This document shows, piece after piece, positions 1 through 64,000 of a stretch of DNA of 64,000 bases. The notes beneath the pieces were generated by a model. That model saw nothing but the letters and a program-made list of their open reading frames with translations, made no database searches and was not told where the DNA came from. A program made the position numbers and the translations under genes. The stretch lies in the NCBI RefSeq assembly GCF_000374405.1, contig NZ_KB894240.1, positions 69,285 through 133,284 of the forward strand, given 5' to 3'. Source of the DNA: Riemerella columbina DSM 16469 (lineage in GTDB: Bacteria; Bacteroidota; Bacteroidia; Flavobacteriales; Weeksellaceae). The number at the start of each line of letters is the position of its first letter. Within the stretch, counting starts at the first letter, position 1.

Positions 1-577
1 TAAAAAATAAAATTAAGTTGATGACCACAATCAGTAAACTGAGGACAACCCAAACAGCATCTCGGCTATTATTCTTTTTGTAAGTTTGCACTTCTTTATT
101 AGCCAATAGAGATAGTTTGGTACTTTGGTTTAGATAGTTAGCCGCCTCTATATAGCAGTCTTCATTTTTATTCAATATCACATGCTGGGTAAAGTACGCC
201 ACCTTTTTTTTAGAATAGCCTATCAGCCAAAACTCATTAGTTTCCTTTAAACTAAGGTATTCTACACGATAATGCTCTGGACGAATATCACCTAAATGCT
301 GAACTTGATAAGTGTTATTATTTTTCTCACCATACACTTCTATACTATAAAAATCCATCGGCTCGGAGTGTTTATTGACCAACTGCAATGCCAAACCATC
401 TGCCAAAGGTTTTACCACGCTACTTTTAAACAGCCAATAACTAAAAAACACCAATGCTAATCCCGTAACGATATTTCTATATATCAACAATTTACCTTTA
501 AAATACCCCTTCCCAAGCACCGATGCTGGTAAGGATAAAAGCAATAATATAAAAAGTATCAGCACAAAAGATTCCAT
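1..577 (-). CDS. Membrane protein of unknown function, 3' part cut off by window edge
   Basis: An open frame starts at ATG 577 and stays open to base 1, so about 192 residues are visible and the C-terminus is missing. A hydrophobic N-terminal segment (about residues 3-20) is followed by a second (about 35-48, with a FFSYW motif), a hydrophilic domain of about 110 residues, and a third hydrophobic segment (VWVVLSLLIVVIN) just before the edge. I recognise no family. It lies 14 bases downstream of the HD hydrolase gene on the same strand, so it is probably the distal gene of the queD-lpxH-HD run. The length, membrane pattern and lack of internal stops support a real gene; function is unknown. 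Confidence 0.6.
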   Translation of the reverse strand, partial: MESFVLILFILLLLSLPASVLGKGYFKGKLLIYRNIVTGLALVFFSYWLFKSSVVKPLADGLALQLVNKHSEPMDFYSIEVYGEKNNNTYQVQHLGDIRPEHYRVEYLSLKETNEFWLIGYSKKKVAYFTQHVILNKNEDCYIEAANYLNQSTKLSLLANKEVQTYKKNNSRDAVWVVLSLLIVVINLILFF

Positions 578-591
578 AGTATGAGTAAAAT

Positions 592-1272
592 TTAGGGCAA
601 AGATACAGATTCGTCTGCATCTTTAGTATACCAATCTTGATAAAACTCATCTAAAAAAGTCAACATAAACTGATGGCGTCTTTCTGCCATAGCTTTCCCA
701 GCAGTAGTATTCATTTTATCCTTAAGCAATAAAAGTTTTTCGTAGAAATGGTTAATGGTAGTCCCTTGAGATTTTTTATAAGTGTCTTTATCGAAATGGG
801 TTTGAGGTTTTATATCGGGATGGTACATGAGATTATTTTTAAACCCACCAAAATTAAACGCTCTCGCCACGCCAATAGCCCCAATAGCATCCAATCGATC
901 TGCATCTTGCACCACTTGCAATTCTATCGAAGGGTTGTTAGGAAAGGCTTGATGGTTTTTAAAGGATAGATGCGTTACAACATAAAGCACCTCATCAATT
1001 ATATTGTGTGTTACTTTATGAGCGTTTAGAAATTCTTTAATGATTTTCGGTGCAAGGCTCTCATCCCCATTGTGAAACTTAGGGTCGGCAATATCATGAA
1101 GCAATGCAGACAATGCTACAATCTCTCGATTGGCGTGTTCCTTTATCGCTAAAGCATCTGCCATGTGATACACCCGCTGGATATGAGACCAATCGTGTCC
1201 TGCCTCAGCATCTTGGAGCTGTTGCTTTACAAAAGTTATCGTGTCATCAATTAATGTATTGGTATAAGGCAT
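592..1272 (-). CDS. HD-domain phosphohydrolase (YedJ-like)
   Basis: The 226-residue protein has the metal-binding signature of small HD phosphohydrolases: an early HDWSH at residues 26-30, the HD doublet in LLHD at 59-60, and QDADRLDA with Asp123 and Asp125. Proteins of this type are predicted metal-dependent nucleotide or phosphate ester hydrolases in the cytoplasm, and the natural substrate is generally unknown. Its start codon directly abuts the stop of the LpxH-like gene, so the two are surely co-transcribed and probably translationally coupled. Family assignment is firm; substrate cannot be inferred. Confidence 0.85.
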   Translation of the reverse strand: MPYTNTLIDDTITFVKQQLQDAEAGHDWSHIQRVYHMADALAIKEHANREIVALSALLHDIADPKFHNGDESLAPKIIKEFLNAHKVTHNIIDEVLYVVTHLSFKNHQAFPNNPSIELQVVQDADRLDAIGAIGVARAFNFGGFKNNLMYHPDIKPQTHFDKDTYKKSQGTTINHFYEKLLLLKDKMNTTAGKAMAERRHQFMLTFLDEFYQDWYTKDADESVSLP

Positions 1273-2037
1273 TTAATGGTAAGTTTTTAGTTCAAATGTA
1301 GCGCCATCAAATACGCCATAAGTAAAATAAGAAATCCAATCGCCAAGATTAACATATTGAGAATGCGCGTTCAAATCCAAAATCATTGGTAAATGCCGAT
1401 GTCCATATACAAAATAATCAATGGCTTCTGTTTTTAGTTTTTCTTTGGAATAGAGAATTAGGAACTCTTTATCTTCACCGAGAAAGGTTTTATCCTCTTC
1501 CCCACTTATCATCTTATTTTTTTGCGAAAGATGAAGCGCCAATTTCATACTGATATCAGGGTGCAACCATCGGAACGCCCATTGTGCTAGAGGATTGGTA
1601 AATAGTTTTTTCATGCGCTTAAACCCTTTATCCCCAGGACCTAAACCATCACCATGTGCTAATAAAAATTGTTTTCCATTAATGGTGGCATAGCGTTTTT
1701 CAAAAAACACAGGGATTTGCAATTCGGTTTCAAAATAATCACGCATCCATAAATCATGATTGCCTACAAAAAAATAAATCTCTATCCCGCTATCTTTTAG
1801 CTCAGCAATTTTCCCCAAAACCCTTACAAAACCTTTAGGTACCACATACTTCCATTCGTGCCAGAAATCGAATAAGTCGCCCATTAAGAATAAAGTATGG
1901 GCATCCATTTTTATTTCGTCTAGCCATTGGATAAATTTTTGCTCTCGTACCTTACTTTCTTTAGGCGACGGCGCACCAAAATGTTGGTCGGAAGCAAAAT
2001 AAACTTTTTTATTGGAAGGCAAATTGATAGTTATCAT
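1273..2037 (-). CDS. lpxH: UDP-2,3-diacylglucosamine diphosphatase-like metallophosphoesterase (LpxH family)
   Basis: This 254-residue calcineurin-like phosphoesterase shows all the metal-site motifs in order: DQH at 17-19, GDLFDFW at 53-59, GNHD at 92-95, HGD at 128-130 and GHRH at 212-215. GDLFDFW is typical of LpxH, which cleaves UDP-2,3-diacylglucosamine to lipid X and UMP in lipid A synthesis on the cytoplasmic face of the inner membrane. The other early lipid A genes lie in this window (34-39 kb), which fits. The start is 12 bases after the queD stop and the stop abuts the HD gene. Flavobacteria often carry more than one LpxH-like protein, so the exact role is likely rather than certain. 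Confidence 0.82.
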   Translation of the reverse strand: MITINLPSNKKVYFASDQHFGAPSPKESKVREQKFIQWLDEIKMDAHTLFLMGDLFDFWHEWKYVVPKGFVRVLGKIAELKDSGIEIYFFVGNHDLWMRDYFETELQIPVFFEKRYATINGKQFLLAHGDGLGPGDKGFKRMKKLFTNPLAQWAFRWLHPDISMKLALHLSQKNKMISGEEDKTFLGEDKEFLILYSKEKLKTEAIDYFVYGHRHLPMILDLNAHSQYVNLGDWISYFTYGVFDGATFELKTYH

Positions 2038-2049
2038 ACTTCACACATT

Positions 2050-2493
2050 TTAATTATCCTCTGCAAACCATTCGCCATAAGAGTTTTCGGTTTCGTGAAG
2101 TTTTAGATAGGCTAAAGTCACGGTTTTTGGTAGTCGTTTTTGAATTTTTTCTGCAATAGCATAGAGCATATTCTCACAAGTCGGCTGAAAATCACAGAAA
2201 ATCACCTTATGCCCTTGCGCTTCCAAATCCTTACCCAAATCTTGGTGTGGCGACTGCGCATTAAGAAGCACCGCATGGTCCCAAACTTCTACTACTTCCT
2301 CTTTTACAATTGTTTTGATATCGCCAAAATCCACTACCATTCCATTTTTAGGGTGGTTCAAATCATCAATCGGTGTTCCTTTTACCGTGACAAACAACTT
2401 ATAGGAATGCCCATGCATATTTTTACACTTCCCATCGTAGTTGTACAGGACATGTGCCGTTTCAAAAGTAAATATTTTTGTAATCCTAATCAT
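2050..2493 (-). CDS. queD: 6-carboxytetrahydropterin synthase QueD
   Basis: The 147-residue protein is a full-length QueD/PTPS family member. His14 (FETAH) and His27 and His29 (MHGHS) are the expected zinc ligands, Cys23 (KCKN) is the catalytic cysteine, and an aspartate-histidine pair (WDHAVLL) and a late glutamate complete the site. QueD turns dihydroneopterin triphosphate into 6-carboxytetrahydropterin, an early step to the modified tRNA base queuosine. No other queuosine gene is in the window. It appears to be first in a run with the LpxH and HD genes. A TATCTTTG box ends only four bases before the ATG. Confidence 0.93.
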   Translation of the reverse strand: MIRITKIFTFETAHVLYNYDGKCKNMHGHSYKLFVTVKGTPIDDLNHPKNGMVVDFGDIKTIVKEEVVEVWDHAVLLNAQSPHQDLGKDLEAQGHKVIFCDFQPTCENMLYAIAEKIQKRLPKTVTLAYLKLHETENSYGEWFAEDN

Positions 2494-2497
2494 AGAG

Positions 2498-2505
2498 CAA
2501 AGATA
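2498..2505 (-). promoter_or_regulatory. Promoter -7 box (TATCTTTG) of queD
   Basis: A perfect match to the Bacteroidota TAnnTTTG box sits four bases upstream of the queD ATG. No clear TTG element is seen 19-20 bases further up. The short distance implies a leaderless or nearly leaderless transcript. Confidence 0.5.
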
Positions 2506-2552
2506 ACCATTTTTTGCAGACCCTAGCGTATGCTCTTTTTATATTTTTAAGA

Positions 2553-2666
2553 TTTGGGCATGTCCCTCGCCAACGCTAAAGCCACGGCTCGGGTCGGGCT
2601 TTCAGCTCTATCTTTTTTTCGTCGTACCTCCTCAAAAAAGGAGGCCGCCTCTATCCCTCACGCAAT
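2553..2666 (-). repeat. Dispersed structured repeat, copy 1 of 3
   Basis: Read on the minus strand this element begins TTGCGTGAGGGATAGAGGC, has a central T-rich/A-rich hairpin, then AGATAGAGC, GAAAGCCCGACCCGAG and a closing GGGACATGCCC. It shares these blocks with the elements at 25104-25231 and 16404-16528. The ends GCGTG and CATGC can pair, with one G-U, where the other copies have CACGC. It starts 24 bases after the stop of the DUF6702-like gene and fills the gap before queD. Confidence 0.75.
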
Positions 2667-2689
2667 GGTACTCGCACAAAACATCAACA

Positions 2690-3196
2690 TTAAAATTTTT
2701 GTACAAGATAATAGTTAGGGTAATCCAATTTAGAACTTTTTCGCACGCTATCAATAGTAATATGTACGATATTGGCTTGGTCGGTAAAGAGGTTATAGAT
2801 TGCATTAAGAGCAACTTCTACTGTTTTGGGACTCTCTATTTTCTGGCTTTCCATATAAACATTTACTACTTCATTGTCTTCTTCATACCCCAAAAATTTG
2901 ACTTCTAACCACTGCTGATTGACTTTTAGTTTGAAATGTTTGCCAAAATAATCCGCCATTTTATTTTGCATTGCAGGTTTCTGTTGGGCATTTAAAAATT
3001 GTAATGTTGTCTTATATTTTTTGTTGATGGCATTTTCCATATCATCAATAAAAAACTTACCAATAATTTCAAATCGTTCGGTTTTAGCATTATAGTGAAT
3101 GTCTATTGAACCCACATGATACGGGTGCTTGTCCTTTGCCTCAATCTTAATAAACGCTAAACATAGGATAAAAAATAATAAGCTTTTTAATTTCAT
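2690..3196 (-). CDS. DUF6702-like exported protein of unknown function
   Basis: The ATG at 3196 gives 168 residues with a clear signal peptide (KLKSLLFFILCLAF, cleavage near IEAKD). A GTG 18 bases upstream is possible but would put extra polar residues before the signal. The mature part begins HPYHVGSIDIHYN and resembles the DUF6702 family of Bacteroidota, in which small exported proteins carry a conserved HP-x-HxS/G start. It is probably periplasmic, because no lipobox cysteine or membrane anchor is seen. Function is unknown. It is divergent from the HupE/UreJ-like gene, and a structured repeat lies directly behind it. Confidence 0.72.
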   Translation of the reverse strand: MKLKSLLFFILCLAFIKIEAKDKHPYHVGSIDIHYNAKTERFEIIGKFFIDDMENAINKKYKTTLQFLNAQQKPAMQNKMADYFGKHFKLKVNQQWLEVKFLGYEEDNEVVNVYMESQKIESPKTVEVALNAIYNLFTDQANIVHITIDSVRKSSKLDYPNYYLVQKF

Positions 3197-3260
3197 TGCC
3201 CAAGAATTTAACACAAAAGTAAAATAAATTTTGTATACTCGCAGTGAAAAACTAAAAACA

Positions 3261-3839
3261 ATGGACGACTTTTTATTTTATTTAAACTTAGGTTGGGAAC
3301 ACATCATCAGTATGGATGCTTTAGACCATCAATTATTTATCTTGGCTTTGGTGGCAGTATATACTTTTCGAGATTTAAAAAAATTGTTGGTTTTAGTTAC
3401 AGCATTTACCATAGGGCATTCGCTTACTTTGGCTTTAAGTTCTTTAGATATTATTAGATTTAGTACCGCTTGGATCGAGTTTCTGATTCCTTGCACTATT
3501 GTCATCACAGCGTTTGATAATATTATTATGAAAAATAAACCTCAGAAACTGGTGACCATCAATTATATTTTAGCCTTATTTTTTGGATTTATCCATGGGA
3601 TGGGGTTTGCCAATAGTGTCAGAATCATGCTCGCTAAAGAACAGAGTATTTTTGTACCACTTTTAGGATTTAATATTGGGCTAGAATTAGGTCAGATTGT
3701 GGCGGTCATCATCATTATGCTGATATACCTTATCGCGACCTCTATCCTTAGAGTACCCCGCCGCGATTGGATTATGTTTACCTCATCAGCAGTTTTTGCC
3801 CTAGCCCTACAAATGGCGCTGGAACGCTTGCCGTTTTAA
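3261..3839 (+). CDS. HupE/UreJ-family membrane protein
   Basis: I place the start at ATG 3261 (192 residues), because upstream in-frame sequence is polar and lies in the divergent promoter region. The protein begins with a short amphipathic stretch containing a GWEHI motif. Hydrophobic segments follow, with the AFTIGHSLTLALSS motif, a central IEFLIPCTIV segment and FFGFIHGMGFAN. The conserved GHS and FGFIHGxGFA histidines are hallmarks of the HupE/UreJ_2 group, whose characterised members are nickel or cobalt permeases. No urease or hydrogenase gene is nearby, so a metal-transport role is inferred from the family only. About six membrane segments are visible. Confidence 0.8.
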   Translation: MDDFLFYLNLGWEHIISMDALDHQLFILALVAVYTFRDLKKLLVLVTAFTIGHSLTLALSSLDIIRFSTAWIEFLIPCTIVITAFDNIIMKNKPQKLVTINYILALFFGFIHGMGFANSVRIMLAKEQSIFVPLLGFNIGLELGQIVAVIIIMLIYLIATSILRVPRRDWIMFTSSAVFALALQMALERLPF

Positions 3840-3888
3840 ATATTTTAATCCTTATAAGTTTTTCACTACCTTTACGCTACAAAAATTA

Positions 3889-4827
3889 ATGTTTATGACA
3901 GCTATTTGGACTGGGCGTTTTGATGGTGAGCATCCTTTATACCATAGATTATTTCAAAGGGTTGACACCCATCCGACTTATCAAAATTTAAAACCTAACG
4001 ACTTTGTGATACATGGATTCGCCGTAGATGAAGGTGTTCGCCGCAACAAAGGTAGAGTGGGTGCTAAAGAAGCCCCAGATGTGATACGAAAAAACATGGC
4101 CAATTTTCCCGTCGTAAATCCTGAGTTAAAACTTTTAGATTTCGGAAATATCTATTGCGAAAATGGTCATCTTGAGCAAGCGCAAAATCAATTAGCAACT
4201 GGTGTATCTTCCGCTTTATCAAAAGGAGCTAAGTCCATTGTTTTAGGTGGCGGACACGAGATTACCTTTGCCCATTATTCTGGTATTAGACAAGCCTTTC
4301 CAAACAAAAAAATTGGCATTATTAATATTGATGCTCATTTTGATAATAGAACACCTAACGATGAGGGAGCAACTTCTGGCACAGGGTTTTGGCAAATTGC
4401 ACAAGACGAAAATTGGCAATCTTTACATATCGGTATTCAGCGCAATAGTAATACACTAAAATTATTTGATGATGCCCACCAAAATGGTATGAAGTACATT
4501 TTGTCCGAAGAGTTATTTTTTGAAAACCTCCCAAAAGTCTATACAGAAATTAATGAGTTGATAGACTCGGTAGAGGTGCTGTACCTTACCATTTGTATGG
4601 ATGTGTTTAATGCGTCGATAGCCCCTGGCGTTAGTGCTTTGGCATACAATGGCATTTTTGCAGATAGTGCATTTCTTCATTTCTATAAACATATTCTAAA
4701 GAGTGAAAAATTAATAGCTTTAGATGTGGCAGAAGTAAATCCTACCTACGATATTCAGGACAGAACGGCACGGCTGGCAGGGTCTTTGATTAATGAATGG
4801 TTCATGATTAATCCTAACGATGCATAG
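3889..4827 (+). CDS. hutG: Formimidoylglutamase-like ureohydrolase (arginase family)
   Basis: The 312-residue protein is an arginase/agmatinase-fold enzyme: GGGHE with His123, DAHFD with Asp148, His150 and Asp152, and CMDVF with Asp238. The C-terminal sequence APGVSA after the last motif is typical of formimidoylglutamase, which splits N-formimino-glutamate into glutamate and formamide as the last step of histidine breakdown. In most family members the position of Cys236 is a metal-binding aspartate, so one ligand looks substituted. No hutH, hutU or hutI is in the window. The next gene, an aldehyde dehydrogenase, starts 18 bases downstream. A second ATG two codons in is equally plausible as start. 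Confidence 0.78.
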   Translation: MFMTAIWTGRFDGEHPLYHRLFQRVDTHPTYQNLKPNDFVIHGFAVDEGVRRNKGRVGAKEAPDVIRKNMANFPVVNPELKLLDFGNIYCENGHLEQAQNQLATGVSSALSKGAKSIVLGGGHEITFAHYSGIRQAFPNKKIGIINIDAHFDNRTPNDEGATSGTGFWQIAQDENWQSLHIGIQRNSNTLKLFDDAHQNGMKYILSEELFFENLPKVYTEINELIDSVEVLYLTICMDVFNASIAPGVSALAYNGIFADSAFLHFYKHILKSEKLIALDVAEVNPTYDIQDRTARLAGSLINEWFMINPNDA

Positions 4828-4845
4828 CATCAAAAACAAATTATT

Positions 4846-6138
4846 ATGTCAATACAAACTTCTATAGATCACGCTTATCAAACTTTTAAACACTGGAAAA
4901 CCACTTCGTTTGAGGAGCGACAATCTTTATTTAAACAACTTGCTAAAATCGTTGAAGCGCATAAAGAAACTTTTGGAAATATCATTACTTCTGAAATGAA
5001 TAAACCCATCAGCCAAGCCATTTCTGAGGTTGAAAAATCTGCTGGAATGATTGATTTCTATGCCACCATAAAAAATCCTCTAGAAGTAAAAACCATAGAT
5101 TCTGGTACCGATATTAGCGAAGTCCACCCCACCCCAATGGGCGTGATTTTGGGGGTTATGCCATGGAACTATCCCTTTTGGCAAGCCTTAAGATTTGCAG
5201 TGCCTACGATTTTAGCTGGAAATACGGTAGTGATGAAACACGCTTCTATTTGTACTAAAAGTGGCGATGCAATAGAGAACGCTTTTTTAGACGCTGGATT
5301 TCCTAAAGGCATTTTTCAACATTTAAAAGTAAGCCATAAAGACATCGAAACCATTTTAAAGCATCCTGCAGTTCAAGGGGTAAGCCTAACTGGAAGTGAA
5401 GCCGCAGGAAGTAGCGTAGCGAGTATCGCAGGAAGAGAAATAAAAAAATCCGTATTGGAACTGGGTGGCAGCGATGCTTTTATCGTTTTAGAAGAGGCTA
5501 ATATTGAAAAGGCCGCTCAAGTGGGTGCCTTAGCAAGGCTTCAGAATTGTGGTCAAACTTGTGTTGCTGCAAAGCGTTTTATCGTTCATCAGAATATTAA
5601 AACAGCGTTTTTAGATGCCTTTATTAAAGAATATAAAACCTACCAACCTGCCAACCCTTTCGATAAGGCTACAACATTTTCTGAAATGGCGAGAGCCGAC
5701 CTCGCCGATGAACTTTACAAACAATACGAAAAAGCAATAGAACACGGGGCAAAAGTAATTCTTCCCCTAGAAAGAGTGTCCGAAAGAGCCTATATTCCTG
5801 GACTTATTGAGGTAGAGAAGGGTAATCCCATTTTGGAAGAAGAATTATTTGGACCATTGGGTATGGTGCTTATTGCAAAAGACGATGCTCATGCATTAGA
5901 ACTTGCTAACGATATTCCCTATGGGTTGGGCAATGCCGTATGGACAGAAAATACTGAGAAAGCCATGAAGTTCGCCAGAGATTTAGATTCTGGAACTGTC
6001 GCCATTAATTCTATGACGAAATCCGATGCACGATTGCCTTTTGGCGGTGCTAAAAAATCAGGATACGGAACAGAACTATCCATAGATGCACTAAAGGAAT
6101 TTACCTACCCTAAAACCATCCGAGGTAGTAAAAGTTAA
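4846..6138 (+). CDS. NAD(P)-dependent aldehyde dehydrogenase, succinate-semialdehyde dehydrogenase-like
   Basis: This 430-residue enzyme has the aldehyde dehydrogenase core: MPWNYPFWQ near residue 105, the SLTGSEAAG nucleotide-binding loop, ELGGSD with general base Glu205, NCGQTC with catalytic Cys239, and a C-terminal PFGGAKKSGYG. It resembles the short Sad/GabD group that oxidises succinate semialdehyde to succinate. It starts directly in the helix that precedes the cofactor domain, so it lacks about 20-25 residues found at the N-terminus of many relatives; no upstream in-frame start restores them. It follows the formimidoylglutamase gene at 18 bases, suggesting co-transcription. Its last four bases overlap the convergent arfB. 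Confidence 0.85.
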   Translation: MSIQTSIDHAYQTFKHWKTTSFEERQSLFKQLAKIVEAHKETFGNIITSEMNKPISQAISEVEKSAGMIDFYATIKNPLEVKTIDSGTDISEVHPTPMGVILGVMPWNYPFWQALRFAVPTILAGNTVVMKHASICTKSGDAIENAFLDAGFPKGIFQHLKVSHKDIETILKHPAVQGVSLTGSEAAGSSVASIAGREIKKSVLELGGSDAFIVLEEANIEKAAQVGALARLQNCGQTCVAAKRFIVHQNIKTAFLDAFIKEYKTYQPANPFDKATTFSEMARADLADELYKQYEKAIEHGAKVILPLERVSERAYIPGLIEVEKGNPILEEELFGPLGMVLIAKDDAHALELANDIPYGLGNAVWTENTEKAMKFARDLDSGTVAINSMTKSDARLPFGGAKKSGYGTELSIDALKEFTYPKTIRGSKS

Positions 6139-6533
6139 ATTCTAAACTTTCGATTCTGCTTTTTGTCAGATAATATTTTCTTAGCCTTCAATCGCTTTTC
6201 TTTTTGTGCTTTTGAGGGCTTTGTTTTTTTCCTTTTCTTGGGGATAATCAAGGCTTGTGCGACCATTGTAAACAAACGCTCTGTGGCTATCGTTTTATTC
6301 TGAAGTTGCGTTCGGGCTTCTGTAGAAGTTAGTTGTAAAACCCCTTCACTATTGATTCTAGGCTTCAGCTTTTTTAAAATCCGCTGTTTTTCTTCATCAT
6401 TAAAAAATTGTGAAGTTGCTACCTCCCACTGCACAGTTACCGCGGTTTCTACTTTATTGACATTCTGCCCGCCAGCGCCACCGCTTCGTGAGGTTTTATA
6501 TTTCAATTCAGAAATAAAAGGTTTCATTTGCAA
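6135..6533 (-). CDS. arfB: Alternative ribosome-rescue peptidyl-tRNA hydrolase ArfB
   Basis: The 132-residue protein is a codon-independent release factor homologue. The GGQ catalytic tripeptide lies at 21-23 within SGGAGGQNVNKVET, the usual ArfB/YaeJ context, and the C-terminus is a lysine/arginine-rich tail (about residues 100-132) of the type that threads into the empty mRNA channel of stalled ribosomes. It releases peptides from non-stop complexes. It appears to be the last gene of a trxB-crcB-arfB run, starting 12 bases after crcB. The start could also be the Met two codons in. Identification is firm. Confidence 0.92.
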   Translation of the reverse strand: MQMKPFISELKYKTSRSGGAGGQNVNKVETAVTVQWEVATSQFFNDEEKQRILKKLKPRINSEGVLQLTSTEARTQLQNKTIATERLFTMVAQALIIPKKRKKTKPSKAQKEKRLKAKKILSDKKQNRKFRI

Positions 6534-6545
6534 TAGTTTCTAGGA

Positions 6546-6920
6546 TTAATCTTTAAATAATTGAAGTCCTAAAATCGTTGCCAGAAATCCTAATCCTACA
6601 CTCAGCAAAATATAAATAGCCAAAGTTGTATACTGCTGATTTTGCCACAATACCACATTTTCATAAGAAAAAGTAGAAAAAGTGGTAAAGCCTCCACAGA
6701 ACCCTGTGATGAATAAAAACTTTAGGTATAAACTTTCTGATTTAAAGAAATAGGATGAAAAGCCCCCAATAAGAAAACATCCCATAAGGTTCGCCAATAG
6801 CGTTCCCAAAGGCAATGCATTCCATTTAATCCATTGGGCGGTGTAATAAGAAATCGCAAAACGCAATAGGCTTCCCAAGCCTCCCCCAATGAATATATAA
6901 AGGTAAACTATCGCATTCAT
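6546..6920 (-). CDS. crcB: Fluoride efflux channel CrcB (Fluc)
   Basis: The 124-residue protein has four hydrophobic segments and the signature motifs of the Fluc family: GGGLGSLLRF near the N-terminus, GTLLANLMGCFLIG in the middle and GFCGGFTTFSTFSYE in the third segment. Fluc proteins are dimeric fluoride channels in the inner membrane that lower cytoplasmic fluoride. It lies 31 bases after trxB and 12 before arfB. I see no fluoride riboswitch, since its upstream sequence is the trxB coding region. Confidence 0.93.
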   Translation of the reverse strand: MNAIVYLYIFIGGGLGSLLRFAISYYTAQWIKWNALPLGTLLANLMGCFLIGGFSSYFFKSESLYLKFLFITGFCGGFTTFSTFSYENVVLWQNQQYTTLAIYILLSVGLGFLATILGLQLFKD

Positions 6921-6951
6921 ATTTCTTTAAATCAGAATGTTAAAAATCATT

Positions 6952-7899
6952 TTAGGCTTTAAGTTCTCCTAAATAGCGTTCTGCATCCATCGCTGCCATA
7001 CAGCCACTGCCTGCTGCCGTAATCGCTTGTCTATAAATATGGTCTTGAACATCTCCCGCAGCAAATACCCCTGGAAGGTTGGTTTTAGAAGATTTACCTT
7101 TTGTAATGATATAGCCATTTTCGTCTAAATCCAACTGCCCCTTAAACAAATCTGTGTTAGGCTTATGACCAATCGCGATAAAGATGCCATGCACATCAAT
7201 TTCAGAAGTTTCCTGCGTTTTATTGTTAATGACCACCGCCTTTTCAACCAAATTATTATCACCTTTTATACCAATTAACTCATGGTTGAATAGCACTTCG
7301 ATATTAGGCGTGTTTTCTACGCGTTGCTCCATTACTTTAGACGCTCTAAAGAAATCTTTACGCACCAGCATAGTCACTTTATTACAAATATTAGAAAGAT
7401 AAGTTGCCTCTTCTGCCGCGGTATCTCCCGCACCTACTACAATCACATCTTTACCTTTATAGAAAAAACCGTCGCAAGTGGCACAAGCGGACACTCCACC
7501 CCCAGAATATTTTTTCTCATCATCTAATCCTAGGTATTTAGCCGTAGCCCCCGTTGAGATAATAACTGTTTTGGCGAAAATCTCTCTGCTTCCCGTAGAA
7601 ATCTTATGTACCCCTCCCACTTCCTTAGAAAACTCTACCGAGGAAATCATTTCGTAGTGTATTTTTGTTTCAAATCGTTCGGCTTGTTTTTGTAAGTCCA
7701 TCATCATTTCTGGTCCCGTAATACCATTAGGATAGCCTGGGAAATTCTCCACTTCTGTGGTGGTCGTTAATTGTCCACCAGGTTCTAGTCCGGTAAACAA
7801 TTCAGGTTTAAGGTCTGCTCTAGCCGCATAAATCGCCGCGGTATAGCCTGCAGGTCCAGAGCCGATAATCACACAATCTAAAATATTTTGTTCTTCCAT
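6952..7899 (-). CDS. trxB: Thioredoxin reductase
   Basis: The 315-residue flavoprotein has the FAD-binding GSGPAGYTAA motif at residues 13-22, the redox-active CATC with Cys139 and Cys142, the NADPH-binding GAGDTAAEE motif, and the late GVFAAGDVQD FAD motif. It reduces thioredoxin with NADPH in the cytosol. Length is normal for low-molecular-weight bacterial enzymes. It leads a minus-strand group with crcB and arfB. Upstream, about 160 bases separate it from rplI, including a terminator. Confidence 0.96.
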   Translation of the reverse strand: MEEQNILDCVIIGSGPAGYTAAIYAARADLKPELFTGLEPGGQLTTTTEVENFPGYPNGITGPEMMMDLQKQAERFETKIHYEMISSVEFSKEVGGVHKISTGSREIFAKTVIISTGATAKYLGLDDEKKYSGGGVSACATCDGFFYKGKDVIVVGAGDTAAEEATYLSNICNKVTMLVRKDFFRASKVMEQRVENTPNIEVLFNHELIGIKGDNNLVEKAVVINNKTQETSEIDVHGIFIAIGHKPNTDLFKGQLDLDENGYIITKGKSSKTNLPGVFAAGDVQDHIYRQAITAAGSGCMAAMDAERYLGELKA

Positions 7900-8007
7900 A
7901 ATCTTGTATATTTAAAGGGGCTAATTTCGGAATTTTTTTTGACTTTTTAATCCTTTCATCGATGCGAAATCCTATCATTTGGATTGATAGGCTCTATATT
8001 CATAAAA

Positions 8008-8038
8008 TATGGCTCTCAGAAAAATTCTGAAAGCCATA
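8008..8038 (-). terminator. Terminator of the rpsF-rpsR-rplI operon
   Basis: Arms TATGGCTCTCAGAA and TTCTGAAAGCCATA pair over 14 positions with one mismatch around a 3-base loop, 25 bases after the rplI stop. A short T-containing run follows on the minus strand. A second, smaller hairpin (CCTATCA/TGATAGG, 7971-7991) lies just beyond. Confidence 0.75.
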
Positions 8039-8062
8039 ATATAAACTTATAAATCTTTAAGA

Positions 8063-8593
8063 TTAAGCTTGTTCTTCAGCGTTAGTATCTTCTACTTTAG
8101 CCTCTTCTTTCTTAGCTTCTGGTTTTTTAGGTGCCGCCTCTACAGGTGCATCAGAAACTACATCGAAATCGAAATCATGCTCCACTTCTCTGTGTAGACG
8201 GATTTTCGCTGAGAATTTACCTGTTCTCTTAATAGTGTTCCCAGGGATTTTGATGTATTTTTTATCTACCTCTACGCCTTCTTTAGCCAAAGCTTCAGAA
8301 AGGTTGGCATTATTGATAGAACCAAATAATTTATCTCCAGCACCTACTTTAGTAGCGATAGTTACCGAAGTCTTTTTCAATTGGTCTACAATTTTTTGAG
8401 CGGCAGCAACTAATTTTGCTTCTTCCTCTTTTCTAGCTTCTAAAGTCTCTGCTAGAGCCGCTTTGTTTTTAGGTGTTGCCAATACAGCATAGCCTTGTGG
8501 TAATAAAAAATTACGCGCGTAACCTGGCTTTACATCTACAGTATCAAACTCAAGTCCTAAGTTTTCTACATCTTTTTTTAAGATAATTTCCAT
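8063..8593 (-). CDS. rplI: Large-subunit ribosomal protein L9 (bL9)
   Basis: The N-terminal domain starts MEIILKKDVENLG and carries the rRNA-binding PGYARNFLLPQGYA motif at about 23-36, followed by the long connecting helix and the C-terminal domain. At 176 residues it exceeds the usual 148-150 because of an Ala/Lys/Glu-rich tail of about 28 residues (after VVSDAP). Such tails are common on ribosomal proteins of this phylum. It is the last gene of the S6-S18-L9 operon and is followed by a hairpin terminator. Confidence 0.96.
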   Translation of the reverse strand: MEIILKKDVENLGLEFDTVDVKPGYARNFLLPQGYAVLATPKNKAALAETLEARKEEEAKLVAAAQKIVDQLKKTSVTIATKVGAGDKLFGSINNANLSEALAKEGVEVDKKYIKIPGNTIKRTGKFSAKIRLHREVEHDFDFDVVSDAPVEAAPKKPEAKKEEAKVEDTNAEEQA

Positions 8594-8725
8594 TTGTTGT
8601 TGTCCTTTTTTAGGTTTTAGAATTGGGAACTATTCCCACCAACTAAAACAGTTAGAATTGTTATTAAATTCAGCAACTTTTGTCTATTCTATAATAGTAT
8701 ACACAATAGCCTACTGCTATTTTTT

Positions 8726-9028
8726 TTATTTAAGTAAGTCTGCTACATACGGCATCAACGCAAGATGTCTTGCTCTTTTGATTGCTGCAGATACTTTTCT
8801 TTGGTATTTTAAAGAAGTTCCTGTATATCTTCTTGGTAAAATTTTACCTTGTTCGTTTACGAACTGAAGTAAGAAATCAGCATCTTTATAATCTACATAT
8901 TTAATACCGTATTTTTTAAATCTACAGAATTTTTTATCCGATTTAGTATTGATATCAATTGGTGTAAGATATTTTACTTCTGACTCTCCACCTTGTGCGG
9001 CTTGTTGTGCCATTTCATCTATTGCCAT
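8726..9028 (-). CDS. rpsR: Small-subunit ribosomal protein S18 (bS18)
   Basis: The core from about residue 34 ([16 protein letters not shown], then [32 protein letters not shown]) is unmistakably S18. The protein has 100 residues against about 75 in E. coli, because of a roughly 30-residue N-terminal extension. In Bacteroidota, bS18 together with bS6 and bS21 is known to hold the 3' end of 16S rRNA and mask the anti-Shine-Dalgarno sequence, which fits the lack of ribosome-binding sites in this window. It lies 26 bases after rpsF and 132 before rplI. Confidence 0.96.
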
Positions 9029-9054
9029 AATTGTAATGTTTTTAAAGGTTAAAA

Positions 9055-9396
9055 TTAAGATTTTTGAGATTTAAGTTTGGCTCTTCTTTTCTCAGCATAT
9101 TCTACGGCGTGCTTGTCCAATTTAGTCGTTAAGTAACGCAATACTCTTTCGTCACGCTTGAATGCTAATTCTAAATCAGCCACTACGGTACCTTCTCCTT
9201 TGAATTCAATTAGAGTATAGAACCCATTTTTCTTCAATTGAATTGGATACGCCAATTTCTTAAGTCCCCAATTTTCCTTGGCAACGATTTCACACTTCTG
9301 ATCTTTCAATAGATCTTCAAATTTTTTCACTGCTTCCTCCACCTGAGCATCAGACAGAACGGGAGTTAAAATGAAAACAGTTTCGTAATTGTTCAT
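9055..9396 (-). CDS. rpsF: Small-subunit ribosomal protein S6 (bS6)
   Basis: The 113-residue protein begins [16 protein letters not shown], contains [22 protein letters not shown] and the helix [19 protein letters not shown], all standard for S6. It binds S18 on the platform of the small subunit. It is the first gene of the rpsF-rpsR-rplI operon and has a two-part promoter directly upstream. Confidence 0.96.
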
Positions 9397-9428
9397 AATG
9401 TTAAATATTAATTATTATTTTAAGTCTG

Positions 9429-9459
9429 CAAAAGTAAATATTTTTTGCGAAATATGCAA
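9429..9459 (-). promoter_or_regulatory. Promoter of the rpsF operon
   Basis: On the minus strand a TTG (9457-9459) is followed after 20 bases by TACTTTTG (9429-9436), matching the Bacteroidota -33/-7 consensus TTG-N19-21-TAnnTTTG. The box ends 32 bases before the rpsF ATG. Confidence 0.75.
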
Positions 9460-9463
9460 TCTT

Positions 9464-10909
9464 TTAATCTGGTTTTCTTGATGGATCGGGAAATACAGAG
9501 TTTTCATCAGCTTTCTTACCCAAATCAGATAAATTGACTTTTGTCTTATGGGCTCTAAGGCTTTTAGTTTTTTGTTCTATATCTTTCAAATACGCCTCAC
9601 TTAACTCATCGTATAGCGAATGTCTGCTAATGAATAACGCAGCCAATGAGGAAATCATACCAGAAAGCATAAGGTAAAATATTAATGAATGTCTATCCGT
9701 CATTTCCAACACCAATATCGCTGAAGTAAATGGCGCTCTAGTAATCCCTGTAAGGAATGCCACCATGCCCGCAAGGATAATCACATTGGTTTCATTTTTT
9801 GTTAAGTTCATAATATCAGACAAAAATGCCCCACAACTTGCCCCAGCACTCAAGGCAGGCGCAAAAATACCTCCTGCCCCACCACTTGTAAAGGATAATG
9901 CAGGTCCAACCATTCTGAAAATAGGCATATACCAAGATTGGGATTTATTGTTTGAAAACAGCAAGTTTTCCATTAAGCCTTTACCAGAACCTAAAATTTC
10001 CTGATTGACAAAGTAGGCTAAACTGGCGATAACGAATGCGCTTCCAACTAAAAATAAAATTTGGTTTTTTCGCCCAAGTTTGGCTTTGAATTGATTAATT
10101 GCCAGCATTAGTTTAGACAGTTTGCTACTCATTAAACCACATAGAAACGCCACCAAAATCACAGGAAAAATAATACCGATACTGATATCATTAGTTTTAG
10201 GATAGCCTAAATATAAGTAAGACCCAGCAAAGGTTTGTGCTGTAAGACCCGCCACGATTACCGCTGTAAACAGCGCAGTTTTAAAATAATTCATATGGGT
10301 TTTTGCCAATTCTTCTACGGCGAAAACAATTCCCCCCAACGGGGTATTAAACGCTGCCGAAAGCCCTGCCGCAGCACCCGTCATAATCATATTTTTAATA
10401 GAAATCTTAGGCCACCATTTAGGTAATATTTGGTTTACAAAACGGAATATAGACCCCGCAATTTGGATGGTAGGCCCTTCTCTACCAATCGCTCCACCAC
10501 CAATCACCAACACAATACTAGAGGCTATTTTTACCAACACTATTTTAATACTCAGCAAATGTTTTATTTTTCTTCGCTCTTTAGGATTGGCTAAATTAAC
10601 CGATGCCATAACCTGCGGAATCCCACTACCCTTAGCATAAGGGGCATAGCGCTGTACCAACCACCAAGACAAAACAAATCCTATGGGCGCTATAATGAAA
10701 ATTAACCAAGATTGACATCCTAACAATTTGAATAATAAATGCTCCCCCCATTCAAATAATCTGGCATAAAGTACGGCTACAATCCCCGTAAGTAACGAAG
10801 CAAACCAAAAAGGAATCGCCTGAAGAAGATTGTATTTTAAGCGTTCATTTTGAATACCATCAAATAGATGTTTAAGACGAAATCTTAGGTAAGACAGAGC
10901 TTTTTTCAT
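9464..10909 (-). CDS. ClC-family chloride channel/transporter
   Basis: The 481-residue protein carries the three selectivity-filter motifs of ClC proteins: GSGIP at 94-98, GREGP at 142-146 with gating Glu144, and GGIFAPAL in the second half. More than ten hydrophobic segments are visible. The C-terminus (about 55 residues) is a hydrophilic tail without CBS domains. Bacterial ClC proteins exchange chloride for protons or conduct fluoride; the GREGP filter favours a chloride-type transporter. It is divergent from the broken magnesium transporter gene. Family is certain, transported ion is inferred. Confidence 0.92.
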   Translation of the reverse strand: MKKALSYLRFRLKHLFDGIQNERLKYNLLQAIPFWFASLLTGIVAVLYARLFEWGEHLLFKLLGCQSWLIFIIAPIGFVLSWWLVQRYAPYAKGSGIPQVMASVNLANPKERRKIKHLLSIKIVLVKIASSIVLVIGGGAIGREGPTIQIAGSIFRFVNQILPKWWPKISIKNMIMTGAAAGLSAAFNTPLGGIVFAVEELAKTHMNYFKTALFTAVIVAGLTAQTFAGSYLYLGYPKTNDISIGIIFPVILVAFLCGLMSSKLSKLMLAINQFKAKLGRKNQILFLVGSAFVIASLAYFVNQEILGSGKGLMENLLFSNNKSQSWYMPIFRMVGPALSFTSGGAGGIFAPALSAGASCGAFLSDIMNLTKNETNVIILAGMVAFLTGITRAPFTSAILVLEMTDRHSLIFYLMLSGMISSLAALFISRHSLYDELSEAYLKDIEQKTKSLRAHKTKVNLSDLGKKADENSVFPDPSRKPD

Positions 10910-11061
10910 GGGGTATCTTTAGGACACGGTTAGTTTTTATTTAATGATATGCAAAGTTATCAATTTTAGATCAATTGAGTCCGATAAAAACTTGATTTTA
11001 TTGGTTAATTCGTAAAATTATCCTCATCAAAAAAATTAGCTTCAGTTTTCTATAAAAAACT

Positions 11062-11069
11062 TACATTTG
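11062..11069 (+). promoter_or_regulatory. Probable promoter -7 box (TACATTTG) of mgtE
   Basis: TACATTTG matches TAnnTTTG and ends eight bases before the ATG at 11078. No TTG element is found at the expected distance upstream, so this is a single-box match. Confidence 0.4.
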
Positions 11070-11077
11070 TTGATTGA

Positions 11078-12413
11078 ATGAAGAATCCCATGGAAAACCA
11101 CAAACTACAAGGACAGCACCCTGCGGATATCGCAGAACATTTGATAGAATTGGACGACAAAAGTCGTTATATTTCATTTTTGATGTTGTCCAAAGACCTT
11201 AAAACAGAGGTCTTTCCGTATTTCGAAACGAATATCCAACAACAGATTATCAAATCTTTGGGCGATAAAGAATTATCCGAAATGCTCAACAATTTAGAAC
11301 CCGATGACCGTACGGCAATTTTAGAAAATTTCCCTGATGAACTCATCAAATATTCCGTGAATTTACTCAATGATAGTGAGAAAGAAATTGCACTAAACCT
11401 CATTGGCTACGACAAAGATTCCATTGCCCGACTGATGACACCACTCTATGTACAAGCCAAACCACAATGGACGGTGCAACAGGTGCTTAGCCATATCAAA
11501 AAAACACGGAAAAAACGCCGAAACCCTCACTTATATTTATGTAGTTGATGAGCAAAATCGTTTGATAGATGATTTAAAAATAGGACAATTGCTTTTAGCC
11601 GACAATGACACACCCTTGACTGATTTGATGGATAATAATTTCATTAGTTTGCTTACAACCACCTCATTAGAAGATAGTTTCGCAACTTTTGAAAAATACG
11701 ACCGTTCGGCGCTACCCATCACTACCGAAAAAGGGACATTAGTAGGAATTGTTACTTTTGATGATATTTTGGAGAAAATTCAAGATGAAAACACCGAGGA
11801 CATTCAGAAGTTCGGGGGTATGGAAGAGTTGGATTTGTCTTATACCCAAACGCCTTGGTTGGAGTTGGTTCGCAAGCGTGCTGGTTGGCTGATTATTCTC
11901 TTTTTAGGAGAGATGCTCACGGCATCAGCGATGGGGTATTTCGATGACGAAATTGAAAAAGCTGTCGTTTTAGCCCTATTCGTTCCGTTGATTATTTCCA
12001 GTGGAGGGAATTCAGGTTCGCAAGCCGCTTCGCTAATTATCCGCGCAATGGCGTTGCAAGAATTACGCCTAAAAGATTGGTGGTATGTGATGAAAAAAGA
12101 AATCATCTCAGGTTTGGCTTTGGGAGGAATTTTGGGAGCGATCGGTTTCCTTTGTATTTTGGTTTGGCAATCCACAGGTATTTATGATTATGGCGAGTAT
12201 TGGATTTCGATAGCCTTATCCGTTTCTATTTCACTGATATTTATTGTGTTGTGGGGAACACTTTCAGGCTCACTTATTCCGTTTGTACTGCGAAGAGTAG
12301 GCTTAGACCCTGCGACTGCCTCAGCACCTTTTGTAGCCACCTTGGTCGATGTAACGGGATTGATTATTTATTTCTCAGTAGCAGCATTGTTTCTCAGTGG
12401 GAAGTTGCTCTAA
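11078..12413 (+). pseudogene. mgtE: Magnesium transporter MgtE, interrupted by a +1 frameshift
   Basis: Two overlapping frames together make one MgtE. The first (11078-11548) gives the N domain (GQHPADIAEHLIEL, LEPDDRTAILENFP, SIARLMTP) and then runs into lysine/arginine-rich nonsense after HIKK. The second continues the family sequence from KKHGKNAETLTYIYVVDEQ through two CBS domains (ALPITTEKGTLVGIVTFDDIL) into five membrane segments with the SSGGNSGSQAASLIIRAMA selectivity motif. The shift maps to an A7 run at 11498-11504; one A fewer restores a protein of about 445 residues, the usual MgtE length. The rest of the gene is free of stops. It is either a recent mutation, a reversible homopolymer switch or a sequencing error. 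Confidence 0.88.
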
Positions 12414-12420
12414 TACAAAT

Positions 12421-12439
12421 TATCGGTTTAAAACCGATA
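12421..12439 (+). other. 19-base palindrome behind mgtE
   Basis: TATCGGTTTAAAACCGATA is a perfect palindrome eight bases after the mgtE stop, directly followed by the terminator. Its role is unknown; it may simply add to termination. Confidence 0.4.
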
Positions 12440-12441
12440 AA

Positions 12442-12480
12442 AACCGAAAGATTCTACGAGAATCTCTCGGTTTTTTGTTT
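12442..12480 (+). terminator. Terminator of mgtE
   Basis: AACCGAAAGATTCT and AGAATCTCTCGGTT pair over 14 positions with one mismatch around a 3-base loop and are followed by TTTTTTGTTT. A strong intrinsic terminator in plus orientation. Confidence 0.9.
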
Positions 12481-12519
12481 ACCAAAACTCTAAAGCCTTA
12501 TTAAATTCTAAAAAATCCC

Positions 12520-12527
12520 TATATTTG
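12520..12527 (+). promoter_or_regulatory. Probable promoter -7 box (TATATTTG) of the VIT/vWA protein gene
   Basis: TATATTTG matches TAnnTTTG and lies 25 bases before the ATG at 12553, after the mgtE terminator. No good TTG is seen upstream. Confidence 0.45.
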
Positions 12528-12552
12528 ATAAAACTTTAAATACCAATTGACT

Positions 12553-15489
12553 ATGAAAAAGCAACTTTTGATATGGATCATCACGCTACTTTCGGTAGTG
12601 AGTTACGCGCAAACGGCAAAATTAGAGGTTTTCGATAAAGGAAAATCACAATCAAAGGAAACGGTGGTCCTCAAAGATATTCGTTATGATGTAAAAGTGT
12701 CGGGAGATTTATCTACCACGATTTGCACAATGCTTTTTCAAAACAAAACCCAACGAATTTTGGAAGGAAAACTAACCTTTTCTCTACCTAATCAAGTGGC
12801 GGTTAGTGGTTATGCAATTGATATCAACGGAAAATTGCGCGATGCCGTACCCGTAGAAAAAGAAAAGGCGAAGGAAGTGTATGAAAGCGTCAGAAAACGC
12901 CGCATCGACCCAGGAATGATTGAGAAGGTGGAAGGAAATAATTTCCGTACACGAATTTATCCTATACCAGCCAATGGTTCGCGTACAGTGCAAATCACTT
13001 ATAATATGGAGTTGGCAAAACAAGGGCAAGGCATTCAGTATTATTTGCCTTTGGACAAAGCCCAGATGTTTGAGCATTTTGAGTTGAATGTAGAAGTTTT
13101 TGAAAATATACAAACGCCTCAATTGGTAGAAAATCCCGATGGTAGTTTTGCTTTTCAAAAGAATGGAAGTGTTTGGACTGCCTCAATCAAAAAAGACAAC
13201 TACCAACCTGCAAACGATTTAAGAATCGCAATACCCACACCCGCCAATTATTCGCAGTCGGTAATGCAACCCGCTGAGGGCGGACATTATTATTTTCTGT
13301 CGAATGTCGTAGTGCCAACGGAAACGAAAGCCAAAGCCAATCCGAAAAAAATCGCGATTGTTTGGGACAATTCATTGAGCGGTTTACAAAGAAATCATTC
13401 AAAGGAATGGGAATTATTAGACACTTATTTTCAGAAACTTCAGAATGTGGAGGTCGATTTATATTCATTGAATATCTATTGGAAATCACAAGGAACTTTT
13501 AAGGTTAAAAACGGAAATTGGGACGCTCTAAAACAGCAATTGCAACAAATGGTATATGATGGAGGAACGGATTACGGACAATTGCAACCCATCAAGGCGG
13601 ATGAAATTTTATTTTTCTCTGATGGAATAGCCACTTTTGGAGCGCTAAAATTCCCTTGGCAGACCAAAACCTATACGATAGCGAGTCAGCCGAAGGCTAA
13701 TTTTGGGCAACTGCAATGGATGGCAAGGACTACGGGTGGCGAATGGATTAACTTAAACCAAATCAACACGCAAAAAGCCCTTGATAAATTGACCATACAG
13801 CCGTTGAAATTTTTAGGAATTAAAGAAACTACAAAAGTTTCGGAGCAATATCCATCCTTGCCAACATCGGTAGATGAGTCCTTTTCTATTGCAGGAATTG
13901 TCAATCAACCCAAAACGACGCTAACTCTGTTGTTTGGCTACGGCAATACGCCTACTATTGAGAGAACCCTAACACTTGATGCGAACCAACAATCGACCAC
14001 CGATTGGAATATTGCACAATTTTGGGCACAAAGAAAAATTGCAGAATTGGAACTTTTCTCTGACAAAAATCAAGAGGAAATCAAAGAAATTGGAAAAACT
14101 TTTGGTATCGTTACCCATAATACCAGCCTGATGGTTTTGGAGAATGTCAATGATTATGTCAAATATAAAATCACGCCACCCAGCGAACTTTTGGTAGAGT
14201 ACAATCGTTTGATAAAAAATCAACAAAATGAAATTTCAGAAGAAAGAGTCGCCATTATGTCCGATGCCGAAGATATGATTGAAGACCTTAAAAAATGGTG
14301 GAATACGGATTTTAAACCTCAAAAGAAATATCCAAAGCCTAAGACTGAGGCAGAAGTTCCGCCGCCAGCAACTGTAGAATTGGATGCTGCTGTAGATATG
14401 GTAGTGGAAGAAACTTCATCTATTACAGCAAATGCTGCCGCTAGTAAAGAAGCATCTGAATTGGAAGAGGTGGTAGTTACTTCCACAGTAACTTCACAAG
14501 CACTTGAAGGACAGTTAGCAGGCGTTAGTATTTCAAATGATAAAATAGTAAACAGTAATAAAAAAGCAAAGATTACCACCATAGAAATCCAGTCAGATCA
14601 AGATTATTTGCAAGGATTGAATGAGCAATCTTCAGAAAATTTATACACTCGTTATTTGTCTATTCGTGAGAAATACCAAACCACTCCATCGTTTTATTTT
14701 GATATTGCTCAATTGCTGTTTAAGAAAAACAATCGTGAGAAAGGTTTGTTAGTATTGAGTAGCGTTGTGGATTTGGATATTGAAAATGAAGAGTTGTACA
14801 AATTACTGATGTACCGACTCAAAGAGCATAAGTTTTATGATAAAGAATGGTATATCGCAGGCAAGGTTTTAGAATGGCGACCTTTCGACCCACAAAGTTA
14901 CCGCGATTATGCGTTGGCTTGTGAAGATGCAGGAAAACTACAAGAAGCCTTAGACAATTTTTATAAAATGCTTACCAATACCTATACCCAAGAATTGTCC
15001 GATCGTGATCGTGGAATTGAAGAAACGATTTTGATGGAAATTAATAGCTTGATTGCAAGACACAAAGGTAAATTAGATACAAGTGATATCAATCCAAAAT
15101 TGATTGCCGATTTGCCTGTAGAAATTCGAGTAGTGCTCAATTGGAATAAAGATGATACCGATATCGACCTTTGGGTAATTGATCCAAAAGGCGAAAAATG
15201 TTTTTATTCTAATAATCGAACAGCCATAGGTGGAAGGTTGAGCAGAGATTTCACTTCTGGATTTGGTCCTGAACAATTCATTTTGAAAAAGGCCATCAAA
15301 GGAAAATACCAGATAAAAACCAACTTCTTTGGTGAGCGACAAACCAGTATTTCGGGACCTACAACACTGATGGCAGAGATTTATATCTATTATGCGTCTG
15401 GACAACAAGAACGAAAAATTGTTGTGTTCCAAAGTGAAAAAGAAAAGGATAAAGAAGATGGTGTTCTTATCGGAGAGTTTGAGTTTTAA
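12553..15489 (+). CDS. Secreted VIT/vWA-domain protein with C-terminal TPR-like and DUF2135 regions
   Basis: ATG 12553 gives 978 residues with a signal peptide ending near SYAQTAK. A VIT domain follows (about 20-140; ISGYAIDINGK-like SGYAIDINGKLRDAVPVEKEKAKEVYE and IYPIPANGSRTVQITY). A vWA-like region has DNSLS at 272-276, matching the DxSxS metal site, with FFSDGIATFG later. A variable linker (about 590-690, Ala/Glu/Thr/Ser-rich) contains EEVVVTS at about 638. Then come helical TPR-like repeats (about 690-840) and a DUF2135 domain from about 857 (NWNKDDTDIDLWVIDPKGE). VIT-vWA proteins of this kind are found in the envelope of Bacteroidota; function is unknown. It stands alone, with its own promoter. 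Confidence 0.85.
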   Translation: MKKQLLIWIITLLSVVSYAQTAKLEVFDKGKSQSKETVVLKDIRYDVKVSGDLSTTICTMLFQNKTQRILEGKLTFSLPNQVAVSGYAIDINGKLRDAVPVEKEKAKEVYESVRKRRIDPGMIEKVEGNNFRTRIYPIPANGSRTVQITYNMELAKQGQGIQYYLPLDKAQMFEHFELNVEVFENIQTPQLVENPDGSFAFQKNGSVWTASIKKDNYQPANDLRIAIPTPANYSQSVMQPAEGGHYYFLSNVVVPTETKAKANPKKIAIVWDNSLSGLQRNHSKEWELLDTYFQKLQNVEVDLYSLNIYWKSQGTFKVKNGNWDALKQQLQQMVYDGGTDYGQLQPIKADEILFFSDGIATFGALKFPWQTKTYTIASQPKANFGQLQWMARTTGGEWINLNQINTQKALDKLTIQPLKFLGIKETTKVSEQYPSLPTSVDESFSIAGIVNQPKTTLTLLFGYGNTPTIERTLTLDANQQSTTDWNIAQFWAQRKIAELELFSDKNQEEIKEIGKTFGIVTHNTSLMVLENVNDYVKYKITPPSELLVEYNRLIKNQQNEISEERVAIMSDAEDMIEDLKKWWNTDFKPQKKYPKPKTEAEVPPPATVELDAAVDMVVEETSSITANAAASKEASELEEVVVTSTVTSQALEGQLAGVSISNDKIVNSNKKAKITTIEIQSDQDYLQGLNEQSSENLYTRYLSIREKYQTTPSFYFDIAQLLFKKNNREKGLLVLSSVVDLDIENEELYKLLMYRLKEHKFYDKEWYIAGKVLEWRPFDPQSYRDYALACEDAGKLQEALDNFYKMLTNTYTQELSDRDRGIEETILMEINSLIARHKGKLDTSDINPKLIADLPVEIRVVLNWNKDDTDIDLWVIDPKGEKCFYSNNRTAIGGRLSRDFTSGFGPEQFILKKAIKGKYQIKTNFFGERQTSISGPTTLMAEIYIYYASGQQERKIVVFQSEKEKDKEDGVLIGEFEF

Positions 15490-15790
15490 AAGTTCAAGTT
15501 ATTTATCAAAATAAAATTTATGAGATACTACCCTCCGAAGATTATAAACTCATAATAGAAATATCACACGATTATATCGTCCATAGCAACTTTAGAATTT
15601 TGTAAATTTTATCAATAAAAATATTTTTGATGAGGCGAATTTAATATACATACCAATCTTCAACAGTCCAATTTTATGCGCTCTACTATCAAGCGTTTTT
15701 ATTAAAGTTAATATTTACTATCGACAAAACACTTAAAACCAAATATCCTAATATCAGCATATACATTATATAAGGTTTGTTAAATAAAAA
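15490..15790. other. Gene-free AT-rich interval
   Basis: This 301-base gap lies between the convergent ends of the VIT/vWA gene and a small membrane-protein gene. I see no convincing reading frame, strong hairpin, tRNA or copy of either repeat family. It may be a decayed gene end, but nothing supports a specific call. Confidence 0.4.
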
Positions 15791-16261
15791 CTAAGAATAT
15801 TCCTTTCCTCTTTTTGAATATTCAGCTATGTTACCGCAAATTGGAGCGATATGAGGATTATTTTCTGTCTTGTAAATATAATAAAATGCATTGGTACTTC
15901 CCGTATCTAAACCATATCTATCCTGATTGGTCTTTTCCATTATGTCAATGAGTTTTACCAAGTCTGTATAAGAATTATCATCTGAAAGTTGAAATTTAAT
16001 TCCCGTTTTATCAATATTTTGTGTTTTATTTTTCTCTATTAATGCTAAGTAGGATTGCTCAGCTGTCTTATCAAAACTTTTAGGTACTATGACTGTTTTA
16101 TATTGATAGTCTTTTATGGGAATCATTGAGTCTAATGACATCTGCTCGCCTTTTTTGATTTTATAGGGAAGACCAAAGTTGATAGCCCTTAAATTCAACC
16201 TATCATAAGTAGGCTTAGCATAAATCCAAAATAGTATCGGAATGAAAATCAAGCTTATCAT
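15791..16261 (-). CDS. Small membrane-anchored protein of unknown function
   Basis: The 156-residue protein has one N-terminal hydrophobic segment (about 2-15, LIFIPILFWIY) and a soluble remainder that should face the periplasm. The central part (GIKFQLSDDNSYTDLVKLIDIMEK, read in pieces) has the strand-then-helix look of ExbD-like C-terminal domains, where a short periplasmic domain follows a single membrane helix. The similarity is weak and no exbB or tonB gene is near. No lipobox. The gene is flanked by the empty 15.5 kb gap and by a structured repeat, and its AT content is high. Function unknown. Confidence 0.55.
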   Translation of the reverse strand: MISLIFIPILFWIYAKPTYDRLNLRAINFGLPYKIKKGEQMSLDSMIPIKDYQYKTVIVPKSFDKTAEQSYLALIEKNKTQNIDKTGIKFQLSDDNSYTDLVKLIDIMEKTNQDRYGLDTGSTNAFYYIYKTENNPHIAPICGNIAEYSKRGKEYS

Positions 16262-16403
16262 TCCTCCTATGTAATATATTTTTTATGAGGTTTCAATAGA
16301 TATTTTTAACAAAAATCTTAAATAATTTAAGCAAAGATATAAAATTTATCAATGGAATTGATTTAAAATAATTTAGAACCAATAATTTATATCCACTCCA
16401 TCC

Positions 16404-16528
16404 GCGTGAGGGTGGAGGGCATTGTGGGAGTTCCTTTTTTGGCTTTTTAGGAAAGCCAAAAAAGAACGACTGCCCGTAGACCGACGCTCTGCCTTTCCTC
16501 TAAGAAAGGCAGAGGGGCACGCCCAAAA
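16404..16528 (+). repeat. Dispersed structured repeat, copy 2 of 3
   Basis: Reads GCGTGAGGGTGGAGGGC, then a strong hairpin (GTTCCTTTTTTGGCTTT pairing with AAAGCCAAAAAAGAAC), GCCCGTAGACCGACGC, a second hairpin (CTGCCTTTC/GAAAGGCAG), and GGGGCACGCCCAAAA. Ends GCGTG and CACGC can pair. It is more diverged than copies 1 and 3 but keeps the order of blocks. It ends 18 bases from the stop codon of the minus-strand ltrA gene. Confidence 0.72.
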
Positions 16529-16545
16529 CATTAAAACGACTACTA

Positions 16546-17742
16546 CTATACGGTTTTACATTTTTCCCAATTACAAACTTGGATATAAGCAATCACTCCC
16601 ACCACAGCAATCCCCAACGATACCATCATAGGCAATCCGAAATACACCAAAGTCATCGGTAAGGCACTGACCACTAAACCAAGCCATAAAGCTAGTTTAT
16701 TGTTTTTAGAATTTTGAATCAGTACAATGCGTAAAATACTAATACTTAGCAGATAAATTCCCAAAGTTATAGATAAAACCATCATCGCATATAAGCGAGA
16801 AACGGGATGCTCAATAGGTGTATCAATAGGCAAATAATACTGTTGCGCAGCATCGGCAACCAACTCCAAGCTACCGCCCAAAGCCGCCAAAGAGGCAAAA
16901 ACCAAATAATGGGTGTAGCCAAAAACAAAACCGACTTTTCGGGTACGGCGCTTCTCTAAAATATGTCCCCAAGGCATCTCAAAATAAATCCACCAAAGGG
17001 CAAAAATTAACGCTGCAGCACTTAATCCCAACGGAAGAATAATATGCGTCCAACTAATCGTATCGCTAATGAGTTTGTTGACAGTATTTGCCGTTGCCAA
17101 TAAGCCTTCACCTAGTACAATAATGGTCAATAATCCGTAGCGTTCGGCAATGTGGTGTGGATGCCAAGTGGTTGACAATTTTTTACCCTCAGCAAAAGCA
17201 GGAACGGACATTTCGCCTAAAATAATGAGGAGTGTTACCCAACTTTTCTGGTCGTAATCAGCGGGATACAGATACCAAATCGTCCATCCTGCTTGTATCA
17301 AGGCAACGCCTAAAGCATATCGAAGACTGATATTTCTATTTTTTGGATCTTCTTTTGCTGCTCGTAACCAATGAAGCACCATGGCCACCCGCATAATGAT
17401 ATACCCGATAATGCCTGCGGTATAGTTTGGCTGCTCGTTAAACATTTGCGTGATACCCACGGCAAAAACCAAAGTCCCAAACATTTGTATAAATGTAACC
17501 AAACGGAATGGCGTATCATCGGTATCATAAGCCGATGCAAACCATGTATAATTCATCCATGCCCACCAGATATAGAAAAAATTTTGCGCATATTGAATAC
17601 TGCCATATCCCACCTCGTGAGCTGCCAATTGATGATGTAAACCTCTCGCCGCTGCCGCAATGGCAATCACAAAAATTAAATCAAAAAATAATTCTAAAGG
17701 TGTAGCCGCTCGGTGTTTTTCGTCAATTGAACGCCCAAGCAT
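16546..17742 (-). CDS. Low temperature requirement protein A (LtrA) family membrane protein
   Basis: The 398-residue protein begins with the LtrA hallmark: a polar start with RAATPLELFFDLIFVIAI, followed by the NYTWFASAYDTDDTP motif after the second hydrophobic segment, HIAERYGLLTIIVLGEGLLA in the middle, and FGYTHYLVFASLAALG. About twelve membrane segments are visible. LtrA was first linked to growth of Listeria at low temperature; its molecular function is not known. It stands between lipB (upstream, 39 bases) and a structured repeat (downstream). Confidence 0.88.
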   Translation of the reverse strand: MLGRSIDEKHRAATPLELFFDLIFVIAIAAAARGLHHQLAAHEVGYGSIQYAQNFFYIWWAWMNYTWFASAYDTDDTPFRLVTFIQMFGTLVFAVGITQMFNEQPNYTAGIIGYIIMRVAMVLHWLRAAKEDPKNRNISLRYALGVALIQAGWTIWYLYPADYDQKSWVTLLIILGEMSVPAFAEGKKLSTTWHPHHIAERYGLLTIIVLGEGLLATANTVNKLISDTISWTHIILPLGLSAAALIFALWWIYFEMPWGHILEKRRTRKVGFVFGYTHYLVFASLAALGGSLELVADAAQQYYLPIDTPIEHPVSRLYAMMVLSITLGIYLLSISILRIVLIQNSKNNKLALWLGLVVSALPMTLVYFGLPMMVSLGIAVVGVIAYIQVCNWEKCKTV

Positions 17743-17781
17743 TGGGATTCGGATGTAGTTTCATGGGATAATTTTAAGTAA

Positions 17782-18504
17782 TTACACAAATTCCGATTCA
17801 AAGACTTGGGTAAAGTGTTTTTTGATGCAGGTTTTTACTTCTTGCACCTCCTCTGGGCTAAAGGTTTTTTCCAATTCGCGCTGCATAGAAGTTACCGATT
17901 TATCTTTTATACCACATGGGATAATATATTCAAAATAGCGAAGGTCGGTATTCACATTTAATGCAAAGCCATGCATGGTTACCCACTTAGAAGTTTTTAC
18001 GCCCATAGCACAAATTTTTCTGGCATAAGGTTTCCCTACATCTAGCCAAACGCCTGTTTCCCCTGCCGAGCGTTCCCCTTTAATGCCATATTCTCCCAAT
18101 ACACGAATGATAACTTCCTCTAGACTACGCATATAAGCATGGATATCGGTTTTAAAATTATCTAAATCCAAAATAGGATAACCTACAATCTGCCCAAACC
18201 CATGATAAGTAATATCACCACCACGGTTGGTTTTTACAAAAGTAGCATTGATTTCCTTTAGCTTATCTTCATTAATCAGCATATTGTGTTCGTCACCACT
18301 TTTACCTAAAGTATAAACATGCGGATGCTCCACAAAAAGAAAGTGGTTAGGCGTCTTTTCCTGGATACCATCTTTGCGGTCTCTATTATTGAGTTTGATA
18401 TCAATAATGCTTTTCATCAATTGCTCTTGAAGCTCGAATGCAGACTGGTAATCTTTAAGACCTAAATCTTGAAACTGAAGGGTTTTATTTAGAATCGCGT
18501 TCAT
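17782..18504 (-). CDS. lipB: Octanoyltransferase LipB
   Basis: The 240-residue enzyme shows RGGDITYHGFGQIVGYP, AGETGVWLD, the catalytic lysine in ARKICAMG and the catalytic cysteine in the PCGI motif, all characteristic of LipB. It transfers octanoyl groups from acyl carrier protein to lipoyl domains of 2-oxoacid dehydrogenases. lipA is not in the window. The N-terminus (about 30 residues before the family core) is slightly long. A TATCTTTG box lies 20 bases upstream of its ATG. It is separated from secDF by that gene's terminator. Confidence 0.94.
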   Translation of the reverse strand: MNAILNKTLQFQDLGLKDYQSAFELQEQLMKSIIDIKLNNRDRKDGIQEKTPNHFLFVEHPHVYTLGKSGDEHNMLINEDKLKEINATFVKTNRGGDITYHGFGQIVGYPILDLDNFKTDIHAYMRSLEEVIIRVLGEYGIKGERSAGETGVWLDVGKPYARKICAMGVKTSKWVTMHGFALNVNTDLRYFEYIIPCGIKDKSVTSMQRELEKTFSPEEVQEVKTCIKKHFTQVFESEFV

Positions 18505-18524
18505 GAGAATGGTTTTGTTATGAG

Positions 18525-18532
18525 CAAAGATA
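18525..18532 (-). promoter_or_regulatory. Promoter -7 box (TATCTTTG) of lipB
   Basis: A perfect TAnnTTTG match ends 20 bases before the lipB ATG, just after the secDF terminator. The upstream TTG element is not evident. Confidence 0.5.
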
Positions 18533-18558
18533 AGGCTTTTTTAACTAAACTCAGCCCA

Positions 18559-18592
18559 TAAAAAATCCCCACTCTTATTAAAAGCGGGGATT
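18559..18592 (-). terminator. Terminator of secDF
   Basis: On the minus strand AATCCCCGCTTTT pairs with AAGAGTGGGGATT around a short loop, followed by TTTTTT. It lies 25 bases after the secDF stop. Confidence 0.9.
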
Positions 18593-18616
18593 CACTACTA
18601 ACCTATAAAAACATTA

Positions 18617-21496
18617 TTATTTAATGATATCTTTTTCTGTTTTCTTACCTTTTAAGAAATCGTAAGCCAATGCCGAAGCAATGAATATTGAGGAATAAGT
18701 ACCAAAACCAATACCCAATAGCAAGGCAAACATAAAGCCTCTTAAACTTTCTCCACCGAAGATAAAGATAGCTAAAATTACCATCAATACTGTAAATGAA
18801 GTATTGAATGTTCTACCTAAGGTACTACTAATAGAGTCATCAAACAACTTCGCCAAGCTGGTAGACTTTTTATCTCTTAGGAACTCACGGATACGGTCAA
18901 ATACAATTACGGTATCGTTAATAGAGTACCCTAGCACCGTCAATATCGCTGCGATAAAGTCTTGGTTGATTTCCATATTAAATGGCGATACTTTATAGAA
19001 TAATGAGTAAGCCCCAAGGATAATCACCGCATCGTGGAATAGTGCCGCCACCGCACCAAGAGAGAATTGCCATTTTCTAAATCTAAATAGGATATAGATA
19101 AAGATACCTATCAACGAAGCGATTACTGCAAAAGTACCTCCTGTTTTAATATCATCGGCTACGGTAGGTCCTACTTTGGTAGATGATACAATTCCTAAAT
19201 CGTCGCCTTCGGAAGTTTTAAATTGTTCTAAAGTATAGCCTGCTGGGAAATTTGCTTTTAAACCTTCGTATAGTTTAGCTTCTATTTCTTGGTCAGCCGC
19301 TAGAGATTCATCATCAATTTTATAATCGGTAGTGATTTTTAATTGGCTATTATTACCAAAAGTTTTTACATCTACCGAGTTATTCTTCCCTGATTTGGTT
19401 TGGAACAATTGTGATAAACTTTGCTCGGCTTGGGTGGCTTCCACAGGCTTATCGAACTTCACTACATAGTTTCTACCACCTTCAAAATCTACTCCTAGTT
19501 TAAAGCCATTCATTGCAATAGAAGCAATACTGATAATCATTAATATGATAGAAATAGCATAGGCAATTTTTCTTTTACCGATAAAATCAATCCATACATT
19601 TTTAAATATATTTTTAGTCGCTGCTGTCCATACAGATAAACCTTTGCCTTTATTAAGGCGGCTAAAAATCATCACTCTTGACAACAATACCGAAGTAAAG
19701 AATGTCATCAATAGACCGATAATTAAAGTGACTGCAAATCCTTGTATTGGTCCTGTACCAAATATATAAAGTACCACTGCGGTAAGTAAAGTCGTTAAAT
19801 GTCCATCGACAATGGCAGAAAGTGCGTGTTTAAATCCATCGGTATAAGCTTCTTTAATGCCTTTGCCTGCAAATAATTCTTCTTTGGTTCTTTCATAGAT
19901 AATCACATTGGTATCCACTGCCATTGCCATCGTCAGCACAATCCCTGCAATCCCTGGCAAGGTGAGTGTAGCATCTAAGGAATCCATAATTCCAAAGATA
20001 TAGAACAAGTTGATAATCATCGCGATTACCGCATAAACTCCTGCCCCACCATAGTAGAAAATAATATAGACTACAATAAAGATAAAGGCAATGATAAACG
20101 ACCACATTCCCGCTTCAATAGAGGCTTGACCTAATGAAGGCCCTACCACTTCTGATTGTACCAACTTGGCACTCGCAGGTAGTTTACCTGTATTTAATAC
20201 ATTTACTAAATCTTGAGCCTCGTCTTGAGTAAAATTACCCGAAATTTGTGTACGCCCGTTTGGAATAGCATTTACTACATTTGGTGCGGTGTATACTCTA
20301 TCATCTAAAGTCACGGCAACTGGCTTACCTACATTTTTCTCTGTAAGGATTTTCCAATCTTTAGTCCCTTCACTATCCATCTGCATATCCACGACTACTC
20401 TACCAATCTGGTCATAGTTGATATTGGCTTTTTCTACCGCTCCGTCTACTGGTGCTTTCCCCGTAATATTAGAACGGATGGCATACAATACCAAATGGTT
20501 TGGGTCGTTAGATTCTGGCTTATAGCCCCACATAAATTTGGTATACTTAATGTTCGCAGGACGCGCATCTATCGCTACGGCACTCTTTAATATTTTATTT
20601 ACCGCCGCAGTATCGCTTAATTTGATATTACCAACGCCGTTGCTTCTAAGTGAATTAATATTAAGCATATTAATAAAGTTGGTATTTTTAGCTACGCCCA
20701 TAGAGTCACCTTTAGCCATTACCAACTTAGACAATTGTTCAAAATAAGGTGCAACTTCTGGTACTTGCTGTACTTCCCAAAACTGAAGCTTTGCAGAAGT
20801 TTGAAGCATTTTCTTCACACGGTCGATATCCTTAGTTCCTGGCATTTCTACCAAAATTCTACCCGTCCCTGGTACACGCTGTACATTCGGTTGAGTTACC
20901 CCCATTTTATCGATACGCGTTCTGATGACTTCATAGGCAGAACCTACGGCATCGTCTATTTTTTTAGTAATGATTCTTTTTACCTCATCATTAGTAGTGT
21001 TGAATTTAATTTCGCCACTTAGTTTTTGAGTTCCAAAGACTTCTGGACTGGCTAATTTTACATTAGTTCCTTTCGCTTTATTGACCGCATCAAATTGGAT
21101 AAAGAAATCATCGATATAAGATTTTGTAGAGTTTTTCTGTGCTTGGTCGGTTCTATCTAACGCCTCCAGTAACACAGGATTTGAAGAATAATTCGCCAAA
21201 TCCATTACTAAATCTCTTTGGTTAATTTCTAATAATACATTGATTCCCCCTTTTAAATCTAGTCCCAACTTCATTTCGCGCTCTTTGGCATCGGTATAGT
21301 TGAGTTTGGTAAAGCCAAGATTGACGGTATCTTTAGAAAGCCTAGCGATTTCCTTTTGGTATTTTGCTTGGTTATCCCCTGCGATGGCTTTGGCTTCACT
21401 TTCAATCCTATTGACATAGAAAGTGGGCAAAAGTTCATTAAGACAGATTAGTCCTAAGATAATGGCTACAATGGTTATAAGTCCTTTTCCTTGCAT
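18617..21496 (-). CDS. secDF: Fused protein translocase subunit SecDF
   Basis: This 959-residue protein joins SecD and SecF in one chain, the usual arrangement in Bacteroidota. The SecD half has one N-terminal membrane segment, GLDLKGGINVLLEI near residue 77, a large periplasmic domain, and a five-helix block with the MAMAVDTNVIIYER motif. The SecF half repeats this with GVDFEGGRNYVVKFD and a second block with GYSINDTVIVFDRIRE. It uses the proton gradient to pull preproteins through SecYEG on the periplasmic side. Promoter-like TATATTTG upstream; strong terminator downstream; single-gene unit. Confidence 0.97.
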   Translation of the reverse strand: MQGKGLITIVAIILGLICLNELLPTFYVNRIESEAKAIAGDNQAKYQKEIARLSKDTVNLGFTKLNYTDAKEREMKLGLDLKGGINVLLEINQRDLVMDLANYSSNPVLLEALDRTDQAQKNSTKSYIDDFFIQFDAVNKAKGTNVKLASPEVFGTQKLSGEIKFNTTNDEVKRIITKKIDDAVGSAYEVIRTRIDKMGVTQPNVQRVPGTGRILVEMPGTKDIDRVKKMLQTSAKLQFWEVQQVPEVAPYFEQLSKLVMAKGDSMGVAKNTNFINMLNINSLRSNGVGNIKLSDTAAVNKILKSAVAIDARPANIKYTKFMWGYKPESNDPNHLVLYAIRSNITGKAPVDGAVEKANINYDQIGRVVVDMQMDSEGTKDWKILTEKNVGKPVAVTLDDRVYTAPNVVNAIPNGRTQISGNFTQDEAQDLVNVLNTGKLPASAKLVQSEVVGPSLGQASIEAGMWSFIIAFIFIVVYIIFYYGGAGVYAVIAMIINLFYIFGIMDSLDATLTLPGIAGIVLTMAMAVDTNVIIYERTKEELFAGKGIKEAYTDGFKHALSAIVDGHLTTLLTAVVLYIFGTGPIQGFAVTLIIGLLMTFFTSVLLSRVMIFSRLNKGKGLSVWTAATKNIFKNVWIDFIGKRKIAYAISIILMIISIASIAMNGFKLGVDFEGGRNYVVKFDKPVEATQAEQSLSQLFQTKSGKNNSVDVKTFGNNSQLKITTDYKIDDESLAADQEIEAKLYEGLKANFPAGYTLEQFKTSEGDDLGIVSSTKVGPTVADDIKTGGTFAVIASLIGIFIYILFRFRKWQFSLGAVAALFHDAVIILGAYSLFYKVSPFNMEINQDFIAAILTVLGYSINDTVIVFDRIREFLRDKKSTSLAKLFDDSISSTLGRTFNTSFTVLMVILAIFIFGGESLRGFMFALLLGIGFGTYSSIFIASALAYDFLKGKKTEKDIIK

Positions 21497-21531
21497 TTTC
21501 AGTAATTTACAACATTAAAAATTATAGTGGG

Positions 21532-21539
21532 CAAATATA
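21532..21539 (-). promoter_or_regulatory. Promoter -7 box (TATATTTG) of secDF
   Basis: TATATTTG fits TAnnTTTG and lies 35 bases upstream of the secDF ATG. No TTG at the ideal distance. Confidence 0.45.
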
Positions 21540-21578
21540 GTGTTTTTCAACCTAATAATAAATTTTATGGTTAATATT

Positions 21579-22934
21579 TTAAACCGTCATAGAAAACAAA
21601 CGGGTTTCTGGCGCTTTTCTTAGCATTCTTAAATCAAAAGACATGGCAATATTTCGGGTAAATGCACGCCCTTCTTCTGTGATTTTAATCCCATTATCGT
21701 AGATATTGACTAAACCATCTCGTTCCATTTCCTTTAGCTTTTCTAAGGTAACGGGCAGTTCTTCAAACCTCGTTTCTGCATCCCAAGAAGTTTCCAATTG
21801 ACACATGAGATTAAGGATATGTTTTCTGATGATTAAATCCTCATCGGTAAGGATGTGTCCTCTAAACACAGGGATTTTGCCTTCGTCTACTCTTTTTTGG
21901 TAAGTTTCCACCGTTTTTTCGTTTTGTGCAAAGGCATACCACGAATCCGAAATGGCACTCATCCCTAGTCCCACCATCAGTTGGGTTTTTCCAGAGGTAT
22001 AGCCCATAAAGTTTCTATGGATTTTTTTATTCACCATAGATTGGTAGAGCTCATCATGCTCCAAAGAGAAATGGTCCATTCCGATTTCCTTATAGCCTAA
22101 TTCCTCTAGCAACTGCTTGCCATTCTCATAGAGTTTACGCTTTTCCTCCCCGCTTGGCAAGTCGTTTTCATCAAAACCTCTTTGTCCCACACCTTTTATC
22201 CAAGGGACATGGGCATACGAATAAAATGCAATTCTATCGGGTTTTAGCGTCATGGTTTTTCTGATGGTATGCTCCATCTTTTCCCAATCGTGGAACGGTA
22301 GCCCAAAGACTAAATCGTGGGAAATACTTTCGTAACCAATTGCTCTAGACCATTGCGTTACTTGAGCCACTTTTTCAAACGGCTGTACTCTATTGATGGC
22401 TTTTTGAACTTTTTCATCATAATCTTGCACCCCAAAACTTACGCGGCGAAATCCTAAATCGTAAAGGGTTTGCAAATGTTCCTTAGTGGTATTGTTAGGA
22501 TGCCCTTCAAATGAAAACTCTGGTTTTTCTGCAACTTTGGCTTCGGATAAAATTTCTTCAATTAAGTATTTTAAATTTTCTGGTGAGAAAAAAGTAGGAG
22601 TCCCCCCTCCCAAGTGCAATTCTTTAATCGTAGGCGTTTCGGAAAATAATTTTAAGTAGAGTTTCCACTCTTTAATCACCGATTCTATGTAAGGTGTTTC
22701 TACCGAATGCTGCTTGGTAATCCTTTTGTGGCAAGCACAGAAAGTACAGAGTTGCTCACAAAATGGTAAATGGATGTAAATAGAAATCCCCTCGTGTGTG
22801 GATTCCTTAAAGGCTCTTACTACTGTTTCTTCCCATGCCTCGGCGGTAAATTTATCATCCTCCCAATAAGGCACTGTAGGATAAGAAGTGTAGCGTGGAC
22901 CAGGTATATTGTATTTGTCTACTAGCGAATTCAT
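21579..22934 (-). CDS. hemN: Oxygen-independent coproporphyrinogen III oxidase HemN
   Basis: I place the start at ATG 22934 (MNSLVDKYNIPGPRYTSYPT), which matches the family; an in-frame upstream extension of 26 residues is not conserved and crosses the promoter. The radical-SAM cluster is CEQLCTFC with Cys59, Cys63 and Cys66, followed by AC as in HemN rather than HemW. HLGGGTPTFF and the VSFGVQDYD motif follow. The enzyme oxidises coproporphyrinogen III to protoporphyrinogen IX in haem synthesis without oxygen. At 451 residues the length is normal. A TATTTTTG box ends four bases before the ATG. Confidence 0.95.
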   Translation of the reverse strand: MNSLVDKYNIPGPRYTSYPTVPYWEDDKFTAEAWEETVVRAFKESTHEGISIYIHLPFCEQLCTFCACHKRITKQHSVETPYIESVIKEWKLYLKLFSETPTIKELHLGGGTPTFFSPENLKYLIEEILSEAKVAEKPEFSFEGHPNNTTKEHLQTLYDLGFRRVSFGVQDYDEKVQKAINRVQPFEKVAQVTQWSRAIGYESISHDLVFGLPFHDWEKMEHTIRKTMTLKPDRIAFYSYAHVPWIKGVGQRGFDENDLPSGEEKRKLYENGKQLLEELGYKEIGMDHFSLEHDELYQSMVNKKIHRNFMGYTSGKTQLMVGLGMSAISDSWYAFAQNEKTVETYQKRVDEGKIPVFRGHILTDEDLIIRKHILNLMCQLETSWDAETRFEELPVTLEKLKEMERDGLVNIYDNGIKITEEGRAFTRNIAMSFDLRMLRKAPETRLFSMTV

Positions 22935-22938
22935 TTTG

Positions 22939-22946
22939 CAAAAATA
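22939..22946 (-). promoter_or_regulatory. Promoter -7 box (TATTTTTG) of hemN
   Basis: A perfect TAnnTTTG box ends four bases upstream of the hemN ATG, implying a leaderless or nearly leaderless message. Confidence 0.45.
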
Positions 22947-23123
22947 AGCAAAGATTTGAGAACGAATAGAAAAAATTATTCTTGGGGGATTTAAAATTAA
23001 AAAATAGGACATAGAAAGTATCTAAAATTCTGTTTATTGGGATTGAATATAAATTCTAAACATCATTTTATATATAATGGTGCTTTTTTTATTTTATGCG
23101 AATGGCTATTCCAATAAAAATCT

Positions 23124-23131
23124 TATTTTTG
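23124..23131 (+). promoter_or_regulatory. Promoter -7 box (TATTTTTG) of the YD-type lipoprotein gene
   Basis: TATTTTTG lies 14 bases before the ATG at 23146. The -33 region is T-rich without a clear TTG. Confidence 0.45.
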
Positions 23132-23145
23132 TAAAAAAATACATT

Positions 23146-24024
23146 ATGAAAAAACTATTTTTATCCCTATTCGTGGCAACAGCCTTAGTATCGTGCAACC
23201 GCGATAATGACGACCCTACAACAGAACAAGATGCACCGCTTCCTGTAAAGTTTATTTCTTACGATCACGAAAGTAAAAATGATAATACTCCAGAATCAAC
23301 TTCCAATTTAGAATATGATGGTAGTAAATTAATAAAAATGAGTAAAGTATATACTGTCAACGGCAAAACAAAAACAGATCACTCTATTATAAAATATGAC
23401 GGTAATTTAATTTCTTCTATTGATGATAGTGATGAATATGAGCAATACAAAACTGATTTTAAATACGATGCTAATGGCAATCTTATTGAGGAAACAACAT
23501 ACTCAGCTAGTAATAACAAAAAGTCTATTACAAAGACTATAATAAAATATGCTATTAGTGGTAAAACTATCAATGTGACTTCGAAAAGTGAGAACTATTA
23601 TGAAAATCAACTTAATAGTATAGAAAAAGGGAATTTAGTCTTTACATTAAATTCTAATAAACAAGTCATAAAAAAAGAAGGAACCCGCAATCGGACTTAT
23701 TTCGATTACAATGGCAACCCAATTGTTGATTCTCGATTTTCCACATATACTTATACATACGATGGGAAAAATGCTATTCTAAAGAATATAGCAGGAATGA
23801 AAAATTTATCCTACTCTGAATTTCTGTTAGATAATGAATTTGTAGGCTCTCTTGAAAATGTATTAAGCGAAAGTTTCGTGGAAAATAATGATAAAGATGA
23901 AACTAAATATGAAACTAAATATGAATATACTTATAACCAAAAGAATTACCCTATAAGTATTGATGTGTTTTATAATGGCAACTCTAAGAAAGCTAGAACA
24001 GTCAAAGTAGAATACAACAAATAG
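23146..24024 (+). CDS. Lipoprotein with YD-like repeats, unknown function
   Basis: ATG 23146 gives 292 residues with a lipoprotein signal peptide: KKLFLSLFVATALVSC, modified cysteine at about residue 17, then the acidic NRDNDD stretch seen in exported Bacteroidota lipoproteins. The mature part contains several short repeats of the type YDGSKL, YDGNLI, YDANGNLIEE, YNGNPIV and YTYDGKN, spaced about 25-40 residues apart, as in the beta-strand YD/RHS-like lipoproteins of this class. It is far too short to be an RHS toxin and has no C-terminal toxin domain. Likely at the cell surface or periplasmic face of the outer membrane; function unknown. A terminator follows. Confidence 0.8.
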   Translation: MKKLFLSLFVATALVSCNRDNDDPTTEQDAPLPVKFISYDHESKNDNTPESTSNLEYDGSKLIKMSKVYTVNGKTKTDHSIIKYDGNLISSIDDSDEYEQYKTDFKYDANGNLIEETTYSASNNKKSITKTIIKYAISGKTINVTSKSENYYENQLNSIEKGNLVFTLNSNKQVIKKEGTRNRTYFDYNGNPIVDSRFSTYTYTYDGKNAILKNIAGMKNLSYSEFLLDNEFVGSLENVLSESFVENNDKDETKYETKYEYTYNQKNYPISIDVFYNGNSKKARTVKVEYNK

Positions 24025-24043
24025 GATAAACCTCAACCCAAAC

Positions 24044-24075
24044 AAAAGCATCGTTTTTATAATGGTGCTTTTTTA
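24044..24075. terminator. Bidirectional terminator
   Basis: AAAAGCA pairs with TGCTTTT around a loop and has T runs on both strands. It separates the lipoprotein gene (plus) from the convergent Smr gene (minus), whose stop follows directly. Confidence 0.65.
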
Positions 24076-24567
24076 TTTCCATTCTACCCAAACCGAACCG
24101 GACTGATGGTAGAAAAAACCATCATCATCAAAGTCTAAATCGGCTTTGCTGCGCAAGATATCGTAAACCATTTGCTGAAGTATACCATCGCCAATGCCAT
24201 GGATGATTTCTAATTTTTTAATGCGGTGGGTACGGCAAAATTCTAAAGTGTCTTCTAATTTCTCCCTCTGGATAAGTAAACGCTCAAAACTTTCGTAAGC
24301 GTGAGGATCGTTCACTAATTGATCAAAATGCAAATCTAACACCAAATGCTTGGTTGTTTTTTTCTTAGCTTTTTTAGGTTGGGGTTCTGGCTTTTTTTCA
24401 ATCGGTACGGCTTGGTAAATTTCTGGTTTCACTATTACTACTTCATTTTTAGAGTAGAAATGCTTAAAACCATATTCATCTTGGAAGACTATTTCTTCCT
24501 CATGAATCGAGGTAATCACACCTCTTATCGCCTCGTCTATTACAGAAACCGTATCGCCTACTTTCAT
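24073..24567 (-). CDS. Smr-domain protein (MutS2 C-terminal-like)
   Basis: The 164-residue protein has an N-terminal SH3-like strand region (KVGDTVSVIDEAIRGVITSI), a basic proline/lysine linker (residues 58-72) and a C-terminal Smr domain with LDLH at 77-80 and HGIGDG at 123-128. Stand-alone Smr proteins bind nucleic acid and several are endonucleases that act on DNA or on mRNA in stalled ribosomes; the role of this one is not known. Its first four bases overlap the stop of the phosphoesterase gene (ATGA), so the two are translationally coupled. Confidence 0.85.
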   Translation of the reverse strand: MKVGDTVSVIDEAIRGVITSIHEEEIVFQDEYGFKHFYSKNEVVIVKPEIYQAVPIEKKPEPQPKKAKKKTTKHLVLDLHFDQLVNDPHAYESFERLLIQREKLEDTLEFCRTHRIKKLEIIHGIGDGILQQMVYDILRSKADLDFDDDGFFYHQSGSVWVEWK

Positions 24568-25058
24568 TTTTTACCCAGTTCTATGACTTCTAAATCCTTA
24601 ATGTCTTTGCCCTCAATTTTAAACCGCATCATCGTACGCATCTGATGCCATCCTTGCTTACCCGCTGCACCTGGATTAAGATGTAGTAAGGATAATGGGG
24701 CGTCATACATGGCTTTTAAAATATGTGAATGCCCACTAATAAATAACTGAGGGGTTTCCTTTGCCAATTCCCGCTTGGCTAAAAGTGTGTATTTATTAGG
24801 GTAGCCACCAATATGAATCATTAAAACTTCTACTTTTTCGCATTGGAAACGCAAGACTTCAGGGAAAATTTGCCTTACTTCGTTACCATCAATATTTCCA
24901 TAGACGCCACGCAATGGTTTTATCTTTTCTAGTTGTTCAATTACGGATATATTACCAAAATCACCTGCATGCCATATTTCATCTGCTTCTTTGGCATAGG
25001 ACAAAATCCTATCATCTATATAAGAGTGGGTATCTGAAAGTAAAAGTATCTGTTTCAC
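24564..25058 (-). CDS. YfcE-type metallophosphoesterase
   Basis: The 164-residue protein is a small calcineurin-like phosphoesterase: SDTH with Asp9 and His11, HAGDFGN at about 30-36, GNID at 54-57, a later MIHIGGYP and SGHSH. The YfcE/MJ0936 group hydrolyses phosphodiesters in vitro with manganese; natural substrates are unknown. It overlaps the Smr-domain gene by four bases. A structured repeat lies just upstream. Confidence 0.88.
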   Translation of the reverse strand: MKQILLLSDTHSYIDDRILSYAKEADEIWHAGDFGNISVIEQLEKIKPLRGVYGNIDGNEVRQIFPEVLRFQCEKVEVLMIHIGGYPNKYTLLAKRELAKETPQLFISGHSHILKAMYDAPLSLLHLNPGAAGKQGWHQMRTMMRFKIEGKDIKDLEVIELGKK

Positions 25059-25103
25059 AAAAAGGGTTTTAAATATTAATAATCCAATTGGCTACACGGT
25101 TCG

Positions 25104-25231
25104 TTGCGTGAGGGATAGAGGCGGCATCCTTTTTTGTCTGTCTGAGCTTAGCGAAAGGCTGACAAAAAAGATAGAGCCGAAAGCCCGACCCGAGTGGCTG
25201 CCTTAGCCTCGGCGAGGGGCACGCCCAAATC
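25104..25231 (+). repeat. Dispersed structured repeat, copy 3 of 3
   Basis: Reads TTGCGTGAGGGATAGAGGC, then a hairpin (CTTTTTTGTC pairing with GACAAAAAAG), AGATAGAGCCGAAAGCCC, GACCCGAG, and a closing GCGAGGGGCACGCCCAAATC. Ends GCGTG and CACGC can pair. It shares long exact blocks with copy 1 (2553-2666, opposite strand). It ends four bases from the stop codon of the minus-strand beta-helix lipoprotein gene. Confidence 0.8.
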
Positions 25232-25234
25232 GTT

Positions 25235-26629
25235 CTATTCCTGATAAGCTCCCAAATTCGGCTGATTGAGTCTGGACACTTTGGTAATATCCAACGGCAC
25301 TTGTTGGGCTACTACATTATTGCCCTTGCCACGCGCTGGCGACTGAGGTTGCAACCTCAAATTCATTTTTTCGATAAAACGATGGATGAATAGAGGGTCT
25401 TCATTTTTAATAGATTGCGTGATGTTCGGATTGCTGTCCCAAGCATAGCCCGCGTCCTTAGCACTATATTTGGTTAAAATATTTTGAAACTGATAATCAA
25501 ACACCTGACCGCTAGTAGGTTTCAAGACGATGGCATTATCCGTTTTGTTGTAAACGATGCTATTTTTAAGGGTTAAATTAAGAGGTGCATAAGTGGCTGG
25601 TTGGTCGCCATCTTTCCATTCGTTAGCCGCTTCTATGCCTAAACTTCCCTGCACAGACCCCATAGAAAAATAGTTGACTAATGTAGCGTGAAGCAATTCA
25701 TAATTGCCCCCTTTTACGATACCAATATTCGACTGCCCGCAATTGTTGACCACCAAGTTTTCGGCTTTTAAATCAGCATTGTTACCAAAAATGCCATAAT
25801 CTTGGAAGGTGTGAATGATGGTGTTTTTAAGATTTGCCTTAGCGTGATTAAGTTTTAATCCCGTATTGCCACCAAAAATTTTAGCGTAATTAATCTCAGC
25901 CAAAGCACCTTCTTCTAAACGGATACCGTTCCAATTGGCAGGAATAGTGTCGTATTTAGGGCTATTTTTCTCACCTCGGAAGAGGACTTCTTTTTTATAA
26001 TCGCCATTGACTTTTAGTACCGCATTTTTGGAAATTTTAAGTCCTGAATCTTTATAAAAATAAACCTTTGTCCCCTGCTCTATCGTTAAGGTTTTACCTT
26101 CTGCTACACTAAGTTCGCCCATAATAATTTTGGCTTTGTTATGAGTCCAAATCGTGTTTTGATCAATGGTTTTAGGTTGGTCTTTGGTAGATACAAAAAA
26201 CTCAGCATCTTGGACCACGGACATTAGCGTAACGCCTTTGGACGCATTACCAAACAACACCCTATCTATTTCCAACGCTTCTGGTGCATTGGCAACAGGC
26301 GCTACCTCTACAAATACATACAAACTATCCTTTTTTCTAAGCGGTATATTTTGAAACGATACCCCAGATTGTCCATCTACATTAATTTTGTACATAGAAT
26401 TTTGTCCTTTTTCTAAGGTAATCTGTGGAATTTTAATATCCTTATCGCTATCATTATAGACTTTAAAGGCGTAAGTTTCCGAGCGTACCTGACTGTACAC
26501 CGTATCTAAAACCAAAGTATCTTGTGAAAACCTCAGTGCCGATGCATCAGTAGTTTCAAAGTTTATATCTTCTCGACAAGAAGCCAGTAGCAGCCCTAGC
26601 GTCATGATTATTCCAAATATGAATCTCAT
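25235..26629 (-). CDS. Lipoprotein with predicted right-handed beta-helix
   Basis: The 464-residue protein has a lipoprotein signal peptide (MRFIFGIIMTLGLLLASC, cysteine at 18) followed by acidic residues. The first third is beta-sandwich-like; from about residue 170 the sequence shows a ladder of hydrophobic-asparagine repeats (WNGIRLEEGALAEINYAKI, GLKLNHAKANLKNTIIH, GIFGNNADLKAENLVVNNC) typical of right-handed parallel beta-helices. Such proteins often bind or degrade polysaccharide, but no catalytic residues can be assigned. Found widely in Flavobacteriia as an uncharacterised lipoprotein. It is transcribed alone and a structured repeat follows the stop. Confidence 0.8.
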   Translation of the reverse strand: MRFIFGIIMTLGLLLASCREDINFETTDASALRFSQDTLVLDTVYSQVRSETYAFKVYNDSDKDIKIPQITLEKGQNSMYKINVDGQSGVSFQNIPLRKKDSLYVFVEVAPVANAPEALEIDRVLFGNASKGVTLMSVVQDAEFFVSTKDQPKTIDQNTIWTHNKAKIIMGELSVAEGKTLTIEQGTKVYFYKDSGLKISKNAVLKVNGDYKKEVLFRGEKNSPKYDTIPANWNGIRLEEGALAEINYAKIFGGNTGLKLNHAKANLKNTIIHTFQDYGIFGNNADLKAENLVVNNCGQSNIGIVKGGNYELLHATLVNYFSMGSVQGSLGIEAANEWKDGDQPATYAPLNLTLKNSIVYNKTDNAIVLKPTSGQVFDYQFQNILTKYSAKDAGYAWDSNPNITQSIKNEDPLFIHRFIEKMNLRLQPQSPARGKGNNVVAQQVPLDITKVSRLNQPNLGAYQE

Positions 26630-26649
26630 TTTGAATCTTTTTTAAAGTT

Positions 26650-26657
26650 CAAAGATA
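26650..26657 (-). promoter_or_regulatory. Promoter -7 box (TATCTTTG) of the beta-helix lipoprotein gene
   Basis: TATCTTTG lies 20 bases upstream of the ATG at 26629, in the gap shared with the divergent L31 promoter. No TTG at the ideal distance. Confidence 0.45.
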
Positions 26658-26680
26658 ATTAATTTATTTATAAAAAAGTT

Positions 26681-26711
26681 TTTGTAGAATCAAAAAAATA
26701 TTCTATTTTTG
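26681..26711 (+). promoter_or_regulatory. Promoter of rpmE2
   Basis: TTTG (26681-26684) is followed after 19 bases by TATTTTTG (26704-26711), a full match to the Bacteroidota -33/-7 consensus. It lies about 80 bases upstream of the L31 start, leaving a long leader. Confidence 0.78.
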
Positions 26712-26789
26712 CAATCTAAATTTTTAGCACAAAGCGACGCCATTACACGCTTGTTAATCATTAAATTAAAGTTAAAAAAATTTCATAAG

Positions 26790-27044
26790 ATGAAAAAAGG
26801 AATACACCCTGAAAATTATAGACTCGTTGTTTTTAAAGACATGAGTAACGACGAAATGTTTCTTTGCAAGTCTACTGCAGAAACTAAAGATACTATCGAA
26901 TACGAAGGTCAAGAGTATCCACTAATCAAAATGGAAATCTCTTCTACCTCTCACCCATTCTACACTGGTAAAGTGAAGTTGGTAGATACTGCAGGTAGAG
27001 TAGACAAGTTCATGAACAAATACAAAAAATTCGCTAAAAAGTAA
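26790..27044 (+). CDS. rpmE2: Ribosomal protein L31, type B (bL31)
   Basis: ATG 26790 gives 84 residues starting [17 protein letters not shown], the family start; in-frame sequence upstream lies in the leader. It is a type-B L31 without the zinc-binding CxxC pair of type A (only one cysteine, FLCKST), contains [11 protein letters not shown] and ends in a basic [11 protein letters not shown]. The untranslated leader of roughly 70 bases could hold autoregulation, but I see no clear structure. A strong terminator follows, so it is a single-gene unit. Confidence 0.96.
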
Positions 27045-27068
27045 TTTTTTGAACATAAAAACTTATAG

Positions 27069-27097
27069 AACCTTTCTTTTTTAGAAAGGTTTTTTTA
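27069..27097 (+). terminator. Terminator of rpmE2
   Basis: AACCTTTCT pairs with AGAAAGGTT over nine bases with a five-base loop, followed by TTTTTT. Confidence 0.88.
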
Positions 27098-27124
27098 TAT
27101 CTTAGCAAAAAATAATTTTATCCC

Positions 27125-28288
27125 ATGACACCATTGGTTTTTTCAGACGCCCAATACTGGGGTGCGTTTCTTCCATTAACTTTTACTAGACCTATTGCCG
27201 AAATGCGATGCGGTATTTTGACTTTTTCGGAAAGATGGCAAAAGTTATTAAACTCACAAGAAGTTTACTATCTAACAGAAGATTATTTACAAGAAAAATA
27301 TCCTAAACCCGAGCCTAAAGAAAGTCTTTTTATCGTTCCTAATTTTCTACCAACCGAACCATTAGTACAACAAATAAAAGATTTAAAAGTGGGTGATGCC
27401 TTGGTTTATAAAGATGAGTTGATAGCGGCTAAAGTACAAATGCAAAATTTCTCTCTTAGCCAAATAGAACACATGATCGAAATAACCGAACCTCTAATCT
27501 TCTTTAAAAGACCTTCGGATTTGTTTGCTTATAATAACCAAGCCATCGATTTTGATTTTGATTTACTGACTAAAGGAAGAACTTCTCAACCTTTATCCGA
27601 TACTAATGGATTTATTGGCGATAAAAAAGATTTATTCATAGAGGAAGGTGCTAGTATAGAATACGCTACTCTTAATTGTTCTAAAGGGAAAATCTACATC
27701 GGCAAAGACGCCGAAGTGATGGAAGGTTGCCACCTAAGAGGTCCTATTGCCTTGTGCGACCATGCGGTATTTAACCTTGGGGCTAAAGTCTATGGTGCGA
27801 CTACCATTGGACCTTATTGTAAAATTGGGGGCGAAGTTAATAATATTGTGTTCTTTGGTTTTTCCAATAAAGGGCATGATGGCTTCCTTGGTAATTCCGT
27901 AGTAGGCGAATGGTGTAACTTTGGTGCCGATACCAATTCCTCGAATCTTAAAAACAACTATGCCGAGGTAAAACTTTGGAATTATAGCACTCAAAAATTC
28001 GAAAAAACAGGCTTGCAGTTCTGCGGATTGATTATGGGCGACCATTCTAAAACCGCCATTAACACCCAACTGAATACAGGGACTATCGTTGGTGTAGCGG
28101 CGAATATCTTTAAAAGTGGCTTCCCTCCGAACTTAGTAGAAAACTTTAGCTGGGGCGGGATGCGTGACGATGAAAAGTTTACCCTTAACAAAGCCTATGA
28201 AGTCGCAGAAAAAATGATGCACCGCCGTAAACAGCCCTTCACAGAAAAAGACCAAGCGATACTAAAGTATATTTTTGAAAATTACTAA
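27125..28288 (+). CDS. GlmU-like sugar-phosphate nucleotidyltransferase/acetyltransferase family protein
   Basis: The 387-residue protein starts with a Rossmann-like segment whose LTFTRPIAEMRCGI motif (18-31) replaces the classic nucleotidyltransferase loop, and from about residue 165 has a left-handed beta-helix (KIYIGKDAEVMEGCHLRGP, HAVFNLGAKVYGATTIGPYC). This is the architecture of the Bacteroidota GlmU-like family often annotated as UDP-GlcNAc pyrophosphorylase/GlcN-1-P acetyltransferase. True enzymatic activity is not established for this branch. It is followed by pssA after 24 bases, likely one transcript with pssA and the exonuclease gene. Confidence 0.82.
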   Translation: MTPLVFSDAQYWGAFLPLTFTRPIAEMRCGILTFSERWQKLLNSQEVYYLTEDYLQEKYPKPEPKESLFIVPNFLPTEPLVQQIKDLKVGDALVYKDELIAAKVQMQNFSLSQIEHMIEITEPLIFFKRPSDLFAYNNQAIDFDFDLLTKGRTSQPLSDTNGFIGDKKDLFIEEGASIEYATLNCSKGKIYIGKDAEVMEGCHLRGPIALCDHAVFNLGAKVYGATTIGPYCKIGGEVNNIVFFGFSNKGHDGFLGNSVVGEWCNFGADTNSSNLKNNYAEVKLWNYSTQKFEKTGLQFCGLIMGDHSKTAINTQLNTGTIVGVAANIFKSGFPPNLVENFSWGGMRDDEKFTLNKAYEVAEKMMHRRKQPFTEKDQAILKYIFENY

Positions 28289-28312
28289 TCGACTGATGAT
28301 TAAAATCCTATT

Positions 28313-29032
28313 ATGACTTTTATAAAGAATAACCTAGCCAATGCGTTTACTCTTGGGAATTTATTTTCAGGGTGCGTAGGTGCTATACACCTTATTCAAG
28401 GTGACTATCAAACCACTGCTATATGCATTATCATTTCTCTAGTTTTAGATTTTTTTGATGGCTTTGTGGCGCGTGCCTTAAAATCCAATTCCGATTTAGG
28501 CGTTCAATTAGATTCCCTAGCCGATATGGTAAGTTTTGGACTTGTGCCAGGGCTAACGATGTTTAAGATGTTAGAGCCTTTTGGCAATGAAATCATGGGG
28601 GTTCACTTACCTTTTGACACCGCCTATTTAGGATTATTGATTACATTGGGTTCTTGTTTAAGATTGGCAATTTTTAATATCGATGATGACCAAAAATTCT
28701 ACTTTAAAGGACTAAACACCCCAAGTAACGCGATTATGATTTTTGGATTATACTACGCTTATAAAACCGTTGGGGCCTATGCGTTCATTACAGAGCATTT
28801 AGGTTTACTGCTTTTATTAACACTCGTATCTTCATGGTTGCTGATCAGTCCTATTAAAATGATCGCCATGAAATTTAAATCCAAACAACTTAAAGATAAT
28901 TACCCTAAGTTGATCTTACTCATCGGCAGTATCATTTTAATTTTAGCATTAAAAATAACGGCTATTCCATTGGTCATTATCTATTATATTTTAGTTTCAC
29001 TATTTACATTTCGCAAAAAAGAATTACATTAA
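28313..29032 (+). CDS. pssA: CDP-diacylglycerol-serine O-phosphatidyltransferase
   Basis: The 239-residue membrane enzyme carries the CDP-alcohol phosphotransferase signature, LDFFDGFVAR followed after eight residues by GVQLDSLAD (about 48-70), which binds the metal and CDP moiety. Seven or so hydrophobic segments are visible. It makes phosphatidylserine, the precursor of phosphatidylethanolamine, at the inner membrane. The decarboxylase gene is not in the window. It sits between the GlmU-like and exonuclease genes. Confidence 0.93.
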   Translation: MTFIKNNLANAFTLGNLFSGCVGAIHLIQGDYQTTAICIIISLVLDFFDGFVARALKSNSDLGVQLDSLADMVSFGLVPGLTMFKMLEPFGNEIMGVHLPFDTAYLGLLITLGSCLRLAIFNIDDDQKFYFKGLNTPSNAIMIFGLYYAYKTVGAYAFITEHLGLLLLLTLVSSWLLISPIKMIAMKFKSKQLKDNYPKLILLIGSIILILALKITAIPLVIIYYILVSLFTFRKKELH

Positions 29033-29047
29033 ACCAACCCTAAAACA

Positions 29048-29812
29048 ATGAATTTAAAACTCCATAAACCGCTTTGCATCTTCGATTTAGAAACCACCGG
29101 CACTAATGTTTCCAAAGATAGAATTGTAGAAATCTGTATTCTAAAAGTAAATCCCAATGCGTCCAGAGAAAGTAAAACTTGGTTGGTAAATCCTGAGATG
29201 CCAATTCCAAAGGAAGCCTCCGCAGTACACGGAATTTCTGATAATGATGTAAAAAATGCACCTACATTCCGTGAGATTGCTCCAAAAATCATGGACATGA
29301 TACAAGGTGCTGACCTTGGTGGTTTTAATTCCAACCGCTTTGATGTGCCGCTTTTGGCTGAAGAACTTTTAAGGGCTGGGGTTGATTTTGACCTTAATAA
29401 AATAAAATTGGTAGATGCCCAAGTGATTTTCCATAAAATGGAACCGCGTAATCTAAGCGCTGCCTATCGTTTTTATTGCGATAAAGATTTAGAAGGTGCC
29501 CACTCCGCAGAAGCTGATACTTTAGCCACTTTTGAGGTGCTAGATGCCCAAGTTGGAAAATATGACGAATTACCGAAGGATATGAATGGACTTAGCGAGT
29601 TTTCTTACCATCAAAAGTTTGCAGACTTAGCAGGGTTTATTGCCTTTAACTCAGATAAAAAGGAGGTATTTACCTTTGGAAAATATAAAGGACAATTGGT
29701 AACAGATATTTTGGAAAAAGATCCAGGTTATTTCGGCTGGGTGCAAAACGCCGATTTTCCTCTTTATACCAAAAAAGTTTTAACGGCTATTCAGCTGAAA
29801 AGAAAGTTTTAA
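29048..29812 (+). CDS. DnaQ-like 3'-5' exonuclease
   Basis: The 254-residue protein begins with the Exo I motif FDLETTGT (Asp and Glu at about 12-14), followed by GFNSNRFDVPLL (Exo II) and GAHSAEADTLATFEVL (Exo III, DEDDh type). The C-terminal part ends in a FTFGKYKGQLVTDILEKDPGYFGWV motif found in many stand-alone DnaQ-family nucleases of this group. It may be an epsilon-like proofreading or repair exonuclease; the polymerase partner cannot be told from sequence. It is the last gene before a strong terminator. Confidence 0.88.
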   Translation: MNLKLHKPLCIFDLETTGTNVSKDRIVEICILKVNPNASRESKTWLVNPEMPIPKEASAVHGISDNDVKNAPTFREIAPKIMDMIQGADLGGFNSNRFDVPLLAEELLRAGVDFDLNKIKLVDAQVIFHKMEPRNLSAAYRFYCDKDLEGAHSAEADTLATFEVLDAQVGKYDELPKDMNGLSEFSYHQKFADLAGFIAFNSDKKEVFTFGKYKGQLVTDILEKDPGYFGWVQNADFPLYTKKVLTAIQLKRKF

Positions 29813-29816
29813 AATC

Positions 29817-29856
29817 AAAACACTCCAAAAATATGATGGTTTTTGGAGTGTTTTTA
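29817..29856. terminator. Bidirectional terminator
   Basis: AAAACACTCCAAAAA and TTTTTGGAGTGTTTT form a perfect 15-base stem with an eight-base loop and T runs on both strands, between convergent exonuclease and TPR-protein genes. Confidence 0.92.
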
Positions 29857-29876
29857 ATCAAAAATTGAATTAAATT

Positions 29877-30443
29877 TTAGAAATATTTTCCTCTTTGTCT
29901 CATATGAGGGTTGTGTATATGCTTTTGCATAGATGGCATTTTAAGTTGCTCTTTCATCATTTTAATTTGGTCGCTCATCATACCTGCACTATCCAATCTT
30001 TTAGCCTCTTCCAATAATTTCTGTGCTTCTTGCTTTCTCCCTCTCTGCATGGCTCCTGCCGCTAAATTTAGCATTGCCATCGCACGATCGTGCTTCATAT
30101 TTAAGCCATAGTCTAAGGCTTTTTTCATTAATGGTTCTACTTTTTTAGGTTCATCTTGTGCTAAAGTGAGTCCTTGAAGATAATGATAATAGCCATACTG
30201 AGACTTATGAAGTTGATTTTTATAGTTTTTAATATGACTTAACCATTGTTTGGCTTTTTCCATATCTTGTTTTCTTAACTTCCAAAATGCTAACAAAATA
30301 TATTCATTTTTAAAGAATAATAAGATTGGAATTAGTGCTAAAAAAATCACCACAATGCCCCAGCCTACATTTCTATTCATCATCAAAAAGATAGCAAAGG
30401 TAATCATCAACCCTGCAATTAAAAATTTAAAATATTTATTCAT
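29877..30443 (-). CDS. Membrane-anchored TPR-like protein, unknown function
   Basis: The 188-residue protein has two N-terminal hydrophobic segments (about 5-22 and 27-44) and then three or so helical TPR-like units (KAKQWLSHIKNYKNQ, QYGYYHYLQGLTLAQ, AMAMLNLAAGAMQRGRKQEAQKLLEEAKRLD). The C-terminal tail is rich in Met, His, Gln and Arg. It is probably a scaffold at the inner membrane. Unknown function. It has its own two-part promoter and a shared terminator. Confidence 0.75.
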   Translation of the reverse strand: MNKYFKFLIAGLMITFAIFLMMNRNVGWGIVVIFLALIPILLFFKNEYILLAFWKLRKQDMEKAKQWLSHIKNYKNQLHKSQYGYYHYLQGLTLAQDEPKKVEPLMKKALDYGLNMKHDRAMAMLNLAAGAMQRGRKQEAQKLLEEAKRLDSAGMMSDQIKMMKEQLKMPSMQKHIHNPHMRQRGKYF

Positions 30444-30461
30444 ATCGGTTTGTTAAAAGTG

Positions 30462-30492
30462 CAAAGATAAGAGTAATATTGATAGTGGTCAA
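30462..30492 (-). promoter_or_regulatory. Promoter of the TPR-like membrane protein gene
   Basis: On the minus strand TTG (30490-30492) is followed after 20 bases by TATCTTTG (30462-30469), a full -33/-7 match, ending 18 bases before the ATG at 30443. The -33 element lies at the end of the upstream gap. Confidence 0.7.
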
Positions 30493-30494
30493 GA

Positions 30495-31085
30495 TTAGCG
30501 CTCAGTATTCCCAAACGCTTTATGATATTCTTCGGCAGCCTCGGATAGCGTGGTATAAAAAGTTTCGCCATACTTCCGAATTAAAGGCGTTTTTAAAAAT
30601 TGATAAACTGGTACTTTTAATTCTTTACCCAGCTGACAAGCGTCACTACAAATCGTCCATTCATGGTAATTAAAGGCGGTAAAACTAGGATATTCCGTAA
30701 TGCGGATAGGATACAGATGGCACGAAATCGGTTTTTGCCAATCTATAGTTCCAGCTTCATATGCCTTTTCAATACCGCATTTGGTAATACCATTTTCATC
30801 AAAAATAACATAAGCACAATCTCTATTATCAATAAGCGGTGTTACTAAATCTCCATCAAAATCCTCAACTGAAGTGCCTTGAGATTCTATTGCTTTCACA
30901 CCTTCTGGACGAAGGAAAGGCTTAATTTTAGGATAAATTTCTTCTAAAATATCGGTTTCTTCTTTGTCTAAAGGTGCTCCTGCATCGCCTTCTATACAAC
31001 ACGCACCTTTACAACGGCTCAAGTTGCAAACAAATTCTTCATTAAATATATCTTCTGAAATGAGTTTATCTTCTATTTGAATCAT
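30495..31085 (-). CDS. DUF3109-family cysteine-rich protein
   Basis: The 196-residue protein has a cysteine-rich start (Cys20, Cys25, Cys29 and Cys30 in [11 protein letters not shown]), then [31 protein letters not shown] and WTICSDAC. The spacing matches DUF3109 (related to the YkgJ cluster proteins), which probably binds a metal or iron-sulfur centre. Function is unknown. Its start overlaps the stop of the DUF6427-like membrane protein by four bases. Confidence 0.85.
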
Positions 31086-31999
31086 AATGTAATATTTTGA
31101 ATTTCAATAACTTTTCCTATCTTAAATAATATCAATGTGATAATTAATACCATAAGCCCTATTTCTTGCACTGCATATTTGGGAATAAATCGCAGTGTTC
31201 TACTGATAATAATGCTGGCAGGTAAGGCTAAAAAGAGTAAATATTCGTAATTGTCTCCCATATACAGCACAATAGTAAACATCTGAGTAATGGTGTAAAG
31301 CAAAATAAAAGTATATCTAAATCTGCTCCTTGGGCTTTTTTTATTATAAAATTGAAAATGATTGAGAATACCATAAAGGATTAATCCTAACACTGGAATT
31401 AATAAATATAATGGATAAAAATCTGTTCTTAGATGTTCTGGAAAAAATGGAATATATTGAGGGTTGAAACTATGATGCCCCAAAATATACATACATTCTA
31501 AGTATGATATTAGGATAAGTAAAAATCCAAACCCTAAACGGAAAAAATTAAGTCCTATCCGATCTGAGGTTGCCAATAAATGAAGCACTACAAATACAAT
31601 AGTTGCCCATGTGGTAGGTAGAAATAAATAGCCAATAGCTAATAATGCTCCCACTAATAAATAATAATTTTTTTTAAAAACCTCCTCTCGCGTGGTTAAG
31701 ATAAATAATATTAGGGCATTGGTGAATAGATTAACAGCAATACCTATATCAATATTGTTTCTATAAAAGGCAAATACCAAAAAAGTATAGATGAAAAAAG
31801 GTAAATGTGTACGATAATTAAGCCCAATTTTATTAAATAGAAAATATCCCAAGGCAATTCCCGAAAAGCTAAACAGCCCAGAAAACAAATGCATTTTATT
31901 GAAATACAATACATTGAACCCTGCAATCATTAAAAAAAGAACCCCTACATAGATAGGAATAGAAAAAATTTTTATCTCTTTTGAGAGTAATTTGAACAT
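31082..31999 (-). CDS. Polytopic membrane protein (DUF6427-like)
   Basis: The 305-residue protein is almost all hydrophobic, with about nine to ten predicted membrane segments and few charged loops ([29 protein letters not shown]). It resembles the DUF6427 family of Flavobacteriia, whose function is unknown. It overlaps the DUF3109 gene by four bases and is divergent from a 78-residue membrane protein gene; promoter boxes for both directions overlap the gap. Confidence 0.75.
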
Positions 32000-32006
32000 T
32001 TTTTTT

Positions 32007-32014
32007 TAATTTTG
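32007..32014 (+). promoter_or_regulatory. Promoter -7 box (TAATTTTG) of the 78-residue protein gene
   Basis: TAATTTTG fits TAnnTTTG, 28 bases before the ATG at 32043. It is back to back with a TAACTTTG box on the other strand (32017-32024). Confidence 0.4.
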
Positions 32015-32016
32015 TG

Positions 32017-32024
32017 CAAAGTTA
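32017..32024 (-). promoter_or_regulatory. Promoter -7 box (TAACTTTG) of the DUF6427-DUF3109 pair
   Basis: On the minus strand TAACTTTG lies 17 bases upstream of the ATG at 31999, and only two bases separate it from the plus-strand box. Confidence 0.4.
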
Positions 32025-32042
32025 ATTTAAAAAACAAAAATA

Positions 32043-32279
32043 ATGACTTCTTTTTGGTTATTTTTAAGCAGTGTATTCAAATGGTCTTTTGGATTTTTTG
32101 ATACCACAGGTTATGTACTTAATTGGATTTTATTTTTAGTCGGTTGTGCCTTCTTTGTCTATTGGTGCTATGTGCTAGTTAGTACACTTGGAAACAATAA
32201 GGATAAAGAATACTATTCCCCTACGGAAGGTAAACATCCTTACTATAAACCAGAGTTATATAAGAAAGAGGATTACTAA
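32043..32279 (+). CDS. Small membrane protein, unknown function
   Basis: The 78-residue protein has two hydrophobic segments (about 3-16 and 23-49, rich in Phe and Trp) and a polar C-terminus with TEGKHPYYKPELY. Small proteins of this shape are conserved next to DUF6427-like genes in Flavobacteriia (I recall DUF6341, but cannot confirm). It has its own promoter box and a terminator, which supports a real gene. Function unknown. Confidence 0.7.
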   Translation: MTSFWLFLSSVFKWSFGFFDTTGYVLNWILFLVGCAFFVYWCYVLVSTLGNNKDKEYYSPTEGKHPYYKPELYKKEDY

Positions 32280-32313
32280 GCCTTTAGTAATCTAAACACC
32301 CAAATATAAAAAT

Positions 32314-32337
32314 ACCCAATACACTTATGTATTGGGT
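32314..32337. terminator. Bidirectional terminator
   Basis: ACCCAATACA and TGTATTGGGT form a perfect ten-base stem with a short loop between convergent genes. On the minus strand a T5 run follows; on the plus strand the T run is weaker. Confidence 0.8.
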
Positions 32338-32372
32338 TATTTCTGTTTTAATTAAAACCTAAATTCTGGAAG

Positions 32373-33041
32373 TTAATCAAAAATATAGTTAAGGGTTACA
32401 CTCACCACTTGCTCTGATTTCTTTTTGAGTGTATTAGGGTCTTGCGTATAATCTTCTACCATTTTAGGGTAGGTATTAGATAAACCTAGGTCATATTTTA
32501 AAGCAATTTCCCATTGTCTTTGATAGCTAAACCCTACGCCTACACCGATACCAAAATTAAATGAAGCTGCTTTACCATTAATCCCTGGGTATTTTGAATC
32601 TCCTTCTATGGCATATACTTTTCTAGACGGATTTTCTACGGATTGGCTCATTAAAAAATTAAATCTAGGACCTACCATTCCGAAAAATTCAGTTTCTGCT
32701 TCAGAAAAATAACCTTTAATATAAAGTGGTACAGAAAGATAATTATTATAATATTTAGTAGTTTTATTACCACCTTCGTTCTTATTGTATCCCGTTTCAC
32801 CAGCTTGGTAATATTGCACCTCTGGTTGGATATAGAATTGGTCATTATTATCAATTGGCACCATAGCCAACGCTCCAACTTGGAACCCTAATCTTTTTCC
32901 CGAAGGATTGTGTGCATTTCTCACTCCTGAATAGTTGGCACCCGCACCAATACCAAATCTGGTATTTTCAAATTGGATACTTAACTGAGCGAAGGATAAT
33001 GTCGTCAATAACATCGTTCCCATTAACGCTAATTTTTTCAT
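32373..33041 (-). CDS. Outer-membrane beta-barrel protein (PF13568-type)
   Basis: ATG 33041 gives 222 residues with a signal peptide ending at LSFAQ. The mature part shows alternating amphipathic strands (GFQVGALAMVPID, FYIQPEVQYYQAG, YLSVPLYIKGYF, FGIGVGVGFSYQ, EIALKYDLGLSN) and ends in NYIFD with a terminal aromatic motif. This is the small PorT/OmpW-like barrel family common in Bacteroidota. Function unknown. The upstream region contains an 18-base tandem repeat and a hairpin that also looks like the sucD terminator. Confidence 0.88.
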   Translation of the reverse strand: MKKLALMGTMLLTTLSFAQLSIQFENTRFGIGAGANYSGVRNAHNPSGKRLGFQVGALAMVPIDNNDQFYIQPEVQYYQAGETGYNKNEGGNKTTKYYNNYLSVPLYIKGYFSEAETEFFGMVGPRFNFLMSQSVENPSRKVYAIEGDSKYPGINGKAASFNFGIGVGVGFSYQRQWEIALKYDLGLSNTYPKMVEDYTQDPNTLKKKSEQVVSVTLNYIFD

Positions 33042-33064
33042 AGTATATATTTTTATTTTGGAAG

Positions 33065-33096
33065 AAAAAACCTCAATGAGTAATATCATCAAGGTC
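33065..33096 (-). terminator. Probable sucD terminator / leader hairpin of the barrel gene
   Basis: On the minus strand ACCTTGATG can pair with CATTGAGGT over nine positions, including two G-U pairs, and TTTTTT follows. It lies 75 bases after the sucD stop and only 24 bases before the barrel ATG, so it may end sucD transcripts or attenuate read-through into the barrel gene. Confidence 0.6.
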
Positions 33097-33100
33097 TTTT

Positions 33101-33154
33101 CTTATTATTAATTCTTTTCTTATTATTAATTCTTTTCTTATTATTAATTCTTTT
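33101..33154. repeat. Tandem repeat, three copies of an 18-base unit
   Basis: Three perfect copies of CTTATTATTAATTCTTTT (33101-33118, 33119-33136, 33137-33154) lie between the sucD stop and the start of the outer-membrane barrel gene. A partial copy (CTTTT) precedes them. No other copy was noticed in the window. Confidence 0.95.
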
Positions 33155-33170
33155 CAAATTGTAGATAACA

Positions 33171-34043
33171 TTAAGCTAAAACCTTAGCCACAGTTTTACC
33201 AATATCTGCCGGTGAATCTACTACATTGATACCATGCTCTCTCATAATTGCCATTTTAGCTTGTGCCGTATCTTCAGCACCACCTACAATCGCACCCGCG
33301 TGTCCCATAGTCCTACCTTTAGGCGCGGTTTGTCCGGCGATAAATCCTACAACTGGCTTTTTAGAACCACTCGCTTTGTACCATTTAGCCGCTTCAGCTT
33401 CTAGGTTACCTCCAATCTCACCAATCATAACCACCGCATCGGTTTCTGGGTCGTTGATGAACATTTCTAAAGCTTCTTTAGTAGTTGTTCCAATAATTGG
33501 GTCACCACCAATACCGATAGCCGTAGAGATACCATAACCTGCTCTCACCACTTGGTCAGCAGCTTCGTAAGTTAAAGTCCCTGATTTAGAAACGATACCC
33601 ACTTTACCTTTTTTAAAAACAAAACCTGGCATAATACCGATTTTCGCTTCATCTGAAGTAATGATTCCTGGGCAGTTAGGTCCGATTAAACGACAATCTT
33701 TACCTGCGATATATTCTTTTACTTTAGTCATATCTGCTACTGGAATACCTTCTGTAATACATACAATGACTTTAATTCCAGCGTCTGCAGCTTCCATAAT
33801 AGCGTCTGCAGCAAATGCAGGCGGTACAAAGATGATACTTACATTAGCTCCTGCTTTTTCTACCGCTTCTGCTACTGTGTTGAACACAGGCTTTCCAAGG
33901 TGCTCAGAGCCTCCTTTTCCTGGTGTAACTCCACCGACTACATTGGTTCCATATTCTATCATTTGGCTGGCGTGGAAGGTTCCTTCATTACCTGTAAATC
34001 CTTGTACAATTACTTTAGAATCTTTGTTAACTAATACTGACAT
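33171..34043 (-). CDS. sucD: Succinyl-CoA ligase, alpha subunit
   Basis: The 290-residue protein has the CoA-binding [11 protein letters not shown] motif near residue 15, [30 protein letters not shown], and the active-site histidine in [10 protein letters not shown] that is phosphorylated in the reaction. It converts succinyl-CoA to succinate with ATP or GTP formation in the TCA cycle. sucC is not adjacent. It follows the lpxD-like gene after 153 bases. Confidence 0.97.
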
Positions 34044-34196
34044 ATTGATATATTTTTTATTTTTTTGTTATCATACTCATTTTTAGAGTATCTCATTAAG
34101 ACTTAATTATTTCATTTGAAAGTGTTTAATGTTTTAATCCTTCCTAAAAATAATTTCGGTAAATTTAGTCATTTTTAGAGAGATGAAAAAATTATT

Positions 34197-35099
34197 TTAT
34201 TTCAAATTTTTTAATTTGGCTTCTTTTTTCAAATACGACCTAAAATCATCTGCAAGTAAACCAAAATAAGTTCCTTTTTTTAAGTTTTTATTGACGCCCG
34301 ATTTTGCTAATAACACCGCACCTTTTTCCACACGAACACCAGATGCCATTCCTACCTGCCCCCAAATGGTCACCTCATCTTCTATAATGCAACATCCTGC
34401 AATCCCCGCTTGTGAAGCAATCAAACAGCGTTTACCGATAATGGTATCATGCCCAACCTGAATCTGGTTATCAAGAACGCTACCTTCCCCAATAATCGTT
34501 TCCGCTGTTACTCCTCTATCAATAGTGCAATTATTTCCTATTTCTACATCATTTTCAATAACGACATGCCCCACCGAAATCAATCTATCAAATTTCCCAT
34601 CTACCTTTCTATAATAAAAGGCATCACCGCCAATCACCGTGTTGGATTGGATGATGACATGATCGCCGATTATCGTTCTATCACCAATGACTACATTAGG
34701 ATAAATATGACAATTTTTTCCAATTTTCACCCCATTACCAATCACTGCTGAAGGATGGATAAATGTGCCTTCACCAATTACCGTATCTTTAGACTCTGCT
34801 TTAAAATGGTCCACTGGGACAAAATGCGTATTGATTTTATTAAAATCTCTAAATGGGTCGTCCGAAATTAATAAGGCTTTACCTTCAGGACACGGCACTT
34901 CTTTATCAATCAAAATAATAGTAGCGGCAGATTGTAGTGCTTTATCATAATATTTAGGATGATTTACGAATACAATGTCCCCCGCTTCCACTCGATGGAT
35001 TTCATTAGTCCCAAGTATGGGAAAATCATCAGCACCAATAGATTTTGCTTGAATCAGTTGCGCTATGGATTTTAAAGTTTGAGGTTGTGAAAATTTCAT
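34197..35099 (-). CDS. Second LpxD-like UDP-acylglucosamine N-acyltransferase
   Basis: ATG 35099 (MKFSQPQTLKSIAQLI) gives 300 residues. An N-terminal uridine-binding-like domain (ISDDPFRDFNKINTHF) is followed by a left-handed beta-helix with many hexapeptides ([31 protein letters not shown]) and IQVGHDTIIG, whose histidine matches the LpxD catalytic residue. It differs from the main lpxD by a shorter N-domain and replacement of the GFGF loop after IGGDG by AFYYRK. Flavobacteriia often carry this paralogue behind efp. It may acylate a different sugar nucleotide or chain length; that is inference. Confidence 0.82.
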   Translation of the reverse strand: MKFSQPQTLKSIAQLIQAKSIGADDFPILGTNEIHRVEAGDIVFVNHPKYYDKALQSAATIILIDKEVPCPEGKALLISDDPFRDFNKINTHFVPVDHFKAESKDTVIGEGTFIHPSAVIGNGVKIGKNCHIYPNVVIGDRTIIGDHVIIQSNTVIGGDAFYYRKVDGKFDRLISVGHVVIENDVEIGNNCTIDRGVTAETIIGEGSVLDNQIQVGHDTIIGKRCLIASQAGIAGCCIIEDEVTIWGQVGMASGVRVEKGAVLLAKSGVNKNLKKGTYFGLLADDFRSYLKKEAKLKNLK

Positions 35100-35159
35100 A
35101 ATGCCTAATCTTTGCATATAAAAAGGTTTAGCCAGTACTGACCAAACCTTTTAATTAAT

Positions 35160-35723
35160 TTATTTTACACGCTCTAAATAACTTCCGTCCTCGGTGTTTA
35201 CCTTGATTTTGTCGCCTGGTTCTATAAAAAGAGGCACCATTACTCTTGCGCCAGTTTCTACAATGGCATTTTTAAGTGCGTTGGTCGCTGTGTTTCCTTT
35301 AACACCTGGGTCTGCTTCTACCACTTCTAAATATACCGTTGGTGGAATTTCTGCGGATAGAGGCGTTTCATCTTCTTCTTTCATGATGATGGTCACTTCC
35401 TCCCCTGCCTTCATAAATTGGGCATTTTCAATCATTTCTTTATCAATATAGATTTGAGAAAAATCATCATTATTCATAAAGTGGAATCCATTATCATCAT
35501 CGTATAGATATTGAAATTTTCTGGTGATAACTTTTACCTCATCAATTTTATGACCTGCTGAAAAAGTATTATCTACCACTTTACCATTGGTTACCGATTT
35601 TAATTTTGTTCTAACGAACGCTGGTCCTTTACCTGGTTTCACATGAAGAAACTCTATGACTTTGTAAATATCATTACTGTAATTAATACAAAGTCCTTTT
35701 CTAATATCCGATGTTGTTGCCAT
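35160..35723 (-). CDS. efp: Elongation factor P
   Basis: The 187-residue protein has three beta-barrel domains and the EF-P loop VKPGKGPAFVRTKL with the conserved Lys32 at the tip, which meets the peptidyl-tRNA and in some bacteria is modified. It relieves stalling at polyproline stretches. It lies 42 bases after lpxA and 60 before the lpxD-like gene, so it is embedded in the lipid A operon. No epmA/epmB gene is in the window. Confidence 0.96.
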   Translation of the reverse strand: MATTSDIRKGLCINYSNDIYKVIEFLHVKPGKGPAFVRTKLKSVTNGKVVDNTFSAGHKIDEVKVITRKFQYLYDDDNGFHFMNNDDFSQIYIDKEMIENAQFMKAGEEVTIIMKEEDETPLSAEIPPTVYLEVVEADPGVKGNTATNALKNAIVETGARVMVPLFIEPGDKIKVNTEDGSYLERVK

Positions 35724-35765
35724 AATATTATCTCGTATTTTTATCTTATTTTATCTATTATATTT

Positions 35766-36554
35766 TTAATCTTTACTCGTGCCATAGCCCTTTACAATTC
35801 CTCTAGGTGAATTTTGGATGAATTGTAAAATTTCATCTCGCTCTGCCGTTGGAAGCATTTCTTTTTCAATATAGGATACCGCTTGGGACACATTCATTTT
35901 CATTTGAAAAATAGCGCGATAAATTTTTTGAATTTCAAAAATCTTATCATTAGAAAAACCTCTTCTTCTTAATCCAACAGAATTAATTCCAGCATAGCTC
36001 ATTGGCTCTCTTGCTACTTTAATATACGGTGGAATGTCTTTTCTTACGAGAGTTCCACCAGAAATCATCACATGTTGTCCAATTTTAGCAAACTGATGAA
36101 CCGCTGAAAGCCCGCCCATAATAGTATAATCTCCAATTTCCACATGTCCTGCAATACCACAACCATTCACAATGATGACATGGTCACCCAAAACACAATC
36201 ATGGGCAATATGAGCCGTCGCCATAATCAAGCAATGATTTCCTACTTTTGTATAGCCCAGTGCTTTAGTCCCTCTATTAACGGTTACGCATTCGCGAATG
36301 GTGGTATTATCCCCAATAATCGCCTGCGAATCTTCCCCATCAAATTTTAAATCTTGAGGAATAGCGCCAATAACAGTCCCAGGAAAAATTTTACAATTTT
36401 TACCGATTCTACTCCCATTCATAATCGTAACATTAGGACCAATCCAAGTGCCTTCTCCAATTTCTACATCCGCAGCAATAGTGGTAAAAGGTTCTACTGT
36501 AACATTGCTTCCTATTTTGGCGCGTCTATCTACAGCCGCTAGTTGATGAATCAT
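35766..36554 (-). CDS. lpxA: UDP-N-acetylglucosamine acyltransferase LpxA
   Basis: The 262-residue enzyme is a left-handed beta-helix with the LpxA motifs IGAIPQDLKF, IRECVTVNRGT and AHIAHDC at 114-120; His118 is the catalytic base. A C-terminal helical part starts with VGLRRRGFS. It starts lipid A synthesis by 3-O-acylation of UDP-GlcNAc. The gene follows lpxC/fabZ after four bases and precedes efp, matching the standard lpxD-lpxC/fabZ-lpxA order in this class. Confidence 0.97.
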   Translation of the reverse strand: MIHQLAAVDRRAKIGSNVTVEPFTTIAADVEIGEGTWIGPNVTIMNGSRIGKNCKIFPGTVIGAIPQDLKFDGEDSQAIIGDNTTIRECVTVNRGTKALGYTKVGNHCLIMATAHIAHDCVLGDHVIIVNGCGIAGHVEIGDYTIMGGLSAVHQFAKIGQHVMISGGTLVRKDIPPYIKVAREPMSYAGINSVGLRRRGFSNDKIFEIQKIYRAIFQMKMNVSQAVSYIEKEMLPTAERDEILQFIQNSPRGIVKGYGTSKD

Positions 36555-36558
36555 AGGT

Positions 36559-37953
36559 TTAGTTTTTAGTTTTTGCCACTTGTGCCATCAGTTCTGCTTC
36601 TACTACTACGCTGTTGCCCACATAACCATAGCCTTGCATATGCACAATCCCTCGGCGGATAGGTTCCATAAGTTCAATTTTGAAAATCAGCGTATCTCCT
36701 GGCACCACTTTTTTCTTGAACTTAACCTTGTCTATCTTCACAAAGTAGGTAGAATAATTTTCTGGGTCTGGAACACTAGATAACACTAAAACCCCTCCTG
36801 CCTGTGCCATAGCTTCAATCTGTAACACGCCTGGCATTACTGGTTCTTTAGGAAAATGCCCTACAAAAAAAGGCTCGTTCATAGACACATTTTTAACCCC
36901 TACCACATGGTTTTCCGATAGTTCCAAAATTTTATCAATTAGTAAAAATGGTGGTCGGTGAGGCAGTAGATTCATAACCCCGTTGATATCATATACGGGC
37001 TCTTTATCTAAATTAAAGTCTGGAACATTCTTCTTTTTTTGAAGTTTCCATTGTCTATTTAGTTTTTTCGCAAACTGGGTATTCACATAGTGTCCCGGTT
37101 TATTAGCGATTACTTTACCTTTTATTTTTACCCCAACTAAAGCCAAGTCACCAATCACATCTAAAAGTTTGTGTCTTGCCGCTTCATTAGGGTAGTTTAG
37201 CGTAAGGTTATCTAAAATACCATTCGGGCGAATGGAAATATCTTCTTTTTTAAATACTTTTTTTAGTTTTTCGGTAGTTTCTGGGGTTAGCTCTTTATCC
37301 ACATAAACAATCGCGTTGCTAATATCGCCTCCTTTTATCAAGCCGTGTTCTAGCAACATTTCTATTTCGTGTAAAAAACTGAAAGTACGCGCATCTGAAA
37401 AGTGATCCTTAAATTCGGAAATATCTTTCATCGTAGCATTTTGCGTCCCCAAAACTTTGGTTCCAAAATCCACCATCGTGGTCACTTCATATTTATCCGA
37501 AGGGATAATCGTAATTTCAGAGCCAGAATTAGGGTCTACATAATTCATCACTTCTTTGATGACTAAATATTCCCTTAATTGATTTTGCTCTTCAATCCCT
37601 ACTTTTTCAATGGCTTCGATAAAAGATTTTGAAGACCCATCTAAAATCGGAGGTTCTGCATTATCCATTTCTAAAATGGCATTATCTATATCTAACCCCA
37701 CTAAGGCTGCCAAAAGATGTTCCGTAGTGTGAATTTTAACCCCTAATTTTTCAATAGTTGTACCGCGTTCTGTCGTAGTGACATAATTAACATCGGCTTC
37801 TACTTGAGGGTGACCTTCTAAGTCGGTTCTTACAAATACAAATCCTGTATTTTCCTTAGCTGGTTTTATCGTAAGGTTCACTTCCTTACCTGTATGCAGT
37901 CCAATCCCCGAAAGGGTAACTGCTTCTTTTAAAGTTTTTTGCTTATCACTCAT
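36559..37953 (-). CDS. lpxC/fabZ: Bifunctional UDP-3-O-acyl-GlcNAc deacetylase / 3-hydroxyacyl-ACP dehydratase LpxC/FabZ
   Basis: One 464-residue chain combines two enzymes. Residues 1-305 are LpxC, with IHTTEHLLAAL (His79 zinc ligand, Glu78 base) and RHKLLDVIGDL (His and Asp ligands). From about residue 320 follows FabZ, with LLPHRPPFLLID and VGHFPKEPVMPGVLQIEAMAQ containing the catalytic His and Glu. The fusion is typical of Bacteroidota and couples lipid A deacetylation with fatty acid elongation. The gene lies between lpxD and lpxA, four bases from each. Confidence 0.97.
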   Translation of the reverse strand: MSDKQKTLKEAVTLSGIGLHTGKEVNLTIKPAKENTGFVFVRTDLEGHPQVEADVNYVTTTERGTTIEKLGVKIHTTEHLLAALVGLDIDNAILEMDNAEPPILDGSSKSFIEAIEKVGIEEQNQLREYLVIKEVMNYVDPNSGSEITIIPSDKYEVTTMVDFGTKVLGTQNATMKDISEFKDHFSDARTFSFLHEIEMLLEHGLIKGGDISNAIVYVDKELTPETTEKLKKVFKKEDISIRPNGILDNLTLNYPNEAARHKLLDVIGDLALVGVKIKGKVIANKPGHYVNTQFAKKLNRQWKLQKKKNVPDFNLDKEPVYDINGVMNLLPHRPPFLLIDKILELSENHVVGVKNVSMNEPFFVGHFPKEPVMPGVLQIEAMAQAGGVLVLSSVPDPENYSTYFVKIDKVKFKKKVVPGDTLIFKIELMEPIRRGIVHMQGYGYVGNSVVVEAELMAQVAKTKN

Positions 37954-37957
37954 AAGT

Positions 37958-38980
37958 CTAGTCTTTTGAGTTTTTTTCTAATTGATTGATACGGTCTACA
38001 ATTTTTCCAAAGTTTCTAAAATGCACATAGTTTCTTCTAAAATCCCCTGCTGAAATAGCGGGTGAACCATATAGAATTTCGCCGTCTGAAACTTTGTTAT
38101 TCACGCCACTTTGGGCTTGGATTTTCACTTGATTACCAATGGTAATATGTCCTACAATACCCACTTGACCGCCAATTTGATTCCAATCGCCAATGGTTGT
38201 AGAGCCAGCAATTCCTGCTTGCGCCGCTATTACATTATTCTTTCCGATTTTCACATTGTGGGCAATTTGTATCAAGTTATCTATTTTAGTTCCTTGACCA
38301 ATAATTGTGGAGCCAATAGTCGCACGGTCGATACTGCAATTAGAGCCAATTTCCACATCGTTTTCTAAAATCACATTGCCTAATTGTGGAATTTTTTTAA
38401 ATCCTTCTGGGCTAGGCTGAAAACCAAATCCATCACCACCGATTACGGTATTAGAATGGATGATGCAATTATCACCAATAATACAACCATCATAGATTTT
38501 TACCCCACTATTAATCTTACAATTTTTCCCAATCTTTACATGTTTTCCAATAAAAACTTGAGAGGCGATTTGAGTATCATCCCCTATCTTTACCTTTTCT
38601 GATATAAAAGAAAAAGCCCCAACAAAGACTTCTTTTCCGATACTTGCCGTATCATGTACCGAAGTTTGTGGGTCTATTCCTACTTTTTTATCTTGTTTCA
38701 TTTCGCTGTAAAGATTCATCAATACCTGAAAAGATAAATAAGCATCTTCTACAGCAATAATGGTAGGTTTATACTCAGATTGGGTGAGTAATTTTTCTGA
38801 AACAATTAATACTGAGCATGGTGTATCCTCAATATAATGAGCAAATTTCTCTTGTCCTACAAAAGATAGATGCCCTGCCTCACCGCTTTCTATGGGTGAA
38901 ACTCCTGTGATTAGCGCATTTTCATCACCGATAATTTTACCTTCGATGACCTCTGCGATTTGTGACGCTTTGAACTCCAT
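37958..38980 (-). CDS. lpxD: UDP-3-O-acylglucosamine N-acyltransferase LpxD
   Basis: ATG 38980 ([16 protein letters not shown]) gives 340 residues and matches the family start; an upstream TTG lies inside the promoter. The N-terminal uridine-binding domain is followed by a hexapeptide beta-helix with the IGGDGFGF loop and [10 protein letters not shown], in which His241 is catalytic. The C-terminal helix ends [11 protein letters not shown]. It adds the N-linked hydroxyacyl chain in lipid A synthesis. It leads the lipid A operon, and a TATCTTTG box ends six bases before the ATG. Confidence 0.95.
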
Positions 38981-38986
38981 ATCGTG

Positions 38987-38994
38987 CAAAGATA
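38987..38994 (-). promoter_or_regulatory. Promoter -7 box (TATCTTTG) of the lpxD operon
   Basis: A perfect TAnnTTTG match ends six bases before the lpxD ATG at 38980, implying a leaderless or very short leader. No TTG is seen upstream. Confidence 0.45.
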
Positions 38995-39039
38995 ATAATT
39001 TATCAGATTTTATTTTGATTTTAATGCAAAAAAATATTG

Positions 39040-39440
39040 AAGCAAGATAGAAATTAGAGCCTAGAACTTAGATTTTAGATGATTGCGGTAAGCACCAGAT
39101 TACTCAATACTCACCACTTTTAACTTAATACTTAGCCTTTCATCTATATGCCGTAGGCAGTAAGCTTTAAGCCGTAAGCTGTTAAAAACTTAGCATCTTT
39201 ACAATTACCTTATGATTCTTATAGGCAGACTCTGAAACAAGTTTAGAGTGACAGGATTACTTCCATTAATAATCTATAGTTTAGCATTTTAAATTGCAAT
39301 AGGCAGCTACCAACCCTCATCACTCAAAACTCAACACTTAATTTATAATCTATAATTCAACATTTTAAATGGAGGCAATAGGCTACAAGCCATAAGCCAC
39401 TCAACTCTCATCACTTTTCACTTAAAACTTAACCTTTAAC
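39040..39440. repeat. Degenerate intergenic repeat region (second repeat family)
   Basis: This 400-base stretch fills most of the gap between lpxD and the HD hydrolase gene. It holds no plausible gene and is built from short recurring words on the minus strand such as GAGTTTTGAGTGATGAG, ATTATAAATTAAG, CTAAATCTAAGTTCTA-like strings, and GGCTTATGGCTTGTAGCC. The same words recur at 56021-56137 and 59690-59802. Confidence 0.6.
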
Positions 39441-39447
39441 CCTTCTT

Positions 39448-40662
39448 TCACAATCTCGGAAATGCCAAGATGTATTTTTTAGTTGGCTGTTTTAGACTAT
39501 CGATAAGGATAGATTGTTCGGAAGCCTCTAAACGGGTTTTGGTTTTATCTTTTTCTATTAAATAAATAGGTTGCCGCTCATGGTCGTAAGGCAACAAGGT
39601 TCTATTAATTTGATTTACAAAAAACGCTCCCTCTTGGGTTCCAAATTTATGGTTAACTTTTTTTATTTTAGACGCCACAAACTCTGGATTAAAAGGTTTA
39701 GAGGAAATAATAGTCTTAGGTAATTGTCGATTGATAATCGCGCGGCAATAATATGATAAAACTAAATCCTTATCGAACTGCCAAATTTTAATTGCTTGTA
39801 AAATATCTGTATCATCCAACGAAGTGAACTGGTGCAAATCTTCTTCGGAAACCGATTCAAAATTGGTTTTATATAAAAAGTATTTTAGATTTTCAGATGC
39901 TTCCAAGTGATGTCCTTCTGCGATAAGCGTTTTAGCTCTACTTAAAATTTTGATTAACAAAAACTCAGCTAAAGATGCCGTTTTATGGAAATACACTTGC
40001 CAATACATCAGCATACGCGCCGTCAAAAAGTTTTCTATAGAATAAATACCTTTAGCATCAACGACCAACTCATCATCCGCAACATTCATCATAGAAATAA
40101 TGCGTTGCGTATTGATATTTCCTTCGGAAACACCCGTGAAAAAACTATCGCGCTTTAGGTAATCCAATCGGTCTACATCCAATTGAGAGGAAATCAGTTG
40201 ATTGAAAAACTGTCTGGGATACCGTCCTTGAAACATCAATATCGCAGTAGATAATGCCCCAGAAAATTTCTCATTTAAACGGTTCATTAATAATAAGGAC
40301 AACTTTTCGTGATGCCAGTCCTCCATCAATACCGATTCTAAAGCGTGTGAAAATGGACCATGCCCAATATCGTGTAAAAGAATGGCCAACATCGCCGACT
40401 TTTCCTCTTCTTTACTGATTTTAACGCCTTTTAATTTCAAAGTTTCTAAAGCGGTAAACATCAGATGCATCGCACCAATGGCATGATGGAAACGCGTATG
40501 TGTTGCCCCAGGAAAAATTAAATTGAGTAAGCCCGTTTGAGAAATTCGCCTCAATCTTTGAAAATACGGATGTTCTATAACATCAAATAATATTTCGTGG
40601 GGGATTTTGATAAATCCATGAACAGGGTCGTTGATAATTTTGAGTTTGTTGGTATGGCTCAT
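39448..40662 (-). CDS. HD-domain (dGTPase-like) hydrolase
   Basis: ATG 40662 (MSHTNKLKIINDPVHGFIKIP) gives 404 residues. The HD site is HTRFHHAIGAMHL early and LLHDIGHGPFSHALE at about residues 95-110, with QLDVDRLDYLKRD further on. DPVHGFI is the start of the dGTPase/HD family related to SAMHD1. Members hydrolyse dNTPs or act on other nucleotides; the substrate here is unknown. A second half of helical segments follows. It lies 76 bases downstream of ribF on the same strand. Confidence 0.87.
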   Translation of the reverse strand: MSHTNKLKIINDPVHGFIKIPHEILFDVIEHPYFQRLRRISQTGLLNLIFPGATHTRFHHAIGAMHLMFTALETLKLKGVKISKEEEKSAMLAILLHDIGHGPFSHALESVLMEDWHHEKLSLLLMNRLNEKFSGALSTAILMFQGRYPRQFFNQLISSQLDVDRLDYLKRDSFFTGVSEGNINTQRIISMMNVADDELVVDAKGIYSIENFLTARMLMYWQVYFHKTASLAEFLLIKILSRAKTLIAEGHHLEASENLKYFLYKTNFESVSEEDLHQFTSLDDTDILQAIKIWQFDKDLVLSYYCRAIINRQLPKTIISSKPFNPEFVASKIKKVNHKFGTQEGAFFVNQINRTLLPYDHERQPIYLIEKDKTKTRLEASEQSILIDSLKQPTKKYILAFPRL

Positions 40663-40683
40663 AAACTGACAATCAAATTTTGG

Positions 40684-40691
40684 CAAAGGTA
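40684..40691 (-). promoter_or_regulatory. Possible promoter -7 box (TACCTTTG) of the HD hydrolase gene
   Basis: TACCTTTG lies 21 bases upstream of the ATG at 40662. No TTG partner is seen, so it is a weak call. Confidence 0.35.
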
Positions 40692-40738
40692 AGGATATTT
40701 TTAGTCGTCTACCTTATGTATCCTTTTGGTCAACTGGA

Positions 40739-41659
40739 TTAAAATTCAAATTGTTCAGTTAAAAGTTTATCCTCATCTAATTTTTCAATTAGTGCTTCTA
40801 ACCCATCAAATTTAATTTCTTCATGCAGAAAATCTCTAAATTCAACTTGGATTTCTTTACCATAAATATCCTCATCAAAATTTAAAATATAAACTTCTGT
40901 ACTCAAAGATTTACCTTCTACCGTTGGATTAGTCCCGATACTCATCATGCCTTTATAGAATTGCCCGTCAATATAGACCTCTACGATATAAGCGCCATTT
41001 TTAGGTAATAATTTCTGTGGGTCAATTTCCAGATTTGCGGTAGGATAACCAATAGTTCTGCCTATTTTTTTACCATGAATCACTTTTCCGCGCAACATAT
41101 AAGGATAGCCCAACATGGCATTGGCATCATTAATTTTCCCTTGTTTTAGCGCCTCTCTAATTTTTGTAGAACTTATATTTTGATTTTCTAAAGCAATTGC
41201 TTCCAGTTGCTGCACTGTAAAACCTAATTGAGGTGCCATCTTTTGCAATAATGAAAAATCCCCCGCTTGATTCTTCCCAAACCGATGATCGTAACCGATA
41301 ATCAAATGTTTAACATTCAACTGCTCTACCAACACCTTTTTTACAAAGTCTTCTGCGGATAGAGTTCTAAAACTTTCATTAAAGTCCTGAAGGCATAACA
41401 CCTCTAACCCAAAACCATCCAAAAGTTCGGTTTTTTCTTCTATGGTGTTCAATAACTTTAATGAATATTCTGGATTAAACACCAATCTTGGATGTGGCCA
41501 AAAAGACAAAATTCCCGATTTAAAATGATGAGACTGGGCAATGGTATTTAATGTTTTAATTATGCTTTGATGCCCTAAGTGCACGCCATCAAACATACCA
41601 ATAGACAATACTAGAGGTGTATCTGGATGATAATCGGATAAAGAAGTGATCATGTTCAT
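40739..41659 (-). CDS. ribF: Bifunctional riboflavin kinase/FAD synthetase RibF
   Basis: The 306-residue protein has the FAD synthetase nucleotidyltransferase motif IGMFDGVHLGHQ near residue 21, GYDHRFGKN and SSTKIREAL in the first half, and the riboflavin kinase motif GYPTANLEID in the second, with GMMSIGTNPTVEG. It makes FMN and FAD from riboflavin. Met at codon 3 is an alternative start. It is divergent from atpD. Confidence 0.95.
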   Translation of the reverse strand: MNMITSLSDYHPDTPLVLSIGMFDGVHLGHQSIIKTLNTIAQSHHFKSGILSFWPHPRLVFNPEYSLKLLNTIEEKTELLDGFGLEVLCLQDFNESFRTLSAEDFVKKVLVEQLNVKHLIIGYDHRFGKNQAGDFSLLQKMAPQLGFTVQQLEAIALENQNISSTKIREALKQGKINDANAMLGYPYMLRGKVIHGKKIGRTIGYPTANLEIDPQKLLPKNGAYIVEVYIDGQFYKGMMSIGTNPTVEGKSLSTEVYILNFDEDIYGKEIQVEFRDFLHEEIKFDGLEALIEKLDEDKLLTEQFEF

Positions 41660-41748
41660 AAAAAAGAAATTAGCGCAGAATATAATGCTTACTGAACGCT
41701 ATTAAACAACAATGTTGCAAATATGATAAAAATCTTTTTTTTTACCAA

Positions 41749-43308
<1,560 letters not shown>

Positions 43309-43346
43309 TTTTTAACGCTTAGTGCATAAGCCTAAAGTTAAACCTA

Positions 43347-43631
43347 ATGAAAATAAAAATATTAACCCCAGAATATGTCGCTTTTGACGGAGAAGTAGAA
43401 TCGGTACTTTTACCGGGCAAGAATGGTGAGTTTCATATTATGAAAAACCACGCCGCTATTGTATCTTCTCTTACCGGTGGAAAAGTGAAATTGTATACTG
43501 ACCAAGTGGCTCAGCCGTATTCTAAAAACTTTTCCAAAGAACAAGAAAAAGATTCTGTCTATTCTTTACCTATCAAAAGTGGCGTTATTGAGTTTAATCA
43601 TGATAAAGGCATTATTCTCTGCGAAGAATAA
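43347..43631 (+). CDS. atpC: ATP synthase F1, epsilon subunit (short form)
   Basis: The 94-residue protein matches the N-terminal beta-sandwich of epsilon: IKILTPEYVAFDGEVESVLLPGKNGEFHIMKNHA, in pieces, and a C-terminal region ending IILCEE. It lacks the C-terminal two-helix domain that inhibits ATPase in other bacteria; a short form is normal in this phylum. It lies 38 bases after atpD and is followed by a terminator. Confidence 0.93.
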   Translation: MKIKILTPEYVAFDGEVESVLLPGKNGEFHIMKNHAAIVSSLTGGKVKLYTDQVAQPYSKNFSKEQEKDSVYSLPIKSGVIEFNHDKGIILCEE

Positions 43632-43649
43632 TGATTCCATTTTCAATAA

Positions 43650-43688
43650 AAAAAACCTTGAATTTCATAAGAAGTTCAAGGTTTTTTC
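43650..43688. terminator. Bidirectional terminator
   Basis: AAAAAACCTTGAA pairs with TTCAAGGTTTTTT around a 12-base loop between atpC and the convergent outer-membrane gene, with T runs on both strands. Confidence 0.88.
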
Positions 43689-43702
43689 TTTTTTGTATAT
43701 TC

Positions 43703-44764
43703 TTAAAAATTAATATTCATTAAATCTACCCCCACTTGTATTCCGTGTTTGAATGGTAGATGGGCATCATCATTAAAAATAGGAGTAAAATCTTTTTTAA
43801 CGAACACAGAAAGTCCACCATAGCTCATCGATAACTTGGCACCAAAAATATAAGGATTCACGCCACTATCAATTCGGTCTTGGTATTTTTTGAATTGGTC
43901 ATCAGCATTATAATATTTCACTTTAGTAATCGTTCTAAGTTTTAGTCCACCATATAAACCTAAGCCTATACGCCATTGCTTTTTACGATAGTCAATATAT
44001 TCCGTTCCGTCATAAGTTTTGTATTTAGGATTTAGAATGTATTGAAATTCAAGAGGCACTACGGCATAGATATTTCTTAGTTTAGAGCGCTTCAATCGCC
44101 CTTTATCAAAGGCTTGTACATTGAGTTGTTCATTATCTTCTGTAAAGATATTGGGTCGCTTCGGCATATAGGTATCCGAACGGTAGCCAATACCATACTT
44201 TAGTGATAATGGACTATTTTTTTCGCCTAACTGCACCTCTTTTCTAAGTTGAAGTTCCACAGAATGGGTATTTCCAAATCGCATCGCTGAATTAGCATTA
44301 AACGGATGGAAGTCATTCGCCGAAGCTAAGTTTAAAAAACCATAACTAATGGTAAAATCTCTAGTTGGCTTATGTTTTCGAGGGGTATTTACTTTTTTAG
44401 GGGTGCTGGTTGTATAATGATCTACCACACCCGTAGCACGAATACCAAAAACTGAAAGCCTTACGCGTTCTTTAGTCAACTCCTCTAGCGCTTGTTTTTC
44501 AGCAGCAATTTGGGTATTTATTCTCGCTTCATACTTCTGAGCCACTTGGCTTTTAGCTTGTACTAACTCTTCCGCAGAGCGGTTCTCTTTTTTATACAAT
44601 TCTTCTAGCGCTGTAAGCTCCCTATTCATCTGTTGTTTCTCGCTATGAACAATACTATCTACTTTTTGGCTGTACCGTTTCATTTTTACTTCATACTGTG
44701 TATGTTGCCCATAGACACCAATCGAGCATAATGCTAAAACTAATGTTAATACCGTTTGTTTCAT
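43703..44764 (-). CDS. Outer-membrane protein with N-terminal coiled coil, third gene of an ECF sigma module
   Basis: ATG 44764 (MKQTVLTLVLALCSIGVYGQ) gives 353 residues with a clear signal peptide. A charged helical coiled-coil stretch (about 35-105, e.g. NRELTALEELYKKEN, AEELVQAKSQVAQKYEARINTQ) precedes a beta-rich part of alternating strands (SVELQLRKEVQLGE, WRIGLGLYGGLKL, YIFGAKLSMSYGGLSVFVKKD) that ends GIQVGVDLMNINF, like a barrel C-terminus. It starts 13 bases after the anti-sigma stop and belongs to one transcript with it and the sigma factor. Function unknown. Confidence 0.82.
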   Translation of the reverse strand: MKQTVLTLVLALCSIGVYGQHTQYEVKMKRYSQKVDSIVHSEKQQMNRELTALEELYKKENRSAEELVQAKSQVAQKYEARINTQIAAEKQALEELTKERVRLSVFGIRATGVVDHYTTSTPKKVNTPRKHKPTRDFTISYGFLNLASANDFHPFNANSAMRFGNTHSVELQLRKEVQLGEKNSPLSLKYGIGYRSDTYMPKRPNIFTEDNEQLNVQAFDKGRLKRSKLRNIYAVVPLEFQYILNPKYKTYDGTEYIDYRKKQWRIGLGLYGGLKLRTITKVKYYNADDQFKKYQDRIDSGVNPYIFGAKLSMSYGGLSVFVKKDFTPIFNDDAHLPFKHGIQVGVDLMNINF

Positions 44765-44777
44765 CGTAATAGTTTTT

Positions 44778-45488
44778 TTAATATTCTTCTTTTTGATATA
44801 CTGTAACACCTAAGATTTTAACTTCTGTTTTTTCTACTTTAGAAGGTTTGGAAGGTTGAGTTTGTCCTAATTTTTCTTTAGAGCCTTGTTTCTTTTCCTT
44901 TTCCAATTCACGCCCGAATAACAAATCCCCCGCAGATACATACTGCTCTGGCACTTGCGTTTCCCCATTTTGGTTAGATAAAGATTGTTTCAAATCCACT
45001 TCTGGAGTCCCTTGTGGCTGTTTAGGCATAATCTTCGGTAATGATTCTTTAACTTTCGAGGATTCAACCGAGGGTTTAGAATTAAGTTCTGCTATTTTTT
45101 GGGTCGTTATCTCTTTTGCTTTTAAATCCTTCTCATGAATATTATTAGGTTTAATGGTGTTTTCAAAAACCTTCGTTGTATCCAAATTAATCGTTGATGA
45201 TGATACTTCTACTGGCTCTTGTTTTACAATCTGTGTTTGAAGAGAGGCGTCTTCTGTATTATTCAACCAAAATAGTACAGAAGCAAATCCTATTAACAAA
45301 ACTGCTGCCGCAGCATAGCGCCATACCCCATTATATTTTGGTGTAGCTGGTTGTATCTCTTGTGCTTGGTTTAGGCGTGCCTCAAGTTTTTCCCAAAGTT
45401 GCTCTGGTACTTCGTTAGATGAAGCCTCATAGGAAGTTTTGTAGGCTTCTTTCCAAGATGGTGTGTTAGATTTTAAATTATTTTTCAT
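44778..45488 (-). CDS. Putative single-pass anti-sigma factor
   Basis: The 236-residue protein has a cytoplasmic N-terminus of about 50 residues with a Trp-containing helix (SWKEAYKTSYEASSNEVPEQLWEKLEARL), a membrane segment (YAAAAVLLIGFASVLFWL, about 54-71), and a long periplasmic part rich in Lys, Glu, Pro, Ser and Gln without a recognisable fold. Its position, overlapping the sigma factor gene by 11 bases, makes an anti-sigma role likely. It has no ASD zinc motif. Unlike FecR it lacks the long beta-domain, so signal sensing must work differently. Confidence 0.72.
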   Translation of the reverse strand: MKNNLKSNTPSWKEAYKTSYEASSNEVPEQLWEKLEARLNQAQEIQPATPKYNGVWRYAAAAVLLIGFASVLFWLNNTEDASLQTQIVKQEPVEVSSSTINLDTTKVFENTIKPNNIHEKDLKAKEITTQKIAELNSKPSVESSKVKESLPKIMPKQPQGTPEVDLKQSLSNQNGETQVPEQYVSAGDLLFGRELEKEKKQGSKEKLGQTQPSKPSKVEKTEVKILGVTVYQKEEY

Positions 45489-46020
45489 GATATTTCTCTT
45501 TGATTAGGTAGGCTTTTAACCATTTTTTAGCTTTGTTGTATTGACTTTTACTCGTCCCTTCTTTAATATTTAGAATGTCTGCAATTTCGGCGTGTTTTTT
45601 ATCTTCAAAAACATAGAGGTTGAACACCATTCTATATCCTATCGGCATTGCTTCCAAGATGGTCTGTAAATCCATTGGTAGTTCTGGCGGTAGCGACTCC
45701 ACCTCTACTTCATCTGGAATTTCATGGTCTATATACAGCACTGGTTGGTGTTTCCTAATAAAACTAATGGCTTCATTAATTACAATACGCCTGAGCCAAG
45801 AAGAAAACGCCTCTGCACACTGGCATTGATTAATTTTTGTAAACGCTTTATAAAACGCTTCCATCAATACATCTTCTGCATCCGCAGATTGTGAGACATA
45901 AGATTGTACTATCATCAGCATTTTTCCAGAAAATTGCTGGAACAACTGCTTTTGTGCTGTTCTATCTTGCTGCTGTGCTCGTTTAAATACATTTTGAAAT
46001 TCGTCCACCATAGCCTTCAT
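45478..46020 (-). CDS. ECF-type RNA polymerase sigma factor
   Basis: The 180-residue protein has sigma region 2 (AQKQLFQQFSGKMLMIVQSYVSQSADAEDVLMEAFYKAF) and region 4 (GYRMVFNLYVFEDKKHAEIADILNIKEGTSKSQYNKAKKWL, both given in shortened form by their key words YVSQSADAEDVL and HAEIADILNIKEGTSKS), with no region 1 or 3, as in ECF sigma factors. Met at codon 4 is an alternative start. It is followed by the anti-sigma gene with an 11-base overlap and an outer-membrane protein gene. A TATTTTTG box lies 15 bases upstream. Confidence 0.93.
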   Translation of the reverse strand: MKAMVDEFQNVFKRAQQQDRTAQKQLFQQFSGKMLMIVQSYVSQSADAEDVLMEAFYKAFTKINQCQCAEAFSSWLRRIVINEAISFIRKHQPVLYIDHEIPDEVEVESLPPELPMDLQTILEAMPIGYRMVFNLYVFEDKKHAEIADILNIKEGTSKSQYNKAKKWLKAYLIKEKYHEK

Positions 46021-46035
46021 TCTATACTAAAGACG

Positions 46036-46043
46036 CAAAAATA
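46036..46043 (-). promoter_or_regulatory. Promoter -7 box (TATTTTTG) of the ECF sigma operon
   Basis: TATTTTTG fits the housekeeping TAnnTTTG box, 15 bases before the sigma ATG at 46020. No TTG partner is seen, and no second, self-regulated promoter could be identified. Confidence 0.4.
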
Positions 46044-46105
46044 TAAAAAAGGTTGCCTGAGAAAATTAAAAATTTTCTTTTCTCCAATTAAATTTATGAT
46101 AGAAA

Positions 46106-47095
46106 TTAAGAAACCAATAAACTACATCCTCGAATATCCGAATGGTCTATACGCCCCAATACTTCAAAAGTGAGTGGGTTTTGTGGTTGAGTTTTCCCTA
46201 AATCTTGCGTTGCAATGAAACTACACGAATGGCGATTGGCTAAATCAATAATATTAATTGCTCCCGTTCTACCATGTGCGACATAAGATAAAGGGTCTTC
46301 GATATGGCGGATAAGAATACGCATCCACGAAGGCGTTTGGTAAATATTTTCTCCTAATGAATAGGCCTGAGATAAGAGCTCTGTCATGGAATATTCTGAA
46401 AATACTTGGGGTGTTTTCAGCTCTGTTTTTAGAATTTTTAGCAACTCATCTTTGGTCATTTCCTCTTTTCTACCCTTCATACCTCCCGTTTCTATAATGC
46501 GTAATTCAGGAAATTCGGGCATCACTAGACCATTGGCTTTTAGAGTATCAATAAAATCTAATAACGCGAAAGAAACCCCGAATAAAATAGTCGGTTTCTG
46601 CTGAGTTTTTAATCGCTCTAATACTTGGAATAACTCCAAATGATTGTAAAGAAAATAGCCATTTTCGGGCTGGGCAGATTGTTTCATCAGATAATCTACC
46701 ATATAAACCAATGATGAATTTTGACGCTCTAAATAATTAGGCAGTAATCCCAAAAACACAAATTCTTTGGGTTTTCCTATAAACCGTTCAAAACTTTTAA
46801 AAATACTTTTCTGGTAAAGTAATTCATCTGCAATCCAATGCTTAGACAGCAATGATTGTGTAGTTCCAGAACTCTGAAAATATAATAATGCCGATTTTCC
46901 TTCTTCTAAAACCGTATGATTTTTGAACATTTCAATCGGTAAAAATGGAATCGCATCCACAGTTTTAACCTCCTCTGGATTGATATTCAAATAATCTACA
47001 AACTTCTGATAAACAGCAACATGTTGATATTGGTGACGAAAAGTTTCTAAACAAGCCTTTTCAAAATCTTGCTCATTGGAAATATCAAATATCAT
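46106..47095 (-). CDS. LuxE/acyl-protein synthetase-like enzyme
   Basis: The 329-residue protein resembles the LuxE acyl-protein synthetase family, an adenylate-forming group. It has FLPIEMFKNHTVLEEG, the SSGTTQS phosphate-binding loop (about 78-84), VIETGGMKGR-like IETGGMKGRKEEM and SEYSMTELLSQAY. In non-luminous bacteria such proteins activate carboxylates, and many lie beside O-antigen or surface-polymer genes. Here the neighbours are a PfkB kinase (15 bases upstream), DUF4241 and valS. Substrate unknown. Confidence 0.82.
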   Translation of the reverse strand: MIFDISNEQDFEKACLETFRHQYQHVAVYQKFVDYLNINPEEVKTVDAIPFLPIEMFKNHTVLEEGKSALLYFQSSGTTQSLLSKHWIADELLYQKSIFKSFERFIGKPKEFVFLGLLPNYLERQNSSLVYMVDYLMKQSAQPENGYFLYNHLELFQVLERLKTQQKPTILFGVSFALLDFIDTLKANGLVMPEFPELRIIETGGMKGRKEEMTKDELLKILKTELKTPQVFSEYSMTELLSQAYSLGENIYQTPSWMRILIRHIEDPLSYVAHGRTGAINIIDLANRHSCSFIATQDLGKTQPQNPLTFEVLGRIDHSDIRGCSLLVS

Positions 47096-47110
47096 CGGTA
47101 TAGACTTATC

Positions 47111-47998
47111 CTATTTTAAATCTTTAGCGTATGGTAATCCCTTTTGCGAACCTCTTTGTTCTGCTACTTTTAGCGATACTAAATTTCCAAATTTCACGCA
47201 ATCCCTTACCGATTGACCTTGACACATGGCGACTGCAAATCCAGAGGTAAAGGCATCACCCATTCCCATTCTATTCGCCTCTTTTTCAGGGTCATTTCTT
47301 AGGTATTTCATTTCATAACCATCATAGTAAATAGTAGAATTTACCCCATCTCTTAAAAACAATTTATTAGGTAGTTTTTGTAACACTGCTTCGCTGTGGT
47401 CTTCGCCAAAAATAGTTGCTAAATCATTGGTTTTTGCCACAATAAAACTGGCATAATCAATCAATTCCTGTGGTAATTTTCTCGCTGGTGAAGCGTAGAC
47501 TCCCAGTTTTCGATTGTATTTTTTACACAGTTCCAAAGTTTTCATCACCACTTCTTCGGAGATTTCCAATTGGGTTAATACCAAGTCGGCATCCACAAAT
47601 ACTTTCTCCGCAATCTGAACATGCTTAGGTTTTAAAGCATAATTAGCAGAAGGAGCAACGATAATCGCATTTTTTCCCTGCGAGGCAATCACATACGCCG
47701 TACCTGTTTCATGTTCGCCATCTTCTCTCACGAAGCCTACATTTACATTTTCGTCCGTCAGATGCCTTAAAATTTGCTGTCCGTACGGATCCATCCCCAC
47801 ACTCCCGATAAAATAGGTATGCGCTCCCAATCTAGAAGTCCCTACCGCTTGGTTGGCACCTTTGCCTCCAAAAAAATTTTCGGAAGAATTTGCCATAATG
47901 GTATCTCCTGGCTGAGGATGATGGTTAGTTTTCAGTATCAAATCTATAGACGAACTGCCCACGACTACAATTTTTGGTTGTTCTGTGCTTCGTGTCAT
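47111..47998 (-). CDS. PfkB-family carbohydrate kinase (ribokinase-like)
   Basis: The 295-residue kinase has NFFGGKGANQAVG near residue 42 (substrate site of ribokinase), LTQLEISEEVV, and the C-terminal ATP/anion-hole motif GMGDAFTSGFAV with the catalytic aspartate. The GGKGANQ motif is strongest in ribokinases, so phosphorylation of ribose or a similar pentose is likely, though specificity cannot be proven. It lies 16 bases after the DUF4241 gene and 15 before the LuxE-like gene, probably one transcript. Confidence 0.85.
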   Translation of the reverse strand: MTRSTEQPKIVVVGSSSIDLILKTNHHPQPGDTIMANSSENFFGGKGANQAVGTSRLGAHTYFIGSVGMDPYGQQILRHLTDENVNVGFVREDGEHETGTAYVIASQGKNAIIVAPSANYALKPKHVQIAEKVFVDADLVLTQLEISEEVVMKTLELCKKYNRKLGVYASPARKLPQELIDYASFIVAKTNDLATIFGEDHSEAVLQKLPNKLFLRDGVNSTIYYDGYEMKYLRNDPEKEANRMGMGDAFTSGFAVAMCQGQSVRDCVKFGNLVSLKVAEQRGSQKGLPYAKDLK

Positions 47999-48014
47999 AT
48001 TATTAGTTTTTGTT

Positions 48015-48656
48015 TTAATCTACTTTTATTTCAATAAATTCTGAGATAAGTTTCACTGGCTGCTCTTGAACATCTAGTCCTATGTAGGAAGCATAGAACC
48101 CCTCTCCGTAACCGGTTTCAAAAGCGATAATATTATTTTTAAGTTGTTCATTAGGTACAAGGCTCGCATATTGGTCGATAGCGCCGTTATCATCAAAAAA
48201 ATGTTGATGAAAAAATTCCTCGTAAATCCCCATAAACTCCTCTCCTTTTTCTTTATAAAGTTGTTGCTCCAATGCGTTTAAAGCGTCTTGGGTTTCCCAA
48301 TCCATCAAACAACCCATACCCGATTGTACGGGATAGCCAAAAATTTCATTGCTTTTTAAATCTTTGATATCTTGGCCTTTAGTCGTTGCCAGTTGCCATG
48401 CTGTAACCATAGCATCAGAAAAAGCAATTTCTACATAGGCTATGCAGTGGGAGTCTTTTTCCCTATGTACCACAACGGGAAAATCGCCTTTGGGAAAGTT
48501 CATTTCAAATGGCTGCATATCTTGTGTGGTAAGTGGATCGCACGCCACCACTTTCCCTGTAGACAGATGGATAGTTCCAGCATCATAAGATTCTACAGAG
48601 GGATGCTCCATAGAAGACTTAGAAAATAGTTTGGCTATATTTTGTATTGGATTCAT
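48015..48656 (-). CDS. DUF4241-family protein
   Basis: The 213-residue protein matches the DUF4241 family: YDAGTIHLSTGKVVACDP at the start, the FPVVVHREKDSHCIAYVEI strand pair (in parts), and YPVQSGMGCLMDWETQDAL in the middle. The family is soluble and of unknown function; some members sit next to toxin genes as possible immunity proteins, but no toxin is here. It lies between valS (31 bases) and the PfkB gene (16 bases). Confidence 0.8.
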   Translation of the reverse strand: MNPIQNIAKLFSKSSMEHPSVESYDAGTIHLSTGKVVACDPLTTQDMQPFEMNFPKGDFPVVVHREKDSHCIAYVEIAFSDAMVTAWQLATTKGQDIKDLKSNEIFGYPVQSGMGCLMDWETQDALNALEQQLYKEKGEEFMGIYEEFFHQHFFDDNGAIDQYASLVPNEQLKNNIIAFETGYGEGFYASYIGLDVQEQPVKLISEFIEIKVD

Positions 48657-48687
48657 TAAACTTTTATTAAAAGATACAATATCTATG

Positions 48688-51303
48688 CTAAAGTGTTTTT
48701 AATTTTTCTTCTAACAAAGCAATTTTATCTTGAGCATCTTTTTGCTTTTTACGCTCCATTTCCACTACTTTTTCAGGAGCACCATTGACGAATTTTTCGT
48801 TAGACAATTTTTTCTCTACCGACTTCAAAAAGCCTTTAAGGTAGTTTAATTCTTCCTCTGTTTTTGCTTTTTCTTCGGATAAATCTAAATTTTCGCTTAA
48901 AGGAATAGACAATTCTGTAGACCCTACCAAAAATGAAAAACTTGGTTTATCTGTTTTTTCATCATAGTGGATTTCAGTAACATTGCCCAATTTCTGAACT
49001 AATGCTTCTAAACCGAAAACTGAAGCATTAGTGTAAACCTCTACGGTTTCTTTAGGGGAAATTCCTTTGTTTTGACGATAATTTCTAATCCCCGAAATCC
49101 ATTCTTTAGCCGTTTCAAAATCATCAATTAACACTTGATTAAACGCTCCTGCTTCCTCTTGCTGTGTAATAATCAACGCTTCCTCTGGACTTCTTTCGGT
49201 AATGTGTTGCCATAATTCTTCCGTTAAGAATGGCATAAATGGATGTAACAATTTCAATAATTCTTCAAAATAAGCAATGGTTTGATTGTACACCTCTTGA
49301 GAAATCGATTCGCCATATTTTGGTTTTACCGCTTCTAAATACCAAGAACAGAAATCGTCCCAAATGAGTTTGTAAATCAAATGCAACGCATCCGAAATTC
49401 TAAATTTATCAAACTGAGCATCAATCTCAATTTTAGTTTTATTCAACTGACTTTCAAACCACGCTATGGTCTGTTGTTCTACAGCACCCGCAGGCTTATC
49501 CTCTTGATTCCAACCTTGAACCAAACGATAGGCATTCCATATTTTAGTCGCAAAATTTCGACCTTGTAGCATTAAGTCTTCATCAAACAATAAATCATTA
49601 CCCGCTGCAGAACTTAATAAAATCCCTACACGAACACTGTCCGCACCGTACTGCTCCATCAACTCAATAGGATCTGGGGAATTACCTAGAGATTTAGACA
49701 TTTTTCGTCTTTGTTTATCCCTTACAATTCCTGTAAAATAAACATTTTTAAACGGTATCGCCTCTCGCCATTCCAGCCCTGCCATAATCATCCTTGCTAC
49801 CCAAAAGAAAATAATATCTGGTCCAGTTACCAAATCTGTAGTCGGATAATAATAATTGATATCTTCATTATTTGGATTTGCTACACCATCAAAAACAGAC
49901 ATCGGCCATAGCCAAGATGAGAACCATGTGTCTAAAGCATCTTCGTCCTGCTTTAAATCTGAAAGTTCTAAGTTTGGATTTTGAGATTTTTCTTTAGCTA
50001 GCTCTAAGGCTTTTTCTGCATTTTCCGCTACTACATAATCCGCCTCGCCTTCGCCATAATAGTAGGCAGGAATTTGCTGTCCCCACCACAGCTGACGGGA
50101 GATATTCCAATCGCGGATGTTTTCCATCCAATGTTTATAAGTGTTTTTAAACTTTTCTGGGTAGAATTTTATATCATCATTCATTACCGCATCTAGAGCA
50201 GGCTTAGCCAGTTCAGACATTTTTAAGAACCATTGCTGAGAAATTTTAGGCTCTATCACAGCCCCTGTTCTTTCCGAAGTTCCCACTTTATTCACATAGT
50301 CTTCTGCTTTGGCGAGTAAGCCTTTTTCTTCTAATTCTTTTGCGATTTCCTTTCTTACTATAAAACGGTCTTTGCCTTCATAATGTAATCCATGGTGGTT
50401 TAGTTTACCATCATCATCTAAAGCATCGATAATTTGTAGTTGATGTTTTTGTCCAATCTCATAGTCATTCATATCATGGGCTGGTGTTATTTTCAACATC
50501 CCTGTCCCAAATTCAATATCTACATAGTCGTCTGCAATAATTGGAATCGCCCGATTGACAATTGGCACGATAACTTTTTTACCAATAAGATGTTGATAGC
50601 GTTCGTCCTCTGGATTTACGCACAATGCCACATCCCCAAATATGGTTTCAGGACGCGTAGTTGCCACAGTTAGATAGTCTTCAGTACCTTCTATTTTATA
50701 TTTTAAATGGTAAAGTTTTCCATTTTGCTCTTTAAAGATCACCTCTTCATCAGAAATATTGGTCTTAGCCTCTGGATCCCAATTAACCATTCGGTAGCCT
50801 CTGTAAATCAAACCTTTATTATACAAATCTACAAAGGACTGAATCACTTGATTAGACAACGCTTCCTCCATCGTAAATCGGGTTCTATCCCAATCGCAAG
50901 AGCAACCTAATTTTTTTAACTGCTCTAAAATGGTGCCTCCGTATTGGTGCGTCCAATCCCATGCGTGTTTCAAAAATTCCTCTCTTGAGATATCCGATTT
51001 TTTTATCCCTTCGGATTTTAATTTAGCAACCACTTTGGCTTCAGTAGCAATAGAGGCATGGTCTGTCCCCGGTAGCCAGCAAGCATTAAAGCCCTTCATA
51101 CGCGCTCTACGAATCAATACATCTTGTATGGTATTGTTCAGCATATGCCCCATGTGTAGAATTCCCGTAACATTAGGCGGTGGAATTACAATGGTATATG
51201 GTGGACGCTCATCTGGTGTAGAATGGAAGTATTTATTCTCTAACCAGTAGCTGTACCACTTTTGTTCTGTATCTTGAGGATTATATTTATCTGAAATTTG
51301 CAT
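48688..51303 (-). CDS. valS: Valyl-tRNA synthetase
   Basis: ATG 51303 (MQISDKYNPQDTEQKWYSYW) gives 871 residues. HIGH-type motif PPNVTGILHMGHML near residue 45, KMSKS-type motif RRKMSKSLGN at about 530, the editing-domain TTRPETIFGDVA and a C-terminal coiled-coil arm (DLSEEKAKTEEELNYLKGFL and following) identify ValRS. It charges tRNA-Val. It appears to be the first gene of a run with DUF4241, PfkB and LuxE-like genes. Confidence 0.97.
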   Translation of the reverse strand: MQISDKYNPQDTEQKWYSYWLENKYFHSTPDERPPYTIVIPPPNVTGILHMGHMLNNTIQDVLIRRARMKGFNACWLPGTDHASIATEAKVVAKLKSEGIKKSDISREEFLKHAWDWTHQYGGTILEQLKKLGCSCDWDRTRFTMEEALSNQVIQSFVDLYNKGLIYRGYRMVNWDPEAKTNISDEEVIFKEQNGKLYHLKYKIEGTEDYLTVATTRPETIFGDVALCVNPEDERYQHLIGKKVIVPIVNRAIPIIADDYVDIEFGTGMLKITPAHDMNDYEIGQKHQLQIIDALDDDGKLNHHGLHYEGKDRFIVRKEIAKELEEKGLLAKAEDYVNKVGTSERTGAVIEPKISQQWFLKMSELAKPALDAVMNDDIKFYPEKFKNTYKHWMENIRDWNISRQLWWGQQIPAYYYGEGEADYVVAENAEKALELAKEKSQNPNLELSDLKQDEDALDTWFSSWLWPMSVFDGVANPNNEDINYYYPTTDLVTGPDIIFFWVARMIMAGLEWREAIPFKNVYFTGIVRDKQRRKMSKSLGNSPDPIELMEQYGADSVRVGILLSSAAGNDLLFDEDLMLQGRNFATKIWNAYRLVQGWNQEDKPAGAVEQQTIAWFESQLNKTKIEIDAQFDKFRISDALHLIYKLIWDDFCSWYLEAVKPKYGESISQEVYNQTIAYFEELLKLLHPFMPFLTEELWQHITERSPEEALIITQQEEAGAFNQVLIDDFETAKEWISGIRNYRQNKGISPKETVEVYTNASVFGLEALVQKLGNVTEIHYDEKTDKPSFSFLVGSTELSIPLSENLDLSEEKAKTEEELNYLKGFLKSVEKKLSNEKFVNGAPEKVVEMERKKQKDAQDKIALLEEKLKTL

Positions 51304-51341
51304 AATTTGTAATTTTATGATCAAGTTTGGCTTATCTTTTG

Positions 51342-51349
51342 CAAAAATA
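51342..51349 (-). promoter_or_regulatory. Promoter -7 box (TATTTTTG) of valS
   Basis: TATTTTTG lies 38 bases before the valS ATG. The -33 TTG is not clear. Confidence 0.4.
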
Positions 51350-51391
51350 ACACAAAGAAAATTAGAAGACGAACTTTTAATTAGAATTTTA

Positions 51392-51399
51392 TATCTTTG
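51392..51399 (+). promoter_or_regulatory. Promoter -7 box (TATCTTTG) of the DUF1573 gene
   Basis: TATCTTTG lies 20 bases before the ATG at 51420; no TTG partner at the ideal distance. Confidence 0.45.
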
Positions 51400-51419
51400 T
51401 AATACTAAAACTTAAATTT

Positions 51420-51791
51420 ATGAAAAAGATTTTAATCGGTATGATGCTGACTGCGGGTTTTTTAGCCTCGGCACAAACCATCAGTTTTGATAAAACTACA
51501 CTCGATTATGGTAAAGTAGAAAAAGGTTCCGATGGACACCGCTATTTTACGATTAAAAATACAGGCAAGCAACCATTAATTATTAGCAAAGTAGTACCTT
51601 CTTGTGGATGTACAGCGTCTGAATGGGATAAAAAACCGATTCTACCTGGAGAAACATCAAAAATAAAAGTAGGCTACAATACGAAACTCGTAGGGTCTTT
51701 CAAAAAATTAATTGAAGTATTCTCTAACGACCCTGAAGCTGGTAGAAGCGTGGTATGGATTAAAGGAGAAGTGGTGGAAGATAAAAAATAG
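51420..51791 (+). CDS. DUF1573-domain exported protein
   Basis: The 123-residue protein has a signal peptide (KKILIGMMLTAGFLASAQ) and one Ig-like DUF1573 domain: FDKTTLDYGKVEKGSDGHRYFTIKNTG (in part), VPSCGCTASEW with the conserved CGC, and ILPGETSKIKVGYNT. Proteins of this type are common in the periplasm or on the surface of Bacteroidota, with unknown role. Single-gene unit with its own promoter box and a terminator. Confidence 0.9.
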   Translation: MKKILIGMMLTAGFLASAQTISFDKTTLDYGKVEKGSDGHRYFTIKNTGKQPLIISKVVPSCGCTASEWDKKPILPGETSKIKVGYNTKLVGSFKKLIEVFSNDPEAGRSVVWIKGEVVEDKK

Positions 51792-51811
51792 TTTTTATCA
51801 TAATAATATTA

Positions 51812-51848
51812 AAAATCCGCATCAACTGAGTTGATGCGGATTTTATTT
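51812..51848. terminator. Bidirectional terminator
   Basis: AAAATCCGCATCAAC pairs perfectly with GTTGATGCGGATTTT around a three-base loop between the DUF1573 gene and convergent pepD, with T runs on both strands. Confidence 0.93.
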
Positions 51849-53293
51849 TAAACCGTTCTCTCTGGAATATTGGCTAAAATTTCTTTTAAAAACTTCCAAA
51901 ATTTTTGGGTTGAAGAAATACTAGCCCTTTCATCTGGCGAGTGTGCACCTTTGATTGTAGGACCAAAACTTACCATTTCCATTTTAGGATAATTAGAACC
52001 TATAATGCCACATTCTAATCCTGCATGACAAGCCACCACATGAGGCTTACTGTTAAATTCTTTCTCATAAAGCTTTTCCATAACTTTAATGATTTCTGCT
52101 CCCGGCTTTGGTTTCCAACCTGGATAAGAACCACTAAACTCAACTGACATTCCAGCTAATTCAAATACCGCTTTTAGCTGGTTGGCTACATTAAACTTAC
52201 TAGATTCTACAGAAGAACGCGTTAAATTTAACGCTTGAAATTGTCCTTCTTTTAATTCTACTCTAGCCACATTGTTCGATGCCTCAACTAAGCCTTCCAC
52301 ATCTGGTGACATACGGAATACACCATTATGTGCCGCCATTAGAGCTAATATCACTTTTTTAGAATCTTCTTTGCTCAACGCTTCGCCCTCGGCTTTTACC
52401 TCTTCTATTTCTATTTTGATATCACTTTCCAAACTTGCATACTCTTCTAAGATGTCTTCTCTTAGAGTTTGGTAAGTTTTAGAAAACGAATCTTTGTTCT
52501 CAATAGCAAACAATACTTGACCTTCTCTTGGTATCGCATTTCTAAGCCCTCCTGCATCAATACTCAATAATTGGATACCATCTTCTACACCCGAAAACAA
52601 TAACCTAGACAACAATTTATTCGCATTGCCAAGACCTTTATCGATATCCATTCCTGAATGCCCTCCTTTTAAGCCTTTAACCGTGATTTTAAATCCATCT
52701 TTACAGATTGGTTCCGTCTTAAAAGTATGGCTTACAGTTACATCTACGCCACCCGCACAGCCGATATCGATTTCATCGTCTTCTTCTGTATCTAGGTTAA
52801 GCAAAATATTGCCTTTTAGTACACCTGGTTCTAGACCAAAAGCCCCTGTCATTCCCGTTTCTTCATCAATAGTAAATAATGCTTCAAGAGCGGGATGTGG
52901 AATATCATCACTTTCTAATATACTCATAATAGTGGCAACACCAAGACCATTATCCGCCCCGAGTGTGGTGCCTTTAGCCCTTACCCAATCGCCATCCACA
53001 TACATTTGAATCCCTTGGGTATCGAAATCAAAATCGACATCATTGTTTTTTTGGCAAACCATATCTAGATGTGATTGCAGAACGATAGGCTCTCTGTTTT
53101 CCATACCTTTGGTAGCAGGTTTACGGATGATGACATTTCCTGTGGCATCTACTGTGGTTTCAAACCCTAGGTTTTCCCCAAAGTTTTTAATAAACGCTAT
53201 AACTCTCTCTTCTTTTTTGGAAGGTCTCGGCACTTCGTTAAGCGCAGAAAAATTCTTCCATACGATTTGAGGTTCTAAATTTAATAAACTCAT
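51848..53293 (-). CDS. pepD: Aminoacyl-histidine dipeptidase (PepD, M20 family)
   Basis: The 481-residue enzyme has QSHLDMVCQKN (metal-binding His and Asp near 78-80), TTLGADNGLG with the bridging aspartate, TIDEETGMTG with the catalytic glutamate pair, and the C-terminal VACHAGLECG ligand. This is the PepD/Xaa-His dipeptidase group of M20 zinc peptidases, cytosolic and active on dipeptides such as carnosine. It starts 32 bases after the LURP-like gene. Confidence 0.93.
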   Translation of the reverse strand: MSLLNLEPQIVWKNFSALNEVPRPSKKEERVIAFIKNFGENLGFETTVDATGNVIIRKPATKGMENREPIVLQSHLDMVCQKNNDVDFDFDTQGIQMYVDGDWVRAKGTTLGADNGLGVATIMSILESDDIPHPALEALFTIDEETGMTGAFGLEPGVLKGNILLNLDTEEDDEIDIGCAGGVDVTVSHTFKTEPICKDGFKITVKGLKGGHSGMDIDKGLGNANKLLSRLLFSGVEDGIQLLSIDAGGLRNAIPREGQVLFAIENKDSFSKTYQTLREDILEEYASLESDIKIEIEEVKAEGEALSKEDSKKVILALMAAHNGVFRMSPDVEGLVEASNNVARVELKEGQFQALNLTRSSVESSKFNVANQLKAVFELAGMSVEFSGSYPGWKPKPGAEIIKVMEKLYEKEFNSKPHVVACHAGLECGIIGSNYPKMEMVSFGPTIKGAHSPDERASISSTQKFWKFLKEILANIPERTV

Positions 53294-53325
53294 AATATAT
53301 TTTATTTTTTTTTCTAATGTTAAGA

Positions 53326-53931
53326 TTAGCCTCTATTTTTTTCTAATAAGACCATCATTAGCAACGATAGAATCACTAAAGTTTCCTCTTCATCATCAAT
53401 ATCAATCAATCGTTCTAATTTAAATTTTCTTCCAAAAAATGAAGGCATTTTTTTAAGTTGAAAATAAGCTTTCCCCGAAGCATCTTTTACCGAATAAGTT
53501 GGATTAAGAATATAGCCCGTGAACATTCCTAAAACAGGGATATTCCCTACCATATCATCTAGATATTTTACCAACGCATTATCTTCAGAAACCGTAAATT
53601 TCACTTCATCTTTTTCATTTACAATCTCGTAGTGGGCTTTCCAAAGTGAACGCACCCCATGTCTTGCCAATCGCCCAAAGCGTTTATGATTAACCACATC
53701 TTCTAGCGTATACGACGCATTAAAGTCTAACCATCGGTCGGCTTTAATTCTAAAAAGTTCTTTTTCTTTTTTATCATTATTGTAAATAACGACATCTTCT
53801 TTTAGCTTAAACATTTTTTGTCTTACATACGCCACATGGTTGCCATTAACATCTGTAATGTTAAAATCGCTAGACAAAGTCGTTAGTTTAAATGTGAAAT
53901 CTAAAGGGTAGTTTAAATGGTTTAAAGTCAT
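53326..53931 (-). CDS. LURP-one-related/Tubby-like fold protein
   Basis: The 201-residue protein fits the LURP-one-related (DUF567) pattern: LDFTFKLTTLSSDFNITDVNGN (in parts), VRQKMFKLKEDVVIYNN, IKADRWLDFNASY and a hydrophobic C-terminus (LVILSLLMMVLLE) after the acidic DIDDEEET. The twelve-strand barrel with a central helix binds membranes in scramblases; here function is unknown. It starts 10 bases after gpsA and 32 before pepD. Confidence 0.75.
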   Translation of the reverse strand: MTLNHLNYPLDFTFKLTTLSSDFNITDVNGNHVAYVRQKMFKLKEDVVIYNNDKKEKELFRIKADRWLDFNASYTLEDVVNHKRFGRLARHGVRSLWKAHYEIVNEKDEVKFTVSEDNALVKYLDDMVGNIPVLGMFTGYILNPTYSVKDASGKAYFQLKKMPSFFGRKFKLERLIDIDDEEETLVILSLLMMVLLEKNRG

Positions 53932-53941
53932 GATATTAGTT

Positions 53942-54952
53942 TTAAGTTAATTTAGAGGTTAATTTTTTGAATTGTTTTTCTACATTTTTATCCTCATATA
54001 GAATATTGTAAATGGTATTTACAATGGGTAATTTTAGATTTTTTTCTTTGGCAGTTTCGTAAATCGATGCCGCGGCATAATAGCCTTCTGCCACCATGTT
54101 CATAGACTGGATTGCCGATTTTACGGTATAGCCTTTACCAATTAAATTTCCTAAACAGCGGTTTCTGGAAAATAGCGAATAAGCCGTTACCAATAAGTCA
54201 CCTAAGTAAGAACTTTCGTTGACATCTCTTGGGGCATCATACACCGCATCTAAAAAGATTTCCATTTCTCTAATGGCATTAGACACATACACCGCCTGAA
54301 AGTTGTCTCCATAACCTAAACCACTTGCCATACCTGCCCCGATGGCGTAAATATTCTTTAGAATAGCACTATATTCATTACCTAAAATATCCTGACTGGT
54401 ATTGATTTTAATATAATCCGATTCAAAGATTTCTTTGAGCTTGGCTTCATTTTCTTCTTCTACGGTGGCTAAGGTAAGGTAAGATAGGCGTTCCATAGCG
54501 ACCTCTTCTGCATGACAAGGACCCGCGATAACCGCTTGATTTCTAAAGCCTATATCGTATTCGTCTCTTAAGTAATGGGCTACAATATCATTATGCTTTG
54601 GCACAATCCCTTTGATTGCCGAAACAAATAACTTTCCTTCATAAGGGACTGTCATTTTTTCTAGCGTATCAGAAAGGTAGATGGATGGCGTGGCAAGAAT
54701 GATGATTTCGCACGCGTCTACCAATTCATTAATATCTGTAGTCAACTTTAGGTATCTCGTATTGAACGCTACCGTTTGTAGATAAGTGGGATTATGTTTT
54801 TTAAGTTCTATGGCACCCTTTACAAATTCACTTCTTACGCACCAGTGTACCAATTTACAGTTTTCTTGTAGCATCTTCGCGATGGCTGTAGCAAAACTAC
54901 CGCTACCTACTACCCCAACTTTCAGTTGAGTTTTCTTTCTCTTTTTAGCCAT
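53942..54952 (-). CDS. gpsA: NAD(P)H-dependent glycerol-3-phosphate dehydrogenase
   Basis: The 336-residue enzyme has the N-terminal GSGSFATAIAKML dinucleotide fold at about 16-28, VSAIKGIVP, AGPCHAEEVA, the catalytic lysine in ILKNIYAIGAGMASGLGYGDN and NRCLGNLIGKGYTV. It makes sn-glycerol 3-phosphate for phospholipids, consistent with pssA elsewhere in the window. The start has a lysine/arginine-rich lead (AKKRKKTQLK). It heads a run with the LURP-like gene and pepD. Confidence 0.95.
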   Translation of the reverse strand: MAKKRKKTQLKVGVVGSGSFATAIAKMLQENCKLVHWCVRSEFVKGAIELKKHNPTYLQTVAFNTRYLKLTTDINELVDACEIIILATPSIYLSDTLEKMTVPYEGKLFVSAIKGIVPKHNDIVAHYLRDEYDIGFRNQAVIAGPCHAEEVAMERLSYLTLATVEEENEAKLKEIFESDYIKINTSQDILGNEYSAILKNIYAIGAGMASGLGYGDNFQAVYVSNAIREMEIFLDAVYDAPRDVNESSYLGDLLVTAYSLFSRNRCLGNLIGKGYTVKSAIQSMNMVAEGYYAAASIYETAKEKNLKLPIVNTIYNILYEDKNVEKQFKKLTSKLT

Positions 54953-55090
54953 TTGGTAGATTTTTTTTAATCTTATTTTAATGTAAAGACCTTAATTTTA
55001 GCCTTAACTTAAAATATTAAATTCCCACAAACTTACAAAAAATAGTAAACAAAACGATTTTTTGATGGCAAAATTTATGCTTACTTAGAC

Positions 55091-55957
55091 CTAGTTTAAA
55101 TTTTTAAATATAGGTTGGAAAGCTTCAAGCTTCTTTTCTAACCAAAGGCTCACCCATTCTTCTCTTTGCACTTTATGCTTTAAAGTTAAACCTTCTGCGG
55201 TGCAAACTTCCGTAATATCATCTACATCAAAAAAGCATAATCCTGATAGCAATAAACTACCACCTTTCTCCAATACCGATACATAAGTTGGGATATCCGA
55301 AATTAAAATATTACGGTTGATATTCGCTAAAATAATATCAAAAGTTTCATCGCCCAATAGTTCTGCTGTACCTTCTTTTACTGTAATGTCTAACTGATTG
55401 CGATCGGCATTTTCTTTTGAATTTTCTACCGACCATGGGTCTATATCAATAGCTAAAACTTCTTTAGCCCCTTTCATCTTAGCAAACAGTGCTAACACCG
55501 AAGTGCCACAGCCCATATCCAATACTTTTTTACCCTCAAAATTCATATTGAGCATTTGCTGAATCATCAAATAAGTCGTGGCGTGATGCCCTGTCCCAAA
55601 AGACATTTTTGGTTGAATAACAATTTCGTAGTCGTAAGATTGTGGTTCGTGAAACTCAGCACGAATATAGACTTTGTCCTCTACATTAATGGGCGAAAAA
55701 TTCTTTTCCCATTCTTCATTCCAGTTGATATTGGGCATTTCCTTATAAGAATATTGGATCTCAACTTGCTCCTGACTAAAAAGATATAATGATTTTAAAT
55801 CTTCTTCATTAAATTCCGATTTCGGAATATAGCCCAAAATACCATCTGGCTCTTCGGTAAAACTATCAAATCCAATGGTTATCAATTCTGCCATTAGAAT
55901 CTCACTCCAAGGCTCGGTAGGCTTTACTTTAAAATCGAACTCTAAATAATTATTCAT
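55091..55957 (-). CDS. prmA: Ribosomal protein L11 methyltransferase PrmA
   Basis: ATG 55957 (MNNYLEFDFKVKPTEPW) gives 288 residues and is the family start; six extra codons upstream look non-genic. The AdoMet-binding motif VLDMGCGTSVLALFA is preceded by QPKMSFGTGHHATTYLM and followed by DIDPWSVENSKENA, ILANINRNIL. It trimethylates L11 at lysines and the N-terminus. A TACATTTG box lies 15 bases upstream. Confidence 0.95.
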   Translation of the reverse strand: MNNYLEFDFKVKPTEPWSEILMAELITIGFDSFTEEPDGILGYIPKSEFNEEDLKSLYLFSQEQVEIQYSYKEMPNINWNEEWEKNFSPINVEDKVYIRAEFHEPQSYDYEIVIQPKMSFGTGHHATTYLMIQQMLNMNFEGKKVLDMGCGTSVLALFAKMKGAKEVLAIDIDPWSVENSKENADRNQLDITVKEGTAELLGDETFDIILANINRNILISDIPTYVSVLEKGGSLLLSGLCFFDVDDITEVCTAEGLTLKHKVQREEWVSLWLEKKLEAFQPIFKNLN

Positions 55958-55972
55958 ACACTGCTGTTTTTG

Positions 55973-55980
55973 CAAATGTA
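55973..55980 (-). promoter_or_regulatory. Promoter -7 box (TACATTTG) of prmA
   Basis: TACATTTG lies 15 bases before the prmA ATG at 55957 and just before a degenerate repeat region. Confidence 0.4.
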
Positions 55981-56020
55981 AGGAATTATAGGTGAAGTTT
56001 TAAGTTAATTATAAATGTTA

Positions 56021-56137
56021 AATTATAAATTAAGGTACATAGGGTAAGTGATGAGTTTTGAGGGTTGGGTTTTGAGTTGCCTACGACTTATAGTCCTACG
56101 GCTAAAATCTAATCTCTAATTTCTAACCTCCATACAT
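56021..56137. repeat. Degenerate intergenic repeat, second family
   Basis: The words AATTATAAATTAAGGTA, GTGATGAGTTTTGAG and CTAATTTCTAAC occur in the same order as at 59690-59802. The insert between them differs. A nearby inverted pair, ATTGGT and ACCAAT (56136-56156), follows. The element fills the gap between prmA and dinB. Confidence 0.7.
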
Positions 56138-56172
56138 TGGTACATTTTACACCAATACATTAGTACAATTAT

Positions 56173-57252
56173 CTACTCTTCCTCAAACGGAATCTTCAAT
56201 TGCACATACACTTGCTTTTGCTCGGAAATATTGAGGTTGGAAATGGATAACCCAAGCAATCTAACCGCCTTATCAAACGGACGATGTCGCCAAAGTAGAG
56301 TTGCCATTTCGTAAACTTCCGAAGCAGACTCATAGTAAGTATCCTTTGTTTTACTCCGTGTAAAAAGGGAAAAATCTTTATATTTAATTTTAAGGGTTAA
56401 AGTTTTACCCAAAGCTTCTTTTCGTTCCAAACGCTGTATCAGTTCTTCACTTAGCATTTTTAATTGACCGCTTAAATCTTGCTCGGTAATGATATCTTCC
56501 GAATAAGTATGCTCTACCCCAACACTTTTGGGAATCCGATGAGGCTTTACGGGACTGTGATGAATCCCCCTAACGATATGATAATAATGTGCGCCCGCTT
56601 TACCAAAATGCTGCGTAAGAAACTCTAAGGATTTTGCTTTAAGGTGTAAGCCTTTATAAATCCCTAACTGAAACATTTTATTAGCCGTCACTTTCCCAAT
56701 GCCGTAAAATTTTTCGATGGGCAACTGCTCCAAAAAATGTTCTACTTGGTTAGGATGAATGGTTTTCTGTCCATTGGGCTTGTTAATATCCGAAGCGACT
56801 TTAGCTAAGAATTTATTAATCGAAATCCCTGCCGAAGCCGTTAAACCCGTAGTTTCCAGTATTTTTTGACGAATTTCTTTGGCTATAGCATTGGCAGAGT
56901 CTATCCCTTTTTTATTTTCGGTAACATCTAGATACGCTTCGTCTAAAGAGAGTGGTTCTACTAAATCGGTATATTCAAAAAAGATGTTGCGGATTTGTTG
57001 AGATACTTCTTTATATCTGGTAAACCGAGGCTTTACAAAAATGAGTTGAGGACAAAGTTGTTTGGCTCTTTTACTAGGCATCGCCGAACGCACACCATAG
57101 GTTCTAGCCTCATAACTCGCTGCCGCAACAACACCTCTGTGTTCACCTCCTACGGCTAAAGGCTTGCCTTTTAATTCAGGGAAATCATGCTGTTCTACAG
57201 ACGCATAAAAAGCATCCATATCTACATGTATGATTTTTCGCTGTCGTTCCAA
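56173..57252 (-). CDS. dinB: DNA polymerase IV (DinB)
   Basis: The 359-residue Y-family polymerase has HVDMDAFYASVEQ at about 9-21, YEARTYGVRSAMPSKRA, PLSLDEAYLDVT with the catalytic acidic pair, and the FLAKVASDINKPNGQ and GIGKVTANKMFQLGI helix-hairpin-helix motifs. It performs translesion synthesis. It lies 20 bases after rimM on the same strand, an unusual neighbour for a ribosome-assembly gene. The C-terminus ends VQLKIPFEEE, with a weak clamp-binding-like tail. Confidence 0.95.
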   Translation of the reverse strand: MERQRKIIHVDMDAFYASVEQHDFPELKGKPLAVGGEHRGVVAAASYEARTYGVRSAMPSKRAKQLCPQLIFVKPRFTRYKEVSQQIRNIFFEYTDLVEPLSLDEAYLDVTENKKGIDSANAIAKEIRQKILETTGLTASAGISINKFLAKVASDINKPNGQKTIHPNQVEHFLEQLPIEKFYGIGKVTANKMFQLGIYKGLHLKAKSLEFLTQHFGKAGAHYYHIVRGIHHSPVKPHRIPKSVGVEHTYSEDIITEQDLSGQLKMLSEELIQRLERKEALGKTLTLKIKYKDFSLFTRSKTKDTYYESASEVYEMATLLWRHRPFDKAVRLLGLSISNLNISEQKQVYVQLKIPFEEE

Positions 57253-57272
57253 AATGAAAAAATGTTTAAACC

Positions 57273-57797
57273 CTAAGATGCAAAGACTTCTAATAAGCCT
57301 TCGGGTAACTGCATTTGGATAGCTTTCTGTTCTCTATCTACATTCAGAATCCAATCTTTAATGATGGGAATAATCACCTCTTTTCCCTCTCGGTTGAGAA
57401 TAAAATAATGCTGTGCGGTTTGGTCGTTAATTTCTTTGATCATACCACAAGACTGCTGTTGGTCATCAAAAATTTCAAAGCCTATAACTTCGTGGTAATA
57501 GAATTGTTTACCTTTTAATTTTGGCAATGTAGATAATGGTAAAAACACCGACTTCCCTAGCGTTTGTTCCACTAAAGTTTCGTTGGCATTTTTAAATAAA
57601 ATAATTTTAGTATCTGTTTTTTGCCACTGTTGCTTTTCAATAAAAAAAGGAACCAATAGTCCATTGATTTCAATGAATATTGATTCCAGTTTATTGTAAA
57701 ATTCGGGTTGGTCGGTATCTAATTTTAAGATCACATTTCCCGAAAGACCGTGCTTACGAGTGATTTTGCCAAGTAAATAGCAATCTTCTTTTCGCAT
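57273..57797 (-). CDS. rimM: Ribosome maturation factor RimM
   Basis: The 174-residue protein has the N-terminal ITRKHGLSGNVILKLDTD and the C-terminal PRC-barrel with YYHEVIGFEIFDD and VIIPIIKDWILNVD (the last matching the family PxxxxVxxxD motif). It helps mature the 30S head around S19. It lies 13 bases after rpsP, and trmD is not here; the next gene is dinB. Confidence 0.93.
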   Translation of the reverse strand: MRKEDCYLLGKITRKHGLSGNVILKLDTDQPEFYNKLESIFIEINGLLVPFFIEKQQWQKTDTKIILFKNANETLVEQTLGKSVFLPLSTLPKLKGKQFYYHEVIGFEIFDDQQQSCGMIKEINDQTAQHYFILNREGKEVIIPIIKDWILNVDREQKAIQMQLPEGLLEVFAS

Positions 57798-57810
57798 CGG
57801 TTGTAGGTTA

Positions 57811-58377
57811 TTAAGCGTCTGCTTGTTCTTCGTTAGAAGTTTCCTCTGCAGATTCTTCAGCAGGCGTTGCTTCTGTTGCTTCTGCCTCTTTTGCTTCTGC
57901 TTCAGCCGCTGCTTTAGCTTCTTCCTCTGCTTTTTTTCTAGCGTCTATTCTCGCTTGGTTTACTTTTTCTTCCGCTTCAATTGCTGCTTTTTTAGCTTCT
58001 TCCTTAGATTTTGCTACGCCTTCTTTCTTACCTTGGATTCTAGCTTCTTTGTCTTCTAACCAAGCATTGAATCTTTTTTCAGCTTCTGCTTCGTCAAAAG
58101 CACCTTTAGCCACACCACCTAGTAAGTGTTTTTTGTAAAGGGCTCCTTTGTAAGAAAGAATCGCTCTTGCCGTATCTGTTGGCTGAGCACCTTTTTGTAA
58201 CCAATCTACAGCGGCATCTACATCTAATGTAATGACTGCTGGGCTAGATACTGGGTTGTAAGTTCCCAATTTTTCGATGAATCTACCATCTCTTTTAGCT
58301 CTAGAATCGGCTACTACAATGTGGTAAAATGGTTTTCCTTTTTTACCGTGTCTTTGTAATCTAATTTTTACTGACAT
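57811..58377 (-). CDS. rpsP: Small-subunit ribosomal protein S16 (bS16) with long C-terminal extension
   Basis: The first 85 or so residues are canonical S16: [26 protein letters not shown] (in part), [33 protein letters not shown]. The protein reaches 188 residues through a roughly 100-residue tail of Ala, Glu and Lys ([19 protein letters not shown]), predicted to be helical or disordered. Such tails occur in several ribosomal proteins of this phylum. First gene of rpsP-rimM-dinB with a two-part promoter. Confidence 0.95.
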
Positions 58378-58424
58378 AAATTATTGATTTTATGGGAACT
58401 CGTCCCTGTTAATATTTAAGGTTG

Positions 58425-58455
58425 CAAAGATAATTATTTAGTTTCAATCTACCAA
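58425..58455 (-). promoter_or_regulatory. Promoter of the rpsP operon
   Basis: On the minus strand TTG (58453-58455) is followed after 20 bases by TATCTTTG (58425-58432), a full consensus match, 47 bases before the rpsP ATG. Confidence 0.72.
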
Positions 58456-58500
58456 TTAATCTTATTTTATTTTTAGAAATAATCCCATTAAAAATTCGGC

Positions 58501-59682
58501 TTATCCTTCTACCTCATCTATGGCTTCTAATATGATACGGCAGCCTTTTTCAATCTCTTCTTTGGTAATGGTTAGCGGGGGCGAAATTCGCAGGTATTCA
58601 TTTCTGTACAATTGCCAAAATACAATTAATCCTTTTTCCATACAACGGCTCGCTACTTTTAGTGTAAAATCGGGGTTTTCTAAGTTTACCGCCAACATCA
58701 ATCCTCTACCATTAATTTGTTTTATCTTTGGGTGTATCAGTAAACTTCTAAATAATTGTTCTTTCTCTTCTACCTCGTCCATCAATCCACTTTCTAAAAC
58801 TTCTTTTAGAGTAGCATAGCTTGCCGCAGCAATTAATGGATTACCTCCAAATGTCGTAATATGTCCCAACTTAGGTGAGTGAGAAAGACTTTTCATAATT
58901 TCCTTAGAGCTCATAAATGCCCCTACGGGAACGCCACCTCCCATGCCTTTGCCCATCACTAAAATATCTGGAACGATTCCATAATGCTCAAATGCAAATA
59001 GTTTTCCCGTTCTTCCAAATCCAGGTTGAATTTCATCTAAAATTAAAAGCGCTCCCACCTCCTCGCAACGGGCTTTAAGTTGTTTTAAATAATTCGGGTG
59101 GGGCACTACAAATCCTGCAGCCCCTTGAATGGTTTCTACCACAACGCCCGCCGTTTTTTCGGTGATTTTAGAAAGGTCAGACACCTTATTAAACTCTATA
59201 AAATTGACCATCGGTAACAATGGACGAAACTCTCGTTTATGATATTCATTCCCTGCTACACTTAGCGCTCCATGCGTATTGCCATGATAGGCATCTTTAA
59301 AAGCAATAATTTCCTCACGACCCGTATAGCGTTTGGCTAATTTTAGAGCCCCATCAATAGCTTCTGCACCGCTATTGACAAGATAGGTCATGTCCAAAGG
59401 TTCTGGTGTTGCCTCTGCCAAAAGTTTACAAAGTGCCACGGGTTTTTCTTGGGCATATTCCCCATAGACCATTACATGTAAGTAGCGGTCGGCTTGGGTT
59501 TTTATTGCTTCTAGCACTTTCGGATGCGAGTGTCCCAAAGTGTTTGCTGAAACCCCCGCCACAAAATCCAAATAAGCATTTCCTTTTTTATCAAAAATAA
59601 AATTACCCTCTGCCCTATCCACTTCAAACCCTGAAGCAAAAGGCGTGGTCTGTGCTTGGTATTTAAAAAAATCTTGTTGCAT
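58501..59682 (-). CDS. Class III aminotransferase (acetylornithine/ornithine aminotransferase-like)
   Basis: The 393-residue PLP enzyme has NSGAEAIDGALKLAKRYTG, ILDEIQPGFGRTGKLFAFEHYG with Asp216, and GKGMGGGVPVG with the PLP lysine 245. It belongs to the class III (omega) transaminases that include ArgD, ornithine and 4-aminobutyrate aminotransferases; which substrate is used cannot be told, and no arginine genes are near. The start is MQQDFFKYQA. It lies 124 bases, including a repeat, downstream of the OstA-like gene. Confidence 0.9.
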   Translation of the reverse strand: MQQDFFKYQAQTTPFASGFEVDRAEGNFIFDKKGNAYLDFVAGVSANTLGHSHPKVLEAIKTQADRYLHVMVYGEYAQEKPVALCKLLAEATPEPLDMTYLVNSGAEAIDGALKLAKRYTGREEIIAFKDAYHGNTHGALSVAGNEYHKREFRPLLPMVNFIEFNKVSDLSKITEKTAGVVVETIQGAAGFVVPHPNYLKQLKARCEEVGALLILDEIQPGFGRTGKLFAFEHYGIVPDILVMGKGMGGGVPVGAFMSSKEIMKSLSHSPKLGHITTFGGNPLIAAASYATLKEVLESGLMDEVEEKEQLFRSLLIHPKIKQINGRGLMLAVNLENPDFTLKVASRCMEKGLIVFWQLYRNEYLRISPPLTITKEEIEKGCRIILEAIDEVEG

Positions 59683-59689
59683 CGATTGA

Positions 59690-59802
59690 AATTATAAATT
59701 AAGGTAAAAGGTTTGAGTGATGAGTTTTGAGTGTATTACCGCATACAGCATAATGCCTAATGCAAACGATCTAATTTCTAACATCTAAACTCTAAGTTCT
59801 AA
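59690..59802. repeat. Degenerate intergenic repeat, second family
   Basis: Contains ATTATAAATTAAGGTA, GAGTGATGAGTTTTGAG and CTAATTTCTAAC in the same order as at 56021-56137. It fills the gap between the OstA-like gene and the aminotransferase gene. Confidence 0.7.
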
Positions 59803-59806
59803 GAAG

Positions 59807-61555
59807 TTACTTCTTGCGTTTTCGCTTAGGTTCATTTTTTTGTTTTTCGGCTTCGGCTTTTTGTTTTAGGGCTTTCGCTTTTTCATAAAGGCTATCATCC
59901 GAGGTGTATTGAGTTTCTGGATAGTTGGGCGTGTCCAGAAAAATATCCCTCCATGTTTTGAGTCGGTCTCTGGTATTCCAATTAAAATCTGGGAAAAACC
60001 GCTTATCTTTAGACACCATACTCATAGGATAGATATCTGTATTAGAACCAATATTACAAGAAATAATTTGTACTTTTTGCTCTTCAAACAACGCCTCTAT
60101 AACGCCACAAGTGGAAAATGCTATACCAATGCGGTCTACAGTTTTGGTCTTTTCATCTTGCGAATCTGCATAAGTAATGGCTTGGGCGTTGCCAATGACT
60201 TTAGCCAGTTTTATTTCCTCATTAACAAAAAATACCGTCATCAAATTACCTTTCACTTGGTTAAATTCATCTTTCATATTAAGAGAATCAGCTTTACTAA
60301 TGGCAAAGGCATTGCCAATGACTTTTATAGAGTCCACTTGTTCTGTTTGCATATTCATATAGACTTCAATCTTGTCGCCAGAAATTTGCTTCTGTCCCGA
60401 CCAAAATATAGGACTGCCTACCATATGCATTACGCCATCCGTTTCATTAAAACTTAGAGAATCTGCCCTGCCGTGCATATCTTGTTTGAATACCCTTGCT
60501 TGATGGAACGCTCTTAGATAACTTTTTTTAGTTTGTGTACTATCTGGTTTTTGAAAGGCTAAAATCTTCTGTGCCGAAAAATAGATAGAGTCGTTTTTTA
60601 GAATCTTAACCGCATATGGCTTTTCAGTAATCATCGCAGAGTCTTTAAATTCATAGATTTCTGCATACCCTCCTTTGATGTACCGATTTTCTTTTGGATC
60701 ATCGAGATAAGCATTGCCTTTAGCCGTTCCAAAACCCGTATTTTGATTGTAATACATAGTATCTCCCGTCAGGATTTTACCATTATAATGGATTCTAGAG
60801 TTTTTATTGAGGTAGACTTCTTTAGAGTTCATCAAATACCGCCCTTTCTCGGTATAGACATAATTGCGAGGATTATTTTTATTAATGACTCGTGTAGCTC
60901 CAAAAAATTCTGCTACATTGGTTCTTTGATTTTGGATAATTTTAGAACCTTCCACACGGTATTGGTCACTATCGATATTTACATTGCCCGATACATCTAC
61001 CGTTTGGGTATTGATATTATAGGTTGCAGACTGAGTCCAGATGGTATTTTTACCATTATAAATGGTTCCCCCAGAATTAAAATATGCCGTATTTGGTAAT
61101 TTGTCGTAGTATAAAGTTTCTGTTTTTATGGTTTGCTGTGGGTCGGTCAGCACCACATTTTTTCGGGCAATACCGCGTTCGGTTTTTCCATCGTATTCCA
61201 TTTCTTGAGAAGTGATACGGTTGCCGTCTGAGGTAGTCAATTCCACATTACCAATGGCTTTTACAAAATTATCATTCTGATAAAAAATAACTTTATCCGC
61301 TTTTAGCACCGAACCCTTATGCTGAAACTCCACATTTCCTATGAACACAGGGTTTCCATTATATAAAGTCGGTTTAGACACCAATGAATCCGAATGGATA
61401 TGGCGAATTTTATCCTCCTCATTTAAAGTTGTGGTTTTTTGGGCTTTAGATGGTGTAAAATAAGGGTCTTTGGTCAAGGTTGTTACATTTTTGTTTTCTT
61501 GAGACCATAGACAAACTCCCCAAAAGCAAAGCCAAAACAAAAAAAGTTTACGCAT
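59807..61555 (-). CDS. OstA/LptA-like lipopolysaccharide transport family protein
   Basis: The 582-residue protein has a signal peptide (KLFLFWLCFWGVCLWSQ) and repeated beta-jellyroll strands of the OstA/LptA type: GNPVFIGNVEFQHKGSVLKADKVIF, FVKAIGNVELTTSDGNRI, VDVSGNVNIDSDQYRVEGSKII (all shortened), with the pattern GNV-x2-T/D recurring about eight times. LptA-like domains form the periplasmic bridge carrying LPS; long Bacteroidota forms contain several. The tail is Lys/Glu-rich. The gene starts two bases after the Fur-family gene. Confidence 0.85.
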   Translation of the reverse strand: MRKLFLFWLCFWGVCLWSQENKNVTTLTKDPYFTPSKAQKTTTLNEEDKIRHIHSDSLVSKPTLYNGNPVFIGNVEFQHKGSVLKADKVIFYQNDNFVKAIGNVELTTSDGNRITSQEMEYDGKTERGIARKNVVLTDPQQTIKTETLYYDKLPNTAYFNSGGTIYNGKNTIWTQSATYNINTQTVDVSGNVNIDSDQYRVEGSKIIQNQRTNVAEFFGATRVINKNNPRNYVYTEKGRYLMNSKEVYLNKNSRIHYNGKILTGDTMYYNQNTGFGTAKGNAYLDDPKENRYIKGGYAEIYEFKDSAMITEKPYAVKILKNDSIYFSAQKILAFQKPDSTQTKKSYLRAFHQARVFKQDMHGRADSLSFNETDGVMHMVGSPIFWSGQKQISGDKIEVYMNMQTEQVDSIKVIGNAFAISKADSLNMKDEFNQVKGNLMTVFFVNEEIKLAKVIGNAQAITYADSQDEKTKTVDRIGIAFSTCGVIEALFEEQKVQIISCNIGSNTDIYPMSMVSKDKRFFPDFNWNTRDRLKTWRDIFLDTPNYPETQYTSDDSLYEKAKALKQKAEAEKQKNEPKRKRKK

Positions 61556-61557
61556 TA

Positions 61558-62022
61558 TTATTTTTTATGACCATAAAAATAGAGCGAATGACTTTCAATT
61601 TTCACACCAAAAATTTCTTCGATAGAATTTTTTATCACTTGAATTCTTGGGTCACAGAATTCAATAATTTCTTCTATTTCCTTATCGCCATCTTTTTTGT
61701 ACAATACCAAATGGTCGTGCTGTTTATCAAAATAAGACTTTTCATACGATGCAGAAGTCATGGACTTTTCTCCAAACTGGTGTTTACGAATCAATCCAGC
61801 GTCTAGGAAAATTTCCATACTATTATAGATGGTCGCCTTACTTACATGGTATTTTTTATTCAACATAATAAGATAGAGATCATCCACATTAAAATGATGG
61901 TCCATCTTATAAATCTCCTCTAAAATAGTATAACGCTCTGGGGTATTTCTAAATCCATTGTCTTGCAGATATTGTTTTAGAGCGTCTTTAATAATTTCGA
62001 TGTTTTTATCTTGAATATTCAT
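61558..62022 (-). CDS. Fur-family transcriptional regulator
   Basis: The 154-residue protein has the Fur winged helix (NGFRNTPERYTILEEIYKM, HFNVDDLYLIMLNKKYHVSKATIYNSMEIFLDAGLI in shortened form) and dimerisation domain with HDHLVL and IIEFCDPRIQ. The CxxC pair that holds structural zinc in many Fur proteins is replaced by YKKD, leaving only one cysteine. The regulatory metal site residues (HHF, HDH, and later His) remain. It likely senses iron or another metal; targets are unknown. It heads a run with the OstA-like gene, two bases apart. Confidence 0.9.
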   Translation of the reverse strand: MNIQDKNIEIIKDALKQYLQDNGFRNTPERYTILEEIYKMDHHFNVDDLYLIMLNKKYHVSKATIYNSMEIFLDAGLIRKHQFGEKSMTSASYEKSYFDKQHDHLVLYKKDGDKEIEEIIEFCDPRIQVIKNSIEEIFGVKIESHSLYFYGHKK

Positions 62023-62051
62023 ACCTGTAATGATTTGTTTCGCTTAGCCTA

Positions 62052-62059
62052 CAAAGATA
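62052..62059 (-). promoter_or_regulatory. Promoter -7 box (TATCTTTG) of the fur-like gene
   Basis: TATCTTTG lies 29 bases before the ATG at 62022. No clear TTG partner. Confidence 0.45.
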
Positions 62060-62201
62060 AGGATTTCTACTTAAATCATAATGCATTCACTATTAAAAAT
62101 TTATCCCACTCTATCCTTTTGCCCTAAGTGCTCATGTTACCGAAGTTCTACCATTTCCAACATTTTTTATCAATCATACATGGTGTTTGACAAAAAATTT
62201 T

Positions 62202-62209
62202 TATTTTTG
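62202..62209 (+). promoter_or_regulatory. Possible promoter -7 box (TATTTTTG) of the M1 peptidase gene
   Basis: TATTTTTG lies 22 bases before the ATG at about 62232. A TTTG occurs 12 bases upstream, too close for the standard spacing. Confidence 0.4.
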
Positions 62210-62231
62210 GAAGAATATAAAATAAAATAGG

Positions 62232-64000
62232 ATGGCTAAGGTAAAATATATCGTTATAATAATACTTTTTTGGGGGATCGGATTCGGACAAAACATTCAA
62301 AATAATCCCAAGAGTAATCATGGTAACAAATTTGAACAACTGGGAAGCATTCTGCCTACGCCCAATGTTTATAGAACTGCCTCTGGCGCACCAGGAAGCC
62401 AATACTGGCAACAGCGTGCCGACTACGATATCTCAGCTTATCTAGATGAAGACCGCCTCAACCTTAAAGGCTCCGAAACCATTACCTATCATAATAATTC
62501 GCCAGACCAACTGGACTACCTTTGGCTACAATTAGATGAAAATCAGCAATCCTCAGTGAATAACGCAGGCTATGCTCATAGCTCAAAACTCCCCGATGTT
62601 GTTACAACCAATGGACTAAAAACCACAAAACTTCCTGCAGAAGATAATGGTTATGGCGTAAATATAGAAAAAGTTACCAATACTGCTGGAACACCACTGC
62701 CCTATATCATCAATAAAACTATGATGCGTATAGACCTACCTCAACCCTTAAAAAGTGGCGAAGTGTTTACCTTTAAAATTGATTGGAACTATAACATCCC
62801 TAATCGTATCGAAAGAGGTGGCAGAGGTGGCTATGAATATTTTCCAGAAGATGGCAACCATATTTTTACCATTACCCAATGGTACCCTAGAATGTGCGTT
62901 TATAGTGATTTCCAAGGCTGGCAAAACCATCAGTTTACAGGACGAGGCGAGTTTGCTTTAACCTTCGGGGAATTTAAAGTAAAAATGAATGTTCCTGCTG
63001 ACCATGTGGTAGCCGCTACAGGTGAAGGTCAAAATTATAAATCTGTACTAAGCCCTACCCAATACCAAAGATGGCTAAAGGCTCAAAAAGCCAATACTCC
63101 AATTGAAATAGTTACTTTAGACGAGGCAAAGCAAGCCGAGAAATCAAAATCTAAAAATAGAAAAGTCTGGGAATTCAATGCTAAAAATGTTCGAGATTTC
63201 GCTTGGACTTCTTCTAGAAAATTTATTTGGGATGGAATGGCTGAAACCTTAAAAGACAATGGGCATCGTGTGATGTGTATGTCTATCTACCCTAAGGAAG
63301 CCTATGGACTTTATCGTAAATTCTCGACTAAAGCAGTGGCTCACACCATACGCACCTACTCGGATTTTACTATCCCTTATCCCTATCCCGTGGCTCAATC
63401 GGTAGAAGCTGCTAATGGTATGGAATATCCTATGATTTGTTTCAACTACGGTAGAACCGAAAAAGACGGCACCTACTCCGAAGCGATAAAAACAGGAATG
63501 ATTGGCGTGATTATCCACGAGGTAGGACACAACTTTTTCCCTATGATTATCAACTCCGATGAAAGACAATGGAGCTGGATGGACGAAGGGCTTAATACTT
63601 TTATGCAATATTTAACGGAATCGCTTTGGGATGAAAATTTCCCTTCCAAAAGAGGTCCCGCCAGAAATATTGTAGATTATATGAAATTGCCAAAAGACCA
63701 ACTAGAACCGATTATGGTCAACTCAGAAAACATCAACAATTTCGGAGCTAATGCTTATGCAAAACCTGCAACGGGCTTGGTAATTTTAAGAGAAACCATT
63801 ATGGGGAGACCACTTTTTGATAAAGCCTTTAAAACTTATGCCAAACGATGGGCGTTTAAACATCCAGAACCTGCAGATTTCTTTAGAACAATGGAAGATG
63901 CCAGTGCCGAAGACCTCGATTGGTTTTGGAGAGGCTGGTTCTATGATATTGATCCTGTTGATATCAGTTTAGATAAAGTGAGCATGGCTGTGGTAGATCC
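62232..64000 (+). CDS. M1-family zinc metallopeptidase, 3' part cut off
   Basis: The frame starts at ATG 62232 and stays open to the window edge (589 residues visible). A signal peptide (KYIVIIILFWGIGFGQ) is followed by an M1-type N-terminal beta domain (DYDISAYLDEDRLNLKGSETI, in part), a GMEYP motif in place of the classic GAMEN exopeptidase motif, and HEVGH at 429-433 followed 19 residues after its last His by Glu452 (WMDEGLNTF), the HExxH-x18-E zinc site. It is probably a periplasmic or exported aminopeptidase-like enzyme. The lack of GAMEN means aminopeptidase activity is not certain. It is divergent from the Fur-family gene. Confidence 0.9.
   Translation, partial: MAKVKYIVIIILFWGIGFGQNIQNNPKSNHGNKFEQLGSILPTPNVYRTASGAPGSQYWQQRADYDISAYLDEDRLNLKGSETITYHNNSPDQLDYLWLQLDENQQSSVNNAGYAHSSKLPDVVTTNGLKTTKLPAEDNGYGVNIEKVTNTAGTPLPYIINKTMMRIDLPQPLKSGEVFTFKIDWNYNIPNRIERGGRGGYEYFPEDGNHIFTITQWYPRMCVYSDFQGWQNHQFTGRGEFALTFGEFKVKMNVPADHVVAATGEGQNYKSVLSPTQYQRWLKAQKANTPIEIVTLDEAKQAEKSKSKNRKVWEFNAKNVRDFAWTSSRKFIWDGMAETLKDNGHRVMCMSIYPKEAYGLYRKFSTKAVAHTIRTYSDFTIPYPYPVAQSVEAANGMEYPMICFNYGRTEKDGTYSEAIKTGMIGVIIHEVGHNFFPMIINSDERQWSWMDEGLNTFMQYLTESLWDENFPSKRGPARNIVDYMKLPKDQLEPIMVNSENINNFGANAYAKPATGLVILRETIMGRPLFDKAFKTYAKRWAFKHPEPADFFRTMEDASAEDLDWFWRGWFYDIDPVDISLDKVSMAVVD

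Follow-up and report, generated by a model that had tools for sequence, protein, structure and literature searches.

Why should one magnesium transporter gene be spread over two reading frames? In the window analysed here, a 64,000-nucleotide stretch of Riemerella columbina DNA taken as a whole, successive parts of an MgtE protein are encoded by two overlapping frames of the plus strand. The initial annotation read these as a single mgtE gene with a single lesion, an A7 run that is one A too long, and with no other stop in the second frame. The locus comprises the following features.

11062 to 11069, plus strand: TACATTTG, a weak match (motif only) to TAnnTTTG, the −7 promoter element of Bacteroidota, shortly 5′ of mgtE
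11078 to 11548, plus strand: ORF1 (156 amino acids), the MgtE N domain and the start of the CBS linker, then ~15 out-of-frame residues (open reading frame, Pfam, TIGR00400, orthologues)
11448 to 12413, plus strand: ORF2 (321 amino acids), the CBS domain and the MgtE membrane domain, with true homology from ~11502 (open reading frame, Pfam, TIGR00400, orthologues)
11498 to 11504, plus strand: A7 run, the frame-change site, one base longer than in relatives with the same codons (sequence, relatives)
12421 to 12475, no strand assigned: tandem hairpins and a T run, resembling an intrinsic terminator at the end of mgtE (fold z-score −6.1)

Domain matches agree that the two frames belong to one gene. 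ORF1 matches Pfam MgtE_N (7.5e-22), ORF2 matches the Pfam CBS (2.1e-11) and MgtE (2.8e-36) families, and the full-length model TIGR00400 is divided between them, with model positions 26-163 on ORF1 and 158-447 on ORF2. The letters place the change of frame at the A7 run, and ORF2 is free of internal stops throughout. Comparison with relatives suggests that the true start of ORF1 is the ATG at 11090.

The promoter match upstream is considered weak because TAnnTTTG-type sequences occur in the window at about chance frequency (97 observed, 89.8 expected). Directly downstream of mgtE lies a gene for a large protein with VIT and DUF2135 domains (12547-15489, plus strand). Elsewhere in the window, a Flavo-1 RNA (Rfam RF01705) scores above the gathering threshold at 25101-25194 on the plus strand, and a related copy lies in the opposite orientation at ~2536-2664. 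Both window copies match the same places in the congener G005, and Flavo-1 is therefore an intergenic element dispersed through this genus. A second intergenic repeat, at 16393-16528, matches several other places in the congeners G001, G003 and G005, and corresponds to no Rfam family above gathering score.

We compared both parts with orthologous loci from the named genomes and from further relatives, and in all ~110 distinct orthologues a single frame spans the two parts, with the junction at IKK/(H,Y,V)G; none is split at the A7 site, in agreement with the placement of the lesion by the initial annotation. Relatives with the same codons at the junction (L123 and L133), defined as an isoleucine codon with a final C or T, followed by two AAA codons and CAY GG, carry A6 where the window carries A7. 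Relatives that use an ATA isoleucine codon carry A7 or A8 at the same place and remain in frame. The tract is thus an ordinary Ile-Lys-Lys stretch, rather than one conserved as a switch, that is one base longer in the window genome alone.

The age of the lesion was assessed from substitution patterns. Old pseudogenes are expected to show relaxed selection and additional lesions, whereas new ones need not. In the second part, dN between the window and G005 over 297 codons is 0.141, matching that of intact pairs such as G033 and G005 (0.142). The corresponding dN/dS for the window and G005 is ~0.04, a pair for which dS is near saturation, and it ranges from 0.04 to 0.11 across window pairs; dS is mostly saturated, and these ratios cover only the pairs for which one could be computed. 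End branches in a maximum-likelihood tree are likewise similar (window 0.17, G005 0.18, G033 0.17). Neither further lesions nor relaxed selection are seen in the window mgtE by dN, dN/dS or end branches. Because its copy carries no excess of amino-acid change, the lesion is either very recent or a sequencing or assembly error, much as the initial annotation had proposed. The gene seems to have been under selection until just now, a pattern expected of either a very recent mutation or a consensus error.

The main rival to a real mutation is that the cell has an intact mgtE and that the additional A arose as a homopolymer error in sequencing or assembly. A lone one-base homopolymer lesion with no other decay, between halves that are both under normal selection, is what such an error would produce. 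We examined how often breaks of this kind occur in the assembly. A homology check of the window, covering ~45 kb with open reading frames of relatives, found mgtE to be the only frame switch supported on the sense strand, and a coding-frame scan of 304 coding segments in 306 kb of the genome gave mgtE as the clearest frameshift signature and the one clear break. Here the coding signal in the upstream frame ends 21 codons short of its stop, and in the downstream frame it begins 25 codons ahead of any start. Follow-up of further doubtful pairs, including candidates on C46 and at window 3231/3889, showed each to consist of complete, separate genes of different families, and frame-break signals at window position 55500, together with many ‘stop’ signals, were read as shadow or antisense open reading frames of relatives.

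Of the 279 homopolymer runs of at least seven bases that the sampled 306 kb contains inside long open reading frames, only one coincides with a clear detected break, as judged by a scan of uncalibrated sensitivity, and the assembly therefore has a low rate of homopolymer errors. The assembly thus does not look prone to such errors, an argument for a real mutation but not proof of one. With no second lesion in the gene, the sequence itself cannot be expected to separate the two, and we regard a consensus error as a serious alternative that is nonetheless distinctly less probable than a real mutation.

The initial annotation also raised the possibility that the homopolymer acts as a phase switch. 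In its broader form, this reading holds that A7 is one state of a reversible A6/A7 replication-slippage switch, or that transcriptional slippage or +1 ribosomal frameshifting yields two purposeful products. The run does lie exactly at the frame junction, the entire downstream frame is under normal constraint, and slippage is known to rescue interrupted genes, as in Citrobacter rodentium tssM, where the proven site is an A11 run (PMC4256274). However, in many bacterial genomes slippery A/T runs are visibly selected against only from nine bases upwards (PMC1088944), and the window run is shorter than this. Nor is A7 unusually long for the genome: there are 209 coding-strand A runs of at least seven bases in long open reading frames of the 306 kb, 172 of them A7 and 37 longer.

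Conservation also argues against a switch. The tract is not conserved among relatives, whose in-frame A runs reach A8, and no conserved tract with frame-changing length variation was found at the junction among the ~110 relatives. Passage from ORF1 to ORF2 requires, by frame arithmetic, a ribosomal shift of +1 (or −2) instead of the common −1, which rules out programmed −1 frameshifting. A literature search for an mgtE homopolymer switch gave four hits, none of them relevant as judged by title and abstract. The phase-switch idea fares poorly because A7 is commonplace in intact genes, tract length shows no conserved variation, and the same gene in a genome of a neighbouring genus is broken at another site (see below). 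We consider switching or recoding in any form very improbable, and a tract that turns MgtE on and off or gives two products, with a second MgtE carrying the off state, a little more improbable again.

Least probable of all is separate production of the two halves, with ORF2 serving as a deregulated channel that lacks the N domain. ORF2 does have an ATG at 11448, within ORF1, and MgtE stripped of its N domain still reaches the surface of vertebrate cells (PMC3435302). Reports on N-domain deletions differ, one describing a more open channel and another stunted growth ascribed to deficient uptake (PMC3435302). However, separation of the N domain from the channel is absent from all ~110 orthologues, and ~18 non-homologous residues would follow the ORF2 ATG and change the CBS linker.

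Whether the loss of this protein would matter depends on what else the genome encodes. Two MgtE types, A and B, are distinguished by how long the membrane-domain match is and how high it scores, and the interrupted gene is of type A. The genome also carries an intact type-B MgtE of 449 amino acids, ~28% identical to ORF2, and an intact CorA of 302 amino acids. The earlier concern that loss of MgtE would alter magnesium uptake unless another transporter exists is weakened here because these two proteins are present; magnesium uptake should not be assumed to be lost in this organism.

The two types are unevenly distributed in the genus. Both A and B are present in G005, only B in G001, G003 and G004, and only A in G002, whose type-A copy clusters in the maximum-likelihood tree among other genera, apart from the window copy, suggesting transfer or replacement. 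Across genomes of the family (f1), occurrence of MgtE-A and MgtE-B is patchy, often with one per genome. An independent single frameshift in type-A mgtE, at a different site and within the membrane domain, is found in a genome of the neighbouring genus g29.

L246 (G100:C1:1368000-1372000), ~2145-2164: frameshift in the type-A mgtE of G100, whose two pieces are the only PF01769 matches in that genome

From the losses across the genus and the G100 frameshift, loss of one MgtE is recurrent and tolerated. The window lesion, the patchy distribution of the two types and the G100 break may be viewed together as a small example of loss striking two redundant MgtE types in turn.

On present sequence evidence, the type-A mgtE of the window is probably a redundant Mg2+ transporter gene that a frameshift has only just turned into a pseudogene. 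A single very recent +1 slippage, most likely at replication, would have lengthened an A6 tract to A7. Translation of ORF1 would then stop 44 bases past the run, at 11548, leaving only the soluble N domain, a product presumed to lack function. ORF2 could still be translated, but the channel domain would arise from it by weak reinitiation, if at all, and as a channel without the N domain. Loss of MgtE-A would be tolerable because the intact paralogous MgtE and CorA remain. The finding is an ordinary one: the redundant transporter gene has either acquired a frameshift recently or been given one by a single-base error in the consensus. It has little import beyond annotation, in which this mgtE copy needs a frameshift label.

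Compared with the MgtE Mg2+ channel family (TIGR00400; PF03448, PF00571 and PF01769), the window gene has all three domains, conserved and in order, and is 80% identical overall to the closest member, from a congener; it differs in that its reading frame is not continuous, being interrupted between the N and CBS domains. Genes rescued by transcription slippage, C. rodentium tssM (A11; PMC4256274) and Thermus thermophilus dnaX (A9; PMC1088944), likewise have two halves in different frames that meet at an A run, whereas the window run is shorter and unconserved. The window gene also resembles pseudogenes created by frameshifts in homopolymer runs. A one-base tract change, a truncated product, a redundant function and intact orthologues in relatives are common to both, and the window mgtE differs from such genes in nothing except that it is free of further decay.
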